Assembly (NCBI GenBank): GCA_000827495.1
Contig: KN817595.1
Location: 62,001 to 126,000, forward strand
Direction of reading: 5' to 3'
Source of the DNA: Hypholoma sublateritium FD-334 SS-4
Lineage: Eukaryota; Basidiomycota; Agaricomycetes; Agaricales; Strophariaceae
Length of the DNA: 64,000 nucleotides
The translations under genes and the position numbers were made by a program. Below, in pieces: positions 1 to 64,000 of this stretch. The notes beneath the pieces were generated by a model. It was not told where the DNA came from. It saw only the letters and a list, made by a program, of their open reading frames with translations, and did no database searches. The stretch's first letter is position 1. Each line of letters begins with the position of its first letter.

Positions 1-1944
1 TCCGCGCAACAACGGGTAGTACGACCTGTAACAGCCAGACGTAAACGAAGGACGAAAATATTGTAGTCAGTGTGTAGAAAAATGCAGCGGTGGCACATCC
101 ATAAGGAGGGAAGCGAGTAGTAGAAAACTTACGTCGTCCCAATTTCCTTCCCCCGGGACGGGCTGGGTCCAAGAAGGGATGGCATAAGCCATATCCTCAC
201 CATCATCACCCGGGGTGGGATAGTACGCCACACTCCCTCTATTCCCCCCCTCATCTCTCTTCCCGGGCAAAGTTTTAGACTTGGCCACTTTAGGCGCTCC
301 TCCGCGCAATATCTTCGACGCAGGCGAAGCGCCACGCTTCTGCGCCGACACAGGCGATGTGGTGTTCGCGTAGTTCATCTGCCGCGAATTTGACGATGAG
401 GAGGGCGCCGGTGGTGGAGATGACGATTTCGACGCGCTGAATTGGGAGCTCCCTCCTATCGCAGGCGACGAATTCACGGTTGAGCGCGACTCCGATGATC
501 GGCGAGAGGAGGGGCCAGGTATTCGCGTGGGCGGGGGGCTACTGGGGTGCTGCTGTCGCGAAGACGGCCGGGGCAGCATGCTGGCTGTGGGTGTCGTGCT
601 GCGAAACTCGTGGGCTCCGGCTACCGTCGTCCATTCCGTCGAGGGCGTAGACACGTCGCCCACACCAGGCAAGTAAGCGTATGCACCGCCGTCATATGCA
701 TCGGAGACGGACTGGATCTCGGAGCCTTCACCATCAAGATCTGTCAATGGGTGCTCGTCAAGAACGCGGCCGGCATCGTCGATAATCTCCTCGTCGAGGT
801 AAAGACTTCCCCGCTCGCGTTCTTTGTTTGTGATGCCCGCGATACTACCTGCGCGTTTCCGAGATCGAGGTGTAGCTTCTTCGGCATTCATAGGGGCCAT
901 CCTCTTTGCAGCCTGCTTACTTTCGATCATATGTCCGTAGTTGGCAATATCCAGCATCTCCTGCCTCCGGCCAACTCTCAGTTCACCGACCCCGCCGTTC
1001 CTCGACACCTCCCCACGATACCAATGTTCGTACGGTCGCTCTTCCGATTCGGTGGATGCACGTGGCGGACTTTCTTCGACAGCCGCGTTCCAATTGCTTG
1101 GTTGAGTGAAGCCAGACGACATGGTCGAATCGGTTGGAAATGGCGGAGACTCATTCAGTAGTCCAGGGGTTTGGCGGGTGCTGCGGCTCGATAACTCGAC
1201 CGTGGTTTGAGTGGACGATGATGGAATTATGCCTCTTTGAGCACCTCGCTGATCTGATAGGGTCTGGGAAGGTAGCTCCGGAGACATCGAATACGGCTTC
1301 ACGGCAGTATCCTGGCTGTACCCATTTGCATAAGGAGAGTTGGCGGAGCTGGAAGGAACAGATATGGGAGTCCGTGACGCTTTCGGTATTCGTGTGGGCT
1401 TTATGTCGACGGGGCGAGGGGATAGGGAGCGCACTGGGTTGGCGGGTTTAGAAGTGTTTGGCTTCGACCGCCCATTTCCATTTGCGTGGCCGTTAGCAGC
1501 GTCTGAGGCGTATGGCGAAGAGTACGTCCGCGCCCGTTGGAACTCTGTCTTCACACTTGGCTTCGCTGCAGCCGACCCATTGACGCGGGGGGTGGTAGAA
1601 GTGGTACGATTGGGAGTTTCCTGCCGTTGATACGATATTTGCAGTGCTTGTGTCAAGCTGTAGGGTTGTTGTGAGGAGTTCGTCTGTGCTGAAATCTGTT
1701 TTTGCCAGCTGGTATTGTCTGCGCTGGTGGAGTAATTCGCGCTGGACGGTTCATCCATGGATGATAGAGAAATGGCCGACATCCGTCGTGCCAGTGTTCG
1801 GCTCTCGCTCTCCAGCCCTGCTTTCGGGGTCAACATCGTTTCTTTCACTTTGAACACAGGCGACATACGTTTTCGAAGGGCCGGGACCACCTCTTCGTCC
1901 CATGAAGGCCCAGCTAAGCGCGATGACTGCGTTAAAGTCATCAT
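1..1944 (-). CDS. Serine/proline-rich disordered fungal protein, N-terminal part
   Basis: ATG at 1944; exon 1 spans 133-1944 (604 codons). It ends at a GTAAGT donor (127-132); the intron runs 26-132 and the next exon (1-25) continues off the window in frame. I do not recognise the protein. Most of it is low complexity, rich in Ser, Pro, Thr and Arg, with no membrane segment or signal peptide. The ordered-looking parts are a patch around residues 300-345 (EHWYRGEVSRNGG, then a heptad-like stretch ending YGHMIESKQAAKRM) and two short related motifs: SWDEEVVPALRKR near the N-terminus and NWDDVVLPVVAR spanning the exon 1/2 junction. The junction restores the second motif, which supports both the intron and the frame. 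Function unknown; a scaffold or polarity-type protein would fit the composition, but that is only a guess. Confidence 0.7.
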
Positions 1945-3439
1945 GGTGGCAGACTAGGAACAAATGGCAGGCTGGTGCGATAACGAGCGTTTGAGTGCTC
2001 TGGCCACCCTGTGGGTGTCCTCGGGCGTCCGCAGTCGGGCGGGAAGGAAGGAAAGGGTAGAGAGACGATTCAAGAAACGGCTGGTGGAGGATGGCAAGAA
2101 CTTCCGACCAAAACGCTCGTGGGAATCTTACCAACGTTCGGCCTCTTTGCTTTTCGAGCTAAGGAGCGTGCATCTTATCTCTTGACATCCATCCAACTGT
2201 ACTCATTTCAGTATCCTTCATGACTGGACTCTCAAGCTGTATTTCTGATTGATTCTCCGTCTCAACCGCGTCGGTGACGCCTCAGCAGCCCTCTGACAAC
2301 AAAACCGACCGATCTATTTCAGTGCGCGGTTCCTTGGACACCAGTTTTTCGCTGTTACGAGGACTCAGTTGTTCGTCTTTCTAATTTTTATCAGCATCTC
2401 TAGGTATGAAACATCGACTAACATTCACAGGCTTCTGCACTATGTCTGCTCAGTTGCCAGATTGGCTTTCTTTGACTTTCCTGTGGGCTGTCTATACCCT
2501 GGAACATCGCCTCGTGATGCGTTGATGCGCTATGACTTCGCTGATAACTGGTAATCATGGCCCCCCTGGAATCTCGCAAACACCTGCGGGGCGTCTTTGG
2601 CTGAACTGTCAATGAAATCTACATCCACGGAGGCGCAGCGGAAGGCGTGGTGACCCCTTACGTACACCCCAGTGGCATACCGCCAAGAGTATCCGTCAAT
2701 AAGCGCTGCAGGGACCCAGCGGGAACAAACTCTACTTATCCTGTCCTTTCAGGCCCCACAATTAAGGGAGTGGATACTGATTCTCCAGCCAGCTATTAGC
2801 CATCCATTATCCTTTACGGGTATCGAGCATGGTCAAGCTGCGCTGACACCTGGCGCCCATGACTCCCCTGTATTTCTCCTAGCTCTCAAAACCCTAGAGG
2901 CCACCTTGCCTTTCTGGAATGTGCTGCCGCTTTGTCTCTTCATGTTATTTCTGCTCTTGAAACTGGTCAAAACATGGGGCGTCCCAATTTTTAATACCAC
3001 AGCGCACGATGTCTCCACGCTTCGCTGCATTCCAAACCCTCTGTCGACATCACTCCGTGGTATCAAACATTCAGAAAATGCCTTCTGCGGCTACCTGCTT
3101 ATGAACACGAGGAGAGTGTACGGCTAAGGTGATTCACATCTCGATACGCAAAAAGCACGCAGCACGTTTATTCCCAAAGCGAGCTCCAACATGCAGCAAC
3201 ACTCGTCAAGAGCCGTCAAGAGCTGTCAACGAAATGACTTGTATTTGTTTCACCTCATGAAATTGAGGACCCTCTCCTTTCATCTTAGGTGGTCGGTGAG
3301 GCTTAGCGAGCGACTCCCTAGTCTCCGTGGCGAGGCGCTCCTGCAGGGTCCTTGCTGCGTATGAGGCTTCGCCTTTGAAAAGGTTGAGGGTTTGGAAGTT
3401 GCGGAGTCAATTTTCTTTTCCTCCTCTTCACTTTCTTAA
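1945..3439. other. Intergenic region between divergent genes
   Basis: About 1.5 kb between the start of the minus-strand disordered protein and the start of the plus-strand MFS gene. It should hold both promoters. I see no ORF with an ATG and family resemblance, no RNA gene and no obvious repeat. A 151-codon plus-strand ORF at 2672-3127 starts at GTG and was rejected. Confidence 0.5.
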
Positions 3440-5217
3440 ATGTCCATCAACTCCAGAAACACCACACTCAATGGTGACGTCCAAATTACCGTATGCAAGG
3501 ACGTCGAGGAATACGAAGAGGCTCCCCATCACCCAGTCTCAGGTAGCACGTTGACTCTTGCAGGAGGACCTACGAAGGAATTTATCTATTTTCCTGTGCC
3601 GCCGTACCTACGGCACTCGCCTGGAGAAGATATCCACTTCAGTCTGGGCACTGTTTGTCTTTTGAGCTTTTGTACCATTTTTCGTAAGTGAGATTAAATG
3701 AATTTCATTTCATTTCGGCACTAGACTGACGAATCTCGTATTTTTGGCACAGTGGTTGCCAATTTGGCATACGCCCAGCCGTTATTGAGTAGGTTGCTAT
3801 TTTCGTTTGATGTGGCATAGTTATGACGGAGGCTTTACAGTTCAGATATCAAGAACGTTCGGTGTGTCTCTCGACAAAGTATCGCAGTAAGCTGTTTCTG
3901 CATCGTCATCGATGTAATTTTAACGTCGTGACCAGGATACCAACAACGATTGAGGCTGGGTAGGAGTCCTCCGCTATACGTACCCGCTTCAGAACATTCT
4001 TACTCAATTTCACGAACAGATATGCTACTGGCATAATATTGCTCTCCCCGCTCGGCGACACTATTCGACGGCGACAACTATCCCTTATTTTAATATTCAT
4101 CTCAGCCTCTCTTACCGTTGGCCTTGCGCTTACTCACTCCTTCGTGATATTCCGCATCATCGCGTTCTTAATGGGCATGAGCACGGTCTCCCCCCAAATC
4201 ATAATCACGCTCGCCAGAGATCACGCGCACCCATCGCGCAAAGCTATGTTTTACTCCATCATTCTCTCCGGGTACCTCTCCGGAATACTCGCCGCACGCC
4301 TCATCAGCGGCGCCATAGCGCAGTCCGTCAACTGGCGCTTCGTATTTTACTTCTCCTTCGCCATGCAGTACACCATCCTGGTGCTACTATACTTCACCCT
4401 GCCCGACATCCCGGAGAAGAACAAGCATCTGGGGTATCGCGAGATCGTCTGGACCATGGCCAAGCACGCCGTCACCGAGCCGGTCGTTGTGCAGAGTGAA
4501 CTCATTAGCATGGCGCTCGGGATTGCTGTGTCGGCGTACGCAGTCACCCTGACATTCCTCCTCGGAAAGGCACCGTACAATTTCTCCACGTACGCCATAT
4601 CCTTACTCATCGGCAAGATCTTGACTAACTCTGATTTCCACTATATCCAGTCTCAAAATTGGCCTCTTTGGCCTCACCGACCTGACCGGGATCTTCCTCA
4701 GTCCATTCGCAGGCTACTTCGTAGACCACATCTCCCCGTGGGCAGCCCTCCTCATATCGTGCACCGCGCTCGCCCTCTTCGAGACCATCGAAGTGGCGAC
4801 CGGTGGCAAAATCCTCGCTGCGCTCATCGTACGGTGCATCGGGATCGACATACTCCGGCAGCTGCAGTACGTCGCGCTCTCAGCGTACATCTACACGTGA
4901 GTGGCAGTCTTCCCAGTGTTTTTGGTACGTCGGAGCGCTCACCACGATTGTTCTCGGCAGGGTGTCGGTAGGGCATGCGTCGCGGCTGAACGCGCTCCTA
5001 GTACTGTCGGTAAGCTTGAAAATGATCCTTGTATCTAGATTGCATCGCATAATGGCTGATTGTGCCTTTTTAGTACTACCTGGGGCAGATTGTAGGCACT
5101 GTGGCCGGGACGAAAATCTTCGTTGCCCGCGGAGCACGAGCAGCTGCTATCCTCGGGTTGGCATGCTATTTGGCTCAGATTATTGTAGTTTTCGTAAGAA
5201 GACCACGCAAGAAATAA
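3440..5217 (+). CDS. Major facilitator superfamily transporter (drug/solute efflux type)
   Basis: Eight exons: 3440-3683, 3753-3788, 3841-3886, 3936-3959, 4020-4589, 4651-4896, 4961-5009 and 5074-5217, giving 452 residues. After a hydrophilic N-terminus of about 65 residues the protein is almost all membrane helices. The first MFS half carries LAYAQPLL, an FGVS..KVSQIPT segment and, after TM2, SPLGDTIRRR, the classic MFS loop 2-3 signature. The second half has IGLFGLTDLTGIFLSPFAG and a second loop, SRLNALLVLS. It ends in a short basic tail (RRPRKK). This pattern resembles the bacterial-like arabinose-efflux/YnfM subgroup that is common in basidiomycetes. It probably exports a small molecule at the plasma membrane; the substrate cannot be read from sequence. 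The 4590-4650 intron was chosen because only that donor (GTACGC) keeps the NFST-LKIGLF junction in phase. Confidence 0.88.
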
Positions 5218-5607
5218 AAACGAAATCGCTATGGTGAACAAAATATTTGGAGGAATAATTTATATATGTACATACACAGTTTCAGTGATCAAGAGACATT
5301 GTAGTTATAGGTTATCAGTATGTTTATGTCCGATGATCATGACGACGTCCAGGAGAGCTAGCCAATGTACTTGCTTGTATAAGGGCATGGGAAGACAAAA
5401 CAGGCGCACGATGGGTATTCACGGTAGAATGCGGCTCTGTGCTTGGGCTGAGGCCCACTCTTGGGCGGAGAGTACAGTAAAGCCCGAGTTAGTAGATGAC
5501 CTGAATCTCTCAAAATAGAAGTAATCATGCGGGTCCTGAGGATCGTTTATTTCATGGCTGTGCGCGCAGATTTAGTGAGCTGTACCCAAGTAGGTAAAGC
5601 GGCCTAC

Positions 5608-7954
5608 TCACATCGTTATGACGTGGTCGACCGCAGACTGTTTGCACGCTTGGTGGTGCAAGTGCGTCGCACAGTGACCGCAAACCCAGCTGCGGTCAAG
5701 GTGCAGCCATTTCTGGTCCTCGCGCTCTTTTTCGATGACTTTGGCGGTATCGGCAGGAGAGAGAATGTACCACGGGATAGATCTCAAAAATCCGTGGGCG
5801 GTCATGACATGGCAGACCTATGAAAGAATGCCCATGAGCATTGCAAAGACAATGGCCGTGCTAGCATATGATGAACTCACCGCTTCACGCCAGCCAAAAC
5901 CGACGATATATAGAGAATTGTCTTCGAACCTGAGCTCCTCGCATTGAGCGCACATGAACCTTAGACCCGCCGCATCCAATTCTGCTACCGACGCATGTTT
6001 GTCCAGTCCGGCGCATTGTGCAAGTAATCTTGCGTGCGACGAAGCTGTCGTGTTGAATTCAAAATTGGCGCCCAAGTCCACTGGCTGAACATTTGCGCTC
6101 ATAAGTTGAAGGCCTTCCTGCTCATCATTGCAATGATGTGATGCAATTTCGTCGAAACCGAATATGATTCGAGGGCTACGAATGCCGGCGTTAGTCCTGC
6201 ACGACGCCCGGCATTCAAAGGCTGCAGCAACACTATTGAGTAGGAGTATGGTCTCCGCCGAATCGGCCTGCCCACTGGATGTGGTGGACTCGGACATTCC
6301 AGCAAGCATTTTGCCTCCGAATGCCACTTGCATCGCCTCCAACCTCGCCGACAGTAACTCAGGCAAGCGGTTGATGCAGTCCGCATAGGCATCCGTTGTC
6401 ATATGAGCCACATCAGAATCTGTGTCGACGAGCGCGGCAAAGCAATCGAATCGACAGATATCTATCGTCCGGGGAAGGTATTTCCACTGACGTGGCAGCA
6501 GCGATTCCTTGTACTCATTATAGAGCCTATGCACAATATTTCGGCGGTCGATTCTCAATTTCTCGTACTGCCACCTGAGTCGGGCTTGCTTTACTGGTTC
6601 AGCCAGATTCTCGAGCCGAGGTCGGATTTGTTGCCACACTGCAGATTGGCATCTTGTTCTATACATCCGAATTGCATGTAATACAGAAACTTACTGCGGT
6701 CGGTGAGCTCAGTTCTTTTGTGGCATTCAGGATGGTTCTTTACAATATTGAGGTCGCTTTCTGAGTAACCAAGTTCGATCATCTTGTCAATGATTCTGAG
6801 GGGTGGCGTCGATTCAACGGCGGTGAGGTATGTATATTGGCTCAGGAAACGCACTTTTGTTTCCGCTTGTTCACGGCAAGTCGGATATCTTGCATGTGTT
6901 GGCGATGCGTGTCAACTTCCCACATTTCCAAGCGGGTGACATCCTGGAACATAACTGAGATCAGCGTCATCTGGAGCGTAAAATATCGCCCTACAGCTTG
7001 AATCCTTTCAACATCAGCGATTCGCTCAGCTTTAAAAGCCTCCAGACTGTCCTTCGCATCTGGATGGCCGTTTATGATATTCGCCTTCAAAAAGGACAAT
7101 CTTTGAAGCATGTCGTCAACATCATCTTTCCAGTAATAATGACAAGATGCCCGTGTTCCACTGGTCCACGGTGTTCCATTCTCTGACGCGAGCTTGAGGA
7201 AATGATAACCGGAGAATGCAAATGTATACGCACTATGTGTGGAAGGTAGAAGCTCGAGAACAGATGTGTCGGCGCCGGGAAAATGCAGTCTCAACCTCGT
7301 TTTCGCAACAAGGCTGATAAATATTTTAGTAATTATTTCACGTTTATGTGTTGGTGACCCACTTTCTCTTCTTGCAGTAGGCACATACCCGACGTCTCAT
7401 ATGAAAATCAATTTTTCTGATATTCGGATTATAGCAGCTCTTCATCCATCGCACAATCAGAATGGCAACTTTTCACAGCGTCGAACACGAAAGCAGAGGT
7501 GCTGACCTGACAATTGCGTCCAAAAATCAGGGACGCCCAACGCAATTCAGTGAAATCACTGGGACAAGCAGGTCCCCCGGCGCGCTTTCTTGAAGTTATC
7601 CAGACACTTCTTGCCTGGGAAGAAAGCAGGGTACACCGGAAAAGCTGGTTCGTCTTTGACATAGCCAGCAGGTCCCTGGGAGCCAGATATCCAAGGATCT
7701 AAGTTTTTATTCAATTTCGTCGGAAAGCGTTCGCCACTCGAAGAGAAAGCGCGCACCTCGAATACGATATCGAGAGGCATCGTTGGCAGAAGATTGAGGT
7801 TTTGCTTAAGCTTCAAAGTACTCCCGAGTCGGTGGTCGGACTTCGCAGAGAGCTTGGCCTTCTTGGGGAGGGACCGCAGTGCATCCACTGCGCCGTTTGA
7901 CTGTGTGCTTTCTCGCTCGTATGTACTTCCTTCATCGATGTGAGTGGTGTCCAT
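5608..7954 (-). CDS. Agaricomycete F-box domain protein
   Basis: Seven exons on the minus strand: 7757-7954, 7507-7698, 7363-7439, 6855-7313, 6695-6795, 5881-6638 and 5608-5817, giving 664 residues. The F-box starts near residue 55 (LLPTMPLDIVFE, then ILGYLAPRDLLAMSKT across the first intron). It is followed by the cysteine cluster usual in this mushroom family (NCQSCYNPN..., RRRVCAYCKK) and by HFPGADTSVLELLP. The long C-terminal part has scattered cysteines and a last finger-like CGHC. In the family the F-box binds Skp1 in SCF ubiquitin ligases, with a variable substrate-binding region; this copy's target is unknown. Such genes are amplified in Agaricomycetes and often poorly conserved. The last exon could instead splice at 5612 and end at 5552, changing only the last few residues. 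Confidence 0.8.
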
Positions 7955-8316
7955 GCTGAATGCACTGGGGAACAGAGACTATTGGTCGCGAGCCTGTGTG
8001 CCTGATTATGTTTGCCCCAAAACAAAGCATAACTCAGTACAACAACCACTGATGGCGAGCCTTATCTTGAACAAGTCTATCAAAATGCCTCATGTATTCC
8101 CGCCTTGCAGCGCTTGCAGGTTGTAGTAGCGCCTGCGGACCTCTGCGGACCAGTGTCCTTGGGCCCTTTCGAGTGGCTCAAATTGCCAAGAACAAGCTAC
8201 GGACTGCGACGGACCGCTGCGCAAACTAAATCGGGAAACTCACAAATGCCCTCCGCAGGATCTGCACTGATCTGGACCGATCTGCACTGCATGCAACTGC
8301 CCGTCGATCGTTCGGC

Positions 8317-8322
8317 TATAAA
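8317..8322 (+). promoter_or_regulatory. TATA box upstream of the RTA1-type gene
   Basis: TATAAA in the context GGCTATAAAACA lies about 130 nt before the ATG at 8448, a usual distance for a fungal TATA promoter. The 493-nt interval 7955-8447 is shared with the divergent F-box gene. I see no matching element facing the other way. Confidence 0.5.
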
Positions 8323-8447
8323 ACATCTTGGGTATTGTATCCGAGACGAGATGTAAAGAAATTGTATAAAGTCCGTGGCCGCATTTTCGTGTTCACCACC
8401 CCTCCAACCACCGCTCGCGTATTCCGACACTGAGCTACAAAGATACC

Positions 8448-9827
8448 ATGTCTGGAGTCTTCGATATCAGTAAGACCATTTCGCGAGATTCGCGATGCTA
8501 ACTTGCTCATTCGCCTTACAACTAAACAGATGCCGACGAGTCCCGTTACGGTTATACACCATCCAGAGTGGCCACCATCGTATTCGTCGTCCTATTTGGC
8601 ATTTCCTCCAGTAGGTCGACCAGGAAAAAATGGGCGACTACTGTCTGCTAATACTATGATTAGTTCTTCACCTAGGACAAGCGGTCAAATATCGGACATG
8701 GTTCATGCTTATCACTGCCTTTCTTTCCGGGGTTATGGAAACGGTGGGATGGGCAGCGCGGTTCTATTCGAGCTTTCATCCGACAAACACGATGGCGTAC
8801 ACAATACAGTGAGTTTGTGTGTTTTTACGCGTACATGATCGCTTCAATTATTTCAACAGGACGTCGGTCCTCGTTCTGGCACCAACCCCCCTCCTCGCAG
8901 CCAACTTCGTGATATTTGGACGACTTATTCGCCAACTTGGAGAGAGATACAGTCGAATTAAGCCTAGATTTTGTGAGTCTCGGTGAAACGCCCTGGACTG
9001 TATGCAATTACTGATTAACGTTGACATTGAAGACACGATACTATTTACATCATGTGTAAGCTTTTCCATGCTCTTGTGAAAATTTCATCTCACATAAACG
9101 ACAGGATGTCTTCTCTATTCTTATTCAAGGAAGTGGTGGAGGTCTTGCCGCAAGTGCCAAAACCGTAAATGGCGCTCGTTTGGTGCGTATTGTAGCTCCA
9201 TTTCGGCTGCTAATATCTAATGGATGTGTTAAAAGGGTGGCAATATTGTCTTGGCCGGTATCACTATTCAAGCTAGTAAGACTCCAATATCATTCACATA
9301 GACCTCATCTTACTCAACGATGTCGTATATTTCAGTCATCATTGTTGGATTTTCTCTGTGTGCCATCGAGTACTTTGTGCGCTACAGGACAGCCACACGT
9401 ACCCAAAGCGATTTCAGGTTGGTCGCTACCGATGAACCAAGCAATGCAAGCCAGGAACTACTTCCTGGAAGGTTTACGCCCGAACTTCAACGCTTAACAT
9501 GGGCTCTCATCGGAAGCACTACATTCTTGTTTATTCGGTAAGCTCAGTTCTGTGTGCTATCGGATACAGAACAACGCGTAACTAGTATTTATTTAGTTCC
9601 GTCTACCGAATCGTCGAACTATCAGGTGGATGGGACGGGCGAATCATGCGGATGGAAATCTTGTTCAGTAAGCCATCTAGCTCGTTCATTGTATCCAGTG
9701 TTTCTGACATCCCATAGACATATTGGACGGAGCAATGATAGTCTTGGCCATATACTGCACGATCATTGTGCATCCAGGACCGGCTCTCGGACCTTCGAAG
9801 GCAAGGAACGACCGACCAATTGCTTGA
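8448..9827 (+). CDS. RTA1-like seven-transmembrane protein (lipid-translocating exporter family)
   Basis: Ten exons: 8448-8469, 8530-8610, 8664-8808, 8860-8972, 9033-9055, 9105-9182, 9236-9275, 9336-9537, 9597-9667 and 9718-9827, giving 294 residues. The joined protein matches the fungal RTA1/RSB1 family along its length: an early YGYTPS..A motif, GWAARFYSS, a TM region ending in ANFVIFGRLI, DVFSILIQGSGGGLAA, and the C-terminal signature RSVYRIVELSGGWDGRI followed by LDGAMIVLAI. Seven hydrophobic segments can be counted. Family members act at the plasma membrane in sphingoid-base or drug resistance. The transported lipid, and whether the protein really transports at all, is not shown by sequence. 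The first exon is only 22 nt and the fifth 23 nt. Confidence 0.9.
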
Positions 9828-10745
9828 GAGTGGTTGTGCCAACTATTAGAGCGAATACATATACCCCGATTGTGATGGCAATCTTTATAATATACACCGT
9901 ATACGCTTCAGAATATGCAGTATTGTCATAATAATCATGGCAACATCCTCGAGCGCAAGGATAATTTTGTGTTAGACCCCACCTATTCATCCCCTTGCAC
10001 GCCTCTCGATCGGCCGTCCCGACCGCGTTATTTAAGATGCCGATCGTAGTTTCTATTTCGGTCGCGCAGCTTATTATCCCCGCACCAATGCTCGACGCTC
10101 GTCAACCGCCGGTGTTCCAGAAATAGCTCACCCAATGTTTGCAAGGCTCTTAATAGGCGCTCGACCGTCGTGAAGTCCTCTCGGTAGCTCAGCGCTTCTT
10201 CTCGTCTCCGACCGTATTAGGCGCTCCGGGGTACCTCACATCGATAGCGTTCTCAGTCTAAGGTTGGTCTAAGGCTCGCGTGCTTGCCGAGGGATTAGTA
10301 CTTTAGTTTTGTCCTCCATATCACCGTGCATAGAAGTGCCTGAGTCGGGTGCAGGTTTAGGCCAAGCGATACGTCGAATCCATCAGATCTACCAGGCGTG
10401 GCCAGGGGATTTCTGATTTCCTTTCCGTCCGCAGGCGTCCGCGGGGGCAGTGCCCAGTTCATGCTGCGCGCAGCGGCCCGCCGGGGGACTCCATTGCATC
10501 AGCGCCTTGAGTCAGCATGCGCCGCGCCGCCCCAAATGCCCCTAAGTAAAAGTGGCATCGCCGCCCAGAAAATTGATAAGTATTATTGGGGGATTGGATT
10601 GAGACTCGGAAGAACGTTGGAATAACTTGAAGCTCGAAAGCCACATTTGGAATGTGGAGTGACAGTAAATCGCGTGACGTAACACACCAACGCGTCGGGG
10701 ATTATCACACTGACTGAGCTTCAAGTTAGCACCACCACCTTCAAA
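9828..10745. other. Intergenic region upstream of FEN1
   Basis: About 0.9 kb between the RTA1-type gene and FEN1, moderately GC-rich with several short CGACCG-type words. I find no supported ORF or RNA gene. The last 60 nt carry a CRE-like TGACGTAA and an ACGCGT box, listed separately. Confidence 0.45.
10690..10695 (+). promoter_or_regulatory. Putative MCB (MluI cell-cycle) box before FEN1
   Basis: ACGCGT lies 51 nt upstream of the FEN1 ATG. In yeasts, MBF binds this hexamer and drives G1/S expression of replication genes, including the FEN1 homologue RAD27. A hexamer is expected by chance many times in 64 kb, so the position and the gene identity carry the argument. Confidence 0.35.
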
Positions 10746-12517
10746 ATGGGAATCAAAGGCCTCACAGCACTTCTTTCTCAACACGCGCCCAACGCGATTA
10801 AAGAGCATGAAATCAAGACGCTTTTCGGCCGCAAAGTCGCTATCGACGCGTCAATGTCGATTTACCAATTCCTCATTGCTGTGCGGCAGCAGGACGGACA
10901 GATGCTACAAAACGAGGCCGGGGAGACAACGAGCCATCTCATGGGCTTCTTCTACCGGACAATTCGAATTGTGGAGAACGGTATTAAGCCCGCATATGTG
11001 TTCGACGGCAAGCCACCAGAGATGAAGAAGGGAGTGGTGAGTCCTTGCATCTTGGCTCGTGCTATGTGGACCACTCACGAAGTGATGCATACAGTTGTCA
11101 AAACGTTTTGAGAAACGAGAGGAGGCCAAGGCTGAAGGAGAAGAAGCAAAAGAGACGGGAACTGTTGAGGACATGGATCGTTTCTCCCGCCGAACAGTCA
11201 AAGTGACGCGCGAACACAACGAAGAATGCCGACGGCTCCTCAAACTCATGGGTATTCCCGTCATCATTGTGCGTGCTTTCTTCAAATACGAAATACTGAC
11301 CGACCAACCTCTCAATGATTAGGCTCCTTCAGAGGCCGAGGCTCAATGTGCCGAGCTCGCTCGTGGAGGAAAGGTCTTCGCAGCAGGCTCAGAGGACATG
11401 GACACCCTCACCTTCAGCGCTCCCATCCTTTTCCGCCATCTCACTTTCTCTGAGGCAAAAAAGCAGCCCATCAGCGAGATCAATCTCCAGGCAGCACTTG
11501 ACGGGCTAGAAATGAACATGAGCCAGGTACATCCGTCGTCTGACTACTTCCCCTATCTATTACTTACAAGTGTCAGTTCACCGACTTGTGCATTCTGCTG
11601 GGCTGCGACTACCTCGAACCCATTAGAGGCGTCGGTCCAAAGTCAGCCCTCAAGCTCATCAAAGAGTACGGTGACCTTGGATCCATCGTCGCCCACCTCC
11701 GGAAGGGGTAAATCTCTACAATGTCTTGAATACCCGCACGCTTACTGGTGTTTCTAGTATGGAGGCCAAACGTGCCGCAAAGGCCCTCGCCGAGGAAGAG
11801 GCAGAGGAAGAAGAGGTCCAACAGTCAGAGGACGAGCCCGCTGCCACCTCCGATATCGAACGCCCAGACGTAGGTGACGACAGTGACAACGACGACGATG
11901 AAAAGAAACCAGCCGCCTCGCAGGAGGCTACTCCGAAGAAGGCCAAAGCCAAACCAAAATCGAAAGCGAAAGGAAAGGGTGCTGCTGGAAAGCGGGCGGG
12001 AGGTATCGTGGTGCCCGAAGATTGGCCGTGGGAGGAGGCGAAGCAAATATTTGAACACCCGGACGTGCTCCCTGCTGATCAAGTAGAGGTGCATTTCATC
12101 ATTACCTTATTTCGTCAGAATTGTTTTATTGACTGTCCGTCTATTAGTTGGAATGGAAGAACCCGGACGTTGAGGGTCTGGTAGACTTCCTGGTGAAGGA
12201 GAAAGGCTTCAAGTACGTTTTCCTTCTCGGCATATTGATCTTGGATAGCTATATGATGTTTCCCAGTGAGGACCGTGTGCGCAAGGGCGCCGAGAAGCTC
12301 CAAAAATTCCTTAACAGCAAGCAACAGGGTCGCTTGGACGGTTTCTTCACAGTAAAACCGAAAGAAAAGGCGGCGCCTGCGAAAGGCAAGGCAGACGCGA
12401 AAGGGAAAAAGCGGAAGGTGCGCTCACCGTTTACTTTTGTCACAAATATGTTGACAGTCCCACGTACAGGGCGACGAGAAAGCGGGGAGCAGTACCAAGA
12501 AGACCAAGACAAAATAA
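10746..12517 (+). CDS. FEN1: Flap endonuclease 1 (RAD27/FEN1)
   Basis: Eight exons: 10746-11036, 11095-11268, 11323-11526, 11577-11707, 11758-12088, 12148-12212, 12267-12417 and 12470-12517, giving 464 residues. FEN1 removes 5' flaps during Okazaki-fragment maturation and long-patch base-excision repair. The N-domain begins [10 protein letters not shown] with the catalytic aspartate in [13 protein letters not shown], then [11 protein letters not shown]. The I-domain has [11 protein letters not shown] and [11 protein letters not shown]; the metal-site CDYL and the helix-hairpin-helix [12 protein letters not shown] follow. The PCNA-interacting box QGRLDGFF is near residue 420, with a basic tail. 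The length exceeds the usual ~380 residues because about 80 acidic then lysine-rich residues (roughly 268-349) are inserted between the hairpin domain and the conserved [10 protein letters not shown] helix. All metal-binding motifs look intact. Confidence 0.97.
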
Positions 12518-12593
12518 TACCATACACCCTTATTCGGTCTGTTCTAATCTTATTTGTGTTTACCAGTCTGGTTTGCTGTCTTATCTATCATCC

Positions 12594-12886
12594 ATGATAT
12601 TTGTAACATATTGCTTTCTGGTTATTTGTCGTTTTGTATTGGCTTTCCAATCACATCGTTCAAAGGCACTTTCCGCCATCCCTCACAGCACAGTCCTCCC
12701 AGTTTTTATCATCAGATTATCATCCAATACCGCAGTGCTGACCAAATTACACAAGATATTCCTGGTCGACCCCCTGGCAAGGGTTGTAATTGCTCCCTAC
12801 AGCAATGTTGAAGGCATCCGCCTGGCTTTCTGGTAGCAACGTAGAGGAACTTGGGCGCGGCAGGTCATTCAGGTTGTTTCCGGATA
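12594..12886 (-). pseudogene. 3'-end fragment of a second pectinesterase gene plus its 3' flank
   Basis: Read on the minus strand, 12747-12885 encodes a C-terminus (RPSSSTLLPESQADAFNI ... EYLV stop) closely similar to the end of the pectinesterase at 19140-20487 (RPSFSTLLTETQADVFNI ... DYLV stop). The resemblance continues beyond the stop codon: 12594-12746 aligns with 19020-19139. The reading frame is kept to the breakpoint near 12886, where sequence related to the neighbouring membrane gene takes over. No upstream exon with the catalytic motifs is present, so this is a remnant of a duplicated CE8 gene. Confidence 0.75.
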
Positions 12887-12966
12887 GCGATGAACACCTA
12901 CTCCGCCTCTCATGTATACAGGAATTTAGCCCACTTCAGGCAAAAAATCAATCATGCGCAAATAAT
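12887..12966. repeat. Third partial copy of the membrane-gene 3' end
   Basis: About 80 nt that match 13723-13803 with a handful of substitutions, in the same orientation. It corresponds to the last coding residues and stop of the small membrane protein found in both arms of the inverted repeat. It is fused directly to the pectinesterase remnant on its left and to the outer arm of the inverted repeat on its right. Confidence 0.7.
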
Positions 12967-13746
12967 AATTTGCAAATATGTTCCTTGCCATCGACAATGC
13001 TTTGTACTCGGTCCTGGTAAGCGTCTACCAACGCCAGTGAAGCAACCCGCGACGCGCATACTGTGTAGAAGGCCAGTCATAAGTGGGTCCTTGCTCTTGA
13101 ATTTTGCTTGATTTCTTTGCCATTAGATGACTCCCGCTCTGAACGCAGATGTTGCAGCAAGCCAGTTTATAATTGAGTGCGACGCTCACGACCACCTACT
13201 CGCGTTCATTTTCCTGCAGAACACCGCATGCTAGTAGTTTTCACTCGTCACGCTGGGGAGGAATTTGGACGACGTCGACTATGTTCATGACAGTTATCTA
13301 CATAAATCAGCGGCCCATGCTTTCTGAATTTCCAAGCACTACGGATACATCAGCCCCCGAAGATTTGTGATGCTAGTACCGTTGACGGCGAAGCATCAAA
13401 ATCCTCGCTCGCAGGAGAATGTCTTTTTCGGTGACGTTAGGAACGGCATTCCCTCATGCTGGGATTGAACAAGCGTCACGGCCTACACACTGTTACTCAC
13501 GAAACCCCTGTTCGATCAGCCCATAGACTATTATGGTATGTCTTACGTCCGTAACTTGACCGTTGAATCCTTGATAAACTTTGGTGATACACGACAGTAG
13601 AATAAATTCGCTCAAGCCTACCGTGTGCTTTGTCATCTATCTAATCTATCTATGGTACGTTCCAACATATGTGGTAGATGACAGGCTTAAAAATACATAA
13701 AGAGTACAATATGACCGTCGATGGCGATGAAAACCTACTCCGCCTC

Positions 13747-14357
13747 TCATGTGTACAGGAATTTAGCCCACTTCAGGCAAAAAATCAAGCATGCGTAAAT
13801 AAAGGTCCAAAGAGGAAGAGAGAAGAGCATGGCCGTTATTTGAAATCCAAAGAGAGGCGAAAACATCCATCTGAGATATTTAGAGGCGTGGCTGGGAGAA
13901 GGATTGACAAGGCTCCAATGGCAATAGATGAGCACTGACGCGGTGTTGGCGCCTACGAGGGCGAACGCGACCGAAACGATGGCGATTGTAGGGAAATCAG
14001 GAAGAGAGGAATAAATGATTACTGGCCTATTTGAATTTTTAATGAATTATTGCGACGTGACTGGATAAACACTTACATGAGAATGACGGAGAAGACAATG
14101 CAGAAAAGCCAAAGGCGAATGCAAAATGTGATGAATCTAGACCAATCCTTCTCTTCAACATTCTTGCCTTGAACTAAATGCTCCAAATTATTGAGAATTA
14201 TATCTGTCGTCTTGAAGGTCATGATGGACGCGGCTGTTTTCGTGCATTGGACTTCCGTCTCCCCAGAGGCTATCGCATTTGGAACTTCAAATGGCCATAT
14301 GTCTAGGGTTGGCCCCGTCGATTCCAAGTCAGATATAGAAGCAGTGTGCTGGTCCAT
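13747..14357 (-). CDS. Small putative membrane protein, left-arm copy
   Basis: Exons 14077-14357 and 13747-14026, giving 186 residues if the ATG at 14357 is the start. It is the mirror image of the gene at 15075-15685. The hydrophilic first half has DIWPFEVPNAIA and a charged KNVEEKDWSRF motif. The second half has three to four hydrophobic segments, including LWLFCIVFSVIL, AIVSVAFALVGA and ITAMLFSLPLWTFIYACLIF. The intron (14027-14076) has normal GT/AG ends and restores the frame. I do not recognise the family; it looks like a lineage-specific agaricomycete membrane protein. The true start could lie in or beyond the gap. Confidence 0.45.
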
Positions 14358-14471
14358 AATTCTTGCGAATGTGGATTTGGGATGAGACTGGACATAACGA
14401 AGCGGCGAAGGCTGAAGCCTTATGTACATCCCACCCCAGTTCAATCAAATCGACACTGGCATTGGGCAAGC

Positions 14472-14960
14472 NNNNNNNNNNNNNNNNNNNNNNNNNNNNN
14501 NNNNNNNNNNNNNNNNNNNNNNNNNNNNNNNNNNNNNNNNNNNNNNNNNNNNNNNNNNNNNNNNNNNNNNNNNNNNNNNNNNNNNNNNNNNNNNNNNNNN
14601 NNNNNNNNNNNNNNNNNNNNNNNNNNNNNNNNNNNNNNNNNNNNNNNNNNNNNNNNNNNNNNNNNNNNNNNNNNNNNNNNNNNNNNNNNNNNNNNNNNNN
14701 NNNNNNNNNNNNNNNNNNNNNNNNNNNNNNNNNNNNNNNNNNNNNNNNNNNNNNNNNNNNNNNNNNNNNNNNNNNNNNNNNNNNNNNNNNNNNNNNNNNN
14801 NNNNNNNNNNNNNNNNNNNNNNNNNNNNNNNNNNNNNNNNNNNNNNNNNNNNNNNNNNNNNNNNNNNNNNNNNNNNNNNNNNNNNNNNNNNNNNNNNNNN
14901 NNNNNNNNNNNNNNNNNNNNNNNNNNNNNNNNNNNNNNNNNNNNNNNNNNNNNNNNNNNN
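14472..14960. other. Assembly gap (489 Ns)
   Basis: A run of N exactly at the symmetry axis of the inverted repeat. Both flanks end on the same base of the repeat unit (GCTTGCCCAATGCC reading out of the gap). The length may be an estimate. Confidence 0.98.
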
Positions 14961-15074
14961 GCTTGCCCAATGCCAGTGTCGATTTGATTGAACTGGGGTG
15001 GGATGTACATAAGGCTTCAGCCTTCGCCGCTTCGTTATGTCCAGTCTCATCCCAAATCCACATTCGCAAGAATT

Positions 15075-15685
15075 ATGGACCAGCACACTGCTTCTATATC
15101 TGACTTGGAATCGACGGGGCCAACCCTAGACATATGGCCATTTGAAGTTCCAAATGCGATAGCCTCTGGGGAGACGGAAGTCCAATGCACGAAAACAGCC
15201 GCGTCCATCATGACCTTCAAGACGACAGATATAATTCTCAATAATTTGGAGCATTTAGTTCAAGGCAAGAATGTTGAAGAGAAGGATTGGTCTAGATTCA
15301 TCACATTTTGCATTCGCCTTTGGCTTTTCTGCATTGTCTTCTCCGTCATTCTCATGTAAGTGTTTATCCAGTCACGTCGCAATAATTCATTAAAAATTCA
15401 AATAGGCCAGTAATCATTTATTCCTCTCTTCCTGATTTCCCTACAATCGCCATCGTTTCGGTCGCGTTCGCCCTCGTAGGCGCCAACACCGCGTCAGTGC
15501 TCATCTATTGCCATTGGAGCCTTGTCAATCCTTCTCCCAGCCACGCCTCTAAATATCTCAGATGGATGTTTTCGCCTCTCTTTGGATTTCAAATAACGGC
15601 CATGCTCTTCTCTCTTCCTCTTTGGACCTTTATTTACGCATGCTTGATTTTTTGCCTGAAGTGGGCTAAATTCCTGTACACATGA
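15075..15685 (+). CDS. Small putative membrane protein, right-arm copy
   Basis: Exons 15075-15355 and 15406-15685, encoding the same 186 residues as the left-arm copy. Three to four hydrophobic segments follow a soluble N-terminal half; there is no signal peptide at the chosen ATG (MDQHTASIS). Translation ends KWAKFLYT stop. Function and family are unknown. The two copies point away from each other across the gap, so if the gap is real they may share a central promoter. Confidence 0.45.
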
Positions 15686-16226
15686 GAGGCGGAGTAGGTT
15701 TTCATCGCCATCGACGGTCATATTGTACTCTTTATGTATTTTTAAGCCTGTCATCTACCACATATGTTGGAACGTACCATAGATAGATTAGATAGATGAC
15801 AAAGCACACGGTAGGCTTGAGCGAATTTATTCTACTGTCGTGTATCACCAAAGTTTATCAAGGATTCAACGGTCAAGTTACGGACGTAAGACATACCATA
15901 ATAGTCTATGGGCTGATCGAACAGGGGTTTCGTGAGTAACAGTGTGTAGGCCGTGACGCTTGTTCAATCCCAGCATGAGGGAATGCCGTTCCTAACGTCA
16001 CCGAAAAAGACATTCTCCTGCGAGCGAGGATTTTGATGCTTCGCCGTCAACGGTACTAGCATCACAAATCTTCGGGGGCTGATGTATCCGTAGTGCTTGG
16101 AAATTCAGAAAGCATGGGCCGCTGATTTATGTAGATAACTGTCATGAACATAGTCGACGTCGTCCAAATTCCTCCCCAGCGTGACGAGTGAAAACTACTA
16201 GCATGCGGTGTTCCGCAGGAAAATGA

Positions 16227-16399
16227 ACACAGCCGCATCAGCAATGTCTGGGTTTGGGGGGGGGCCAAAACTGGCACTGGGGTACACTAGGGGACGCTAT
16301 GCAGCGCTGTATAGCATCCCACAGTGCCATAGTATAGGTCCCCATCTGCACAGTGCTCTGTAGCCTGTGCAGTGGGCCCTGACTTTCAAGTTGCTGATG
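16227..16399. other. Segment present only in the right arm of the inverted repeat
   Basis: A stretch of about 173 nt with a poly-G run and several short repeats, including words around CACTG/CAGTG and GCAGCGCTGTATAGC. It interrupts the otherwise continuous homology between the outer arms. It may be a small insertion in the right copy or a deletion in the left. I see no coding potential and no clear target-site duplication. Confidence 0.5.
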
Positions 16400-16831
16400 G
16401 AGTAGGTGGCCGTGACTCGTGAGCATCGCACTCAATTATAGACTGGCTTGCTGCAACATCTGCGTTCAGAGCGGGAGTCATCTAATGGCAAAGAAGTCAA
16501 GCAAAAGTCAAGACCAAGGACCCACTTATGACTGGGTTTTCTACACAGTATGCGCGTCGCGGATTGCTCCACTGGCGTTAGTGGACGCTTACCAGGACCG
16601 AGTACAGAGCATTGTCGATGGCAAGGAACATATTTGCAAATTAAGCGCTGTATCACCTGTAGTCATGGTGTGCGGCGTTATGAAAGAGGAAAGTCTCCAA
16701 ATTACGAGGTGTCGAGGGGAGACGTAGTGGCAAGAATGCTCGGTGCGAATGGAACCCAGTCAAAGTATAAGAATATGTGAGATTCGGTTTTAGTAACGAT
16801 GCTCCCGTCATGCCGGGGATTGGGGTCAGTA

Positions 16832-17935
16832 CAGTACCGGACAGCCAAAGTCCACCAAAATTTCCCGTGATTTATACTGAATCCGATAAACCTTGTAATC
16901 GATGTATAGGCCAATTAATATGTAGACTACACTAAAATAAACCAGATTGTACGAACCGATTTGTCTCAGTTGCCATTTTAGTATGAGGGCCTCAAAAATT
17001 TGGCCAACCACAAGAATAAAACGGTAAAATTATGGAAAAATGTGCAATCGATAGCTTTATATATCTTGCATGTCATCCTAGAAAATCAGAAAGATCGAAT
17101 CATCCATTCTTCGTCCACAAAATTCTCAAGTTCCAACCCTCTGTGTCCCATGCCGCGCGGAAGACCGCCTAAACGTCAACGAAATACCTCGGGACTGAAA
17201 AATCAAAGATCAAATAAACGCGCTCGACATCAAGAAAGCCCNCTGTCCGATGGGGAGATTCATTTGGACAGTGATCAGGATCATTCTCGAGGTGTGCAGG
17301 ATCCATTGCCAATTCCTTCGTCATCTGGTTCCTCCTCTCCCAAGAAATCACTGAATATTGATGGACGTGCTATTTTATATCCTGCCATAAATATACTGAT
17401 TGATATATATTTAATTAGTACTGGGGTTGGGCAAAGTTTCGATACCGGGAAGTCCCCAAGAAGACGTTTGCAGATGCCANGGACGCAGCAGTTACATATC
17501 TCAACCAATGCCCACCAGAGGTCATACGTCGCTTTATCAACAGATCTTGGCGATTTATGAGCGCCTATCGCAAAGGCTTGACAGGAAAGGTGGCGGCGTG
17601 GGCAGTCCGGAAACAATCCAAACATAGAGTGGTTACTGAGCGCGCTATGATGTCAATTGAAGCAGTACTTAATTGATTTGATTGATTGTCCAATACACTC
17701 ATATCAGACTCGGGTACTGCTCACTGTCAGGGCTTGGTCAGGGCTCGCATCCCACCCGAAAAGTGTCAGGCAGTCGAGCCAAAAATTTGGCCACCACAAA
17801 AACTCGTGGGAAAAATATTCTGATCATGTTTTCTGGTTCTTTTCATCTTTCTGAATCCGAATCTGGAAGAATTTTGCACTCAAAAAATTTACATGGCGAG
17901 ATATTTTATTTGTTGACTTTGGCTGTCCGGTACTG
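16832..17935 (+). mobile_element. Internally deleted Tc1/mariner-superfamily DNA transposon
   Basis: The ends are inverted repeats: CAGTACCGGACAGCCAAAG at 16832 and its reverse complement ending at 17935, matching over at least 21 nt. Each end is flanked by TA (16830-16831 and 17936-17937), the target duplication typical of this superfamily. The 1,104-nt body contains only an N-terminal and a C-terminal piece of a transposase, so it cannot encode an active enzyme. Matching subterminal words (AAATTTGGCCA..CACAA) lie near both ends. Two single Ns fall inside it. Confidence 0.85.
17149..17676 (+). pseudogene. Transposase remnant inside the Tc1/mariner-type element
   Basis: A start-like MPRGRPPKRQR at 17149 opens a basic N-terminal piece that runs into unrelated, stop-containing sequence. 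From about 17424 to the stop at 17674-17676 a second piece reads WAKFRYREVPKKTF, then CPPEVIRRFINRSWRFM and a tail with AYRKGLTGK. This is the C-terminus I associate with agaricomycete DDE (Tc1/mariner-like) transposases. The central catalytic core is missing and the two pieces are not in one frame, so the gene is dead. Confidence 0.7.
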
Positions 17936-17937
17936 TA

Positions 17938-19139
17938 CGCTGCGCAGTGCGGTGGGCGCTGGTAAGGTGTGCATTGACACACTGCTGACCGTGCCCAATT
18001 ATACCATGAGCAAAACCATAAACAAATTTATAGCAAGCATATAGAATAGGAACAATTGAGTAATGTTATATTCTACCCGGATTTTACGACATGGGAAAGG
18101 CAATGGCGATNCGGATATTATATTATGTAGTGCTGCTCTATAGTTACTTGTAAAATGAAAAATATTGCATACAGGCAAAATCGTGTCAAAATTTTCCCAC
18201 CAAAAGTTTGGTGAGAAAATATTGCACCAATTTTGCATATAGGTAAAATGGAACATTTTGCGGAGCGGAGAAGGTCAACGACATGTAGAAAAGTGATAGT
18301 ATTTCCAATATATTTCACAAACTATAAATTTTATTCAGAATGTAGAATAATGACATTTGCATGATTTTATATGCCTGCCATAAATTTCTTTACGATTTTA
18401 CTCAATGCAATATTTGGGGCGGGCAGCAGTGACATGTCACCGCAGTGCCCCTAAACTGCATGAACAGATATATGTAGCATTCATTCCCATGCTCTGCATT
18501 TCATGCACTTCTGCGCCCGGCGATTGACAGCTGTCGTCCAATTCCTGCCAGAACGGTAACTCCCATTGGATCGCGCGTGGAAAGACATGCCCCGGGCACG
18601 GGGGAGTACTTAATGCGGTGCAAAAAGCGCGTTCTGCCCGCCGCGAGCGCGAACGCGACGTCAGTTGCCGCGGAGGAGGCCCGGGCGTGTCCGCATCGAC
18701 GCGCGCGGGTGCCAGATTGGAGAAACAGTTGCGAAGCGGAGGCAGTAGGTGTCACCGAGCTGGATATGACACTCCAGCATGGCTTCAGCGATGGCCTAAG
18801 TTTATGAAGCCAGTGCTTTAGGTGTGCCAAAGGTGTGCGGGAGACGGATGTGGTTGATCTTGAGTTGATCATTATTCTACAAAGAGCGGTTAAGCCTGAT
18901 ATTGGGCAGATACAAACGGCAGAGCAACGGCGGAGGCCCGGAGGAGAGCTGTTCAAGCAATGTTCGAGAGCTGTTCAACGTTCAATATCAATGGATATCC
19001 ACTTTGATTGACATCTGCGCCATGATATTTTTAGCATGTTGCTTTCTAAGTTATGTTACAGAGCCTTTCAGGTCCCAGGAGCGCTTTCTGCCATCCAACC
19101 CTCCCGATTTTATCATCTCAGACCACGGTGCTAATCACA
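17938..19139. other. AT-rich then GC-rich intergenic region
   Basis: 17938-18450 is AT-rich, with one N and short words resembling the preceding transposon's interior; it may hold further degraded element sequence. 18500-18830 is clearly GC-richer. A 151-codon minus-strand ORF (18501-18956) has no recognisable motif and I do not call it. 19020-19139 is the pectinesterase 3' flank that is also duplicated at 12594-12746. Confidence 0.4.
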
Positions 19140-20487
19140 TTACACAAGATAGTCGAGGTCCACCCAAGTGGCGTAATCGCTCCCTACGGCGCTCGAAATG
19201 TTGAAGACATCTGCTTGGGTTTCCGTCAGTAATGTCGAGAAACTGGGGCGCTGTGGGGCGGTCAGGCCACTTCCGGTACTGTTGTATTCTGCGAAAAACA
19301 CGTCGTCGATACGCTCGTCGCCCGGGTCCCAGATGGACCAAATGGTTTGGTTCAAGGGTGCGGTGATTACGGTGTTCTTGAATATCACTCTGCACAAGGG
19401 ACGAACTGGTACGTTAGGTTCCATTGTTTTTTGTCTTTTGTTTTTTGTTTCACTCACTCGGCAAAGTCTATGCGAATAGGTGGTGCGAGATAAATTAAAT
19501 CCATCAAGGCCTTGCCTGTGTAAATTAGGAGAGAAGACACGTACCGCCCCACGGCCGGCCCAGGAAAATATATCCCGCCGTATTTGGCACGGCGTCGGGC
19601 GCCAAAATGATAGTATTTTGGTTGAACACATCTGGCCCGGTATTCAGCAACCGTTTTTGGAATAGGCGCCCGACATATACGCACAGCTGCCGTCGGCGTC
19701 CGTCTCCCGCCCGCTCGCGGTGACGCACCCCGGACCCTTACTCGCGATCGTGTTTCCGCCAAAGTATGCAAACCCATGGCGCCCGAAGATAAAGTCCACC
19801 GCACCCTCCAAGTCCCGCGCATCCCCGTCAGTGCCGGCTCTCCCGCCACGAAAAGCAGACACTCACCTCGATGTACCCCTTCAGATACACCTGCGTGCCC
19901 TCGTTCGCGTACAGCGTGTCCTGGTAGCCGAGGAACGCGCACGCGTACAGGCCGACCTTGCTCCCGTACTGGCTGATCGCGATCGCCTGCATGCCGGGCC
20001 CGAACGTGTTCGTGACGTTCACATTGTACATGCTGAAGCTGTCCTTGTGCACGCGCAGCGTGCCGCTTGCGTCGTCGGACCCCGCGTCGGCCAGGGAGAG
20101 CCCCGCCTGGATGACGACCTCGTTCTGGGCGAAAGACGCCGTGTCCGTGGTGTACCCATAGATCTACGGGGCGTCAGTGCATCCGCTCATCTTCACCGGT
20201 CACCGGCCGGGGGAGGGGGATTGGGGACGCGCGGTGAGTGGGCCCGGGCGCGTGATGTTGACGAGCTCGTTGTACACGCCCGGGAAGATGAAGATCGTGC
20301 GGCTCGAGTCGTCGTTGGGGAGCGCGGCGAGCGCGCCGTTGATGGTCTCGAACATGCCCGACGCGGGAGGGGTGCCCGCGCGTACGGCGAGCGCACCGGG
20401 CGGCGGTGCAATGCGCTGCTTTGCTACCGCGGAGTGCAGCGACGCCAGAGCGAGGGCAGCTATGGCCCGTAGGCACTTCGGATACAT
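19140..20487 (-). CDS. Secreted pectin methylesterase (carbohydrate esterase family 8)
   Basis: Six exons: 20233-20487, 19867-20163, 19685-19805, 19545-19631, 19458-19467 and 19140-19389, giving 339 residues. It removes methyl esters from homogalacturonan in plant cell walls. The N-terminus is a signal peptide (basic start, then AALALASLHSAVA). Active-site features are present: GYQDTLYA with D167, DFIFG with D188, and LGRPWG with R250 and W252. Length fits fungal CE8. Intron 1 needs a GC donor (ACC/GCGCGT) to give PLT-IYGYTTD in phase. The fifth exon is only 10 nt (19458-19467) and creates the GDFAEVIFK junction. A related 3' fragment lies at 12594-12886. Confidence 0.93.
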
Positions 20488-21017
20488 TATCGTGCGCTGA
20501 GTGGGTTGTCTGACCTCCCGCTCATGTTGTGCTTATATCGACTTCCGAGGATCTTCGCATGCGATGGCAGGTGCACTGACATTGGAGGGTCCTGGATCAT
20601 GCGGCTCATACGTAGCTCATATGTCCAGTAGCTTCTGCAGTTCGGTGAAGACCTAGCGAGAACCGGCCCGTGGAGAAGACATACGTGATATATGCGGGCC
20701 GAGTGTATCCTGAGGTGGCATCGGAGAAGCAGATGACTTCAACGGCGTCGCAGTGAAATTTACCGAAAGCTTCTAGGGCTCTCGAGTGCCGGGGGTAAAG
20801 CAGAGTTGCAGGTATACCGATAAGCTCACGAGGCTGGGAGGGACGTGGCGCACTTGTCACGTCGGTCATATACACTGATTGCACATGCTTAGCCTGTAGA
20901 AACGGCCGCCTCTTTCCAGTTCAGGCAAGCACACCTGGGAAGCGAAATGGGCACATTTGAACCATGTCCGTAACACATACTACAGGCAAGAGATTTTGCA
21001 TATTCAACCTGTCACGT
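20488..21017. other. Region upstream of pectinesterase and downstream of SOD
   Basis: 530 nt that should hold the pectinesterase promoter and the SOD 3' UTR. The short ORFs in it have no recognisable motif. Confidence 0.4.
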
Positions 21018-21901
21018 TCACACAAGACCTGTGGTTCCCGTCATAAATCCACAGCTCAGGAAATATATGGCATGTCGAAGAAAGGCTCACCAATGACTCC
21101 ACAAGCAGCGCGGCCACCAGCATTACCTGTCTTCAAGGACTCGTCGTTGTTGCCACGACCAAGGTCGTCCGTTCCCTGGGAGAGTACCTTAATTACAGTC
21201 TCCGCTTCAATCAATCATAGATGGACTCACTGCGTGTACCACGACAGAACGACTTGATATGGAAGTAAGCATTTGGTCAGTATTACAGCCAGAATGCTAA
21301 GCCCACAGAGGGACGCACCCCACGATGCTAGTCAGGCCGTTCAGAGAAATCAAGTTGTCGGTCAGAACGAAGTCCGCCACGCCCGACGCGTCGCTTTGGA
21401 TGTTCCCCAGGTCGCCAACATGGCGCGCGGTGTCCTTTGGAGCACCGTGCGTCTTGCCGTACGGGTTGAAGTGGCTTCCCGCCGACAGACAGCCTCCGCT
21501 CAGGTCGCCAGACACGCTATCGAAACCATCGGCAGTCAGCACTGCTACAGAGCAGCGAAATATACGTATATGCGCACTGGACGTGGAATCCGCGTGAGGC
21601 ATTGGGGTCAAGACCTTTGATGTTCCCGGTGACCTTGACGGGCTTCCCAGGCGCAGTCTGCTCAAAGGTCACCGTGCCCGACACAGGCGAGTCGCCTTGC
21701 AGAACGACCACGGCCTGCAGAGATTCTGTGAGTACTGCATCACCTGCATTAACAGCTGAAACGCACCTTGGAGATCGCGGGAGTGCTGGCCCCCTGGAAA
21801 AATATCCAATACATGTTGTACACGAGCGACAAGATGGCCACTGTCGCGAAGAGCAGCGGGAATCTGCTGTTCGAGGTCTTCGGCCGTCCGTAGGATTCCA
21901 T
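21018..21901 (-). CDS. Membrane-anchored Cu/Zn superoxide dismutase
   Basis: Six exons: 21767-21901, 21578-21714, 21319-21516, 21231-21252, 21091-21175 and 21018-21028, giving 195 residues. It dismutates superoxide to oxygen and peroxide. All metal ligands are visible: H89 and H91 (FHVH), H106 (SHFNP), bridging H114 (KTHGAP), H123 and D126 (RHVGD), and H163 (VVVHAG). The disulfide cysteine is in GGC and the C-terminus is [12 protein letters not shown]. Unlike cytosolic SOD1 it begins with a short basic head and one hydrophobic segment ([20 protein letters not shown]), which looks like a signal anchor that would place the enzyme in the secretory pathway or outside the plasma membrane. Exon 4 is 22 nt and the last coding exon is 11 nt. 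Confidence 0.93.
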
Positions 21902-23268
21902 GGTCGCTGAACAGGAGATGTTCTGTTCGAGATCGGGTAGGATGGTATAGCAGAGAAGGGGGCCGGGGGAAGTGTTGGGGCCGATGGCGTTATTCCAACG
22001 TTATTCAGCAACGACGCCCACGCTGAGTGATGGCATGCTTAGAGAAGGAAATGATCTAATTTTAGTTTGCGCCATATTTGCGCAGTGGGCCGGGTAGCAA
22101 GCCGAACGGGCTTTCAATTCAAATATTTCTTCGGATTTGTTATATATTTACGTAACTTATATAAAATACTTGACGGACTACAATTTACACGATTACCTTT
22201 TCCGGAAGATATGTTTCCATTTATGTGGTTACGAATTGTGTAACGATCGTTACTTTTAAGCTTCCATCTTGCCCAGACTTGTCTAGGCGCATGATCTCGG
22301 AATTTTTTCCGTTGCGAATTTGTGTAATGTCGTCAGTGTCGATTTTTCAATTTGGCTGGGATATCATATATGTAGGCGACTACTGCCCTATGTGGGAACT
22401 GCCAGAAGGAATGGCAAAAGTAAGACGGGAGGATGACCTCCTCTTGTTCCTCTGAGAAGGTAAAAATTCCGAAGGGAAATTCATGGGTGCCGTGCCATCG
22501 CGGTATGTACAGTCTCAGAATATCTATATATTCTGTCATCCGCAATACTCTTCGTAATGTGACTGCCAATCTTCTTTCAGGGCGTCGCTATACAAATCTC
22601 CGGGTTCAAGTTGCGATCGCTACCACGGAGACGTGTATGTAATAGTATCGCGCAGCCCACAAATTCAGAGAACCGAAACAAGCAGACATCCGGTTAATTA
22701 GGCGCACGGCGACTGTCTGCGAGTCAAGGGGCCCGGGTTGGCAGTGCATGCCTACATGATGGGTCCTTTGCTGGTGTCTTCTCATCTTTGCGTCCACTCA
22801 CAGCTAGATGACGTGGACGTGAATAGGAAGGTGTGCGTAACTAGGCTGAGACCGTAAGCATTGAAGCAACTTAGAAGCAACGATAGGCGGGAGCGTCGGA
22901 TCCGTCTGGTTATATTGCCAATTGCATTTATAGATCCGCAGTTGTAGCATGGCGGGGTGTTGCGGAGTCCACTGCCTGCGACTCGCACGTACCACCGGAT
23001 TGGCAGAAAATCTCCTTCACAGACAGAATAAATAGATGAATGTTGATCTGTTAGAAATTATGCACTGTTTTTCTAAAAGCGGGCCGCACCCCCCGAGAAA
23101 AGGATACCCGAGAATCTCCTCTGTCATATGATCCGTGCACCTGCCCCTCGCGTACTGTCCAGTTGCCGGAAGGGGCCGTCTGGCACGAGCGTCAGGATCC
23201 CTCGTTAAATTCAGCGAACGAAATACTCAGACTGGCGTCCGCATTTGACACCCCTTCCAACGACGAAG
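21902..23268. other. Divergent intergenic region between SOD and CE16
   Basis: About 1.4 kb, AT-rich around 22070-22250, with no ORF resembling a known family and no RNA gene that I can see. It should contain the promoters of both flanking genes. Confidence 0.45.
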
Positions 23269-24890
23269 ATGAAGCTCCTCCAGAGATTGATACCCTCAGG
23301 CTGTGCGCTATTCACGACCGCCGTCGGCGTCGCGACGCCAGGCGGGCCGCAGTTCAGCTGGGACGCCGTAAAGTTCGTGTATTCCTTCGGTGACTCCTAC
23401 TCCTTCGTGCAGGGCACGCGGGGCACCGCCAATTTCAGGCATGTGTTCTAATTTCCCTGCGGTTTGCGTCCCACATTGACCGTGCGCGCACGGGCAGCTT
23501 CATCGGCGACGCACAAAACCTCGCTTTCACGCCAGAGCAGCTTCTGACGACGGAAATCGTCCCGCGGAAAGTGCGTCTCTCTTCTTTGTATATGTGAGCC
23601 CTACGCGTATTTATTCACTCATTGGCGGTGCATTTCAGACCAGCTCGGACGGCTCCAACTGGGTGCGTTCCACGCGCTAGCCTACATTGTCCATCTGACA
23701 TCGCGCGTCCGGCCTGCGCAGCTCGAGTTCCTGACCGGGTGTCTCGAGGGATTACCCACGCGCTGTACGCGCCAGCTCTGGGACTTCGCGTTCGCCGGCG
23801 CGGACATCGACGGGAATCTGTGCGTCTGCCTGACCATTTGCACGAACGCATTCTGTGTCGGCTGACCTGACCGCGCTTGTTTTTGAACGCCAGGCTGCCG
23901 CTGCACCACCCGTTTACGGTGCCGCTCGTCGAGCAGGTGCAGCAGTGGGCCGCGAGCGCGGCGGACGTCGTGCCGCACCCCGCGGGCGCGACACTCGCGA
24001 CGTGGTGGATTGGTATTAACGACACGGGCGACACGGTCGGTAACGCATCGGTGCGTGTAACGCGCGTCGGCGCCCCGCGCGCGATATAAATTAGCGCTCA
24101 TGCCGCCAGGTAGATCACGGATTTTTCTGCGTTCTGGCGCGCCGAGATGGCGTCGTACTTCGCGGCCGTGGTGCGCCCTCTCATTTTGAACACGCTCAGC
24201 CCGCCTCTCATCTCACATTATATTTCACTATTCATATCCACTGCAACGTTGCCATAAACGCCACCAGCAAACAGCCACGGAAGCCGGTCTGCGCGCACAC
24301 CTATTCCTCAACGTGCCACCGGAGGAGCGCGCGCCGGGCACGCTCGGCGACGCCGCGAAGGCCGCGCTACTCGCGCAGAACGTCGGCGCGTTTAACGCCG
24401 CGCTCGCGGAGAGCGTGGCGAAATTCGCAGAGGCGAACCCTGGTGCGCGCGCGTTCATATGAACATGCATTTCCTCCTTTATACAGAATTTTGTCTACGA
24501 TGAATGTGCCTACCTCAGCCCACTGACACGATCCTTCGACAGACACCACCGTCGTAACCTTCGATGCGCATGCGTGGTTTACCGCCGTGCTCGACGATCC
24601 GCTACCGTTCGGGTTCACCAATACCACAGGGTGCGTTGCCTCCCCCATCTCCATCTTGCAGACTAATAATTTGCAATAATATAATCGAACGGCAGGTTCT
24701 GCACCTGCGCCGACCCAACGGGCTTCTTCTGGTTCGGTGCGTGCTCAAGCTTTACATGCCGTCTCAATTGTAGGTGCTAATATTCCCTTCTCACGCGCGC
24801 GACGCTATCCACATAGACCAAGGCCACCCGACCGCGCACGTCCACCGTCTCCTCGCGCAGGCTGTCGAGGCGCGCCTCCGCACGGCGTGA
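23269..24890 (+). CDS. CE16 acetylesterase (GDSL/SGNH hydrolase)
   Basis: Ten exons: 23269-23438, 23498-23570, 23639-23662, 23722-23819, 23894-24050, 24114-24170, 24268-24442, 24543-24630, 24696-24736 and 24817-24890, giving 318 residues. SGNH blocks are complete: FGDSYS with the nucleophile S43, WIGINDTGD with N164, and DQGHPT with D295 and H298. The match is to the CE16 family of fungal acetylesterases that act on hemicellulose-derived oligosaccharides. The N-terminus has a weak hydrophobic stretch (CALFTTAVGVA) that may be a signal peptide. Intron 1 uses a GC donor (AG/GCATGT); the nearby GT breaks phase. Together with the pectinesterase 3 kb away this suggests plant-wall growth. Confidence 0.92.
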
Positions 24891-25267
24891 GCGTGCTGGC
24901 ACCGCGATAAACAAATAATGAGGTCAGCGCGGGCCCGCGCTGCGTCATCGGCGCCATTACTGACACCGTCTGTAAAAGCAATATGTAAAAAAACTATAAT
25001 TAATCAAAAATCGTGGATCCATGAGGTCAAATGATGCCACCACGTACACCTCCCTGGAAATAAGTAGACCATAGCGTCTCGCGCGTCCTCCACGTCAACG
25101 CATACTGATACAATGCGATGTCAGGCAACCGAAAAACAATTAAATTATACAGTAATGCGTATCCAAACGTGACGTGCATCCGAACTAATAACCTGTGCGT
25201 ATCCCGCGAATCCAGTGAGTAACCAAGATAAATGATAAATACATATGCGGAGTCTTCGTCGCCGTCA
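24891..25267. other. Convergent intergenic region between CE16 and CSC1
   Basis: 377 nt holding the two 3' ends. No separate gene is visible. Confidence 0.4.
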
Positions 25268-28200
25268 TTATTCCTTGCTCGGCGTCTTGAACATCCACGA
25301 CGTGAGCCACGACTTGGTGTGCTGCATCTTCGTTGCCTCCGACGCCTCCTCCTCAATCCTGTCGCGCAGCGCAGCGCGCTCCTCCTCCAGCACCTCGTGG
25401 AAGATCGCCGTCGCCGTCGACACGTTCTGGCTGCGTGCGAGCTGCGGCCCGCCCCCGAGCGGGAGCCGCGACGACGAGCTGTTCGCCGCTACGAAGTCCG
25501 CCTGCGCATGCGCGTCCGGCCGCGCGCCGAACTCGTCCGCGGCCGCGGCCACCCCGCGCGGCGTCTCCGCCGGGGGCGTTGCCATGCTGAGCTGTAGCGC
25601 CGACACATACGACGCCGAGCGCGCGCGTCCCGCCACGGCGGACATCGTGCTCGCCCCCGTCGCACGGCTAAAGCTGCCTGTCAGCAGCGGCGGCCGCTCT
25701 GCGTCTGAGAGCGTCGGGCGGCGCAGCGACATCGCGCCGTTGCTCCCGGTCACCTTGCGCGGGAAGACGGACGAGCGCCGCGGGCGCACAGCCTGTGAGA
25801 CGCCGCCCTCCTTCGCCTGCACGCGCCGCGCGATTACCGCGGGGAGGTCGATGTCCTCCGTACCGTCGACGTCCGGGGTCCCGCTTGGGGCCAGGAACGG
25901 CGAGCGCGGTGTGCTGAGGCGCGGCGTCGAGTCGGCGCTCATACCAGCCGGAGGAAGCTGCTCCTCCGGCGACTCAGTCTCGTCGAGGCCGAGCCAGGTG
26001 CCGAGCCTCCCCGCGGACACCTCGACGGGGATCGCGACGCGCAGGTCGACCGTGTCGTCCAGGCTAAGCACGCCCATCGGGTTACGGGGTAGCCACAGGA
26101 CGTTGTCGATCGTGCGTGTATAGAATGGATTGTCGTACGGCAGGTCGACCAGCGCCTGGTCGTCCCAGGGTGCGGGCGCGGGGTGCGGTATAACTGGCCC
26201 TGAGATCGCCACGGTGTCATGCCTGAGGTTCATCACGCCGGGGTCGCGTGTTGCCTTCGTTTCCGGCATGTTCCAAGGGTACCCTTCAGGCGTCACCTTC
26301 TTCACAACCTCGGTGGGCGAGTCGGGCTCTGGCGATGAACTTAGCGGGCTGCGGCCTATTCGCTTTGTCTCGCTTATTGCCGAAGGGGATGAGGAGGTAA
26401 CTTCCGGCTCCTTATCTGCCTGAGGGCCAAATGGATTCGGCAGCCGGCGCTGTGGGGCCTTCGTTCGCTGATGGATGGAAGAGTACGAAAAGTCGACCCA
26501 GGCAGGAAGCTTCCATGTAAGGAAATGTCCTCTAGGGTGTGGACGGTTAGATGCATCATGGTCTGCGCTATCTTCCGACGAATCCCCGATGAGGTCCTGA
26601 ACCTCCGGATCCTGCAAGCGCGAACCCTCCCGATGGTGGCCGTTGCAGAGAATATTCGCTTCTAATATATCGTCGCGCTCATATTGCGCGCGACACATCC
26701 GCGTCATGCTGAGAGTTCTAGGTGAGCATGCGTCCTGGTAAGATTCCGGAGATGCCTTACATCAACTTCACAATAACCGTGAACACGATCAAGAACGCGG
26801 ACAGCCCGACGTTGGCGCTCTTCTTCAAAACAACCATATACGCGAGAAAAACAGCCTGGATAATGCATCGTAAGTGTGTTCTGTATTCGACATCGAGAGC
26901 GTGCAAACCTGAGAGAGAACCAATCCATCTAGCGAGTACCGCACCATCCTGATAACGAGAACGCGGCCATCTCCTTCATAGTTCTTGGCATACACATGAA
27001 TAAGCTAAACAAAAAGTTAGCATTGCTTCACTGCAACAGCCGGAAAACGAATTACTTGGTTCTTGACAATTCCTGCAGATCACACAATTAGATGGTCGAT
27101 CAATTAGAGGGCGTAAGTACAACGAACCTGATTGGATGAAGAAATAAAATGTCCCGAATGGCAGTACAAAAGGATTGAGCACAGAAAACAGCATCAACAC
27201 ATGAATAACCAGGGTATGATTTGGGAGCCAGTCTGATTTTGTGTTAGCGCAAGTCATCAGAATCGAAGAGACGATCTCACAATAGAAATTGAATGTTCGT
27301 GGACGTATACCAACGTCGCGCTTGCGTCTGCCGCCACCAAAAGAGTCAGTCAATGCAGAATGATGACCGCAACGAACGACTTACGGGGTAACTTGTCGTG
27401 AAGTCTTAGGATATAGGATGAGAGGCAGCTAGACAGAAGGGTTAGTTGGAGCACGGAAGGCTACGCTGATATAGCTTACGCCAACTACATTGTCATATAT
27501 CAGCAACAAAACGTATGTGATGAATGCCCAGTAGACTTACGCATGACCAGCTCAAATCCTCCATGAAGAGCAGTCGTAAAAATCACTGCCACACGCACGT
27601 CAGTCAATAGAGCAAATGTCACAGGCAGATATACGCACGCCATCCGACATAAAAGGGACCAGCAGTCGGGAAACTAGTCGCTACAGTATTAATAACATCT
27701 ATCTTCCCTGGGGATCGGAAGGAATTAAGGAAGGACTGCAGGGCGGCCGTGCCCACGCAGAAGAAAACAAGGACGTTGACAATGAGGAATTTGTAGTATC
27801 GTGTCAGCATGAGGTCGTGAAGCGCAGACAGTGTCGTGATTGTGTGTGCCTTTTTGGCGATGAGGAGAAGAATTAGCGGGATGAGGAGAGCAAGCAGTGA
27901 AACGAGGAGGGTGGGAATGAAGGACTGGATCACTTCACTCTGCCACGCGTGGCGGTCAAGATATGCTTTCTACGGGACACGATTAGAAATGGAGGGATCA
28001 GCTGTAATTGAAGAGAACATACCAAGCTGGGCCAGAACAAACTGATGTTCTGGATAGAGACCAAACCAACCAACAAAGATACGGGAAAGAGCCAGAACAG
28101 AGTAAATCCCCTACATGCGGGTCAGGACAGGCATAATCCGATAATGACGAGTGATTCTCACCAGACGCCAATATTGACAACCCAATCTTTGACGAACTAC

Positions 28201-30362
28201 ATGCACAATGAGCAGAAAGTATATACGGAAAGGAGGAAAGCGTACCTCTGCGCGATAGGTAGACTTCATGACGCGAATCCAGTCGATGTCCTGATACACA
28301 GGCGCCATCGTGACAAGACATGCAAGCGGGTTATTTGGATGGACGGCAAGATATTTGCATGCCCTTCGTGCGTCGGAAGGGTCGGAAAAGGTGACGAACG
28401 CAGTGGACACCGCGTCGAAGTCTGACGCCGCCTTGGACCGGTTCTCCGTGATGAGAGATGTCAGTAGGTTGAGCTTCGCGGTGTAGTAATCGATCGACGG
28501 GACGACCTTCCCACGGAACAGGTGGCTGAGGTTGACGAGCGGCTGATATGCGTCGAGGCTCGTTCGCGGCAAGGAAAGAAGGGCCTCCCAGACAGTCAGC
28601 TCCGGGAAATGGGCCTTGGCCCCAAGAGGATACGAGTTAGCGTTGGGGTGCACGGGCGAGTCCGACCCGTCCGAGTCTTCCGAGTGCTGCTGCGTGCGGA
28701 GCTTTTTGAACGCCTGGCGTGACGTGCGCGACACCGCCTTCTTCGAACGCGTCGACAGCGAGCGCTGCGTGCCGAACTCCTCGACGAATGGGCCGAGCAC
28801 GTCAATGAGCTGCTCCATGCGCTCCTCCTCGTCCAGCGCACCCTCCTCCTGCGGCTCGCCGCGCTCCGCATCCACCGCCACGGCCGCCGCAGCCTTCGCG
28901 ATCGAGCGCCGCTTGCGCGCCACCTCCGACGCCTTCGACGCGACCTGTGCGATCGGCTTGTTCGCGGCCTTGCGCTCCATCGCAGCCTTCACCGCCGTCA
29001 GGGCTTTGTTCGCCAGCTTGACGTGCGCGGTCTCAAGCAGGACGAGGATGGCCTCACGGCGCTCCAACAGGGACGCGAGCTCCGTCATCTTGCGCGCCAG
29101 GACGACCCGCTCGATGACGGGCACGTCACAGTCCAGCGTCCGCCGCGAGCTCGACTTCTTGTGGCCCCGGATTTCGACGGAGTTCTCGTCCTGGCGCGAA
29201 GGCTTGATGGGCAGGTGCTCCGGGATCCGCTTCGCCCTGTTGAACAGAAATGCGGCGGATTTGTTCAGGAAGCCCGGCTGCGTTGACGACGTGATGCCCA
29301 TTGACGGTTTCTCCACCTTGCGCGTCATGTAGTACTCAAAGTAGTCCTGCAGCTTCTTCTCGTCGCGCAACGACGACGGGATGTTGGAGACCATGATCGT
29401 GCGTAGGCGCAGGCCCTTCGTCGGTGCATTTCGCGTGCGCGAGGGCACGTCCTTGAAGCCGTACTGCGGGTGCGGGTGTTCGTAATATGTATCATCGTCC
29501 TGCTGTCCTTCGTGCACCTCGGACGCGCGCTTCGCCGCCGCCGCGAGGTTGGAAGCTCGCAGCCTGAATGCGCCATTGCAGACCCAGAACAGGGTGCCTA
29601 TCCACGAAAGGGTGATCCAGAACAACAAGCAGATGTGGATCCATAGCAGCGAGAGCCCCTTTTCGGTGGTGACGAGCGAGGATATCGATGCGCGCGTCAT
29701 CGACTTGGGCGAAATCGACTCATCGGAGAATTGGACGTGGATGGGGAACAGGATCGGGAATGTCGTGCACAAATGGAGGAGCGAGAACCAGACTGCGCTA
29801 TTATTAGTACCTGCCGTAATTAAAGAAAGAGGAGCAGGCTTCACGCACAACAGCCTCGGAGGAAGCGTATGTAGAGCGTCGCGTCCAGCCCTCTCAGCTC
29901 GTTCAGTTTGTCTTCTGGGAAATAAACTGCTTGCTTGACCCATGATAATGGCCAGCCGGTGGGCGACGGTGGCGATGGAAATCTGATATCAAGTCAGCTC
30001 AATGTTCAGCCTGATAGTTCCGTCACTCACCTAGCCCAGGATCGTCCCTGGTAGAGACTGGTACCATGAGGACGCTGCGGCAGTGAATGATCATGACTGC
30101 ACACTCACTAGCCAAACTCCCAGGACTCCCTGCTCCCTAGCCCGCTGCCAGGGTCAACGAGAGCCTTGCCTCTGCGCCGCCGCTTCATAAGCTCCTGCCC
30201 TGTAATACATACCACTGCAAGCCCAAGCCCAATAACAGACTGATTGATGAGGCCACTGTACAGTGTATAGGAGTTTGTCAGTTGACTGACAGTCAAACCA
30301 GCCACCAGCGATGAGACCGACCTGTAATTCTTCGAAAATGGTCGTGTCTGGATATCACCCAT
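25268..30362 (-). CDS. CSC1/OSCA-type calcium-permeable cation channel (DUF221, TMEM63 family)
   Basis: Seventeen exons: 30322-30362, 30109-30255, 30031-30057, 29849-29982, 28246-29792, 28162-28196, 28023-28110, 27639-27969, 27541-27585, 27480-27484, 27385-27428, 27281-27327, 27128-27232, 27056-27072, 26909-27004, 26761-26855 and 25268-26708, giving 1,414 residues. The N-terminal helix (NQSVIGLGLAVVCITG), GYLYQGRSWARF and LRGLDATLYIRFLRGC are typical of fungal CSC1. A long cytosolic loop (about residues 240-600) has the RRM-like fold region and a coiled, lysine-rich insert. The pore domain includes WGFTLFWLFPV, SIQNISLFWPSL and IPLILLLIAKKAHTI, then FELVMLGLPLILYP. A 480-residue disordered tail follows (exon 17). 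Homologues are osmo- and mechanosensitive channels. The 5-nt exon TTGGC at 27480 is required to keep phase. Confidence 0.95.
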
Positions 30363-31048
30363 TCGGTTTACGGAAGAAAGAGTAAGGGTCTCAGGAAGTG
30401 CGCGCGAGGGACATGTAAGTGGTGGTGGAGCAGAATAATTCTGCCGCCAACCTTCAAAGCTTCGGGCAAGTGGTGCGGCTTGTGAGAAGCATTTTGCATC
30501 ACGTGGTATTCGATCATCGTTCGACTCAAACTGGTCCAATATCGTAACGGTACACTGCCCAGCTTACTGTTTTACTAAAGTTTTACTCAGGCCAAATATG
30601 TTAGAGAAAATACAGAATTGCGCGTGCCTTTAGGCCATGTTGAAGGCTAATCAAAAATTGGAGAGGCGTTCACGTCCCATGTTATCGACGAACGCCGAGG
30701 GCCGAACAGTAATTCACTAGTCCCAGGCAATGTCCTCGCTGCAATTCGGCTCGCAGAGGCACTTCCTTACGTTACATAACAAGGACGGAAATTGAAGTAA
30801 AACTCCAATCCTTCGATGAATTCCTAGCGCCAGGGTAAGCAATGCCTTGCGGGTGAATTGCGGGTGAATCACGGGCAAGTCCGGTAACATCTGACCTTCC
30901 TCAATGTATTTCGACTTGTCGACGTATTTTTCTGGGTAACAAAGGGCCAAAAAACCAGTGCAAGAGCGAACATCGGACGTTGAAGGTAAATTGAAGGTTG
31001 ATAATATTCTATCCTGGACGGCGTATTGGGAGCAAGGATTATAACACT
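30363..31048. other. Intergenic region upstream of CSC1, downstream of NDUFS4
   Basis: 686 nt. A longer minus-strand ORF reaches into 30363-30539 but the CSC1 family start is at 30362. I see no other gene. An ORF at 30717-31205 is antisense or out-of-frame relative to the last NDUFS4 exons and was rejected. Confidence 0.4.
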
Positions 31049-31833
31049 CTACTTGGTCCTCATAATCCTGAGCGTATCCGGCCTGTACACATAGTTCTCC
31101 GCGTAGTTCTTTGGCGGGATGCGTTTCACAACGGGCGCTTGGCTGTAGTATAACGATGAGCATGAGCGCGAAACAGTTCGAGTTTGAGACGCCAACAACG
31201 CACACAAAGTAATCCCAGCCTAGCGGCAGAAAAACAAACGCCGGTCAGCATGGACAGCGCGAGATAGGCGGGTGGAACCGCACAGCATGTACGCACCTTG
31301 TTTCTCTGCGAAGTGGATCGCATCCTCCTTGCTCCTGAACGAGATACGGGAGCCTTGCATGTAATCGGCCCTGCGTGCGGCGAAAATGTCAGCACTCCGC
31401 TGTTTATAAAGACAGACATAGGCCTGCGACGCACGAGCTGGCCCAGCCCATGAGGGGGTTCTCCCAGCGCGAGCTGCCGGTGAGCACGTCGAAGTCGATG
31501 CGCCAGCGCTCGGTCTTGCCCGACCCGGACTGCATGGTGTTGCGCGTGGGCTGGAAGATGCGCACGGAGCGGTGGCGGAGCTCATCTGTGTGAATATAAG
31601 CCAATAGTCTTGTTCTTTTCATAGAAAGACGCACTCGGAGCGCCGCTGATAACGTCGGCGACCATGACGTCGCGCGCAGGCTGCACCGCGATGTCACCCG
31701 ATTTCTTGTCGTCCTTGTTTTCCACGGGGGTGGGGGCGTCCGTCGCCACGCCGCGGGTGAGGCTAGGGGTAGAGGCGATCCATGATCGCTGTGCTGCTAA
31801 TGTAGAGCGACTGCATGCCCGCAGCATGGACAT
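31049..31833 (-). CDS. NDUFS4: Mitochondrial complex I subunit NDUFS4 (18-kDa/AQDQ subunit)
   Basis: Five exons: 31635-31833, 31435-31585, 31297-31370, 31204-31219 and 31049-31142, giving 177 residues. It is an accessory subunit of NADH:ubiquinone oxidoreductase in the peripheral arm, needed for assembly and activity. The N-terminus is a typical mitochondrial targeting sequence (Arg and Ser rich, no acidic residues in the first 30). The core is recognised from VRIFQPTRNTMQSG, WRIDFDVLT, ENPLMGWASSADYMQG, FRSKEDAIHFAEKQGWDYFV and the end PPKNYAENYVYRPDTLRIM. Exon 4 is only 16 nt. ATG at 31833 or, two codons later, 31827. Confidence 0.94.
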
Positions 31834-32088
31834 TGTGTATAACTGGAGGTTTGGTGTCGACGAGCGGCGGTGCACACTGCAGTCCGCAAATCTATTTGCG
31901 CATGTATCATTCCTCCTGTGACGGCCTCCCGGCGCGGGAAGACACATGTGGGGTGATCGTTCATAGTCGTTCGACCTTCACAAATTATTTGAGGTTTGGG
32001 CGTTTGCATTCACACATCCTACATTCGTTCTTCCCGTCCCCCTGCGCCGTTCTTTATTTACCCAGAAACCCACGGCAAATCTCTCAAC
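31834..32088. promoter_or_regulatory. Shared 255-nt divergent promoter of NDUFS4 and ERG26
   Basis: The two start codons are only 255 nt apart and point outward, so any core promoters must share this interval. The stretch before the ERG26 ATG is pyrimidine-rich. No clear TATA box faces either way. Confidence 0.5.
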
Positions 32089-33614
32089 ATGGCCCCTACA
32101 AAGGACGTCTACATGGTCGTCGGCGGCAATGGATTCCTCGGCCGTCACATTGTGCAACAACTGCTTGAGCGAGGCGACATAGTTTCAGTGTTTGACATTG
32201 TCGAGCGGTACAACGATGTTTCATTCTACTCTGGGGACATCAGCGATCAGGAATCTGTCGCGTCGGCACTGCGCAAGGTGCGTTTACACAGCAGAAATGA
32301 AATTGTCGTACTTACTTCAACTCCAGAGCGGAGCGACATGTATCATCCACACTGCATCACCCCACGCGACAATAAACAATCCGGCGCTCTTCCAGAAAGT
32401 AAATGTCGACGGAACGAAAGCGATTATAGCTGCTGCAGTCGAAACGGGGGTCCGGAAGCTCGTCTTCACCAGCTCAGCCGGCGTCGTGTTCAACGGCAAC
32501 GAAATCAAAGATGTCGACGAGCGAATTGCCTTTCCCGACGTGCCCATGGACGCATACAACGACTCCAAGGCAAAGGCTGAAGTAGCGGTCATCGAAGCCA
32601 ACGGAAAGGGAGGGCTGCTGACGGTCGCTCTCCGCCCCGCTGGTATTTTCGGGTGCGTCGAACTACACATTTTTTTTGAGCTCAAGCTTATGATTGCATG
32701 CAGCCCTGGCGACAGGCAGGTCATGACGGGTCTCCACCAGGTTTATGAGCGTGGCCAAACGCACTTCCAAATTGGCGACAATACCAACCTCTTCGACTGG
32801 ACATACGTTGGAAATGTAGCCCGAGCGCATCTCCTTGCCGCCGACAAACTCGACACCCCGCCACCAGCACCGCCGCTCTCAGCCGTCACTGAGAAGCTAC
32901 CATTATCCGCAGACGACGTTCCCCCGCTGACCGACGCCGAGCTCGCGCACATCCAGTACCCCGTCACCCCCATCGACCTCACCACAGGAAAGCACCGGAT
33001 ACCAACGTGCGAGGCACGGCCGCTGGGCCCCTATCTCACACCACCCCCTAACGCCGAGAAAATCGCCGCCGCGTTTGAGGACCCGAATTCAGAAAGCGTC
33101 CCCCGCCCCGTGATGCGCACGCGCTTCGATCAGTTCTCCGAGTACGCGTTGCAGCGCACGAAGCTGGTCCACCCGGACGTCAACCCGCTGCAGGTCGCGG
33201 GGCAGGTGTTCTTCATTACAAACGGCGAGCCGTGCTACTTCTGGGACTTCCCGCGGATGGTGTGGAACGAGCTCGACAAGTACTTCCCAGGGAAGCGCGC
33301 TCCGCGCGGTGTGTTCCAGCTGCCCAAGTCTGTCGGGATGGCTGCTGCCACGGGCTCGGAGTGGTTTGGATACTTGACGGGCAAGGACGTGACGTTTACC
33401 AAGTTCAAGGTTACTTTCAGCTGTACGCCGCGGTTCCACAACATCGAGAAAGCGCGGAGAATACTGGGGTATGAGCCTCAGATCGGGGTTGAGGAAGGTG
33501 TTAAGCGGATGGTTGAGGTATGTTACCCTCTGCTCACCGCAATGCCCAACTAATTATTTGCTCCAGTGGTGGTACGCCGATTATTTGGCCAGCCAGAAAA
33601 AAGTATCTAAATAG
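32089..33614 (+). CDS. ERG26: Sterol-4-alpha-carboxylate 3-dehydrogenase (decarboxylating), ERG26
   Basis: Four exons: 32089-32277, 32327-32652, 32704-33517 and 33567-33614, giving 458 residues. It oxidises and decarboxylates 4-carboxysterols during removal of the C-4 methyls in ergosterol synthesis, at the ER. It is a short-chain dehydrogenase of the 3-beta-HSD type: the nucleotide motif VVGGNGFLG is near residue 10 and the catalytic Y140-x-x-x-K144 is in DAYNDSKAKAE, preceded by VFTSSAGVVF. RPAGIFGPGDRQVM and FDWTYVGNVARAHLLA are family signatures. A proline-rich insert of about 90 residues (SAVTEKLPLSADDVPPL onward) splits the C-terminal domain, longer than in yeast ERG26. The last exon encodes WWYADYLASQKK. 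Confidence 0.93.
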
Positions 33615-33792
33615 TAATTGCTACACATATCTATCTCTATGCTCTGTCCTTTATATCATAAGTACTATCTACACTGAATTTGAGCAATGTGTGACGTTGT
33701 GATCGGCTATTTGGAGATGGCTTTGGCGCCGATCGGCGTTGTTACAATAAGACACCCATCTCGGACCACTCCCACATCGTACCACCTCCACG

Positions 33793-35244
33793 ATGCCCTC
33801 CAAGGCCGCCGCCGATACCCCGCTCTTCGCAGAGCGTGAAGAGTGGGCCGATGTCCAGCCGCTCGAGCAGTACGAGGGCGTCAACCCCATCGCGCCCATA
33901 TTCTACAGCCCAGAGTGTGAGCATGCCGCCTGCCGCAGCTTGTGGCTACGGAAGCGTTGTGCGATGCACCGATGCTGATTGCGTGCGTGAGCAGACAAGG
34001 ATGCGACGGGCTACTTCCGCGCGATCGTGCAGGCCGGCGAGAAGAGCGCGCGGGTGCTCGAGCTCACGGAGAACATCATAAGGCAGAACCCCGCGCACTA
34101 CTCTGCATGGTGCGTACCCCCGCGCCTGACCGCGATTGCGCCGATCTGACTGTCCACAGGCAGTACCGCTACGAGACGCTCCTCGCGCTGCTGCCACCAC
34201 CCGCGGAAGACGCCGACGCGGGCGCGCAGCCAGACATCCCGCCGCTGCTCGCCGCGGAGCTCGCCCTGATGGACGAGCTCGCGGTGACCTTCCTCAAGAC
34301 GTACCAGGTCTGGCACCACCGCCGCCTGCTCGTCCCGCTCGCGCGCCAGCCGCGCCGTGAGCTCGCTTTCATCCAGCGCGGCCTCGCCGTGGATGCGAAG
34401 AACTACCACACGTGGTCGTACCGTCAGTGGCTGCTCGCCGCGTGCTACGGGCGCGGCGCGGCGGCGGACCCCGCGATGCCCGACGCCGTGCTCGACGAGG
34501 CGGCGGGCGTGTGGGCGGGGGAGCTCGACTTCGTTGATGCGGCGCTGGCGCAGGACGTGCGCAATAACTCGGCGTGGCACCACCGCTTCTTCGTCGTGTA
34601 TGGGGCCCGCGGGCAGGCGGACAGCGAGGCCGAGCGTGCGCGCATCTTCCGCCGGGAGCTCATGTGCGTGTCTATCGATCCGTTCTCTCGCTCATTCTTC
34701 TGTGCGGCTGACGATATCCCAGATACACAAAGCAGAACATCGCCATCGCGCCGTCCAACCCGTCCGCCTGGAACTACTTGCGCGGCGTCCTGCGCGAAAC
34801 GAATACGCCCTTCGCGGCCGTGCAGGACTTTGCACGCCTGTACGCGTACCCCCACAGCGCTGACGAAACGCGCGACGTCGTCGACCTCGACAACCCCGCG
34901 CCCGGCGCAGACGCCGAGCTGCCCTGCGTGCAGGCGATGGAGTTCCTCGCAGACGCGTGGGAGACAGAGGCAGGCGCTGAAGTCAAGGCAGAACCGGAGC
35001 AGGCACGGGCCAAGGTGGAGAAGGCTGTTGAGGTGCGTTGTTTGTGGTCCCTGCAACTTGATAGGTCCTCATGCCGTGGTCGTGGTCCGCAGATGTGGAA
35101 GAGCCTTGCAAACGAGCATGACACGATTCGCAGACAGTGCGTTCCATTGTCCTTGATTTGCTCACGCACCTCTTTACGATATCTAGGTATTGGGAACATC
35201 GTATCCGAGACGCACACCAAACGATCAAACCGGCGGTCGAATGA
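33793..35244 (+). CDS. RAM2: Protein farnesyltransferase/geranylgeranyltransferase I alpha subunit (RAM2)
   Basis: Six exons: 33793-33916, 33995-34109, 34160-34663, 34723-35032, 35093-35136 and 35187-35244, giving 384 residues. It is the shared alpha subunit of CaaX prenyltransferases, which attach farnesyl or geranylgeranyl groups to Ras- and Rho-type GTPases. The N-terminus has W-x-D-V-x-P followed by NPIAPI and YKDATGYFRAI, all usual in this subunit. PPTA repeats are visible as HYSAWQYRYETL, TYQVWHHRRLL, NYHTWSYRQWLL, NNSAWHHRFFVV and NPSAWNYLRGVL. The exon 2/3 junction splits the Trp of the first repeat and restores it. Third-codon GC is high here compared with the accessory regions. Confidence 0.95.
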
Positions 35245-35507
35245 GTACGCTGAATATCATGCTCGCCCCATCTCTGGTATTATTCGATCTTTTGGACTTT
35301 CGCTTTTCATTCGCAATTATCTGCTGTCGCGTTCGATTTTCTTGCCTTGCAAATTTACATAAAACGGATAGATTTCGCTACATTGTATTTGTACCAGCAA
35401 CGCATTCCTCTCCAACCTTTACGTGAAACGCCCCAGAGTTGACCGCGACAACTTACAACGATTGATATCCCCATAATTTAGCCCATAAACATACTGCACG
35501 CCCCAAC

Positions 35508-37779
35508 TCAAAGATTCTGCAGCCCTAGCAGCCACCCAAGCACAAGCAGCACCGCCGTCCCCACGCTCCCAACCACCTCCCGCACGCCCCAGCCCTCAAC
35601 GCAGTCAAACACCACCGCGAGCAGCGCATACCCCGCGCCCAGCGCCCCCGCGCGGGCGAGCCGCACATGGTGGTCCGCGTGCTCCACCACAAAAGGCGAC
35701 CGCACGGACGCGCTGCGCGTTGGAATCGCCATCCCACTCAGCGTGGCAGTGTGCGCCGTCGCCGCGGGCAGCGCGGGCGCGTTTGATTGGGCGTCGACCG
35801 AGCACGCGGCGAGCAGCCCGGACGTGAAGCCGTCCTCGTGGAAGCCGTACTTGAGGTACGCGCCCGCGAACGCGATCCCGCGCGTGTTCTGGATGCGGTG
35901 CATCTCGCCCTGCGCGCGGACGGCCTGCGGGGTAAAGGGGATGGCGCGTCAGACGGGGTTCTGTGTTTTTGTGCGCAAGGGATGGGGGAAGAGCGTACCT
36001 TGGCGTCCAATACGGGGTGGTCGTATTTCCAGCGCCCGGCGACCTTCTCTGGCGCGGGCTCGAATGGCGGGTTGAGCGTGACGAGCACGGGGCCATACTG
36101 TGCTTGCGGTATACGCTGCAGGTCGTTCATGCCGTACGTCCTGCATGTCACCGCCGTTGTTTAGTATATTTGACTTATTAACGGGCCGTAAGATGTACGC
36201 ACAAAGAAACCTGGTTCACTTCTCTAGTCACTCGCCCAGGAGATTTCTCCAGGTACAGGTCATCCGAGTCGCCGTCCGAGTGGCCGTGGCCGTTTGCGCC
36301 GGGCGCCGGGACAACCTTCGTGAAGGACAGATAGTTCCAGCACGACCACGCGCTGCGACTCCTCGGCATCAGCTGTGGACGGGTCAGATCTATCCGGGAA
36401 CGACAACGACCATCAGACGGACGCACCTTGTCGTCCGAGTGCAGTATCGCCTCGTTGTGATTCCAGTCGAACATGCTCAGGATGCGCTCCTCGTCCAGGG
36501 TGATGTCCCCCGCGCGCAGGATCGCCAGGCTGGTGTCCGAGTGGCAGGCGAGGATGACGTGGTCGTATACGACCTCGTCGCCGTGCTCGGTGGTGAGCAG
36601 GACTGTGGGATTCTGGCCGGCTGCGGTGGGGATATTTCTGACACTTTTGATTCCAGTGGACAGATGTAAGTTTTCGGGAGATAGTTTTGAGAGAATCTTC
36701 TTGACGTATTTATGACTACGTAGATTTATTTGAGAGATGCTAATATTTCAGTATGTGATAACGGCACCATACCTTCCGCCTTGAATTGTTAGCCACGACG
36801 GCTTTCCCGTAATTTGGAGCAGATTGTGGTTATACATAAATTGAATCTGTGATTTCCAAAGCATCAGTTCATTTCCAAGGTTATACCGGCGCATATACGA
36901 ACCAAGGTGCGAGCAGGAAAATCTAAGAAACAGTCTTCCGGCGGTGTACTCCATATCGCAGCCGTCATGGGCTGCCCATACATCATTCAGTATCTGCGCA
37001 GTCATTACGAATGAAAAGCTCACTATCAGATAATTATTACGGAAGCCAGACGAATACCCCTCCTTCTTCAGGTACTCTCCGATTGACATCTCCTCTTCTC
37101 CGGGCACAAGGGGGTGAAGTAGTACGCGCCTTGAGCATGCATTGAAGCGCAGGACATCGTATATCATGCGCCACATCTCCGGGTCGACCAGGCGACGGGG
37201 CTGGCAGAACACGGTCGCGAGGTTCTTGCCGGCCCACTCGAAGGCGCCGCCGTCGCGCGAGACGCTGAAAGTCATCTCGGTGGACAATATGCGGATCCCT
37301 GTGTCGTCGTTATTGCCTCTAGGACCCAAGACGCCCGCTGTGAGCCAGGATAGAAGGCGCGAAAGGCGCGTCGTCTCGGATGGGGGGTACAGACGCAGGA
37401 AGCGCAGGAAGTTGGGGTATGTGTCGGGGTTGCATACGATCTATGCGCGCAGTATAAGCATAGCTGTATTCAGAGGCTGGTTTGCACATACGAATCCGCT
37501 AATAGAGAGGATCAATTTTCGCTCGATATAATGAACAAGAAATGCGCATACGTATCAACGTCGACCCCCTCGGTCCTGCCGGGAGGCACATAGTGTACAG
37601 TGTTCGCGTGCCCACCCGGCCTGCTGTCCGACTCGTACAGATGCACTTCGTGGTCGCTGTACTCATTCAAAAGCTGTCGGCATCCAATGAGCGCCTGTTA
37701 CAACCACGAGCGCGCGGACTCGACTCGCCCATGTCGCACCAAGCCCCGCGACGCCAGAGCCAACGACTGCAATCTTCAT
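35508..37779 (-). CDS. FAD-dependent amine-oxidase-like oxidoreductase with C-terminal membrane segments
   Basis: Eight exons: 37729-37779, 37552-37673, 37492-37498, 36773-37440, 36427-36715, 36203-36372, 35999-36140 and 35508-35924, giving 621 residues. The start MKIAVVGSGVAGLGATW-LLNEYSDHEVHLYES is a Rossmann FAD-binding motif with the GG (PGGHANT) that follows it in amine oxidases. VDVDTGFIVCNPDTYPNF matches the COG2907-type family of FAD proteins often linked to fatty-acid or cyclopropane-lipid genes. The C-terminal FAD contact is in GIAFAGAYLKYGFHEDGFTSG. Two hydrophobic stretches at the end (ALGAGYALLAVVF, AVLLVLGWLLGL) suggest membrane attachment. The substrate is unknown. Intron 1 needs a GC donor (TGG/GCGAGT). 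Exon 3 is 7 nt (CGGATTC) and supplies the Gly-Phe of the conserved TGFIV. Confidence 0.88.
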
Positions 37780-37965
37780 GTGTGCTGGGAGGTGTTGGGA
37801 AGAAACGAAGGGCTGGCATGGCAGCGGCTGCCAGCCGCTGGCGTTGAGACCGCGTTCGCCGTCGCACGCGATGGCGGTCGCGATCGGTGGCCGCGCTATC
37901 TCCATTTGTCGTTGCGAGCGGCAGCCGGCACCGGCGCTCCTCTGCGTCCCCCACCACGCACATTG
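37780..37965. promoter_or_regulatory. Shared 186-nt divergent promoter (FAD oxidoreductase / DCAF4-like)
   Basis: The two ATGs lie back to back 186 nt apart, so both promoters must sit here or overlap 5' coding sequence. The stretch is GC-rich with no TATA box. Confidence 0.4.
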
Positions 37966-39735
37966 ATGCCAAAAGACCTGCCGGGCCTCTACTGGGACGC
38001 GGCGCGCAACAGGTATTTCCCAGAGTCCTCCCGCCCGAAGGCGCCGCCGCCGCTGCCTGTGACGCTCGCGAGCACCCGCCAGAAGACCGCTGCGAAACCT
38101 GCCCCAACGGCAAATGCGAGCCCCAGGCGGTGGCACCCGCCGCTGCACTCAGCGGTGCGCGGACTGTCGACAGAGTGCTATACCACACAGCTGCGGGATA
38201 GACAGTGCGTTGTGTTTGCTCGTCGAGCCAAGCTTGGCTGACCGCTTTAATCTTTGCAGTGATTTGCTTTGCTTTCATTACGCCACGACTTCGCGGCTGA
38301 GCCACGTCAAAATACCGACGCTGGGACACATACGGACGTTCTGCGTACGTTTCTGCCCTTTTGGTTTGCGATTCCTTTCTAAATTGTTCGGATTTCAGTC
38401 GACGCAAATCAACGACCACACATGGCGGTTCATTGGGGACGACCAAGGCTGGCTGTATAGCGACAAAGACATCGTCAACGAGGACCGTTTGGGTATGCAC
38501 CACTGGTCCTCTGACCTCAATCTTCAGCCGTCCTCGCCTGTGAGTATATCCTTGTTTCTACGAGGTGATGCTTATACCTTTGTCAGATCTCGTCGATGTC
38601 TATCTCTGGGACTCGTTGTGTGTATGTTTAAATCTCACCGACATCTATGCAGCGCCTAAATAAATCCAGCTCCACATGCCTTGGACCTGGAAAATTAGCT
38701 GTACAGGATCTGGCATTGCCTGAGTATGTACACCACACTCCGGCATTCTCGAGCGACTAATAACACTAAGCAGACGAATGTTCCTCTTGAATCTAAACGG
38801 CGTCAACGATATCCGCACCTCTGATCTCCGAGGGCGGACGCTTGTCCTAGGTATGTTGCCGACGACCCAATATCGTCCTCTCCCTTCTGAACAAAGATCC
38901 CAGGTGCTAGCAAGAAGGCAGTCTACATACCCGACATCGACGCCTCCAACTCCCCGCAATATTTGCACACGAAAAGCGACGTCTTCGCGATCGCCCAAGA
39001 ACGCGTACGCCCTCTCCCACCTCCGTCCAATACCCTCTCATACCCATTCACACATATATATGCAGACCCTCGTATTCACCGGCGCGCGAAACGGCACCGT
39101 CGAGCGCTTCGACATGCGCATGGCGAAGCAGCACAGCACGAAGCTCTTCGACGCGCGCTTCGGTGCCGTACCCCGCAGCTCCGTCGTCCACCTCGCCCTG
39201 ATAGGCGACCACGAGATGCTGCTCAGCCACCTGAACGGCGACGTGCGTGCCCCCCCACCCCACCTACTCCACCGCTCACAGATCTGACCCCCGCAGCTCG
39301 TCACCTTCGACATGCGCTTCCGCTCTGCGGACCCTCTGAAAGTGTTCGCGGGCCACGTCAACCGCGACATTCCTAACCTGGTACGTGCTCCCTCCGCCCC
39401 AGAGCACAAGCCCCGTCCCAGCAACACCAACACCACACTCACCATCCCATCCACAGGGTATCGCGACCGACCCCGCGCACGACTTCCTCTTCGCCGCCGG
39501 CCAGGACCACCGCATCCGCGGCTGGTCCCTGCGCACCGCGCGCCCCCTGGACCCACCCGCCCCCGCCCCCGGCGCACACACCCCAACTAACCCCTTCGGT
39601 GCGCCCTTCGCCCGTCCGATCGTTGCGCTGCAGGTCACGGACGAAGGGGGCGCGGCGGGCCCCTCGCTCTGGGCGGCTGCGGACCACGACTTGTACCAGT
39701 TCCACCTCGGGCAGCGTGCGGCGGACGGGCTGTAG
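37966..39735 (+). CDS. DCAF4-like WD40 protein (CUL4-DDB1 substrate receptor candidate)
   Basis: Ten exons: 37966-38204, 38260-38344, 38399-38539, 38587-38621, 38670-38723, 38774-38850, 38904-39004, 39066-39242, 39297-39380 and 39457-39735, giving 423 residues. The N-terminus DLPGLYWDAARNRYFP matches the start of DCAF4 proteins (LPGFYYD..KNRYF). WD-type blades follow: HSTKLFDARFG, LLSHLNGDLVTFDMRF, VFAGHVNRD and the last blade, DFLFAAGQDHRIRGWSLRT. The R in WD-x-R-like positions (FDMRF, FDARF) is what lets DCAFs dock on DDB1, so a CUL4 ligase adaptor role is a reasonable inference. Exon phases all agree. Sequence identity cannot be measured here. Confidence 0.82.
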
Positions 39736-40320
39736 GCTGGCTCGGCGACTGCTGGCATGCGGCAGGATAGACAGTTTGTCGTGTCGCGCGCGAGATGCTG
39801 CATTCTATGGGGTGGCGGGGGAGTAAAATTTGCCGTTGCTGCGTACATCATCTGCAAGCCACCTGCATCATCACAAGAATTTCGGGAGCATCAAACATTC
39901 TGAAAACTGAGCCACGGATGTTGGTGTGTTGTGCGCAGGTGTGTTGTACAGCCGTGATCTGAATTCCATCCAATAAATGACCTGCTATAGAAACCCAGGA
40001 GCTTTGGCGGATCGAGATCACCTGGTGGACAGGAGTGTGAACGATATACGGAAACATATCTGCCCCGTTGGTCCTCGAAAATCGGTTTCTGATGGAACCA
40101 GCATGAACATGAATCTGGATAATCGTGCATATCAGTTGTATTGACCCAGTCCGCACCGAGATTCGACACTATTTCGAGTAATGAGAGGAGAACACATTCA
40201 CGATGCTCATACGTAAGAGGGGTTTAAAAAGTACATTCAGAGGTGGATCGGAGAGGTATTTCTGTCTACAAGTCAAGTCCAAAATTATGATAGTACAAAG
40301 TAAAGCAGAAGTGATACGTA
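39736..40320. other. Convergent intergenic region between DCAF4-like and MSH5
   Basis: 585 nt with two overlapping minus-strand ORFs of 90-100 codons. Neither shows a recognisable motif and both lie where 3' UTRs are expected. Confidence 0.4.
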
Positions 40321-43300
40321 TCACGCATAGTCATATTTAAGTGAATCCTCTCCGCCAGAGTCCAACCTGCCCAAGATCTCCGCCAGCTTCTTTTTTGCAT
40401 CGCCTTCGCAAATATCTTCTGCGCTTTTCTCCAAATCCCATGCTAGAAAGCGGCGGCAGATGGCTTCGGCATCTTCTAGCTCAACGCACTCCGCTTCCGT
40501 CATCCCTTCGTCCAGCAGGCGTCCCAACTGATGCGTCGACAGCAGTTTACTGAAAGAAACACGAGTCAGCCTCACAACGTGTGCAAAGCCATATGTTCCG
40601 CCTCGCCTAACGTATTGCGCCCTGTCCACAATAGACGCAGGAACCCCGAACAGCTCGGCGCATTTAGCCGCATGCGAGTCAAGCGACAGTCCTTCCGCAA
40701 CCCTAGAGGTATTACAGGCGATGAGAGAAATCAGCCAGGACCATGCCAGGACAGCAGTCCGACGCGCCTGTACAAGTACGTGATTTTCTCCGCAGGCCCC
40801 ACCTTCCTGCTCGCTACATCAGCCTCGCCAGTACCTGTCCCAGCCGGAGCGCAACGAGCACCAGCAGAAAGAGCACCAGCGCCGGGCTCCACACCCGCAC
40901 CGGCGCTCGACGTGAACATGACCTGCATATGGCGGAATGAGACGGGGATGTCGGTCGGGTCGAATAGGTCCTCATTGAAGACGTCGTGGAAGTGCGTGGC
41001 AACGAGGACCTTGGGGCAGTCGGCGCCTCTATTGAGCAGGTGTCGGAGGACGCCGCAAAAGAGCCCGGCACCGTCTGTTCAGAGGGGTGTTAGCAGGTAG
41101 GCAGCAGAGCGCAGCACTTCAGCTCCAGAAAGTGATACAGATACAACAAACGATCAGGCAGAAATAGTTCTTCAGAGGAGTGCAAGTAGACAGAGAGCAA
41201 GAGAAGAAAGCAGGAAGAAAAAGAAAAAGACGAGCCTGTTGACAGGGTTCCTTTGCCGAACTCGTCAAGCAGTACCAAGGATCGAGCAGTGCAATTACGC
41301 AAAGCGAGAGACACCTGAGCCAGGTCGATCATGAACGCGGACTGAACCTAGAGCAAAATGGTCAACGAGTCATAATTAGCGCAACGAGGCAGCATGAAGC
41401 AAAGAGGCCGTGCTCGGGTGGAGCCCACGAGGCGAAAGCCACGAGATTATTACTTTAGACACAGACTCCAGGGTCGATACCCTGGTGAAAACTGCCGCGC
41501 AGCCATTGGATCAGTGATTAGGCTGAAAGTCAGGCAGGAATATCAGGCACTCTTATCGACAATACCCAATCTCGCTGATTCTGCTGGTACGAAACTGAGC
41601 GTAGCTTTTAGCCTGAGTTTAAGCTCAATGAGTACCAGTGACGGCAATGACGTACCAGCCAACTTGTGCCATTATTTGGATAACCGCAATCTAGACATGG
41701 TCGGATCTTGAGGTGCTGTGCGTAGAGGCTGTGATCCACTTACCTGCTTTAAATAAACGCTCTGGCAGGATTACGCGTTGTGGTAAGTATCATGGCCCTA
41801 ATGATTCTCCAGCAGAACGACTGACCTTTCCACACGCGTTGGCGCCAGTGCAAAGCAGAAGGCTGTTCCATTCTTCACCGTCGTCATCGGGGCGATTGAA
41901 TGAGGCTCCTACACCGGCTCCACCGACGACACGGGCGTCATTGGCCACAAACGTGTCTACAACCCTTTCTTGTAGAGGGTGTCTATGAAACCAGGGCTCA
42001 GTTACATGTTTCTGTAGAAGGGCACTTATTTACCTTGCTTGAATAAGCTCTATGGTATTTTCTTCCACCATCTTTGGGCGGCGATAGTCGTACATCATTG
42101 CAGCCGCTGCGAAGGATAACAAACAATCGAGTTCGGCACAAACATCGCATGTTGCCAGGATTGCTCCCGTAGACGGGATGATTTCTTCCAGAAGTTCTTG
42201 AATTATCTCCAACTCTCTGTCCACGATTGTCGAGTGAAGGTCACCAATATGGGTATCCATATCTGTTGTTCTGGAAGTTGGACCCAGCTCACTCATTCAA
42301 GTACGGATAAAAGAACGAACCTTGCATTTCCTGAGACTTGAAATACACATGTTCGCTTGAAGGAATATTTCATTTCGAACTGTAAGCGAAGAAAAATCGA
42401 CTCACTCAGAGGAAAACTAGAGAATAAACAGTAAATAACGTCTGTATTTTGAGAGTCAAGAGTCAAGGAAATGGTATCACCTGGAAAGTCCAGCCTTCCA
42501 GAGGTTCAATGCCAGCCTCGGACCGCCACTCGTCGAGCATTGGCACGCATATGAGGTACCCTAAGCCGAATTCAGAAGAGCCTTTACTTGTTCAAAAAGA
42601 TAATAGATAGATACCCAGCTGCGGAAAGTATACCACATTGAGAGATTTGGCGAACGTTTCGGGTACAGTCTGAGACACTTGCTCAGCCACATCAGACTGT
42701 GAGGCGTCAAGGGACATGTAAAATTTTTATAGTGATTAAAACGGTACTTACCAAGACAGAGTCGATTCCATGGTACACATGCTTTCTGTTGTCCAGATCT
42801 TCGTCAATGTGAGGCCGGACGCAGATCCTGTCATTGCACGCAGATTCTTCCCAGTCTATCTATTCTCACCACGTCGTAAGAGACTTGTCGCGAGATAGAC
42901 TTAGTCGCTACTCACGATCTCATTGATTTTCATCCCGATCTGTTTGAAGGTACCGACGTCGAGGACATTCATAAGCTAATTGCACCAGGCTCAGAGTCAG
43001 TCCTTGAGGTTCCTAAAATCATACCGGCATGACATGCCTTCTTCATCACATTGACGTGGCTGGCTTGATGAAGGTCGGTCAAGTTTTCACGGAGCATGGT
43101 CGCATGAAATGTGAACTGGAGATATGTCAGATACTTTCAACAAGCGAGTACGGGGGGGGATAGACCTTCACGAGGCCTTGCCAATCCTGCAACTTTGCCT
43201 TCCCGACTTTCATAATTGACATAATTCGTGGGGTGTTCTTAATCCCTTTGAGGTGAATGTGCAGCGTCTTGGCGGCTGTGATGTTTTCTGGGTGAATGAA

Positions 43301-44763
43301 GCAGTCGATTGCGTCATGGCGCGATGTGATTTCGGATATGGAGAGACATGGGCGCAGTAGCCAGGTTCTGAGGAGCGAGCGGCCCAATGTTGTTTTCGTG
43401 CTGTTCAGAATGCCTGAATATCATATGTCAGGAGATAGTCCGCTGACAAGTAGGTGTGACTCTCTGAACAACGATAACCCTTCCTTTGTCTTGTCAGAGT
43501 GAACGGAGGCGTGGCTTTCGGTTTCGAATATCTGCAGAGACCTGGGGGCGGTCAATATTTCGAGTCAGCTATATCAGCGTTCAAATGACCTACAGTAGAG
43601 CGTCCGCGTTAATTTGCATTACTTGATCCCTTAATCATACTAAGTCAGATTCACATATTAGCACATAATTCGAAAAAATGCTCACAAAGCAAGTATTTCT
43701 ACATCCCTGATGTCTAATCCCTCAACTCCATCTTCATCAAAGCCATTGAGAGCCCTTTGCCTAACAAGGTGGTCGAGAAGTGCGCCGATTGAAGCCATCT
43801 TCGACGATCATAAGCTTCATTGAAAGAAATTGCTCGACTTTGACTGTACGTACACAAAGGGGAGCTGATTCTACGGATGCAAAGTTGGACATCCGTATCG
43901 ACGCATTCCATCGCTTGACAGCGGGGTCGCCGCCGGCGTGACCCCTCGAGCGCATGAAGTTGTATGCGTTATTCTGCATGGAGGAGTTAGACTGGTCGTC
44001 AGAGTGGCTTGCACCTTCCAGCGTATCCGCCAAGCGGTCCAGAGAAAGAAATCTTTCGCGTCCATTTGCAGGCGAAAACTCTTTGAATGGCCGGATTTGA
44101 AAGATACCATCTGCATTTTCCACTGAAAAGTGGCAGTTAACTTCGAGGGAGTGTATAATGGGTTTTCATGGCGTACTGAATTCATTGAGCGCGTCGATAA
44201 AGTCGTCATCGGCGCGTGAGCTGGTCAGTACGATATCCGCGTTCACCTGTTCAAGAACTAGCGAAAAATGTCAGATTTAGAAGCGTGTTTACAGATTTCA
44301 GTAATTTTCTTCTTACGCATTCGCATAAGGTCAAAATGCTGTGTTTCGCGTGTATCTTCAAGTATGTACATAATCTTTTTGGCGGGGTCGTAATATGCGC
44401 AGCCAATGCTGCCACTGCAACAAAATTGATGTAAAATGGCCAAGAATGAACATTATAACGTACTGCGAACAGAGAGCTGCTAAGCAAGTCTGAATTGGTC
44501 GTCAATGTGTGTCACGGCGTTAGCAGAATCACCAATTTGCCACGAATGCAGACCTTTTCGTCCACTTCAGATTCGGATTCCGAGGAGTCTGCAGTCTCTT
44601 CCTCTACAGAAGCAGTGCGAGCCTGACTTTCCCATCTAACCTTTTTCCTCTTCAAACGCTGTGAGCTTCGGGCAGAGGGGCTTGGGGACGCCGACACGTC
44701 ATCGGAGTCTCGTGCATCCTCCTGTAAGCCGGACGGAGGCCAGGCACGTTTCTTCGCAGGCAT
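40321..44763 (-). CDS. MSH5: Meiotic MutS homologue MSH5
   Basis: Many short exons, not all boundaries resolved. The start [10 protein letters not shown] is at 44763 and the stop at 40321 (end KYDYA). MSH5 pairs with MSH4 and stabilises crossover intermediates in meiosis; it lacks the mismatch-recognition domain I. Visible parts: GSIGCAYYD near the N-terminus with the following HFDL; the lever/clamp region at 43127-43387 ([13 protein letters not shown], a MutS domain III signature); [11 protein letters not shown] at about 42200; Walker A GANACGK at 41826-41846, the MSH5-specific form; an 18-nt exon for SVYLKQ (41744-41761); [13 protein letters not shown]; and Walker [12 protein letters not shown] at about 41250-41281. 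Two introns need GC donors (41075-41235 and 40550-40606). The last exon is 40321-40549. Confidence 0.92.
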
Positions 44764-45056
44764 ATATGCAGTCAAATGTCTGAAAGTAGGTGGTACGCCG
44801 TACAACGCTTTGATAAGCTTCGAGACAAGATGATGGACGAACTTCAAGAAGGGAACAAGAAGACGCACTGATTGGGCAGGTGACCAGCGACCGACAACAG
44901 TAATAGCATCAGCAAATTGTCGATTTAGTTTCCAGTTTTTTGCGGTTTTCCCGGTTATTCAGGTTCTGAAAAACTGAGAACCAGCTAACTCGGAAACTGA
45001 GACTCCCTCGTACAAAATCAGCTACCTACACTATTTTACAATAAAAAATGAAGTAA

Positions 45057-47990
45057 TTAAATCAATTTAATGAATTCGTGAGCATGGTGGTCAATGTAAT
45101 GGTTGACAAAGAAGGAATTAAAGCTGTCCAAGGCATTATGGTGAATGAAATCATCAGGAACCCGAAAGGAGCCATAGATAGGCAATAAATGAGCTCCTCG
45201 AGCAATGGCGTCAATGTCAATCACATCAACTGTGGACTGTCCACGCTGATCACACTCCAGCTGGACAGTCCACATGCCGGTATCAGGATCGGGCTCGTTG
45301 TCATGGACAAACCAGTTGATCAGTGCACAAGAGTAATCTTTTCGGCGATATTGGAAGGAGAAGAATAAAAGTACGCGCCCTATTTCCATCCCTTCCATCC
45401 CCTCTTTTGACTCATCAAGGACAACGAAGGCAGTGTCACGCCGTTCATGCCCATGGAAAGATCGTGATGACCGAATGATCTCGCGATGCAAGCCACCACT
45501 GCCACACAAATCACTTGGCGCATAGTATGTTGCAGTTGCCGACCGATGTACTTTGATACTGCCTCCAAATGCAGGCAACTCACTGATGTTGGTAGGCGCT
45601 TGTTCATTGGGATAGGTTTGGTCAAAGAGGAAGCGTCGGAAAGCATGGGGAAATTTTGGTTGGTTGATAAATTTGGCAAGGCTTTCAAGACCACGAGGAT
45701 GGGCAGAATCTAGTACAAGAGATTTGTTAGCAACTGGCAAAAAGTAAATAAAGGAACCTGCAAAGCAGGAGGGCATACCAAATCTTATTGAAAGCCTAAT
45801 GTCAGACATTGTATCATCGGAAAGATCACCAGGCACCGCCTCTAGTAGTGACTCATCTTCATCATCCTCTGAATCTTTGACTACCTCGTCATCGTGATCC
45901 AAAATGCAGTCAGATCGGACATCCTCAACCTTCCGTTCAGCCATGTAAGATGCAGTATTGCCCTTCATCATACCCATTTCAGTGAACCTACGTCGAATTG
46001 CGCCTATTTTATCAATTCGGAGAAGGGTTCGTAACATTTGAATGAGAGCTTGGTATCGACTTGAACGGCGCCACGGCTCTTTCACAGCCTTGATGTGCTT
46101 TGACTCTGTAATCGAAGAGCAGAGTCCATTGGGAGAGCCAAAAAGATGAATCGAATAGAAATAATGATTGAGAGCATGCTGACGTGGCAAAGAAATTGAT
46201 GTACGGACTCCAGCTTCGATAAAGACATTTTGTAGAGCATGAAATCTGTCAACACATTCTTGAAAATACATAAGAGCTGGACCAGTGATGGCATTGCGCC
46301 GAGCAATGTAACAGGAATCCATAAATGCCGCAACGCACTGGACCATAGAAGATGGTAGATATCCAGCAATTGCAGCCAAATAAACCTATTTTATGCAATA
46401 ATGTAAGTGTGGTTGATTCATTGAATATAATGATATCGTACCTTCATCAACGCTTTTGAATCATCACCAGTCCACTGGTTGTAGTCTCGCCCATCTGGAA
46501 ATCGGAGAAGGCCTTGATATGGAGGCACAGCCGAAATACTAGATATTGTATTAGAAGAGAAAATAGTCAAAGTTTTTGTCGAAGCGCTTACCGGTGGTCA
46601 ATATCTTCAACTATTTCCAATGCTAGTTTTTCACCATGTGTTTCATGTAGATAATCACCGACCCAAGTAACAAGGTGGTCTTTGAATACCCCTTTGATCA
46701 GTTGATGCAAGAGATCAGGAGCAAGCAGCTCATGGATGTCTGCCCGCGGAAATGAATGTGTAAAAGGCTATTTGGATTAGACTTTAGTCACGAGTCAAGC
46801 AGATGAAAAAATATTGGATAGACGGACCACAATGTCATGACGTATCCCAAAATCATCCCAAAGTATTCCGGGATCAAAGGTTTTAATTAGAAAGTCTGTC
46901 TTCTCATGAGAGCGACGATGACTTCCTGCACCATCAAGGTTATCAGGAGTTGCGTCACACCTACATGTAGAGAATTGATGTGAGAATATCGTAAAGAAGA
47001 GATCTGGGAAAACTTACTTTGGACACCAGTTAGAAACAATCCCAGTCAGCCATACTTGTTCTGGATAATCAGCAATATATGGTCCAAGACTGAATATTGC
47101 ACGACGAAAGTGACCATCTGGACACCGTACAACTTTGTATGTCTCCATATAGGCCTTGAGAGGCTCGAAGACAAGTTCAAGGCATCGATGATACAGTTGA
47201 CGGCAAAAGAGCTGAAACTCAGTGTGTTTTCGCTGCCGTTTACTAGCTGAATAATAATCATTAGAGGGTGATATAGTACACGAAGTAAGAAAGAGGATAC
47301 TTTTTGGAATTGGAAGGAATGCCACAGGTAAGACACCAACGCCATGACCATGTCGTGCAGTATTAGTAATGACTCCAGGTGAAACGTAAACGGGATGGTA
47401 TTCTTGATGTCCTGTAGCGACCGAAACAGTTGTTTTGTCACTTCCAGCAATAACAGGGACGAGCATAGATCCATGTGTTAGGGGGTCATTCACAATCTTG
47501 TCCTGTGATACAGCGTAGTTAGAAAATGTCTGTGATTGAATAATATATGGCATATGTGCACCGCTTCTCGATAAGCCCAGTGGGCAGACATGAGGTTGGA
47601 ATAGATACGATCACCTTTTGCAGTAAATTCACGATATGGAACATAATCAATCTGGCCATCGAATTCGGATGTTGCTAACTGCTGCTCAAGGACAAGTAAA
47701 ACATCTCGTGTATTAAGTTCATAGGTTTCTTCCATCCAAGCTGGTGGCGTAAGTGGCTTTGGTCCAGTGTACAAGAACTTAAAACACTTCCATGGAGTAT
47801 CACCGTCTTGAATTGCGTCAATTGTCTCGTAGAGGGACTCAGCATTACTCCACGGAACACCTTCAGTCAACGATTTATGGGCAGATTCATGCTTGATGAC
47901 TGTGGCGCGCCAGAGGTCAAGACCTTCCAAAATATCTGACTTCGAAGACTGCAGCCGAATAAAATGATAATGCATCAGGAAAATGCACAT
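45057..47990 (-). mobile_element. Plavaka-type transposase, apparently 5'-truncated
   Basis: Minus-strand exons from about 47950 to the stop at 45057. The order of motifs follows the Plavaka family of agaricomycete DNA transposases: WKCFKFLYTGP..., GHQEYHPVYVSPG..., the long FLPIPK block, CPDGHFRRAIFSLGPYIADYPEQV, NWCPKC (47014-47553), [15 protein letters not shown], then LAAIAGYLPSSMVQC, the alpha-helical stretch QHALNHYFYSIHLFGSPNG and SITESKHIKAVKEPWRRSSRYQAL (45057-46379). The usual N-terminal zinc finger and the residues after it are not found upstream of 47990, where the DNA becomes non-coding. The C-terminal half reads openly through several introns. I could not find terminal inverted repeats, so the element limits are unknown. 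Confidence 0.8.
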
Positions 47991-48537
47991 TTTCTCTGGA
48001 GAAATCTAAGTTTATTTCAGGGACTTGTAGGGATACCAGGAGCACTGGGAAGATAATGAGCTACAAAGATACCAAGAGCAAGGTCTACCTAAGTGAGACT
48101 TCCTGGATATCTCTGCATTTTACCCAAGTGTACTTGAATTCCACTTGAGTAGACTTAAGGGAAATAGTGATCTACCCAAGATATACCTTGGTTATATCTA
48201 TCTCATATATGGAAACATGCAGGATCTTTCCAAGCCTTTTTAATTGATCCAAAGTTGCCTATAGAGTTATAAGGATGTCTTCCTAAGTAAAGAGTGTTTC
48301 TTCCAGTTCATAAAACATATCTCTGTATTATCTTCCAAATTCACCTTGGTTTCTTTGCTGGCAACTTCAAAAGCTCAAAAAGACGTGTAAAGCAATGTAT
48401 TAATGGCCCAGTTATAATTAGCCAGAATCTATATATATGCCACGTCTATATATATATGCCAAGTCTATATATATATGCCAAATTACGCTTGCACATTGCA
48501 CCAGGACCTGCCAAAATACAAAATCACCATGATAAAA
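47991..48537. other. AT-rich non-coding stretch between the transposase and the DUF6532-type gene
   Basis: About 550 nt with repeated words (ACTTGAGTAGACTTAAG, CCAAGTGTACTTG, CCTAAGTGAGACTT) and a tandem repeat listed separately. It occupies the place where the missing transposase N-terminus would be. Confidence 0.45.
48428..48482. repeat. Tandem repeat of CTATATATATATGCCA-type units
   Basis: Three near-identical units of about 19-20 nt (CTATATATATGCCACGT, then CTATATATATATGCCAAGT and a third copy) lie just downstream of the DUF6532-type gene. Confidence 0.8.
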
Positions 48538-50611
48538 CTAATCCTGTGGCTCATCGTCCTCTAACATGCCAGCAATCTCATCAAGGGCAGTGAAGTTGAC
48601 AGTAGCAAGGTCCTTAGTTGTGTCTAAGCTGGTTTTGAGAGTGAAATTACTGCTAGTCCTATACATGTACGGACAATCAGGATAGGATCGTAATCATAAT
48701 AAATGACTTACATCAGCTGCTTGAATATTTCTTTGAGCCAATATTTTGCCCACTTCGTAGTTGATGCTTCTAATCTTCTCCAATTTGCCATGTGGCGGCT
48801 AAATCTGAAGAAAATATAAATCAGAAATTGTACAGGTAATTAACAAATAAAAATATTACAGAGATTTGACGGTATCGTCAGAAAATGGTAACTGAACCTT
48901 AACACCATCTTTCCATTCCTTTAATGAATGCTCAATCTATACAATAATATAAATCAAAGACACTGTTTGATAGTCTAAGACTCGTACCGCGGTTAGAGTG
49001 AGCATAAGAATGGATGGCGGTAAGTGTTTGTCCTTGAGTATCTGAGAAGTAGTGTGCTGATCTGCTTTCGATTTGGAGGATGAATTGAACCACATATATT
49101 CAATAACCTCAATCATGAACCTAGATCCAAATGGCTTTGTTGAATCAAAGATACGTTTCTACAAAAAAAGTTAGAAGGTATCAGATCATGTATGAAAACA
49201 TACCTGGATATCAATTCCTCCATACATAAATTTCGCATCCTCAAGAAGCCAGACAACACTTGAGCGAACATCTGCAACGCTTCCAGAAAGGTTGTAGGTC
49301 CCTTTCACCAAGCTACGAGTATGAGAGATGAGAGTGCTGAGAAGATTTGTTCGAGCATATAAAGCCTACAAAGATTGTACGAAAACCATATTAGTACTGG
49401 ATAACGGAAAAAGGTTAAACTTACAAAGGTTATAAGCATTTTCTTCAAAGGTACATCCGTTGATGCACGCTGGAATGCCGTTTCAATTCCTGAGTTTGAA
49501 CCTCTCTTGGCTGCATCTTTGATTGCTTCCCAAGCAAATTCCATCCGTTTAGGTCCAGTTGCATCGTGAATATTCTTGAATATCATATTGTGGCGAACTT
49601 GAGCCTTGGATGCAATCGCCAACAGCCGTGTTGCGTGGCTTGGGAAGTGGGCCTCTGTCACCTTTCCTGAACTACTTTTTGGAGCATCCTGTACCTGACT
49701 AGATTTTCCAGTGAAGGTCGACTTTACTGAAGGTGTTTTGGATAAGGACCGGCGACTCTTGATTGAGACTGTAGAACGGCTATTATCCACGTCCTCGATG
49801 ACCAACTGCATAGTATAAAGTATAGTATTAGTATTGAAATATTAGTTCACATAGAAACATACCCCGTTATCAAGAAACGAGCCATCCATTGAATCATCTT
49901 CTTTCTCATGTTCTTCTTCGTTGTCAATATCTGCATCCCTAGCATCACTGTCATTTTCTCCCCCACCCTGCAGTTCCTCTTCATCATCCTGGTCATCATC
50001 AACAGATGGAGAAGCTTCACGAGCAGGAATATCAGGTAGAGATTGAGCAAGCGCAGTCTCTTCTTCATCGAGGACCATGGTCTGCGACCGATATTTCTTG
50101 CGAGGAGGGCTTTCTTCCAAGTCGTCGTCGTCTTCCTCTTCACCCTGTTCTTCGTCTTCCAATTCTTCTTCCAAAAGGCGCTGGTTCTTGGCAGCAATCT
50201 CTACGTAGCAAGAATTGTTATAATGTTTCAAAGATAATGATAACACGTACCGGCATTATTGACGTCTTGAGCATTCCTCTTTTGGCTGGCAATCTTCTTT
50301 TGTATCTCATTGTATATCGACATCTTATCCTCCAACGACATCTCTCCTGAGGCAGGCTTCCCAGAGGAAGTGTTATTGGTTGTCGCAGATGTTGGCCTAC
50401 CCGTTATTGCCTTCTGCACAGACTTGCGCTTCAAATTCTTGGCAGGAGACTCAGATGAGTCTTTTGGAGGGGATTTCTGGCCCCGGGTTGTCTGTAGATA
50501 CATATGTCATAAACCAGAAAAGGGGTATATTTGAACTTAAACAGCTACCTTTTTCCCGCCGTTACTGACATTCGCTGCCGCTGCAGCTGTATGCCTAGTT
50601 TGAAGAACCAT
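48538..50611 (-). CDS. DUF6532-type agaricomycete protein
   Basis: Minus strand, ATG at 50611 (exon 1 50549-50611, MVLQTRHTAAAAAN), stop at 48538 (end DDEPQD). The first half is disordered: Lys/Ser-rich, then a long acidic run (around 49990-50200) with PPRKKYRSQTM. From about 49650 the protein is helical and ordered: HATRLLAIASKAQVRHNMIF, AWEAIKDAAKRG, then further exons with LARTNLLST-like helices, FMIEVIEYMWF and EHSLKEWKDG. This layout, a disordered acidic N-terminus and a helical C-terminal domain ending in a conserved LKEW-G motif, is that of the DUF6532 family, expanded in Agaricomycetes and often found near transposons. No biochemical role is known to me. At least five introns. It lies head-to-tail with the Plavaka transposase. 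Confidence 0.65.
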
Positions 50612-51409
50612 ATTAAACCTAATGAAATGAGCAATCAAAAAAAAAAAAACATAGAGTGGGGTAGAGATACTCAGTGTCTGTGGTTGACGTTGGGTCGATG
50701 TAGCAGTTGAAGTTGAAGAGTCTAATTCAGTGAGTTGATGTGGTGTGGCCACCTGGTAACCGCATTTAGAAACAGGCTTTGAGCGGCCAAAATCATACCA
50801 TCGTGAATATTTGTATCCTCAAGGGCTTTGCAGGCATCAAGCAAATAGCAGCATCTAATAGAATAAGTACATTTTTATGCGGAAATCCGGATGTCGGAAA
50901 AATGAACAGTACATGCTTAAGGGTATGTATACATCATGAAGTTGTGCCTAAGTCATTGATTTGTGGTGGATATAGATCGAAAACAGCAAATGAGGGGCGA
51001 ACAAAGAGTTGAGAACAACGAGCGCTGGTGGCGCGGCAAAAAAAATCTAGTGGATAGACGTTAAAGTGAAAAGAGCTGTCATGATATCAAGATGGGTGTA
51101 TATGCTGCATGCATAAGTAGAGATAATTAGGTGGGCGTAGAATATAAGGGCCAAATAAGGGCTCGAGGTTGTCGTATTTTACCGGAAGCGCACTGGATGC
51201 AAGCTAAATAACTGTTTGCACCCAGTGGTTTGAGGTTCTGTGCAAATATGTTTATAGACAGGATCGTCCTTTGAGGTGTCCGAGTGGATTTAGTTTACCT
51301 TCCCAGAGAGCAGCGGATGAACGAGAGGGGCCGTTGTGGGCAGGGTCTGAAAGCGATTCCGGTTGAAGATATGCCTGAGCAGTGGCCACGGCGCCGATCA
51401 ACGTTGGCG
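50612..51409. other. Intergenic stretch right of the DUF6532-type gene
   Basis: About 800 nt with a 13-nt A run near 50640 and no supported gene. A tRNA A-box-like word at 51277-51287 has no matching B box and was rejected. Confidence 0.4.
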
Positions 51410-53290
51410 CCATTGTCAGGACAGAGGATCTACGAACAACATCAACCAGTTATCTGCTTCAAGGCATACAGTGGAATGGACGTACTTACATTCCCATGCG
51501 CTCATCTGAGCTCAGACAAACCAAGCGGCTCTTGATGGCGAACGACGACGACCTCAAACGGTCACCGCTGAGGTTTGCGAATGTGTTGAGGTTGCCCCTG
51601 ACCATGTTGATCGCGCCACTCCATCCTTCTTGATCCACATTGGCTGTGGGAAGCACCTCTTTGGGCTCTTCCACCAGTCTGATAAACTTGAAAAGCCTCT
51701 CGAAGGGATTCATAGGCGTCAAGTAGATAGCAGCACCCCAGGGTGTAGACAAGAAGATGAGCGCAAGGGAAATGCCCCACCCACGCCCGCCGATATGGGT
51801 GACCTGGAAAGCAGCTCCGCCGATGAAGACGATCAGAACTTGGACAATAATTTCTGTAAACCTAAGATCAGACAAAATCCGCAAAGAATGTTACAAGTTG
51901 ACGTACCAAGCAGAGTGATAGCAATGAAAAAGCGATTAGTGAGGATACCTTTGAAGATGTTGAGGTGGCTGTCAAGGCACCTGCAATTGACCAAGTTGAA
52001 TATCTGCGCGAACACGAACATGTTGAAGACGAGGGTCTTGGCGATCAGTTCGTTCTGCTTGTATGCTCGAGCCCAAGGATGTCGATGCTGCGGAAGTGGA
52101 ACACGAAGATAGCAATAATTTTATAGATCGACTACATCAAGATTATACATCTCGACGGAGAACAGCGGCGAAGTCTTCTTATCCGGCTTGCGTTCGAGCA
52201 GTTTCTGATGTCGGGTCCGTGGCGAGAGCCAGCGCAGCGAAGGTGTCCATGATGATATTGATCCAGAACAGCTGTACAGCAGATAGCATTGATTCCTCCT
52301 TGCCAGACGCGACCGCAGACATGAACGTAATAGCGACGGCCGTGACATTGGTAGAAATCTGGAATTGCAAGAATTTGCGGACTGCGTCGTTCACGCAGCG
52401 GCCCCACATGATAGCCTTGACGAAATCTTGACTTGAGGCGACTAAGAGGCGAGGTCTTATAGCAGGGAACAAGTTTAGCAGCGGTACAAATTTGATATAA
52501 TCAGCCTGCGTGAGCTACCAGAAACGGGGCGCGCTTTCAGTGTCCGTACGGTCCATAGATATAAGAATAGCCCACTTTGACACGACTGTCGAATGGTGGA
52601 TGTGTCTGCAGGAAGTCTAATCATGAGTTGCCCATCTGCTTGCCCACTGACGATACGTACCTAGGTGCCGCTCCAGGATCATAACTTGAACACACCATAG
52701 GTGGCAACAAGAATGTCCTTATCTGGGTGGAGGTCATTTCAGATATAAGATAGTATTGAGTATTGACTACAGTTACCTCTTTTCATATAAAATTTCTGAA
52801 AAACAAAGTTGAATATTTAAGTTATATCCAAGATTAAGTTGCGCAAAAGTCGCGATAACACCGACCAGTATCTGGAACTTGATCCGAGTCGACTTGTTCA
52901 TGTCAATTATCTGATAACATTTCAAAGATGTCGAACTCACTGAGGGAGGGTAGTACACAGAAGACCGAGTGCGAGCGCGAAGATCATTCATTCATCGCTG
53001 CGCCGCAACTGGGCGATTGCGAGGAGCGAAAGCACCTGCGACGGTGAGGTGAGAGTGACAACTTCGATGGCGGTTACGCGCGTGGAACCGGTCTTGGAGT
53101 CGTGCTTGATCCTGTCTTTCTTCTTGTCAGTCTTGCCCTTCATTAAGAGATGAAATATTGTTGATGGTACCCGGGAACTGGACGACAACACCCATGGACT
53201 TGTCACTTGCGCTCGCTCAAGAAAGGGATCATCCGGATGACTTCGACAGCATCCCGAGTCTCGTTTCACTTGAGTTCCCGGGCGAACTGC
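51410..53290 (-). pseudogene. Degraded PMC1-type P-type calcium ATPase (central and C-terminal parts)
   Basis: Pieces appear in gene order on the minus strand. Near 53200-53290 a nucleotide-binding-domain fragment reads RDAVEVIRMIPF and GVVVQFPG. 52179-52440 has the TM5-TM6 region IMWGRCVNDAVRKFLQFQ, NVTAVAITF and the ion-site helix WINIIMDTFAALALATDP. A shifted frame then gives LLERKPDKKTSPLFSVEMY. 51833-52060 has KTLVFNMFVFAQIFN and 51486-51800 has VFIGGAAFQVTHIGGR and the C-terminal tail RGNLNTFANLSG. These are hallmarks of vacuolar-type fungal Ca2+-ATPases. The frame shift after ATDPTSE, the missing phosphorylation domain and the gaps between pieces make a working protein impossible. Confidence 0.75.
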
Positions 53291-53939
53291 ATAGTTTCCG
53301 GCTTCGAGTCTTTCCGGCTGCGAATGTGTATATCGATGACCTTAGGAGTGCATCAGCTTTTTGATGATGTCTGATTTCCCTGTGGCACCCGATTCAAGAC
53401 AGGAAGAAGCTATCACATGGAGTGACCCTGCCAGGTTCAAGACACCTGTGGAGTTTGGAGTCTGCCAACACTGTTCACGCGCAAACAAATCTCAACCGAG
53501 GTTCACCACTTACTATTTGATCAGATATTGGCCATCTAGAGGCCTTGAATTATAAAGAAATCTTTAATATGGTATTACATGGCCCTTAGGCGTCTATGCA
53601 AGAGGGCTAATTAATCTGGAGCGGAAGTTAGCGCGTGTTCAAGCAGCGGGATTGCAGCGCGGCGTACTTGAACAGATCGGGTTTAGGGTTGCTTCGCGTG
53701 AATCTTCAGCGAAGGAAATAACGGCTGCAACCGACAAGAAGATCTATACGAAGATAAGCAACGAAAACAGCACCTAAGATACAACGCACCAAGACCTTGA
53801 CTTGCAACGCGAGCCACATGAGTTGCAGTCGTCTCTTGTTGATGCGTGTGGGCGTAACATTCACGCCTAAGACACTTTTGCGGCGATCGAGTGTCGCGCC
53901 AAACGCAACCCCGTCGATGTATTGACATGCTCTCGGGGT

Positions 53940-55353
53940 CTAGCACATGCACCAGTTGCGCGTTCTTTCTGCGTCAGTCCAGCGTGTAGACAGTCGACGT
54001 TGGAGATTCCATTCAGAACAAGTTCTTCAGCCAGAGACGTAGCCCGAGTTTGGGTTGAAGTGAAGATGAGGACCGGGGGGTTATAGGGTTGGGCGAAGTA
54101 CGATAGTAAACTGGGGAGTTTGGAGTGATCGTCGGCAACGTATGTCAGCGATTGGGATATTAGTGGAAGTGGGGTATCTCTAAATCGTAGCGGTGATTAT
54201 TGGGTATGATAAAACATAATCCAGGAAAACTNACTTGAGACCGACGACAATTCGAATCGGATTGTTCACCATCTCCATTGCCATCTTCTCAGCTCCGGAA
54301 GGTAAAGTGGCGCTGAAAAGGGCTTTTTGGATGTGAGAATTTGAGCATGCGCCAACGATTTCTTGGATCTGGTCCATGAATTCCGCGTCTAACATGCGAT
54401 CTGCTTCATCAAGAACCAGATGGCGAACACTGAAAAAGATAAGATGTGGCTCTACGAAAGCGGTCGAACAAACACGCTTACTTGGTTAATTCCAAGTTTC
54501 CCTCCTGTAACGAAGAAACCAGACGGAGTGGCGTACTAATGATGATATCTGCGAAGAAACAGCATTTAGGACACGTCTAGATGCATTTATTGGAAAACAT
54601 ACATACCCACTTTATCTCGCGCCGCTTTTTGAGACAATGCGTTAGCTGTCGCCTTACTGAATAACACAATCTTCCATTTGCGTCCTTGAGCGAGCTTCAA
54701 GCACTCGTTGTGGATCTGATGCGCCAGTTCACGAGTAGGGACGACAACAACTGCTCTGACACCGCCAGGTGAGTCGGAATTTGTTGCGGGGACACCAAGT
54801 CTGGCGAATATCGGCAGCAAGTACGCCAGTGTTTTACCTGTTCCAGTAGGTGATATCGCTACCAGGTCGCGATTCTAAGGGAGACAAGAACTTAGTAGTA
54901 ACATGGACGTTCAGGCTGCATACATACCTGAAGCAAGATCTTTGTTTCCGTTTCCCCTTTGCTTGAGTATTTTGAGCGTATTTGAAAAAAATCGAGTTCT
55001 GCAGGCAATTCCGTGGTCACAGGTTTCGCAGCAGATGGCGCCTCCTTCGTATTCGATGTCAACGAGAGACTTGGCCTTTGGAAGAAATTCAGTTTATATC
55101 TTCCTGTACAAGAAATGAATGTCATACCAGCCGCTGGAACATCCTGTCCGTCGTTCGCAAAACCAGTGGCGATGACTTTAGGATTGAGGGCTATTTTGAC
55201 TTGTGAGATCGCGTGCAACTGTCTATCTGAAAAACGCAACGTACTGAGGCTCTTCTGCGGGTCGTTAGCCTGTCGTGCGTCCAGGTTAGCGAAGACACCG
55301 GTAATCGCTGGCAGCATGGCAATGCCAGTGGAAAGGGTGGTTGAGAAACGCAT
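53940..55353 (-). pseudogene. Chimera: secretion-signal exon fused to a truncated ROK1-type DEAD-box helicase
   Basis: One open frame (54892-55353) begins MRFSTTLSTGIAMLPAITGVFA, a convincing signal peptide, and continues IATGFANDGQDVPAAG, typical of a small secreted protein family of mushrooms. It then passes in frame into AAKPVTTELPAELDFFQ, the N-terminal motif of ROK1/DDX52 helicases. After an intron come SPTGTGKTLAYLLPIFARLG (motif I), PTRELAHQ (Ia), STPLRL, LDEADRMLD (motif II) and FSATLPSG (motif III). Domain 2 starts (PPVLIFTSTQTRA) but is lost after HAGLTQKERAT, where stops appear. Part of the region before motif I, with the Q motif, is also missing. One N lies at 54232. Not expected to be a working helicase. 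Confidence 0.65.
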
Positions 55354-55374
55354 ATTGGACTGTCAAAACTTGCT

Positions 55375-55878
55375 TCACAGAAGTAAAAAGAAAGTATAAT
55401 GTTCGGCTACGCGAGACAGCTTGATCCATAAGAAAGCACGCGCATCGTCAAAATGTGTGAAAGCGGTCGTTGCGGATGAAGCATACCAGTAGTATATAGA
55501 CTCTACGTCAGTCACTGAAGCGGCATCGCTACCCATGCGGTCATGCATATTCGGCGCCAAGAGGTTGAGAGAGGTGAGACCAGACAAGCACTCCGAGTTG
55601 TTAACCCGTAGTTGGAGAGCGGTTGGGTATTTGACTGATTGGCTCGAGGGTATTGGTGACGGGGATGGAGCTCGAGTCCGGCAGCGCGAGCGACGTGACG
55701 AACATGATCGATTCTGGTGGCTACGAGCGCATTGAGCGAGGAAGTGCTCGAATCGCTCTCCACGCGCTGGCGCGGGTGTCCCGAAATAGTGGAAAGAACC
55801 CGCGTGGTCGACGTCACGGCGGAATGCAAGCGTTTGTTCGCATATAGTACAGGTCTTCGGGCCCCTGCTCGCCGTCAC
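55375..55878 (-). pseudogene. Possible N-terminal fragment of the PMC1-type ATPase
   Basis: A 167-codon minus-strand frame includes VKYPTALQLRVNN followed by LTSLNLLAPN. This resembles the disordered N-terminal region of agaric PMC1 ATPases (a hydrophobic VRFP.. start, then GLTSLDLL). If right, the ROK1 chimera was inserted between this piece and the rest of the ATPase at 51410-53290. The evidence is short motifs only, and the frame has no further support. Confidence 0.3.
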
Positions 55879-57554
55879 TGAGGACGGCGGAGATGTTCTC
55901 GGATGACGGCTGCTTGCGCGGTGTCCACAGACATCTGGGTCGGGGTCATCATATAGGATAGCTGTGAAAATGAATCATATCGTAAGATAAAGACGCTCGG
56001 TAGAATTTTGCAAACTACGCACGAATAATCGCAGATCGCGGGATTGCTGGTGTCGGACAAGTGTCAGACGCAGCTCTCCCGGTAGTCTCGGCGGCCGTAT
56101 TCCGCATTGTCTAAGTCGCTGTCGTAGAACCAGCATCGATTGTTGGCGGCGAATGGTTTGGCGACGAATAGTTTGGCGACGAATAGTTTGGCGACGAATG
56201 GGTTGTCTGAGTGTGCATTGGAGAGCGAGAACGATGGATTGAGTGGGCGTCGTCGACTCGAAGGATGCCGTCAAAGACGTTCATGGGCCATGACATAGAC
56301 TGACAGGCAGCGCCGGCATTATCAGTGCATCGGAGGGGTGTATGGAGATGCTGATGAGTGTCTACAGGATGAAGTTAGCATCGGACACACTACAGATAAG
56401 ATCGAGTTGACCTTAACCTTACCTCTGCGTTACTGTTGGATAGGCGTTACGAATTTGCGAACCGCGTTTCGCAAATCGGTCACAGTGCGAACCAGGGTCC
56501 AGAGGGTTCACAGAGAACTTAGAAGAGGATTCAAGTTCTTCGCTATGTACACAAGCAAACGGCCCGGGAAAAGTAAAGTAAACAAGACAACGCGAACGCG
56601 ACGATCACGTGCAATATTTTCGCGTTATTCTCTGAGACTCATCAATGATGACTCTCCCTCAAACCTCCCGTCCAACCCGCGCCGTCCCCTCGTCCCCACT
56701 CAACAAATCTTCGTTGGGCTCTTTATTAGTATGCCCCACATCTTGTCAAACGCTGAGCAGGCTCTGCTGTTTGAATATCTCAACCAAGACCCGTGGCTGC
56801 CTATCGATATCCTCGAGTTACGAAATCGCCTACAGTTTTCCATGCAACGTGACGGTCAATTGTCAGATAGCGTCAATGATAGCATGCTCGATACTCAACA
56901 GGGACTCGGATGGACGCGTTCTCAGGCAAGTATATTCTCATCTTCAGCACAAACTAATTGATATCTGACTTGCCAATAATCTTTCTACAGGACTCGGAGA
57001 ACGCATCCGGCGAATTTTGGCCAAGGCCAACGGAATTCTCCTTCCACCGGGAGTCAATGTCTTCTGAAGATGGGACTCTGCCCATATCTTTACCACATAA
57101 CGTGTGTGATTTCTTTGTTGTAGCTCATTATTCTCGCTAACCTTTGTGGTGAATAGAGCGTCTCAGATGCTTTCCGTGTCATCCGCCATGCAATCAGCAG
57201 CGGCTCGGACCAAAGTCGCAACAAATTCAATACTGGGTTGGCGAGTACTAGGTCAAGCTTTTCACCAGAAAGCTTGGAGCCCCAGCCTGCTCCTGAATCC
57301 ACCATCTCAATGAACACTAATACCTGCGGTAAGAGTTCTATCTCTCAAAATGTATACATGTACTTATTCTTTCATAGATGCATTGCAATGCCCAAGTGAC
57401 AACACTGCTTTGTTACTGTTGCCGCCACAGCAAGGGCGCCAAACCGCAAGGCGACGAGGGAAGAAATCATCGCGTGGCGCTAAGGGCGCAACCATAGCTG
57501 TAGTATTTATATATCAAACCCTGGAAGTTGCCAAAGTAACTTGTTATATCCACA
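55879..57554. other. Low-information region with open frames but no recognised gene
   Basis: A plus-strand frame around 56520-56930 (from MYTSKRPGKSK through MPHILSNAEQALLFEYLNQDPW) may splice at about 56923 into a second piece at 56992-57108 (DSENASGEFWPRP). I recognise no domain. It may be a short hypothetical gene or another broken one. A 15-nt minisatellite lies at 56142-56203. Confidence 0.25.
56142..56203. repeat. 15-nt minisatellite, about four copies
   Basis: The unit TTTGGCGACGAATAG repeats with small changes (first copy GGCGGCGAATGG). Read on the minus strand it gives a SSPNY-type repeat (five residues per unit). Confidence 0.85.
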
Positions 57555-57588
57555 TGGGCAGCTGCCCAATGCCTTGGGCAGCTGCCCA
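57555..57588. repeat. Two tandem 14-nt perfect palindromes
   Basis: TGGGCAGCTGCCCA occurs at 57555-57568 and again at 57575-57588 with 6 nt between. Each copy is its own reverse complement, so the block can fold or bind a dimeric protein. It sits about 260 nt beyond the 3' end of the KDZ transposase gene. Confidence 0.85.
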
Positions 57589-57844
57589 GCACCTGATTTT
57601 GAAGGCCACTGGGTTTATGTACATGTTTTGATTGCTTGAAATTGAGGAATTGCCCACCTCGTATGCCAAAAACATTTATTTTACAATTAAATAATGCTAT
57701 GTTGCATGGCATGCAAAGATGCCGCAATGCCGCAATGCCGTGTAAAGAAGATATTTTTAATTTGTTTCAAAAATACACTACAAGATGGTCGGCGATTTCG
57801 GATAAACCACACAAAACAAAAAAACCTCAACCTGAGCCTATATA

Positions 57845-60800
57845 TCAGGCATCTGGACCAGGCAGGTCTTCGTCGTCTTCGCCGTCTTCGTTATCCAGCT
57901 GGTTAGCAGGGGGCTCAATGGCCTCCTCATCAATCAGGCCCTCCACCTCATCAAGAGGGGTTTTCCACAAAATCTTGAAGGAGGCTGATAACAGCCTCTG
58001 TAGCTTCGCCTGCTCGACGGCATATCCATAAATGCCCTCCCGTAGCTCCGCACCTACATTGACCCTGCCAACCCGCCTCAAATCCCACTGCTTCGCCTTC
58101 CATTTGAGGAATTCGAGGACACGGCGCATCTCCTCCAGAACGAGCAAAACCTCCTCCGTTGCTCGGCGCACTCGGGCCCTGCTCCGTGCCCACTCTGCTC
58201 GAAGAATGTCGTCATTTTCATTGCCATCCGAGAGGGGCAGGGTCCGCCAGATCCACGACAGCTCCTTTCGCGTCTCCCCCGTGCCCTTCTTCCTCTTCCT
58301 CTTGCTTCGAACCGGACCGCCCTCAGTGCTGTCGTTAAGGTCTGGATCAGATTCCGTCTCCTCTTCAAGAATGCCTGCCGGTTCTTCCTCGTGTGGGGCA
58401 TGTCCGTCCTCCCAGATGCCCTTACGGAGCCGCTTCGCCTTCTTGATTCCACTAGCAAAGCCTCGGACGTCCTCATTTCGCAGCTCCTGGTACACACCCT
58501 CCCAGGCGCCGGGACCCTCGAGGCGCAGCTTGGCCCTCCTTGCAGCGCGATACTTCTGCACATAACGAATCGCCCGACTATGTACACGATCGATGATGGC
58601 TCTCGATCGCGTACCCTCCCGTTGGCCACGGATGTTCTTATTCTTGAAATACACCATCCGCGTCTTCACGCGGAGCGTTCGCCGAAGTCCGTCGAGGCTA
58701 TTTTCGCACTGTGCGGTGCGGAATTTGAGCTCCATCTCGGGCAAGCCCTCTGCGCATGCAGCTCGGCGACGATTTGAGGGAATCGCAGACGGCAGCCACA
58801 GCTCAACGTCCTCGGGGTTTGGATTGGAGTTCCACAGGGCGGTGGGGTTAAGTCCGCAATCTGTCTGAATTTGTAGAACTCCAGGCATGTACACAAGTCG
58901 TACGGCCTCCCAGTTTTGAATTTTTTCTTGTAGCATCTTGCGTTGATCTCGAAGGGCGGTCGTCTGTAGGGATTTGGGTATGCCCTCCTGTTCAGCCGCA
59001 AATACCTTCAGGACGCGCCTACCAACAAATGAGCACCATCAAGGAGTTGTGGAGAGAGACAGCTGCTTACTGAGCCTCCTCGAGCTCCAAGCCCATTGCC
59101 AGAAACGACGTGGCAGACGTGCTGTGCAGCGACACCCTTTTCGCCTGCTTTGCAGACGCTGCCTCCTCCCTGCTGAGCTGCGCCTCAAGGTCGGCCTCCG
59201 ATATACCTGCAGGCGCGTGAGTTCTAACAGGCAGTGATGAGTTTAAATGCCCCAACACACCGGCCTCAGCTGTCTTGAATGGGTTTGGGGCAGCTTTCGG
59301 GAAGCCGTCTACATCCCACGTGGCGCACAAAAGCTCCCAGGACCTAACTAGATCCAAAGGAAGGGTGGACGAGAACCCTCGATGGGCCTCAACCTGCAGG
59401 TTCCTATCAGAGACGGCGTTCTTGAATCGCCTTATGAGAGCTTTTCCTGTTTGATGGTAAGGGGTTTGAAGTTGAGCACAGCTCAGGAAATTAATAAATT
59501 GGCTGAAGACGTACCCATAGATGAATACTTGAGCCAGTTCCAATGCCCAAAGTTGTCATCCAGCACATCCTCCCGCGTTCCGGGACCCATGGTTCGCGTC
59601 GAGCCGGCAAGCGGGTTGTGCGACCCCCAAACCCGCTCTGGGCATTCGCCGTCCGATAGCCCGACGCCCTCGGCCAGGTTGAACGAATATTGCTCATGAC
59701 CCTTTTCCAAGTGGGCTGGTTCGTGGAATTTTGGGATTAAGGGGCGTAGGTTCAGGCCGGCTCGCGGACGAAGCTCCTTGGGCCACTGCAGCATGCGGGA
59801 GAATATGTTGATGAACCACTGACAGGCTATGTCGTAGCTGATGGCGACCAGCATGAGTTGCGTCGATTTGATGGCCGAGGCGAATGTATAGTCCATGTTC
59901 GCGTACCTGCAATACGCTATGAGGGAGTCAATTGACCGCGGAACTCGAACGCACCGTTCGCCCCTCTGAAGATTGCCTACGGAATTCGGGAGAACCATCT
60001 CGCTTCTCCCGCACATTGCCCCACTGACGCCCGTGTACCTGAGCCCCCGCGTATTCTGAGTGGTGGCCTTCGCCAGGGCCTGGAAGCCCACACAGGTACT
60101 GATCTGCGGGAGTTATGCAGCCGTTAGCATCCCATAGGTCCGAATACACGGATGACCCACATCCTCTGCATCCGCTTGGCTCAACACGTATTCCTCGTAA
60201 GGCGCACGCGGCACCATGTAGGCCATTCCATTCCAGAGCCCTGGATCCACGGAAAAGTTGGATACCAGGTGGTTCTTGAGTCGGAAATTGGCGTCCATGC
60301 ATATAAGAAGCGCATAAAGAAACCTAGGGCAGTTAGCTGTGAGGGGGTGGGCTTGGATAGTTGGCAAAAAACACACTGCCTCTCCTTGGGCTCGCGCGCC
60401 CAGTCGTCCGGGAGATTAATCCCAGGATGGGGGCAAGAGGGGCACATTATTGCCAGCTCTCCGTTTGAAGTCCCGTCGGCTCCGCTCGCGTCATGACCCC
60501 GCCCCCCACGCTTTAGGGCCTTTAAATGGCGCCACTGCGTAAAGCATCGCATGGTTGGTCGATATCTGGATCGAGGCATGCGGATGCCGGTGTTGTTTGT
60601 TAGGCGCTCTATGGACCTGTACATGTCGTAAGTAGACACCTTCCCCATGAGCGAAAGGAGGTGAAAGAGCCGGAGAAGCGGGAAGGTTACGCAGGTTCGA
60701 ATTTTATGGCGGCTTGCGGGATATAGCCCTCGACGGAGAAGCTGCAGATCGCGGGGGATTTCGCGGTAGCAGGCGCAGTATCCGAGCATAACCTCGTGGA

Positions 60801-61619
60801 CGCCGGTGGTGTGGATAATGAGGAGGCGTTCATCGCAGGCAGCGGGGGTCGGGCACTTCATGCTGGCATGGTTGAGATGCACAACAAGGCCAACCTCTCT
60901 CAGCGTCGTTTTCGAGAACGATGCCCCATCCCAATGCTACATGGAGACATTAAAATGCAGAACGTTCCAAGAGCATGGTGGACCTACCTCCACAGAATGG
61001 AACGGATTGAGACGATGCCTCCGTATGAAGCAAGTTCGGCAGGTCAGATCAGGGAGAAAGCAGTCCCGACATCTGAACTCTGGCCTTCCAGACGCCCTGC
61101 CACCCCTTGAAAGACAGTCAGGGCATTCGACGTCGTTGATGAAATCGCCGCGGCCCTCGTGTCTGAGAATCTCGTCGAGGTACAAATCCCGAGAATTATT
61201 GAGCCAATGCACATGGGGTCTAGCCTTTCAACAGCTGAGAAAAGTGCAGGCATAACAAAGAAGGCACATACCGAGGCCTCACTGCGCTTTTTCTTCCCCT
61301 TAGCCATCATCACCTTCTCCATCACATCACCAACGTCCGCCTCCAAGACTTCGTCGTACCACCCGTCGTCCGGATCGAGCGAATATTCCAGGTCATCGTC
61401 CGGGGCCCAGCTGTTGCCAAACGTCCAAGTCAAAGGGAGTATTGAGGTCGCCGTTTCAATCGGCATGTTGTTGGGCCCTGATGACACAGTGCGAGCTTTG
61501 AGCACCTCGTAGTCGTCTTCCAGTGGTATCCGATCATGGTATGAACCCCCAGTGCTCTTGGCTGCGCTACGATGAGGGCCTGCGGTGGTTCTTGCGCGTT
61601 TGTAAGGTCGGGTAGACAT
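57845..61619 (-). CDS. KDZ transposase with CxC2-type cysteine clusters
   Basis: ATG at 61619; exon 1 61272-61619, exon 2 60988-61224, more exons to the stop at 57845 (end LPGPDA). Exon 1 is a disordered basic/acidic region. Exon 2 gives HWLNNSRDLYLDEILRHEGRGD then VECPDCL and RCRDCFLPDLTCRTC, the cysteine clusters that accompany KDZ transposases. The core follows: HLNHASMKCPTPAACDERLLII and GVHEVMLGYCAC; MDANFRLKNHLV (catalytic-region MDANF); ISYDIACQWFINI; FHEPAHLEKGHEQYSF; the GECPERVWGSHNPLAGSTRTMGPG block. The C-terminal 360 codons (57845-58936) include WNSNPNPEDVELWLPSAIP, a charged coiled stretch and an acidic end. I saw no stop or frame break in the parts I joined; a few splice sites remain unchecked. 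It would excise and insert the element in the nucleus. Confidence 0.85.
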
Positions 61620-62086
61620 TTCCCGAGGTGTGCGGCGTGCGCACTGCGAGTGTGAACTTAGCATTAACCGCTTGCTGCTGATTTCACGCGCCGCGCGCGA
61701 TGTGCACGTGATTGCGCGTAAGCAATCAACAAACGTATAGCACGTTACGGTCCGACGCGTTCAAACTTCAAACCGGCTCCCTCACGCTTGACCTCCTCGC
61801 CATCCACCTACGCATGCCTCCGCCGACTCGAGCGACCCAAATTCAAGTGAGTTCTATTTTATCAGGCTGGCCGGTGCATAACACCTCGCACACTTGGCGC
61901 ACCGGGAGTTTAAGGCTGCGTGCGCTGGCCCCGCCTGTTTATCTCGATTCCTGCAGCTAGCTGATGCTGCGCTCTGAAGATTTACCTACGCACACCCATC
62001 GCGCCCCGTCAAACCTTTGCACAGGTAAGTGTATCCCCCACCTTCATGCACTCGCATTCCCGTGACGCACCCTTCAAGCTATAGAC
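61620..62086. promoter_or_regulatory. Divergent promoter region between KDZ transposase and TET/JBP
   Basis: 467 nt between the two outward-facing start codons. It is rich in CpG (GCGCGCC, ACGCGTTC at 61755), as expected for a target of cytosine methylation, and contains the only space available for both promoters. No TATA box stands out. Confidence 0.5.
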
Positions 62087-63794
62087 ATGCACCTCGACTT
62101 CGAGCGGTATGTGGCCACCGACAACACGTACAGCATTGCGGATGCCATCTGGGAAAGCATCGAATATGAATACGACCACGCACACCTTGATTCCGCCCCC
62201 GTTGAACCGCTCACCCCCCCCACCGCCGAGGAAGAAATTGAACTCCAACGGGCGTACGATGCGTTCTATGGAACGTCGCCGTTGAACTCTCCATCCCCAT
62301 CCCCGTCGTCCTCTCGCCCCTCCTCGCCCGATCCTGCTGCACGGGAGCGAGAGCTCGACAAATCATTCGGATCATCCCCGCTCAGCTCGGTCCCCCCATC
62401 TCCTGCTGCATCGAGCTCCCCCCTACCCAACGCGGGGGCCCACTCGAAGCCCGCTGAGCGTTCGGTCGCCGCCCCACGCGCTTCCTCAACCTCCTCTCCC
62501 CCCAACGCGGCGATTCACTCGAAGTCCGTAGGGGCCGGCCTCAGCAGCAAGGCGCTCCAAAGGAAGAAAAACTCCCATAAGAACCGCCGGCATAGGCGCC
62601 AAACGGAGCGCTCCAAGGCCGACAAGAACGCCTCGCCCCATCCCAACGGCCAGAAGCACATTGCGCAAGCGGAGGCCACGCCGACCGCATACGACACGAG
62701 CAGCATTCCCTCGGCCTCCAGCGGGTTCATTGCGCTTCCGGATCGCGGCCCGAGAGTGTGTCCTGGGGCGGAGGAGCTGCTCAAGGATCCGCGCTTCCGG
62801 TATATCAGATGGCGGGGGAGGTCCGTGCATTCCTGAACCGCCCGCTGCGCCCTCACTGACGCCCCGCCTCCGGCCAGAATTACGCAGGCCATCGTCGATA
62901 GGGATGGTCGCGTCATTGCCGTTTTGGCCGGCCATCCGAACGATGTAGATTGGGGCACCGTACAGCGCACCGCCCACTCCGCCATTCTATCGGCGAAAAC
63001 GCGGACCAGGTTTATGAAGAAGGCCACGAGGCATCGACGGGGGGACTACCCCGCTGCTGCCGTCGGGATCTCATTTGGAGGAGGGCAAAAGGTATGCGCA
63101 GCTTTCACCCCGTTGACCCAACTCAGCCAACTTCAATCAGTCCCCTGGCAACCTCAGGCATGAAGAACGCAACGCGGCAGAGCTAAACGGGCTGCTGAAG
63201 CACGACTCCATTCGGAGAATCGCAGGCTTCGCCTCCAGCGCCTTCCTGTCTTGGGCCCCTAGGCTGCATGGGCACTTTGCTGAGAACCTCGATGGCCTCC
63301 TCAAGACCCACCCCTCCCTTCGGCGCAACTTTCCCAACAGCGTCTGGGCCGCCGCGACGTTCAACTTCGGCCCACAAGTTGTAACGAAGAAACACAGGGA
63401 CTTCGCCAACCTCCCGTATGGCTGGTGCGCGGTGACTGCCTTGGGAGACTTTGACCCCACCGAAGGCGGCCACCTGGTACTCTGGGACCTCGGGCTCGTC
63501 ATCGAGTTCCCGCCGGGATCGACCATCCTCCTTCCATCAGCTGCCATTTCGCACTCGAATACGCCGATATCCCGCACGGAAAGCAGGAGTTCATTCGCGC
63601 AGTATAGCGCAGGCGGGCTGTTTCGTTGGGCCGCGCACGGCTTCCAGAAGGACTCGCAGTTTTTTCAAGGCAAGTCAGCTGAGGAGAGGGAGATCATTTC
63701 CGAGGGGAATGCTGCCCGGTGCAAACTAGGTCTGTCCCTCTTCTCCACCCTCAGGGAGCTGAGGGCAGCAGCGGGGTCGTCGTTAAGTAGGTAG
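62087..63794 (+). CDS. TET/JBP-family 2-oxoglutarate/Fe(II) dioxygenase (fungal 5-methylcytosine oxidase type)
   Basis: Three exons: 62087-62820, 62878-63091 and 63141-63794, giving 533 residues. Homologous fungal enzymes oxidise 5-methylcytosine in DNA to 5-hydroxymethyl-, formyl- and carboxylcytosine (shown for a Coprinopsis TET). The first ~200 residues are disordered with Ser/Pro runs and a lysine-rich patch (KKNSHKNRRHRRQ) suited to DNA or nuclear binding. The mid part has AVGISFGGGQK-SPGNL, the family's substrate-loop region. The double-stranded beta-helix holds the iron ligands H401-x-D403 (KKHRD) and H454 (AISHSN), the 2-oxoglutarate arginine R478 (FRWAAHG), and the signature WCAVTALGDFDP..GGHLVLWDL. 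No stop or shift breaks it. Intron 2 was set by phase with acceptor AATCAG at 63140. Confidence 0.9.
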
Positions 63795-63866
63795 ACCTGT
63801 GTACCCCATCTAGCAATGAAATAGAGTACCTTGCTGCGAAGATTCTTGAACCTGCTGTAAATGCTG

Positions 63867-63940
63867 CTCGCGATAACAAGAAGCAACGCATATTTACTCG
63901 CTGGAAACGCCACTCGCGATAACAAGAAGCAGCATATTTA
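63867..63940. repeat. Direct repeat pair near the right edge
   Basis: CTCGCGATAACAAGAAGCA followed by (A)CGCATATTTA occurs at 63867-63896 and, with a 2-nt deletion, at 63913-63940. It lies 70 nt downstream of the TET/JBP stop and could be a subterminal transposase-binding array. Confidence 0.75.
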
Positions 63941-64000
63941 ATATGTTCTTTTGCATGTATTACACATCTACATACATTACCCTAGTATTCCAAATGTCAC

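Follow-up and report, generated by a model that had tools for sequence, protein, structure and literature searches.

Transposons of the KDZ class are reportedly linked to TET/JBP genes and are said to carry a divergent HMG protein. In Agaricomycetes, TET-bearing Kyakuja elements with 7-bp target-site duplications have been described, and escape from silencing was proposed, as an inference, for the function of the enzyme (accessible text of Kojima 2025, PMC12730594). The same text states that in Coprinopsis and Laccaria retrotransposons, too, are covered by oxidised cytosines. For Laccaria and Coprinopsis, the accessible part of Licyte et al. 2022 (PMC8889193) describes TET genes as well as transposable elements as enriched in 5hmC/5fC, with detectable expression in only 4 of 46 Laccaria TET genes. 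KDZ elements with a TET gene have already been described in Agaricomycetes, and the locus presented here is a confirmed and much extended case. The window, the whole stretch of 64,000 nucleotides that was analysed, corresponds to bases 62001-126000 of C78 (contig KN817595.1), one of 281 contigs in an assembly of 46.1 Mb. Counted from the first base of the window and continued past its end, the features are as follows.

57482-57488: left copy of the target-site duplication, AAGGGCG
57489-72365 (C78:119489-134365): whole element, 14,877 bp, of which 57489-64000 lies in the window and 8.4 kb beyond it
57489-57588, plus strand: inverted repeat forming the left terminus, 5'-CAACCATAGCTG
57845-61619, minus strand: KDZ transposase gene with CxC2 domain, stop at 57845; 7-exon splice-aware model, 1148 aa, free of stops and frameshifts
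61620-62086: shared upstream region between the start codons of the diverging KDZ and TET genes, 467 nt, CpG observed/expected (o/e) 1.24
62087-63794, plus strand: TET/JBP-type dioxygenase gene, exons 62087-62824, 62888-63091 and 63141-63794; 531 aa, free of stops and frameshifts
63867-65415 (63867-64000 in the window), plus strand: CpG-motif array in which CTCGCGATAACAAGAAGCA recurs 11 times with up to 5 mismatches
66845-67354, minus strand: small acidic gene X, with similar frames at C135 and C192
68033-68350 and 68404-68801, plus strand: exons of an HMG-like gene, with a further frame at 70039-71697
69048-69938, minus strand: nested 891-bp non-autonomous relative with related ends, in the HMG-like gene, with the duplication CATGCTG on both sides
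72266-72365: right terminus
72366-72372 (C78:134366-134372): right copy of the target-site duplication, AAGGGCG, beyond the window

Like the TET-bearing Kyakuja elements in the accessible text of Kojima 2025 (PMC12730594), the C78 element combines KDZ and an internal TET/JBP gene with a 7-bp duplication, 5'-CA..TG-3' ends and an Agaricomycete host, and judged by the duplication and the CA..TG ends it is nearest to Kyakuja. That text reports no inverted repeats for Kyakuja (two Laccaria families), whereas 72 of the 100 outer positions pair between the two ends at C78; nor did we find mention there of an HMG-like gene in TET-bearing Kyakuja. Zisupton differs in its 8-bp duplication. The KDZ elements of Iyer et al. 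2014 (PNAS) reportedly likewise show KDZ-TET/JBP linkage, to which complete boundaries and duplications are added here.

The boundaries at C78 were defined from both sides. AAGGGCG matches in 7 of 7 positions on either side of 57489-72365, which begins with CA and ends with TG, the right copy directly following the TG at 72364-72365; TGAAGGGCG has a single occurrence within the 75.5 kb examined. A left-flank search recovered about 100 bp (57489-57588) at many places in the genome; all 13 left ends compared in register start with CAAC, and the outer flanks of the compared ends are unrelated by eye. The right terminus, searched alone, matched eight places besides itself, five of which stop exactly at its last base. 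Pairing in the terminal inverted repeat of about 100 bp comprises 11 of the first 20 positions and 61 of the next 80, and in a control a single one of 32,265 positions reaches 72, in agreement with the copy nested at 69839-69938. A second full-length relative extends on C135 from a left end at 32264 to its partner right end at C135:45416 (13,153 bp) and is flanked by AGAGCCT, 7 of 7 on both sides. It encloses KDZ and TET genes, as does the 14,877-bp element on C78, and the duplication is 7 bp long and perfect at all three insertions (C78, C135 and the nested relative). TET is therefore situated inside a transposon, lying at C78 and at C135 between termini with perfect 7-bp duplications, and the claim of the initial annotation that a transposon here carries its own TET holds. 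The target duplication it anticipated beyond position 64000 was found at 72366-72372. The ends it proposed (57555-63940) had to be abandoned, as 57555 is a palindrome within the left terminus and 63940 falls inside the repeat array; the real element exceeds double that length. Also missed were the additional genes, the termini and the duplication, most of them beyond the window. Right-end candidates with one mismatch at C177 and C192 were dropped, as the right-terminus search had no match there.

The minus-strand frames match Pfam PF18758 (KDZ) with 157.9 bits against a cut-off of 26.6 and CxC2 (PF18803) with 123.7 bits against 27, so that the combination by which KDZ transposons are recognised, PF18758 together with a CxC cysteine cluster, is present. 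The stop reported by an unspliced genome search lies within an intron of the KDZ model. The head-to-head arrangement of KDZ and TET around a shared region of 467 nt was confirmed as first annotated, and the description of both genes as intact-looking is borne out by 1148 and 531 codons free of stops in gene models based on splice signals and homology, in which the first KDZ intron is uncertain, with five choices preserving the frame.

Pfam PF12851 (Tet_JBP) reaches only 21.2 bits on the TET protein, under the cut-off of 34.9, and at E up to 0.01 it is matched by 15 of the 66 members of the TET alignment. The name TET is therefore given on account of the fold and the conserved HxD..H..R residues. 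The catalytic half of the predicted model (pLDDT 95) shows a clear double-stranded beta-helix fold, and in the fold comparison CcTet, NgTET1 and TET2 exceed FTO, AlkB and the prolyl hydroxylases by 4-8 Z units, with CMD1 (12.2) tied with FTO (12.0). An AlphaFold model from seven rows was poor (pLDDT 47.5) and was left unused. The putative Fe(II)-binding HxD..H and 2OG-binding R residues (H85, D87, H138 and R149) are invariant in 7 of 7 rows, their roles being assigned by analogy with CcTet as given in the accessible text of PMC11040006. The partial NCBI protein HYPSUDRAFT_145652 (292 aa, Hypholoma sublateritium FD-334 SS-4) corresponds roughly to TET exons 2-3. PF20515 has its only two genome matches at C106 and C103 and leaves TET at 62087-63794 unmatched, and tblastn against plasmid records, which has little bearing, gave no match. 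As an enzyme of the TET type it should oxidise methylated DNA.

Counted by spacing from HxD and not by structural alignment, the pocket contains an Asn at H+5 and a Cys at H+11, both invariant in the 66-row alignment (query and 65 homologues). CcTet of Coprinopsis cinerea (7vpn, 7w5p, 8jkk), which has no sequence match to the protein at E up to 10 with either the single protein or a 7-row profile, instead has Gly331 and Asp337. The same contrast applies to the Kyakuja TETs in the accessible text of Kojima 2025 (PMC12730594), which are of AG type and near CcTet, with Asp at 337 and Gly/Ser at 331 as against Cys and Asn here. The PE type of that text has HxE, whereas the C78 TET has HxD, with H160 and D162 as invariant columns in the 66-row alignment. 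Within a limited literature search and the accessible parts of its sources, we found no match for this TET class in the AG and PE types published so far. The Asn/Cys pocket suggests a 5mC enzyme, in this respect nearer to human TET2 than to the 5mC/6mA enzyme CcTet.

Downstream of TET, a stretch of about 1.5 kb contains CTCGCGATAACAAGAAGCA, a 19-bp motif with two CpGs, followed further right in the array by 97-bp and 94-bp tandem repeats. Genome-wide and with up to 2 mismatches, CTCGCGATAACAAGAAGCA occurs at 17 places, all in one sense among the places listed (9 in the C78 element, 5 downstream of the C192 TET and 1 each at C14, C41 and C103), compared with 1 place for a reversed control pattern. 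Among five TET loci, tandem arrays lie downstream of TET at C78, C135 and C192, only short ones at C177 and none at C137. A reading of the array as a subterminal repeat was dropped, as it sits mid-element. The HMG-like gene from 68033 has 14 matching loci including itself. Its HMG identity is suggestive: its pieces have no HMG family match in Pfam, and a 7-row profile against the PDB recovered only the WDHD1 and SSRP1 HMG boxes, which at E 0.13 and 9.5 are not significant.

The TET protein matches 37 places in the genome, ten of which, the query included, reach 62% identity or more and are referred to here as TET-A. KDZ lies head to head with TET at nine of the ten (C78, C192, C135, C41, C177, C260, C137, C269 and C276, the last with an N-terminal piece of KDZ only), and an HMG-like match follows in the same order at these nine loci, at C41 about 11 kb off. 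The KDZ, TET and HMG-like set thus recurs at eight loci besides C78; the tenth TET-A locus, C22, has no KDZ match. At C12, C16 and C103, KDZ and HMG-like matches occur without a TET match, and a TET of another class may lie between the two. Of 21 more distant full-domain TET matches (38-51%), three have KDZ within 7 kb (C143, C173 and C84), where it converges with TET; these KDZ counts are a lower bound, and the remaining 6 of the 37 TET matches are partial. Around the CcTet-like gene of this genome, at C121 (E 4e-21), a distance of 60 kb contains no KDZ match. In Gymnopilus dilepis, a TET homologue (CVT26_009393) and an HMG-like gene (CVT26_009392) carry consecutive locus tags. Over seven loci the KDZ and TET distances correlate with r 0.65 (72/5040 permutations), much of this signal coming from C269, without which r is 0.35 (89/720). 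The KDZ-HMG correlation is 0.97 (6/720) over six loci and 0.60 (6/120) over five, and that of TET and HMG is 0.76 (7/720) and 0.57 (9/120), respectively.

The initial annotation suggested that the copy could be recent or active and proposed a search for further copies in the genome. A 6.4-kb element query matched 41 genome places, its own included, as a lower bound, with 64-74% identity in matches of 100 bp or more and 78-89% in those under 90 bp. Relatives are accordingly present, the best at about 74%, but no close second copy was found in the assembly, none exceeding 74% over more than 86 bp; related elements are interrupted by assembly gaps, and young copies may be missing for that reason. 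Several relatives are damaged: the middle of the transposase is missing at C192, a TGA stop interrupts TET at C269, and at C137 an element end apparently lies inside the KDZ gene. When the C78 flanks are joined at one target site, the left-hand frame continues open and in frame. About 2.3 kb to the right of the element lies a Tet_JBP-like frame (20 bits) with 11 genome matches including itself, among them one 93% identical at C241, and our reading is that the left frame and this right frame may represent one interrupted gene. Intact frames, perfect duplications and the open frame across the insertion argue against great age; recent activity of the C78 element is unproven.

Selection on TET was examined in one pair of relatives, C269 and C276, which are 92-94% identical over 5.3 kb; dS of other loci against C78 is saturated or above 1.5. 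TET exon 3 of the pair differs by 27 synonymous and 3 nonsynonymous changes and by 1 stop codon; of the nonsynonymous changes, two fall ahead of the point where alignment to the exon begins. HMG-like exon 2 has 16 synonymous and 5 nonsynonymous changes. TET exons 1-2, with the intervening intron counted in, have 19 and 12, and the stretch between TET and the HMG-like gene differs by 8.4%. Purifying selection on TET is strong in this pair; the synonymous rate may be inflated by CpG mutability.

CpG o/e is 0.94 in the element and 1.08 in window bases 1-56000, and falls to 0.18 in both the nested relative and a relative on C173; the first 100 bp of the 13 left ends contain 0-1 CpG. Judged by their low CpG, the ends and the non-autonomous relatives appear to have been methylated over a long time, and the element body does not. 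The body CpG nevertheless does not show protection by TET, because the KDZ genes of three loci that lack a TET match (C12 0.965, C16 0.986, C103 0.923) have retained CpG to the same degree as those at eight TET-bearing loci (0.869-0.992). C31, C261 and C278, near contig ends (0.965, 0.901 and 0.965), were excluded from this comparison; six KDZ matches of other families range from 0.69 to 1.16 over 351-708 bp. In the TET-bearing pair C269/C276, transitions are in excess at CpG, affecting 116 of 983 CpG positions as against 150 of 2011 other C/G positions. CpG content as a footprint of protection thus finds no support in either the comparison of KDZ loci by their TET match or the C269/C276 pair, and the idea in the initial annotation that the element may oxidise methylated cytosines of its own and so evade silencing stays conjectural.

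The locus is a complete KDZ-class transposon encoding a transposase, a TET/JBP-type 2-oxoglutarate dioxygenase and acidic and HMG-like proteins, and it sits in Hypholoma sublateritium in an open frame adjoining a dioxygenase domain. We consider it probable, as an overall account, that its TET counters CpG methylation; the transposase would bind the inverted repeats of about 100 bp and move the whole unit. TET would oxidise 5-methylcytosine, perhaps with the HMG-like protein as DNA-binding partner, and could in this way keep the element or its family transcribable despite CpG methylation. Counted against this explanation are the lack of a close copy, the equal CpG o/e of loci without a TET match, the C269/C276 transitions at CpG, the drop of the KDZ-TET correlation without C269 and the non-significant HMG comparison. 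Several observations would suit a TET carried for another end, for instance marking target or donor DNA for the transposase or acting in trans genome-wide rather than protecting in cis: KDZ loci that have a TET match cannot be told by CpG content from those that lack one, retrotransposons in Coprinopsis and Laccaria also bear oxidised cytosines (accessible text of PMC12730594), and 37 TET matches in one genome could act in trans. A purely trans role does not need the KDZ linkage seen at nine of ten TET-A loci, and we regard this purpose as having a minor, though appreciable, chance of being the true one.

That the element is an old, immobile relic, its genes open by chance or TET kept by a host function, appears unlikely to us; the absence of another copy above 74% over a long stretch and the damaged loci C192, C137 and C269 favour it, but the perfect duplication, the 1148 and 531 codons without a stop and the frame open across the joined target site speak against it. 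Chance placement of a host TET gene beside a transposase would agree with the distant TET relatives, which mostly lie away from KDZ (a KDZ match within 7 kb in 3 of 21, as a lower bound), yet it is highly improbable given TET inside duplication-flanked termini at two loci and the linkage at nine of ten TET-A loci, and is in effect refuted by the C135 element. Returning to the reading of TET as countering CpG methylation, we tentatively hypothesise, while considering it doubtful, that KDZ elements of Agaricomycetes captured a second TET class distinct from the CcTet-like AG class, whose TET2-like Asn in place of CcTet Gly331 should favour 5mC over 6mA and which together with the HMG-like protein and the CpG-bearing array would form a sequence-directed anti-silencing module.

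If true, this would be a dedicated anti-silencing module travelling with the transposon. As to whether a transposon-borne TET counters silencing, the published function is itself inferred (accessible text of Kojima 2025, PMC12730594). The element described here offers exact boundaries, an intact gene set and a confident model of the TET catalytic half. Its genome of 46 Mb also contains related loci, some with a TET match and some lacking one, and non-autonomous relatives that are poor in CpG and have the same ends. Together these make up a compact system for separating protection in cis from action in trans.

Insertion of the KDZ-class element broke an open frame left of 57488. Another frame of Tet_JBP type, the second here, lies about 2.3 kb to the element's right, beyond the window; counting itself it matches the genome at 11 places, one of which, on contig C241, is 93% identical. 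The HMG-like gene of the element itself hosts a nested, non-autonomous relative of 891 bp that contains seven CpG and is flanked by a perfect 7-bp duplication.

72373-75138, flanking stretch right of the element, beyond the window
69048-69938 (C78:131048-131938), non-autonomous relative, beyond the window

At three loci of the same genome, a more distant TET match and a KDZ match point towards each other at a spacing of 5-7 kb, perhaps representing a second arrangement of the pair.

C143:33187-40480, convergent TET and KDZ
C173:21306-27943, convergent TET and KDZ
C84:6510-13624, convergent TET and KDZ

Elsewhere, a KDZ match is separated by about 6 kb from an HMG-like one. The interval holds no TET match, and a different gene could occupy the TET position.

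C12:314-320 kb, KDZ and HMG-like
C16:452-459 kb, KDZ and HMG-like
C103:132-139 kb, KDZ and HMG-like

Two genes of this genome resemble CcTet, the Coprinopsis cinerea enzyme, and neither is linked to a KDZ match; PDB comparison covered the C121 gene only.

C121:43484-43918, CcTet-like gene
C263:14293-14700, CcTet-like gene

The HMG-like protein of Gymnopilus dilepis (P0145) carries helix-turn-helix domains in its central part, which perhaps derive from a different transposon.
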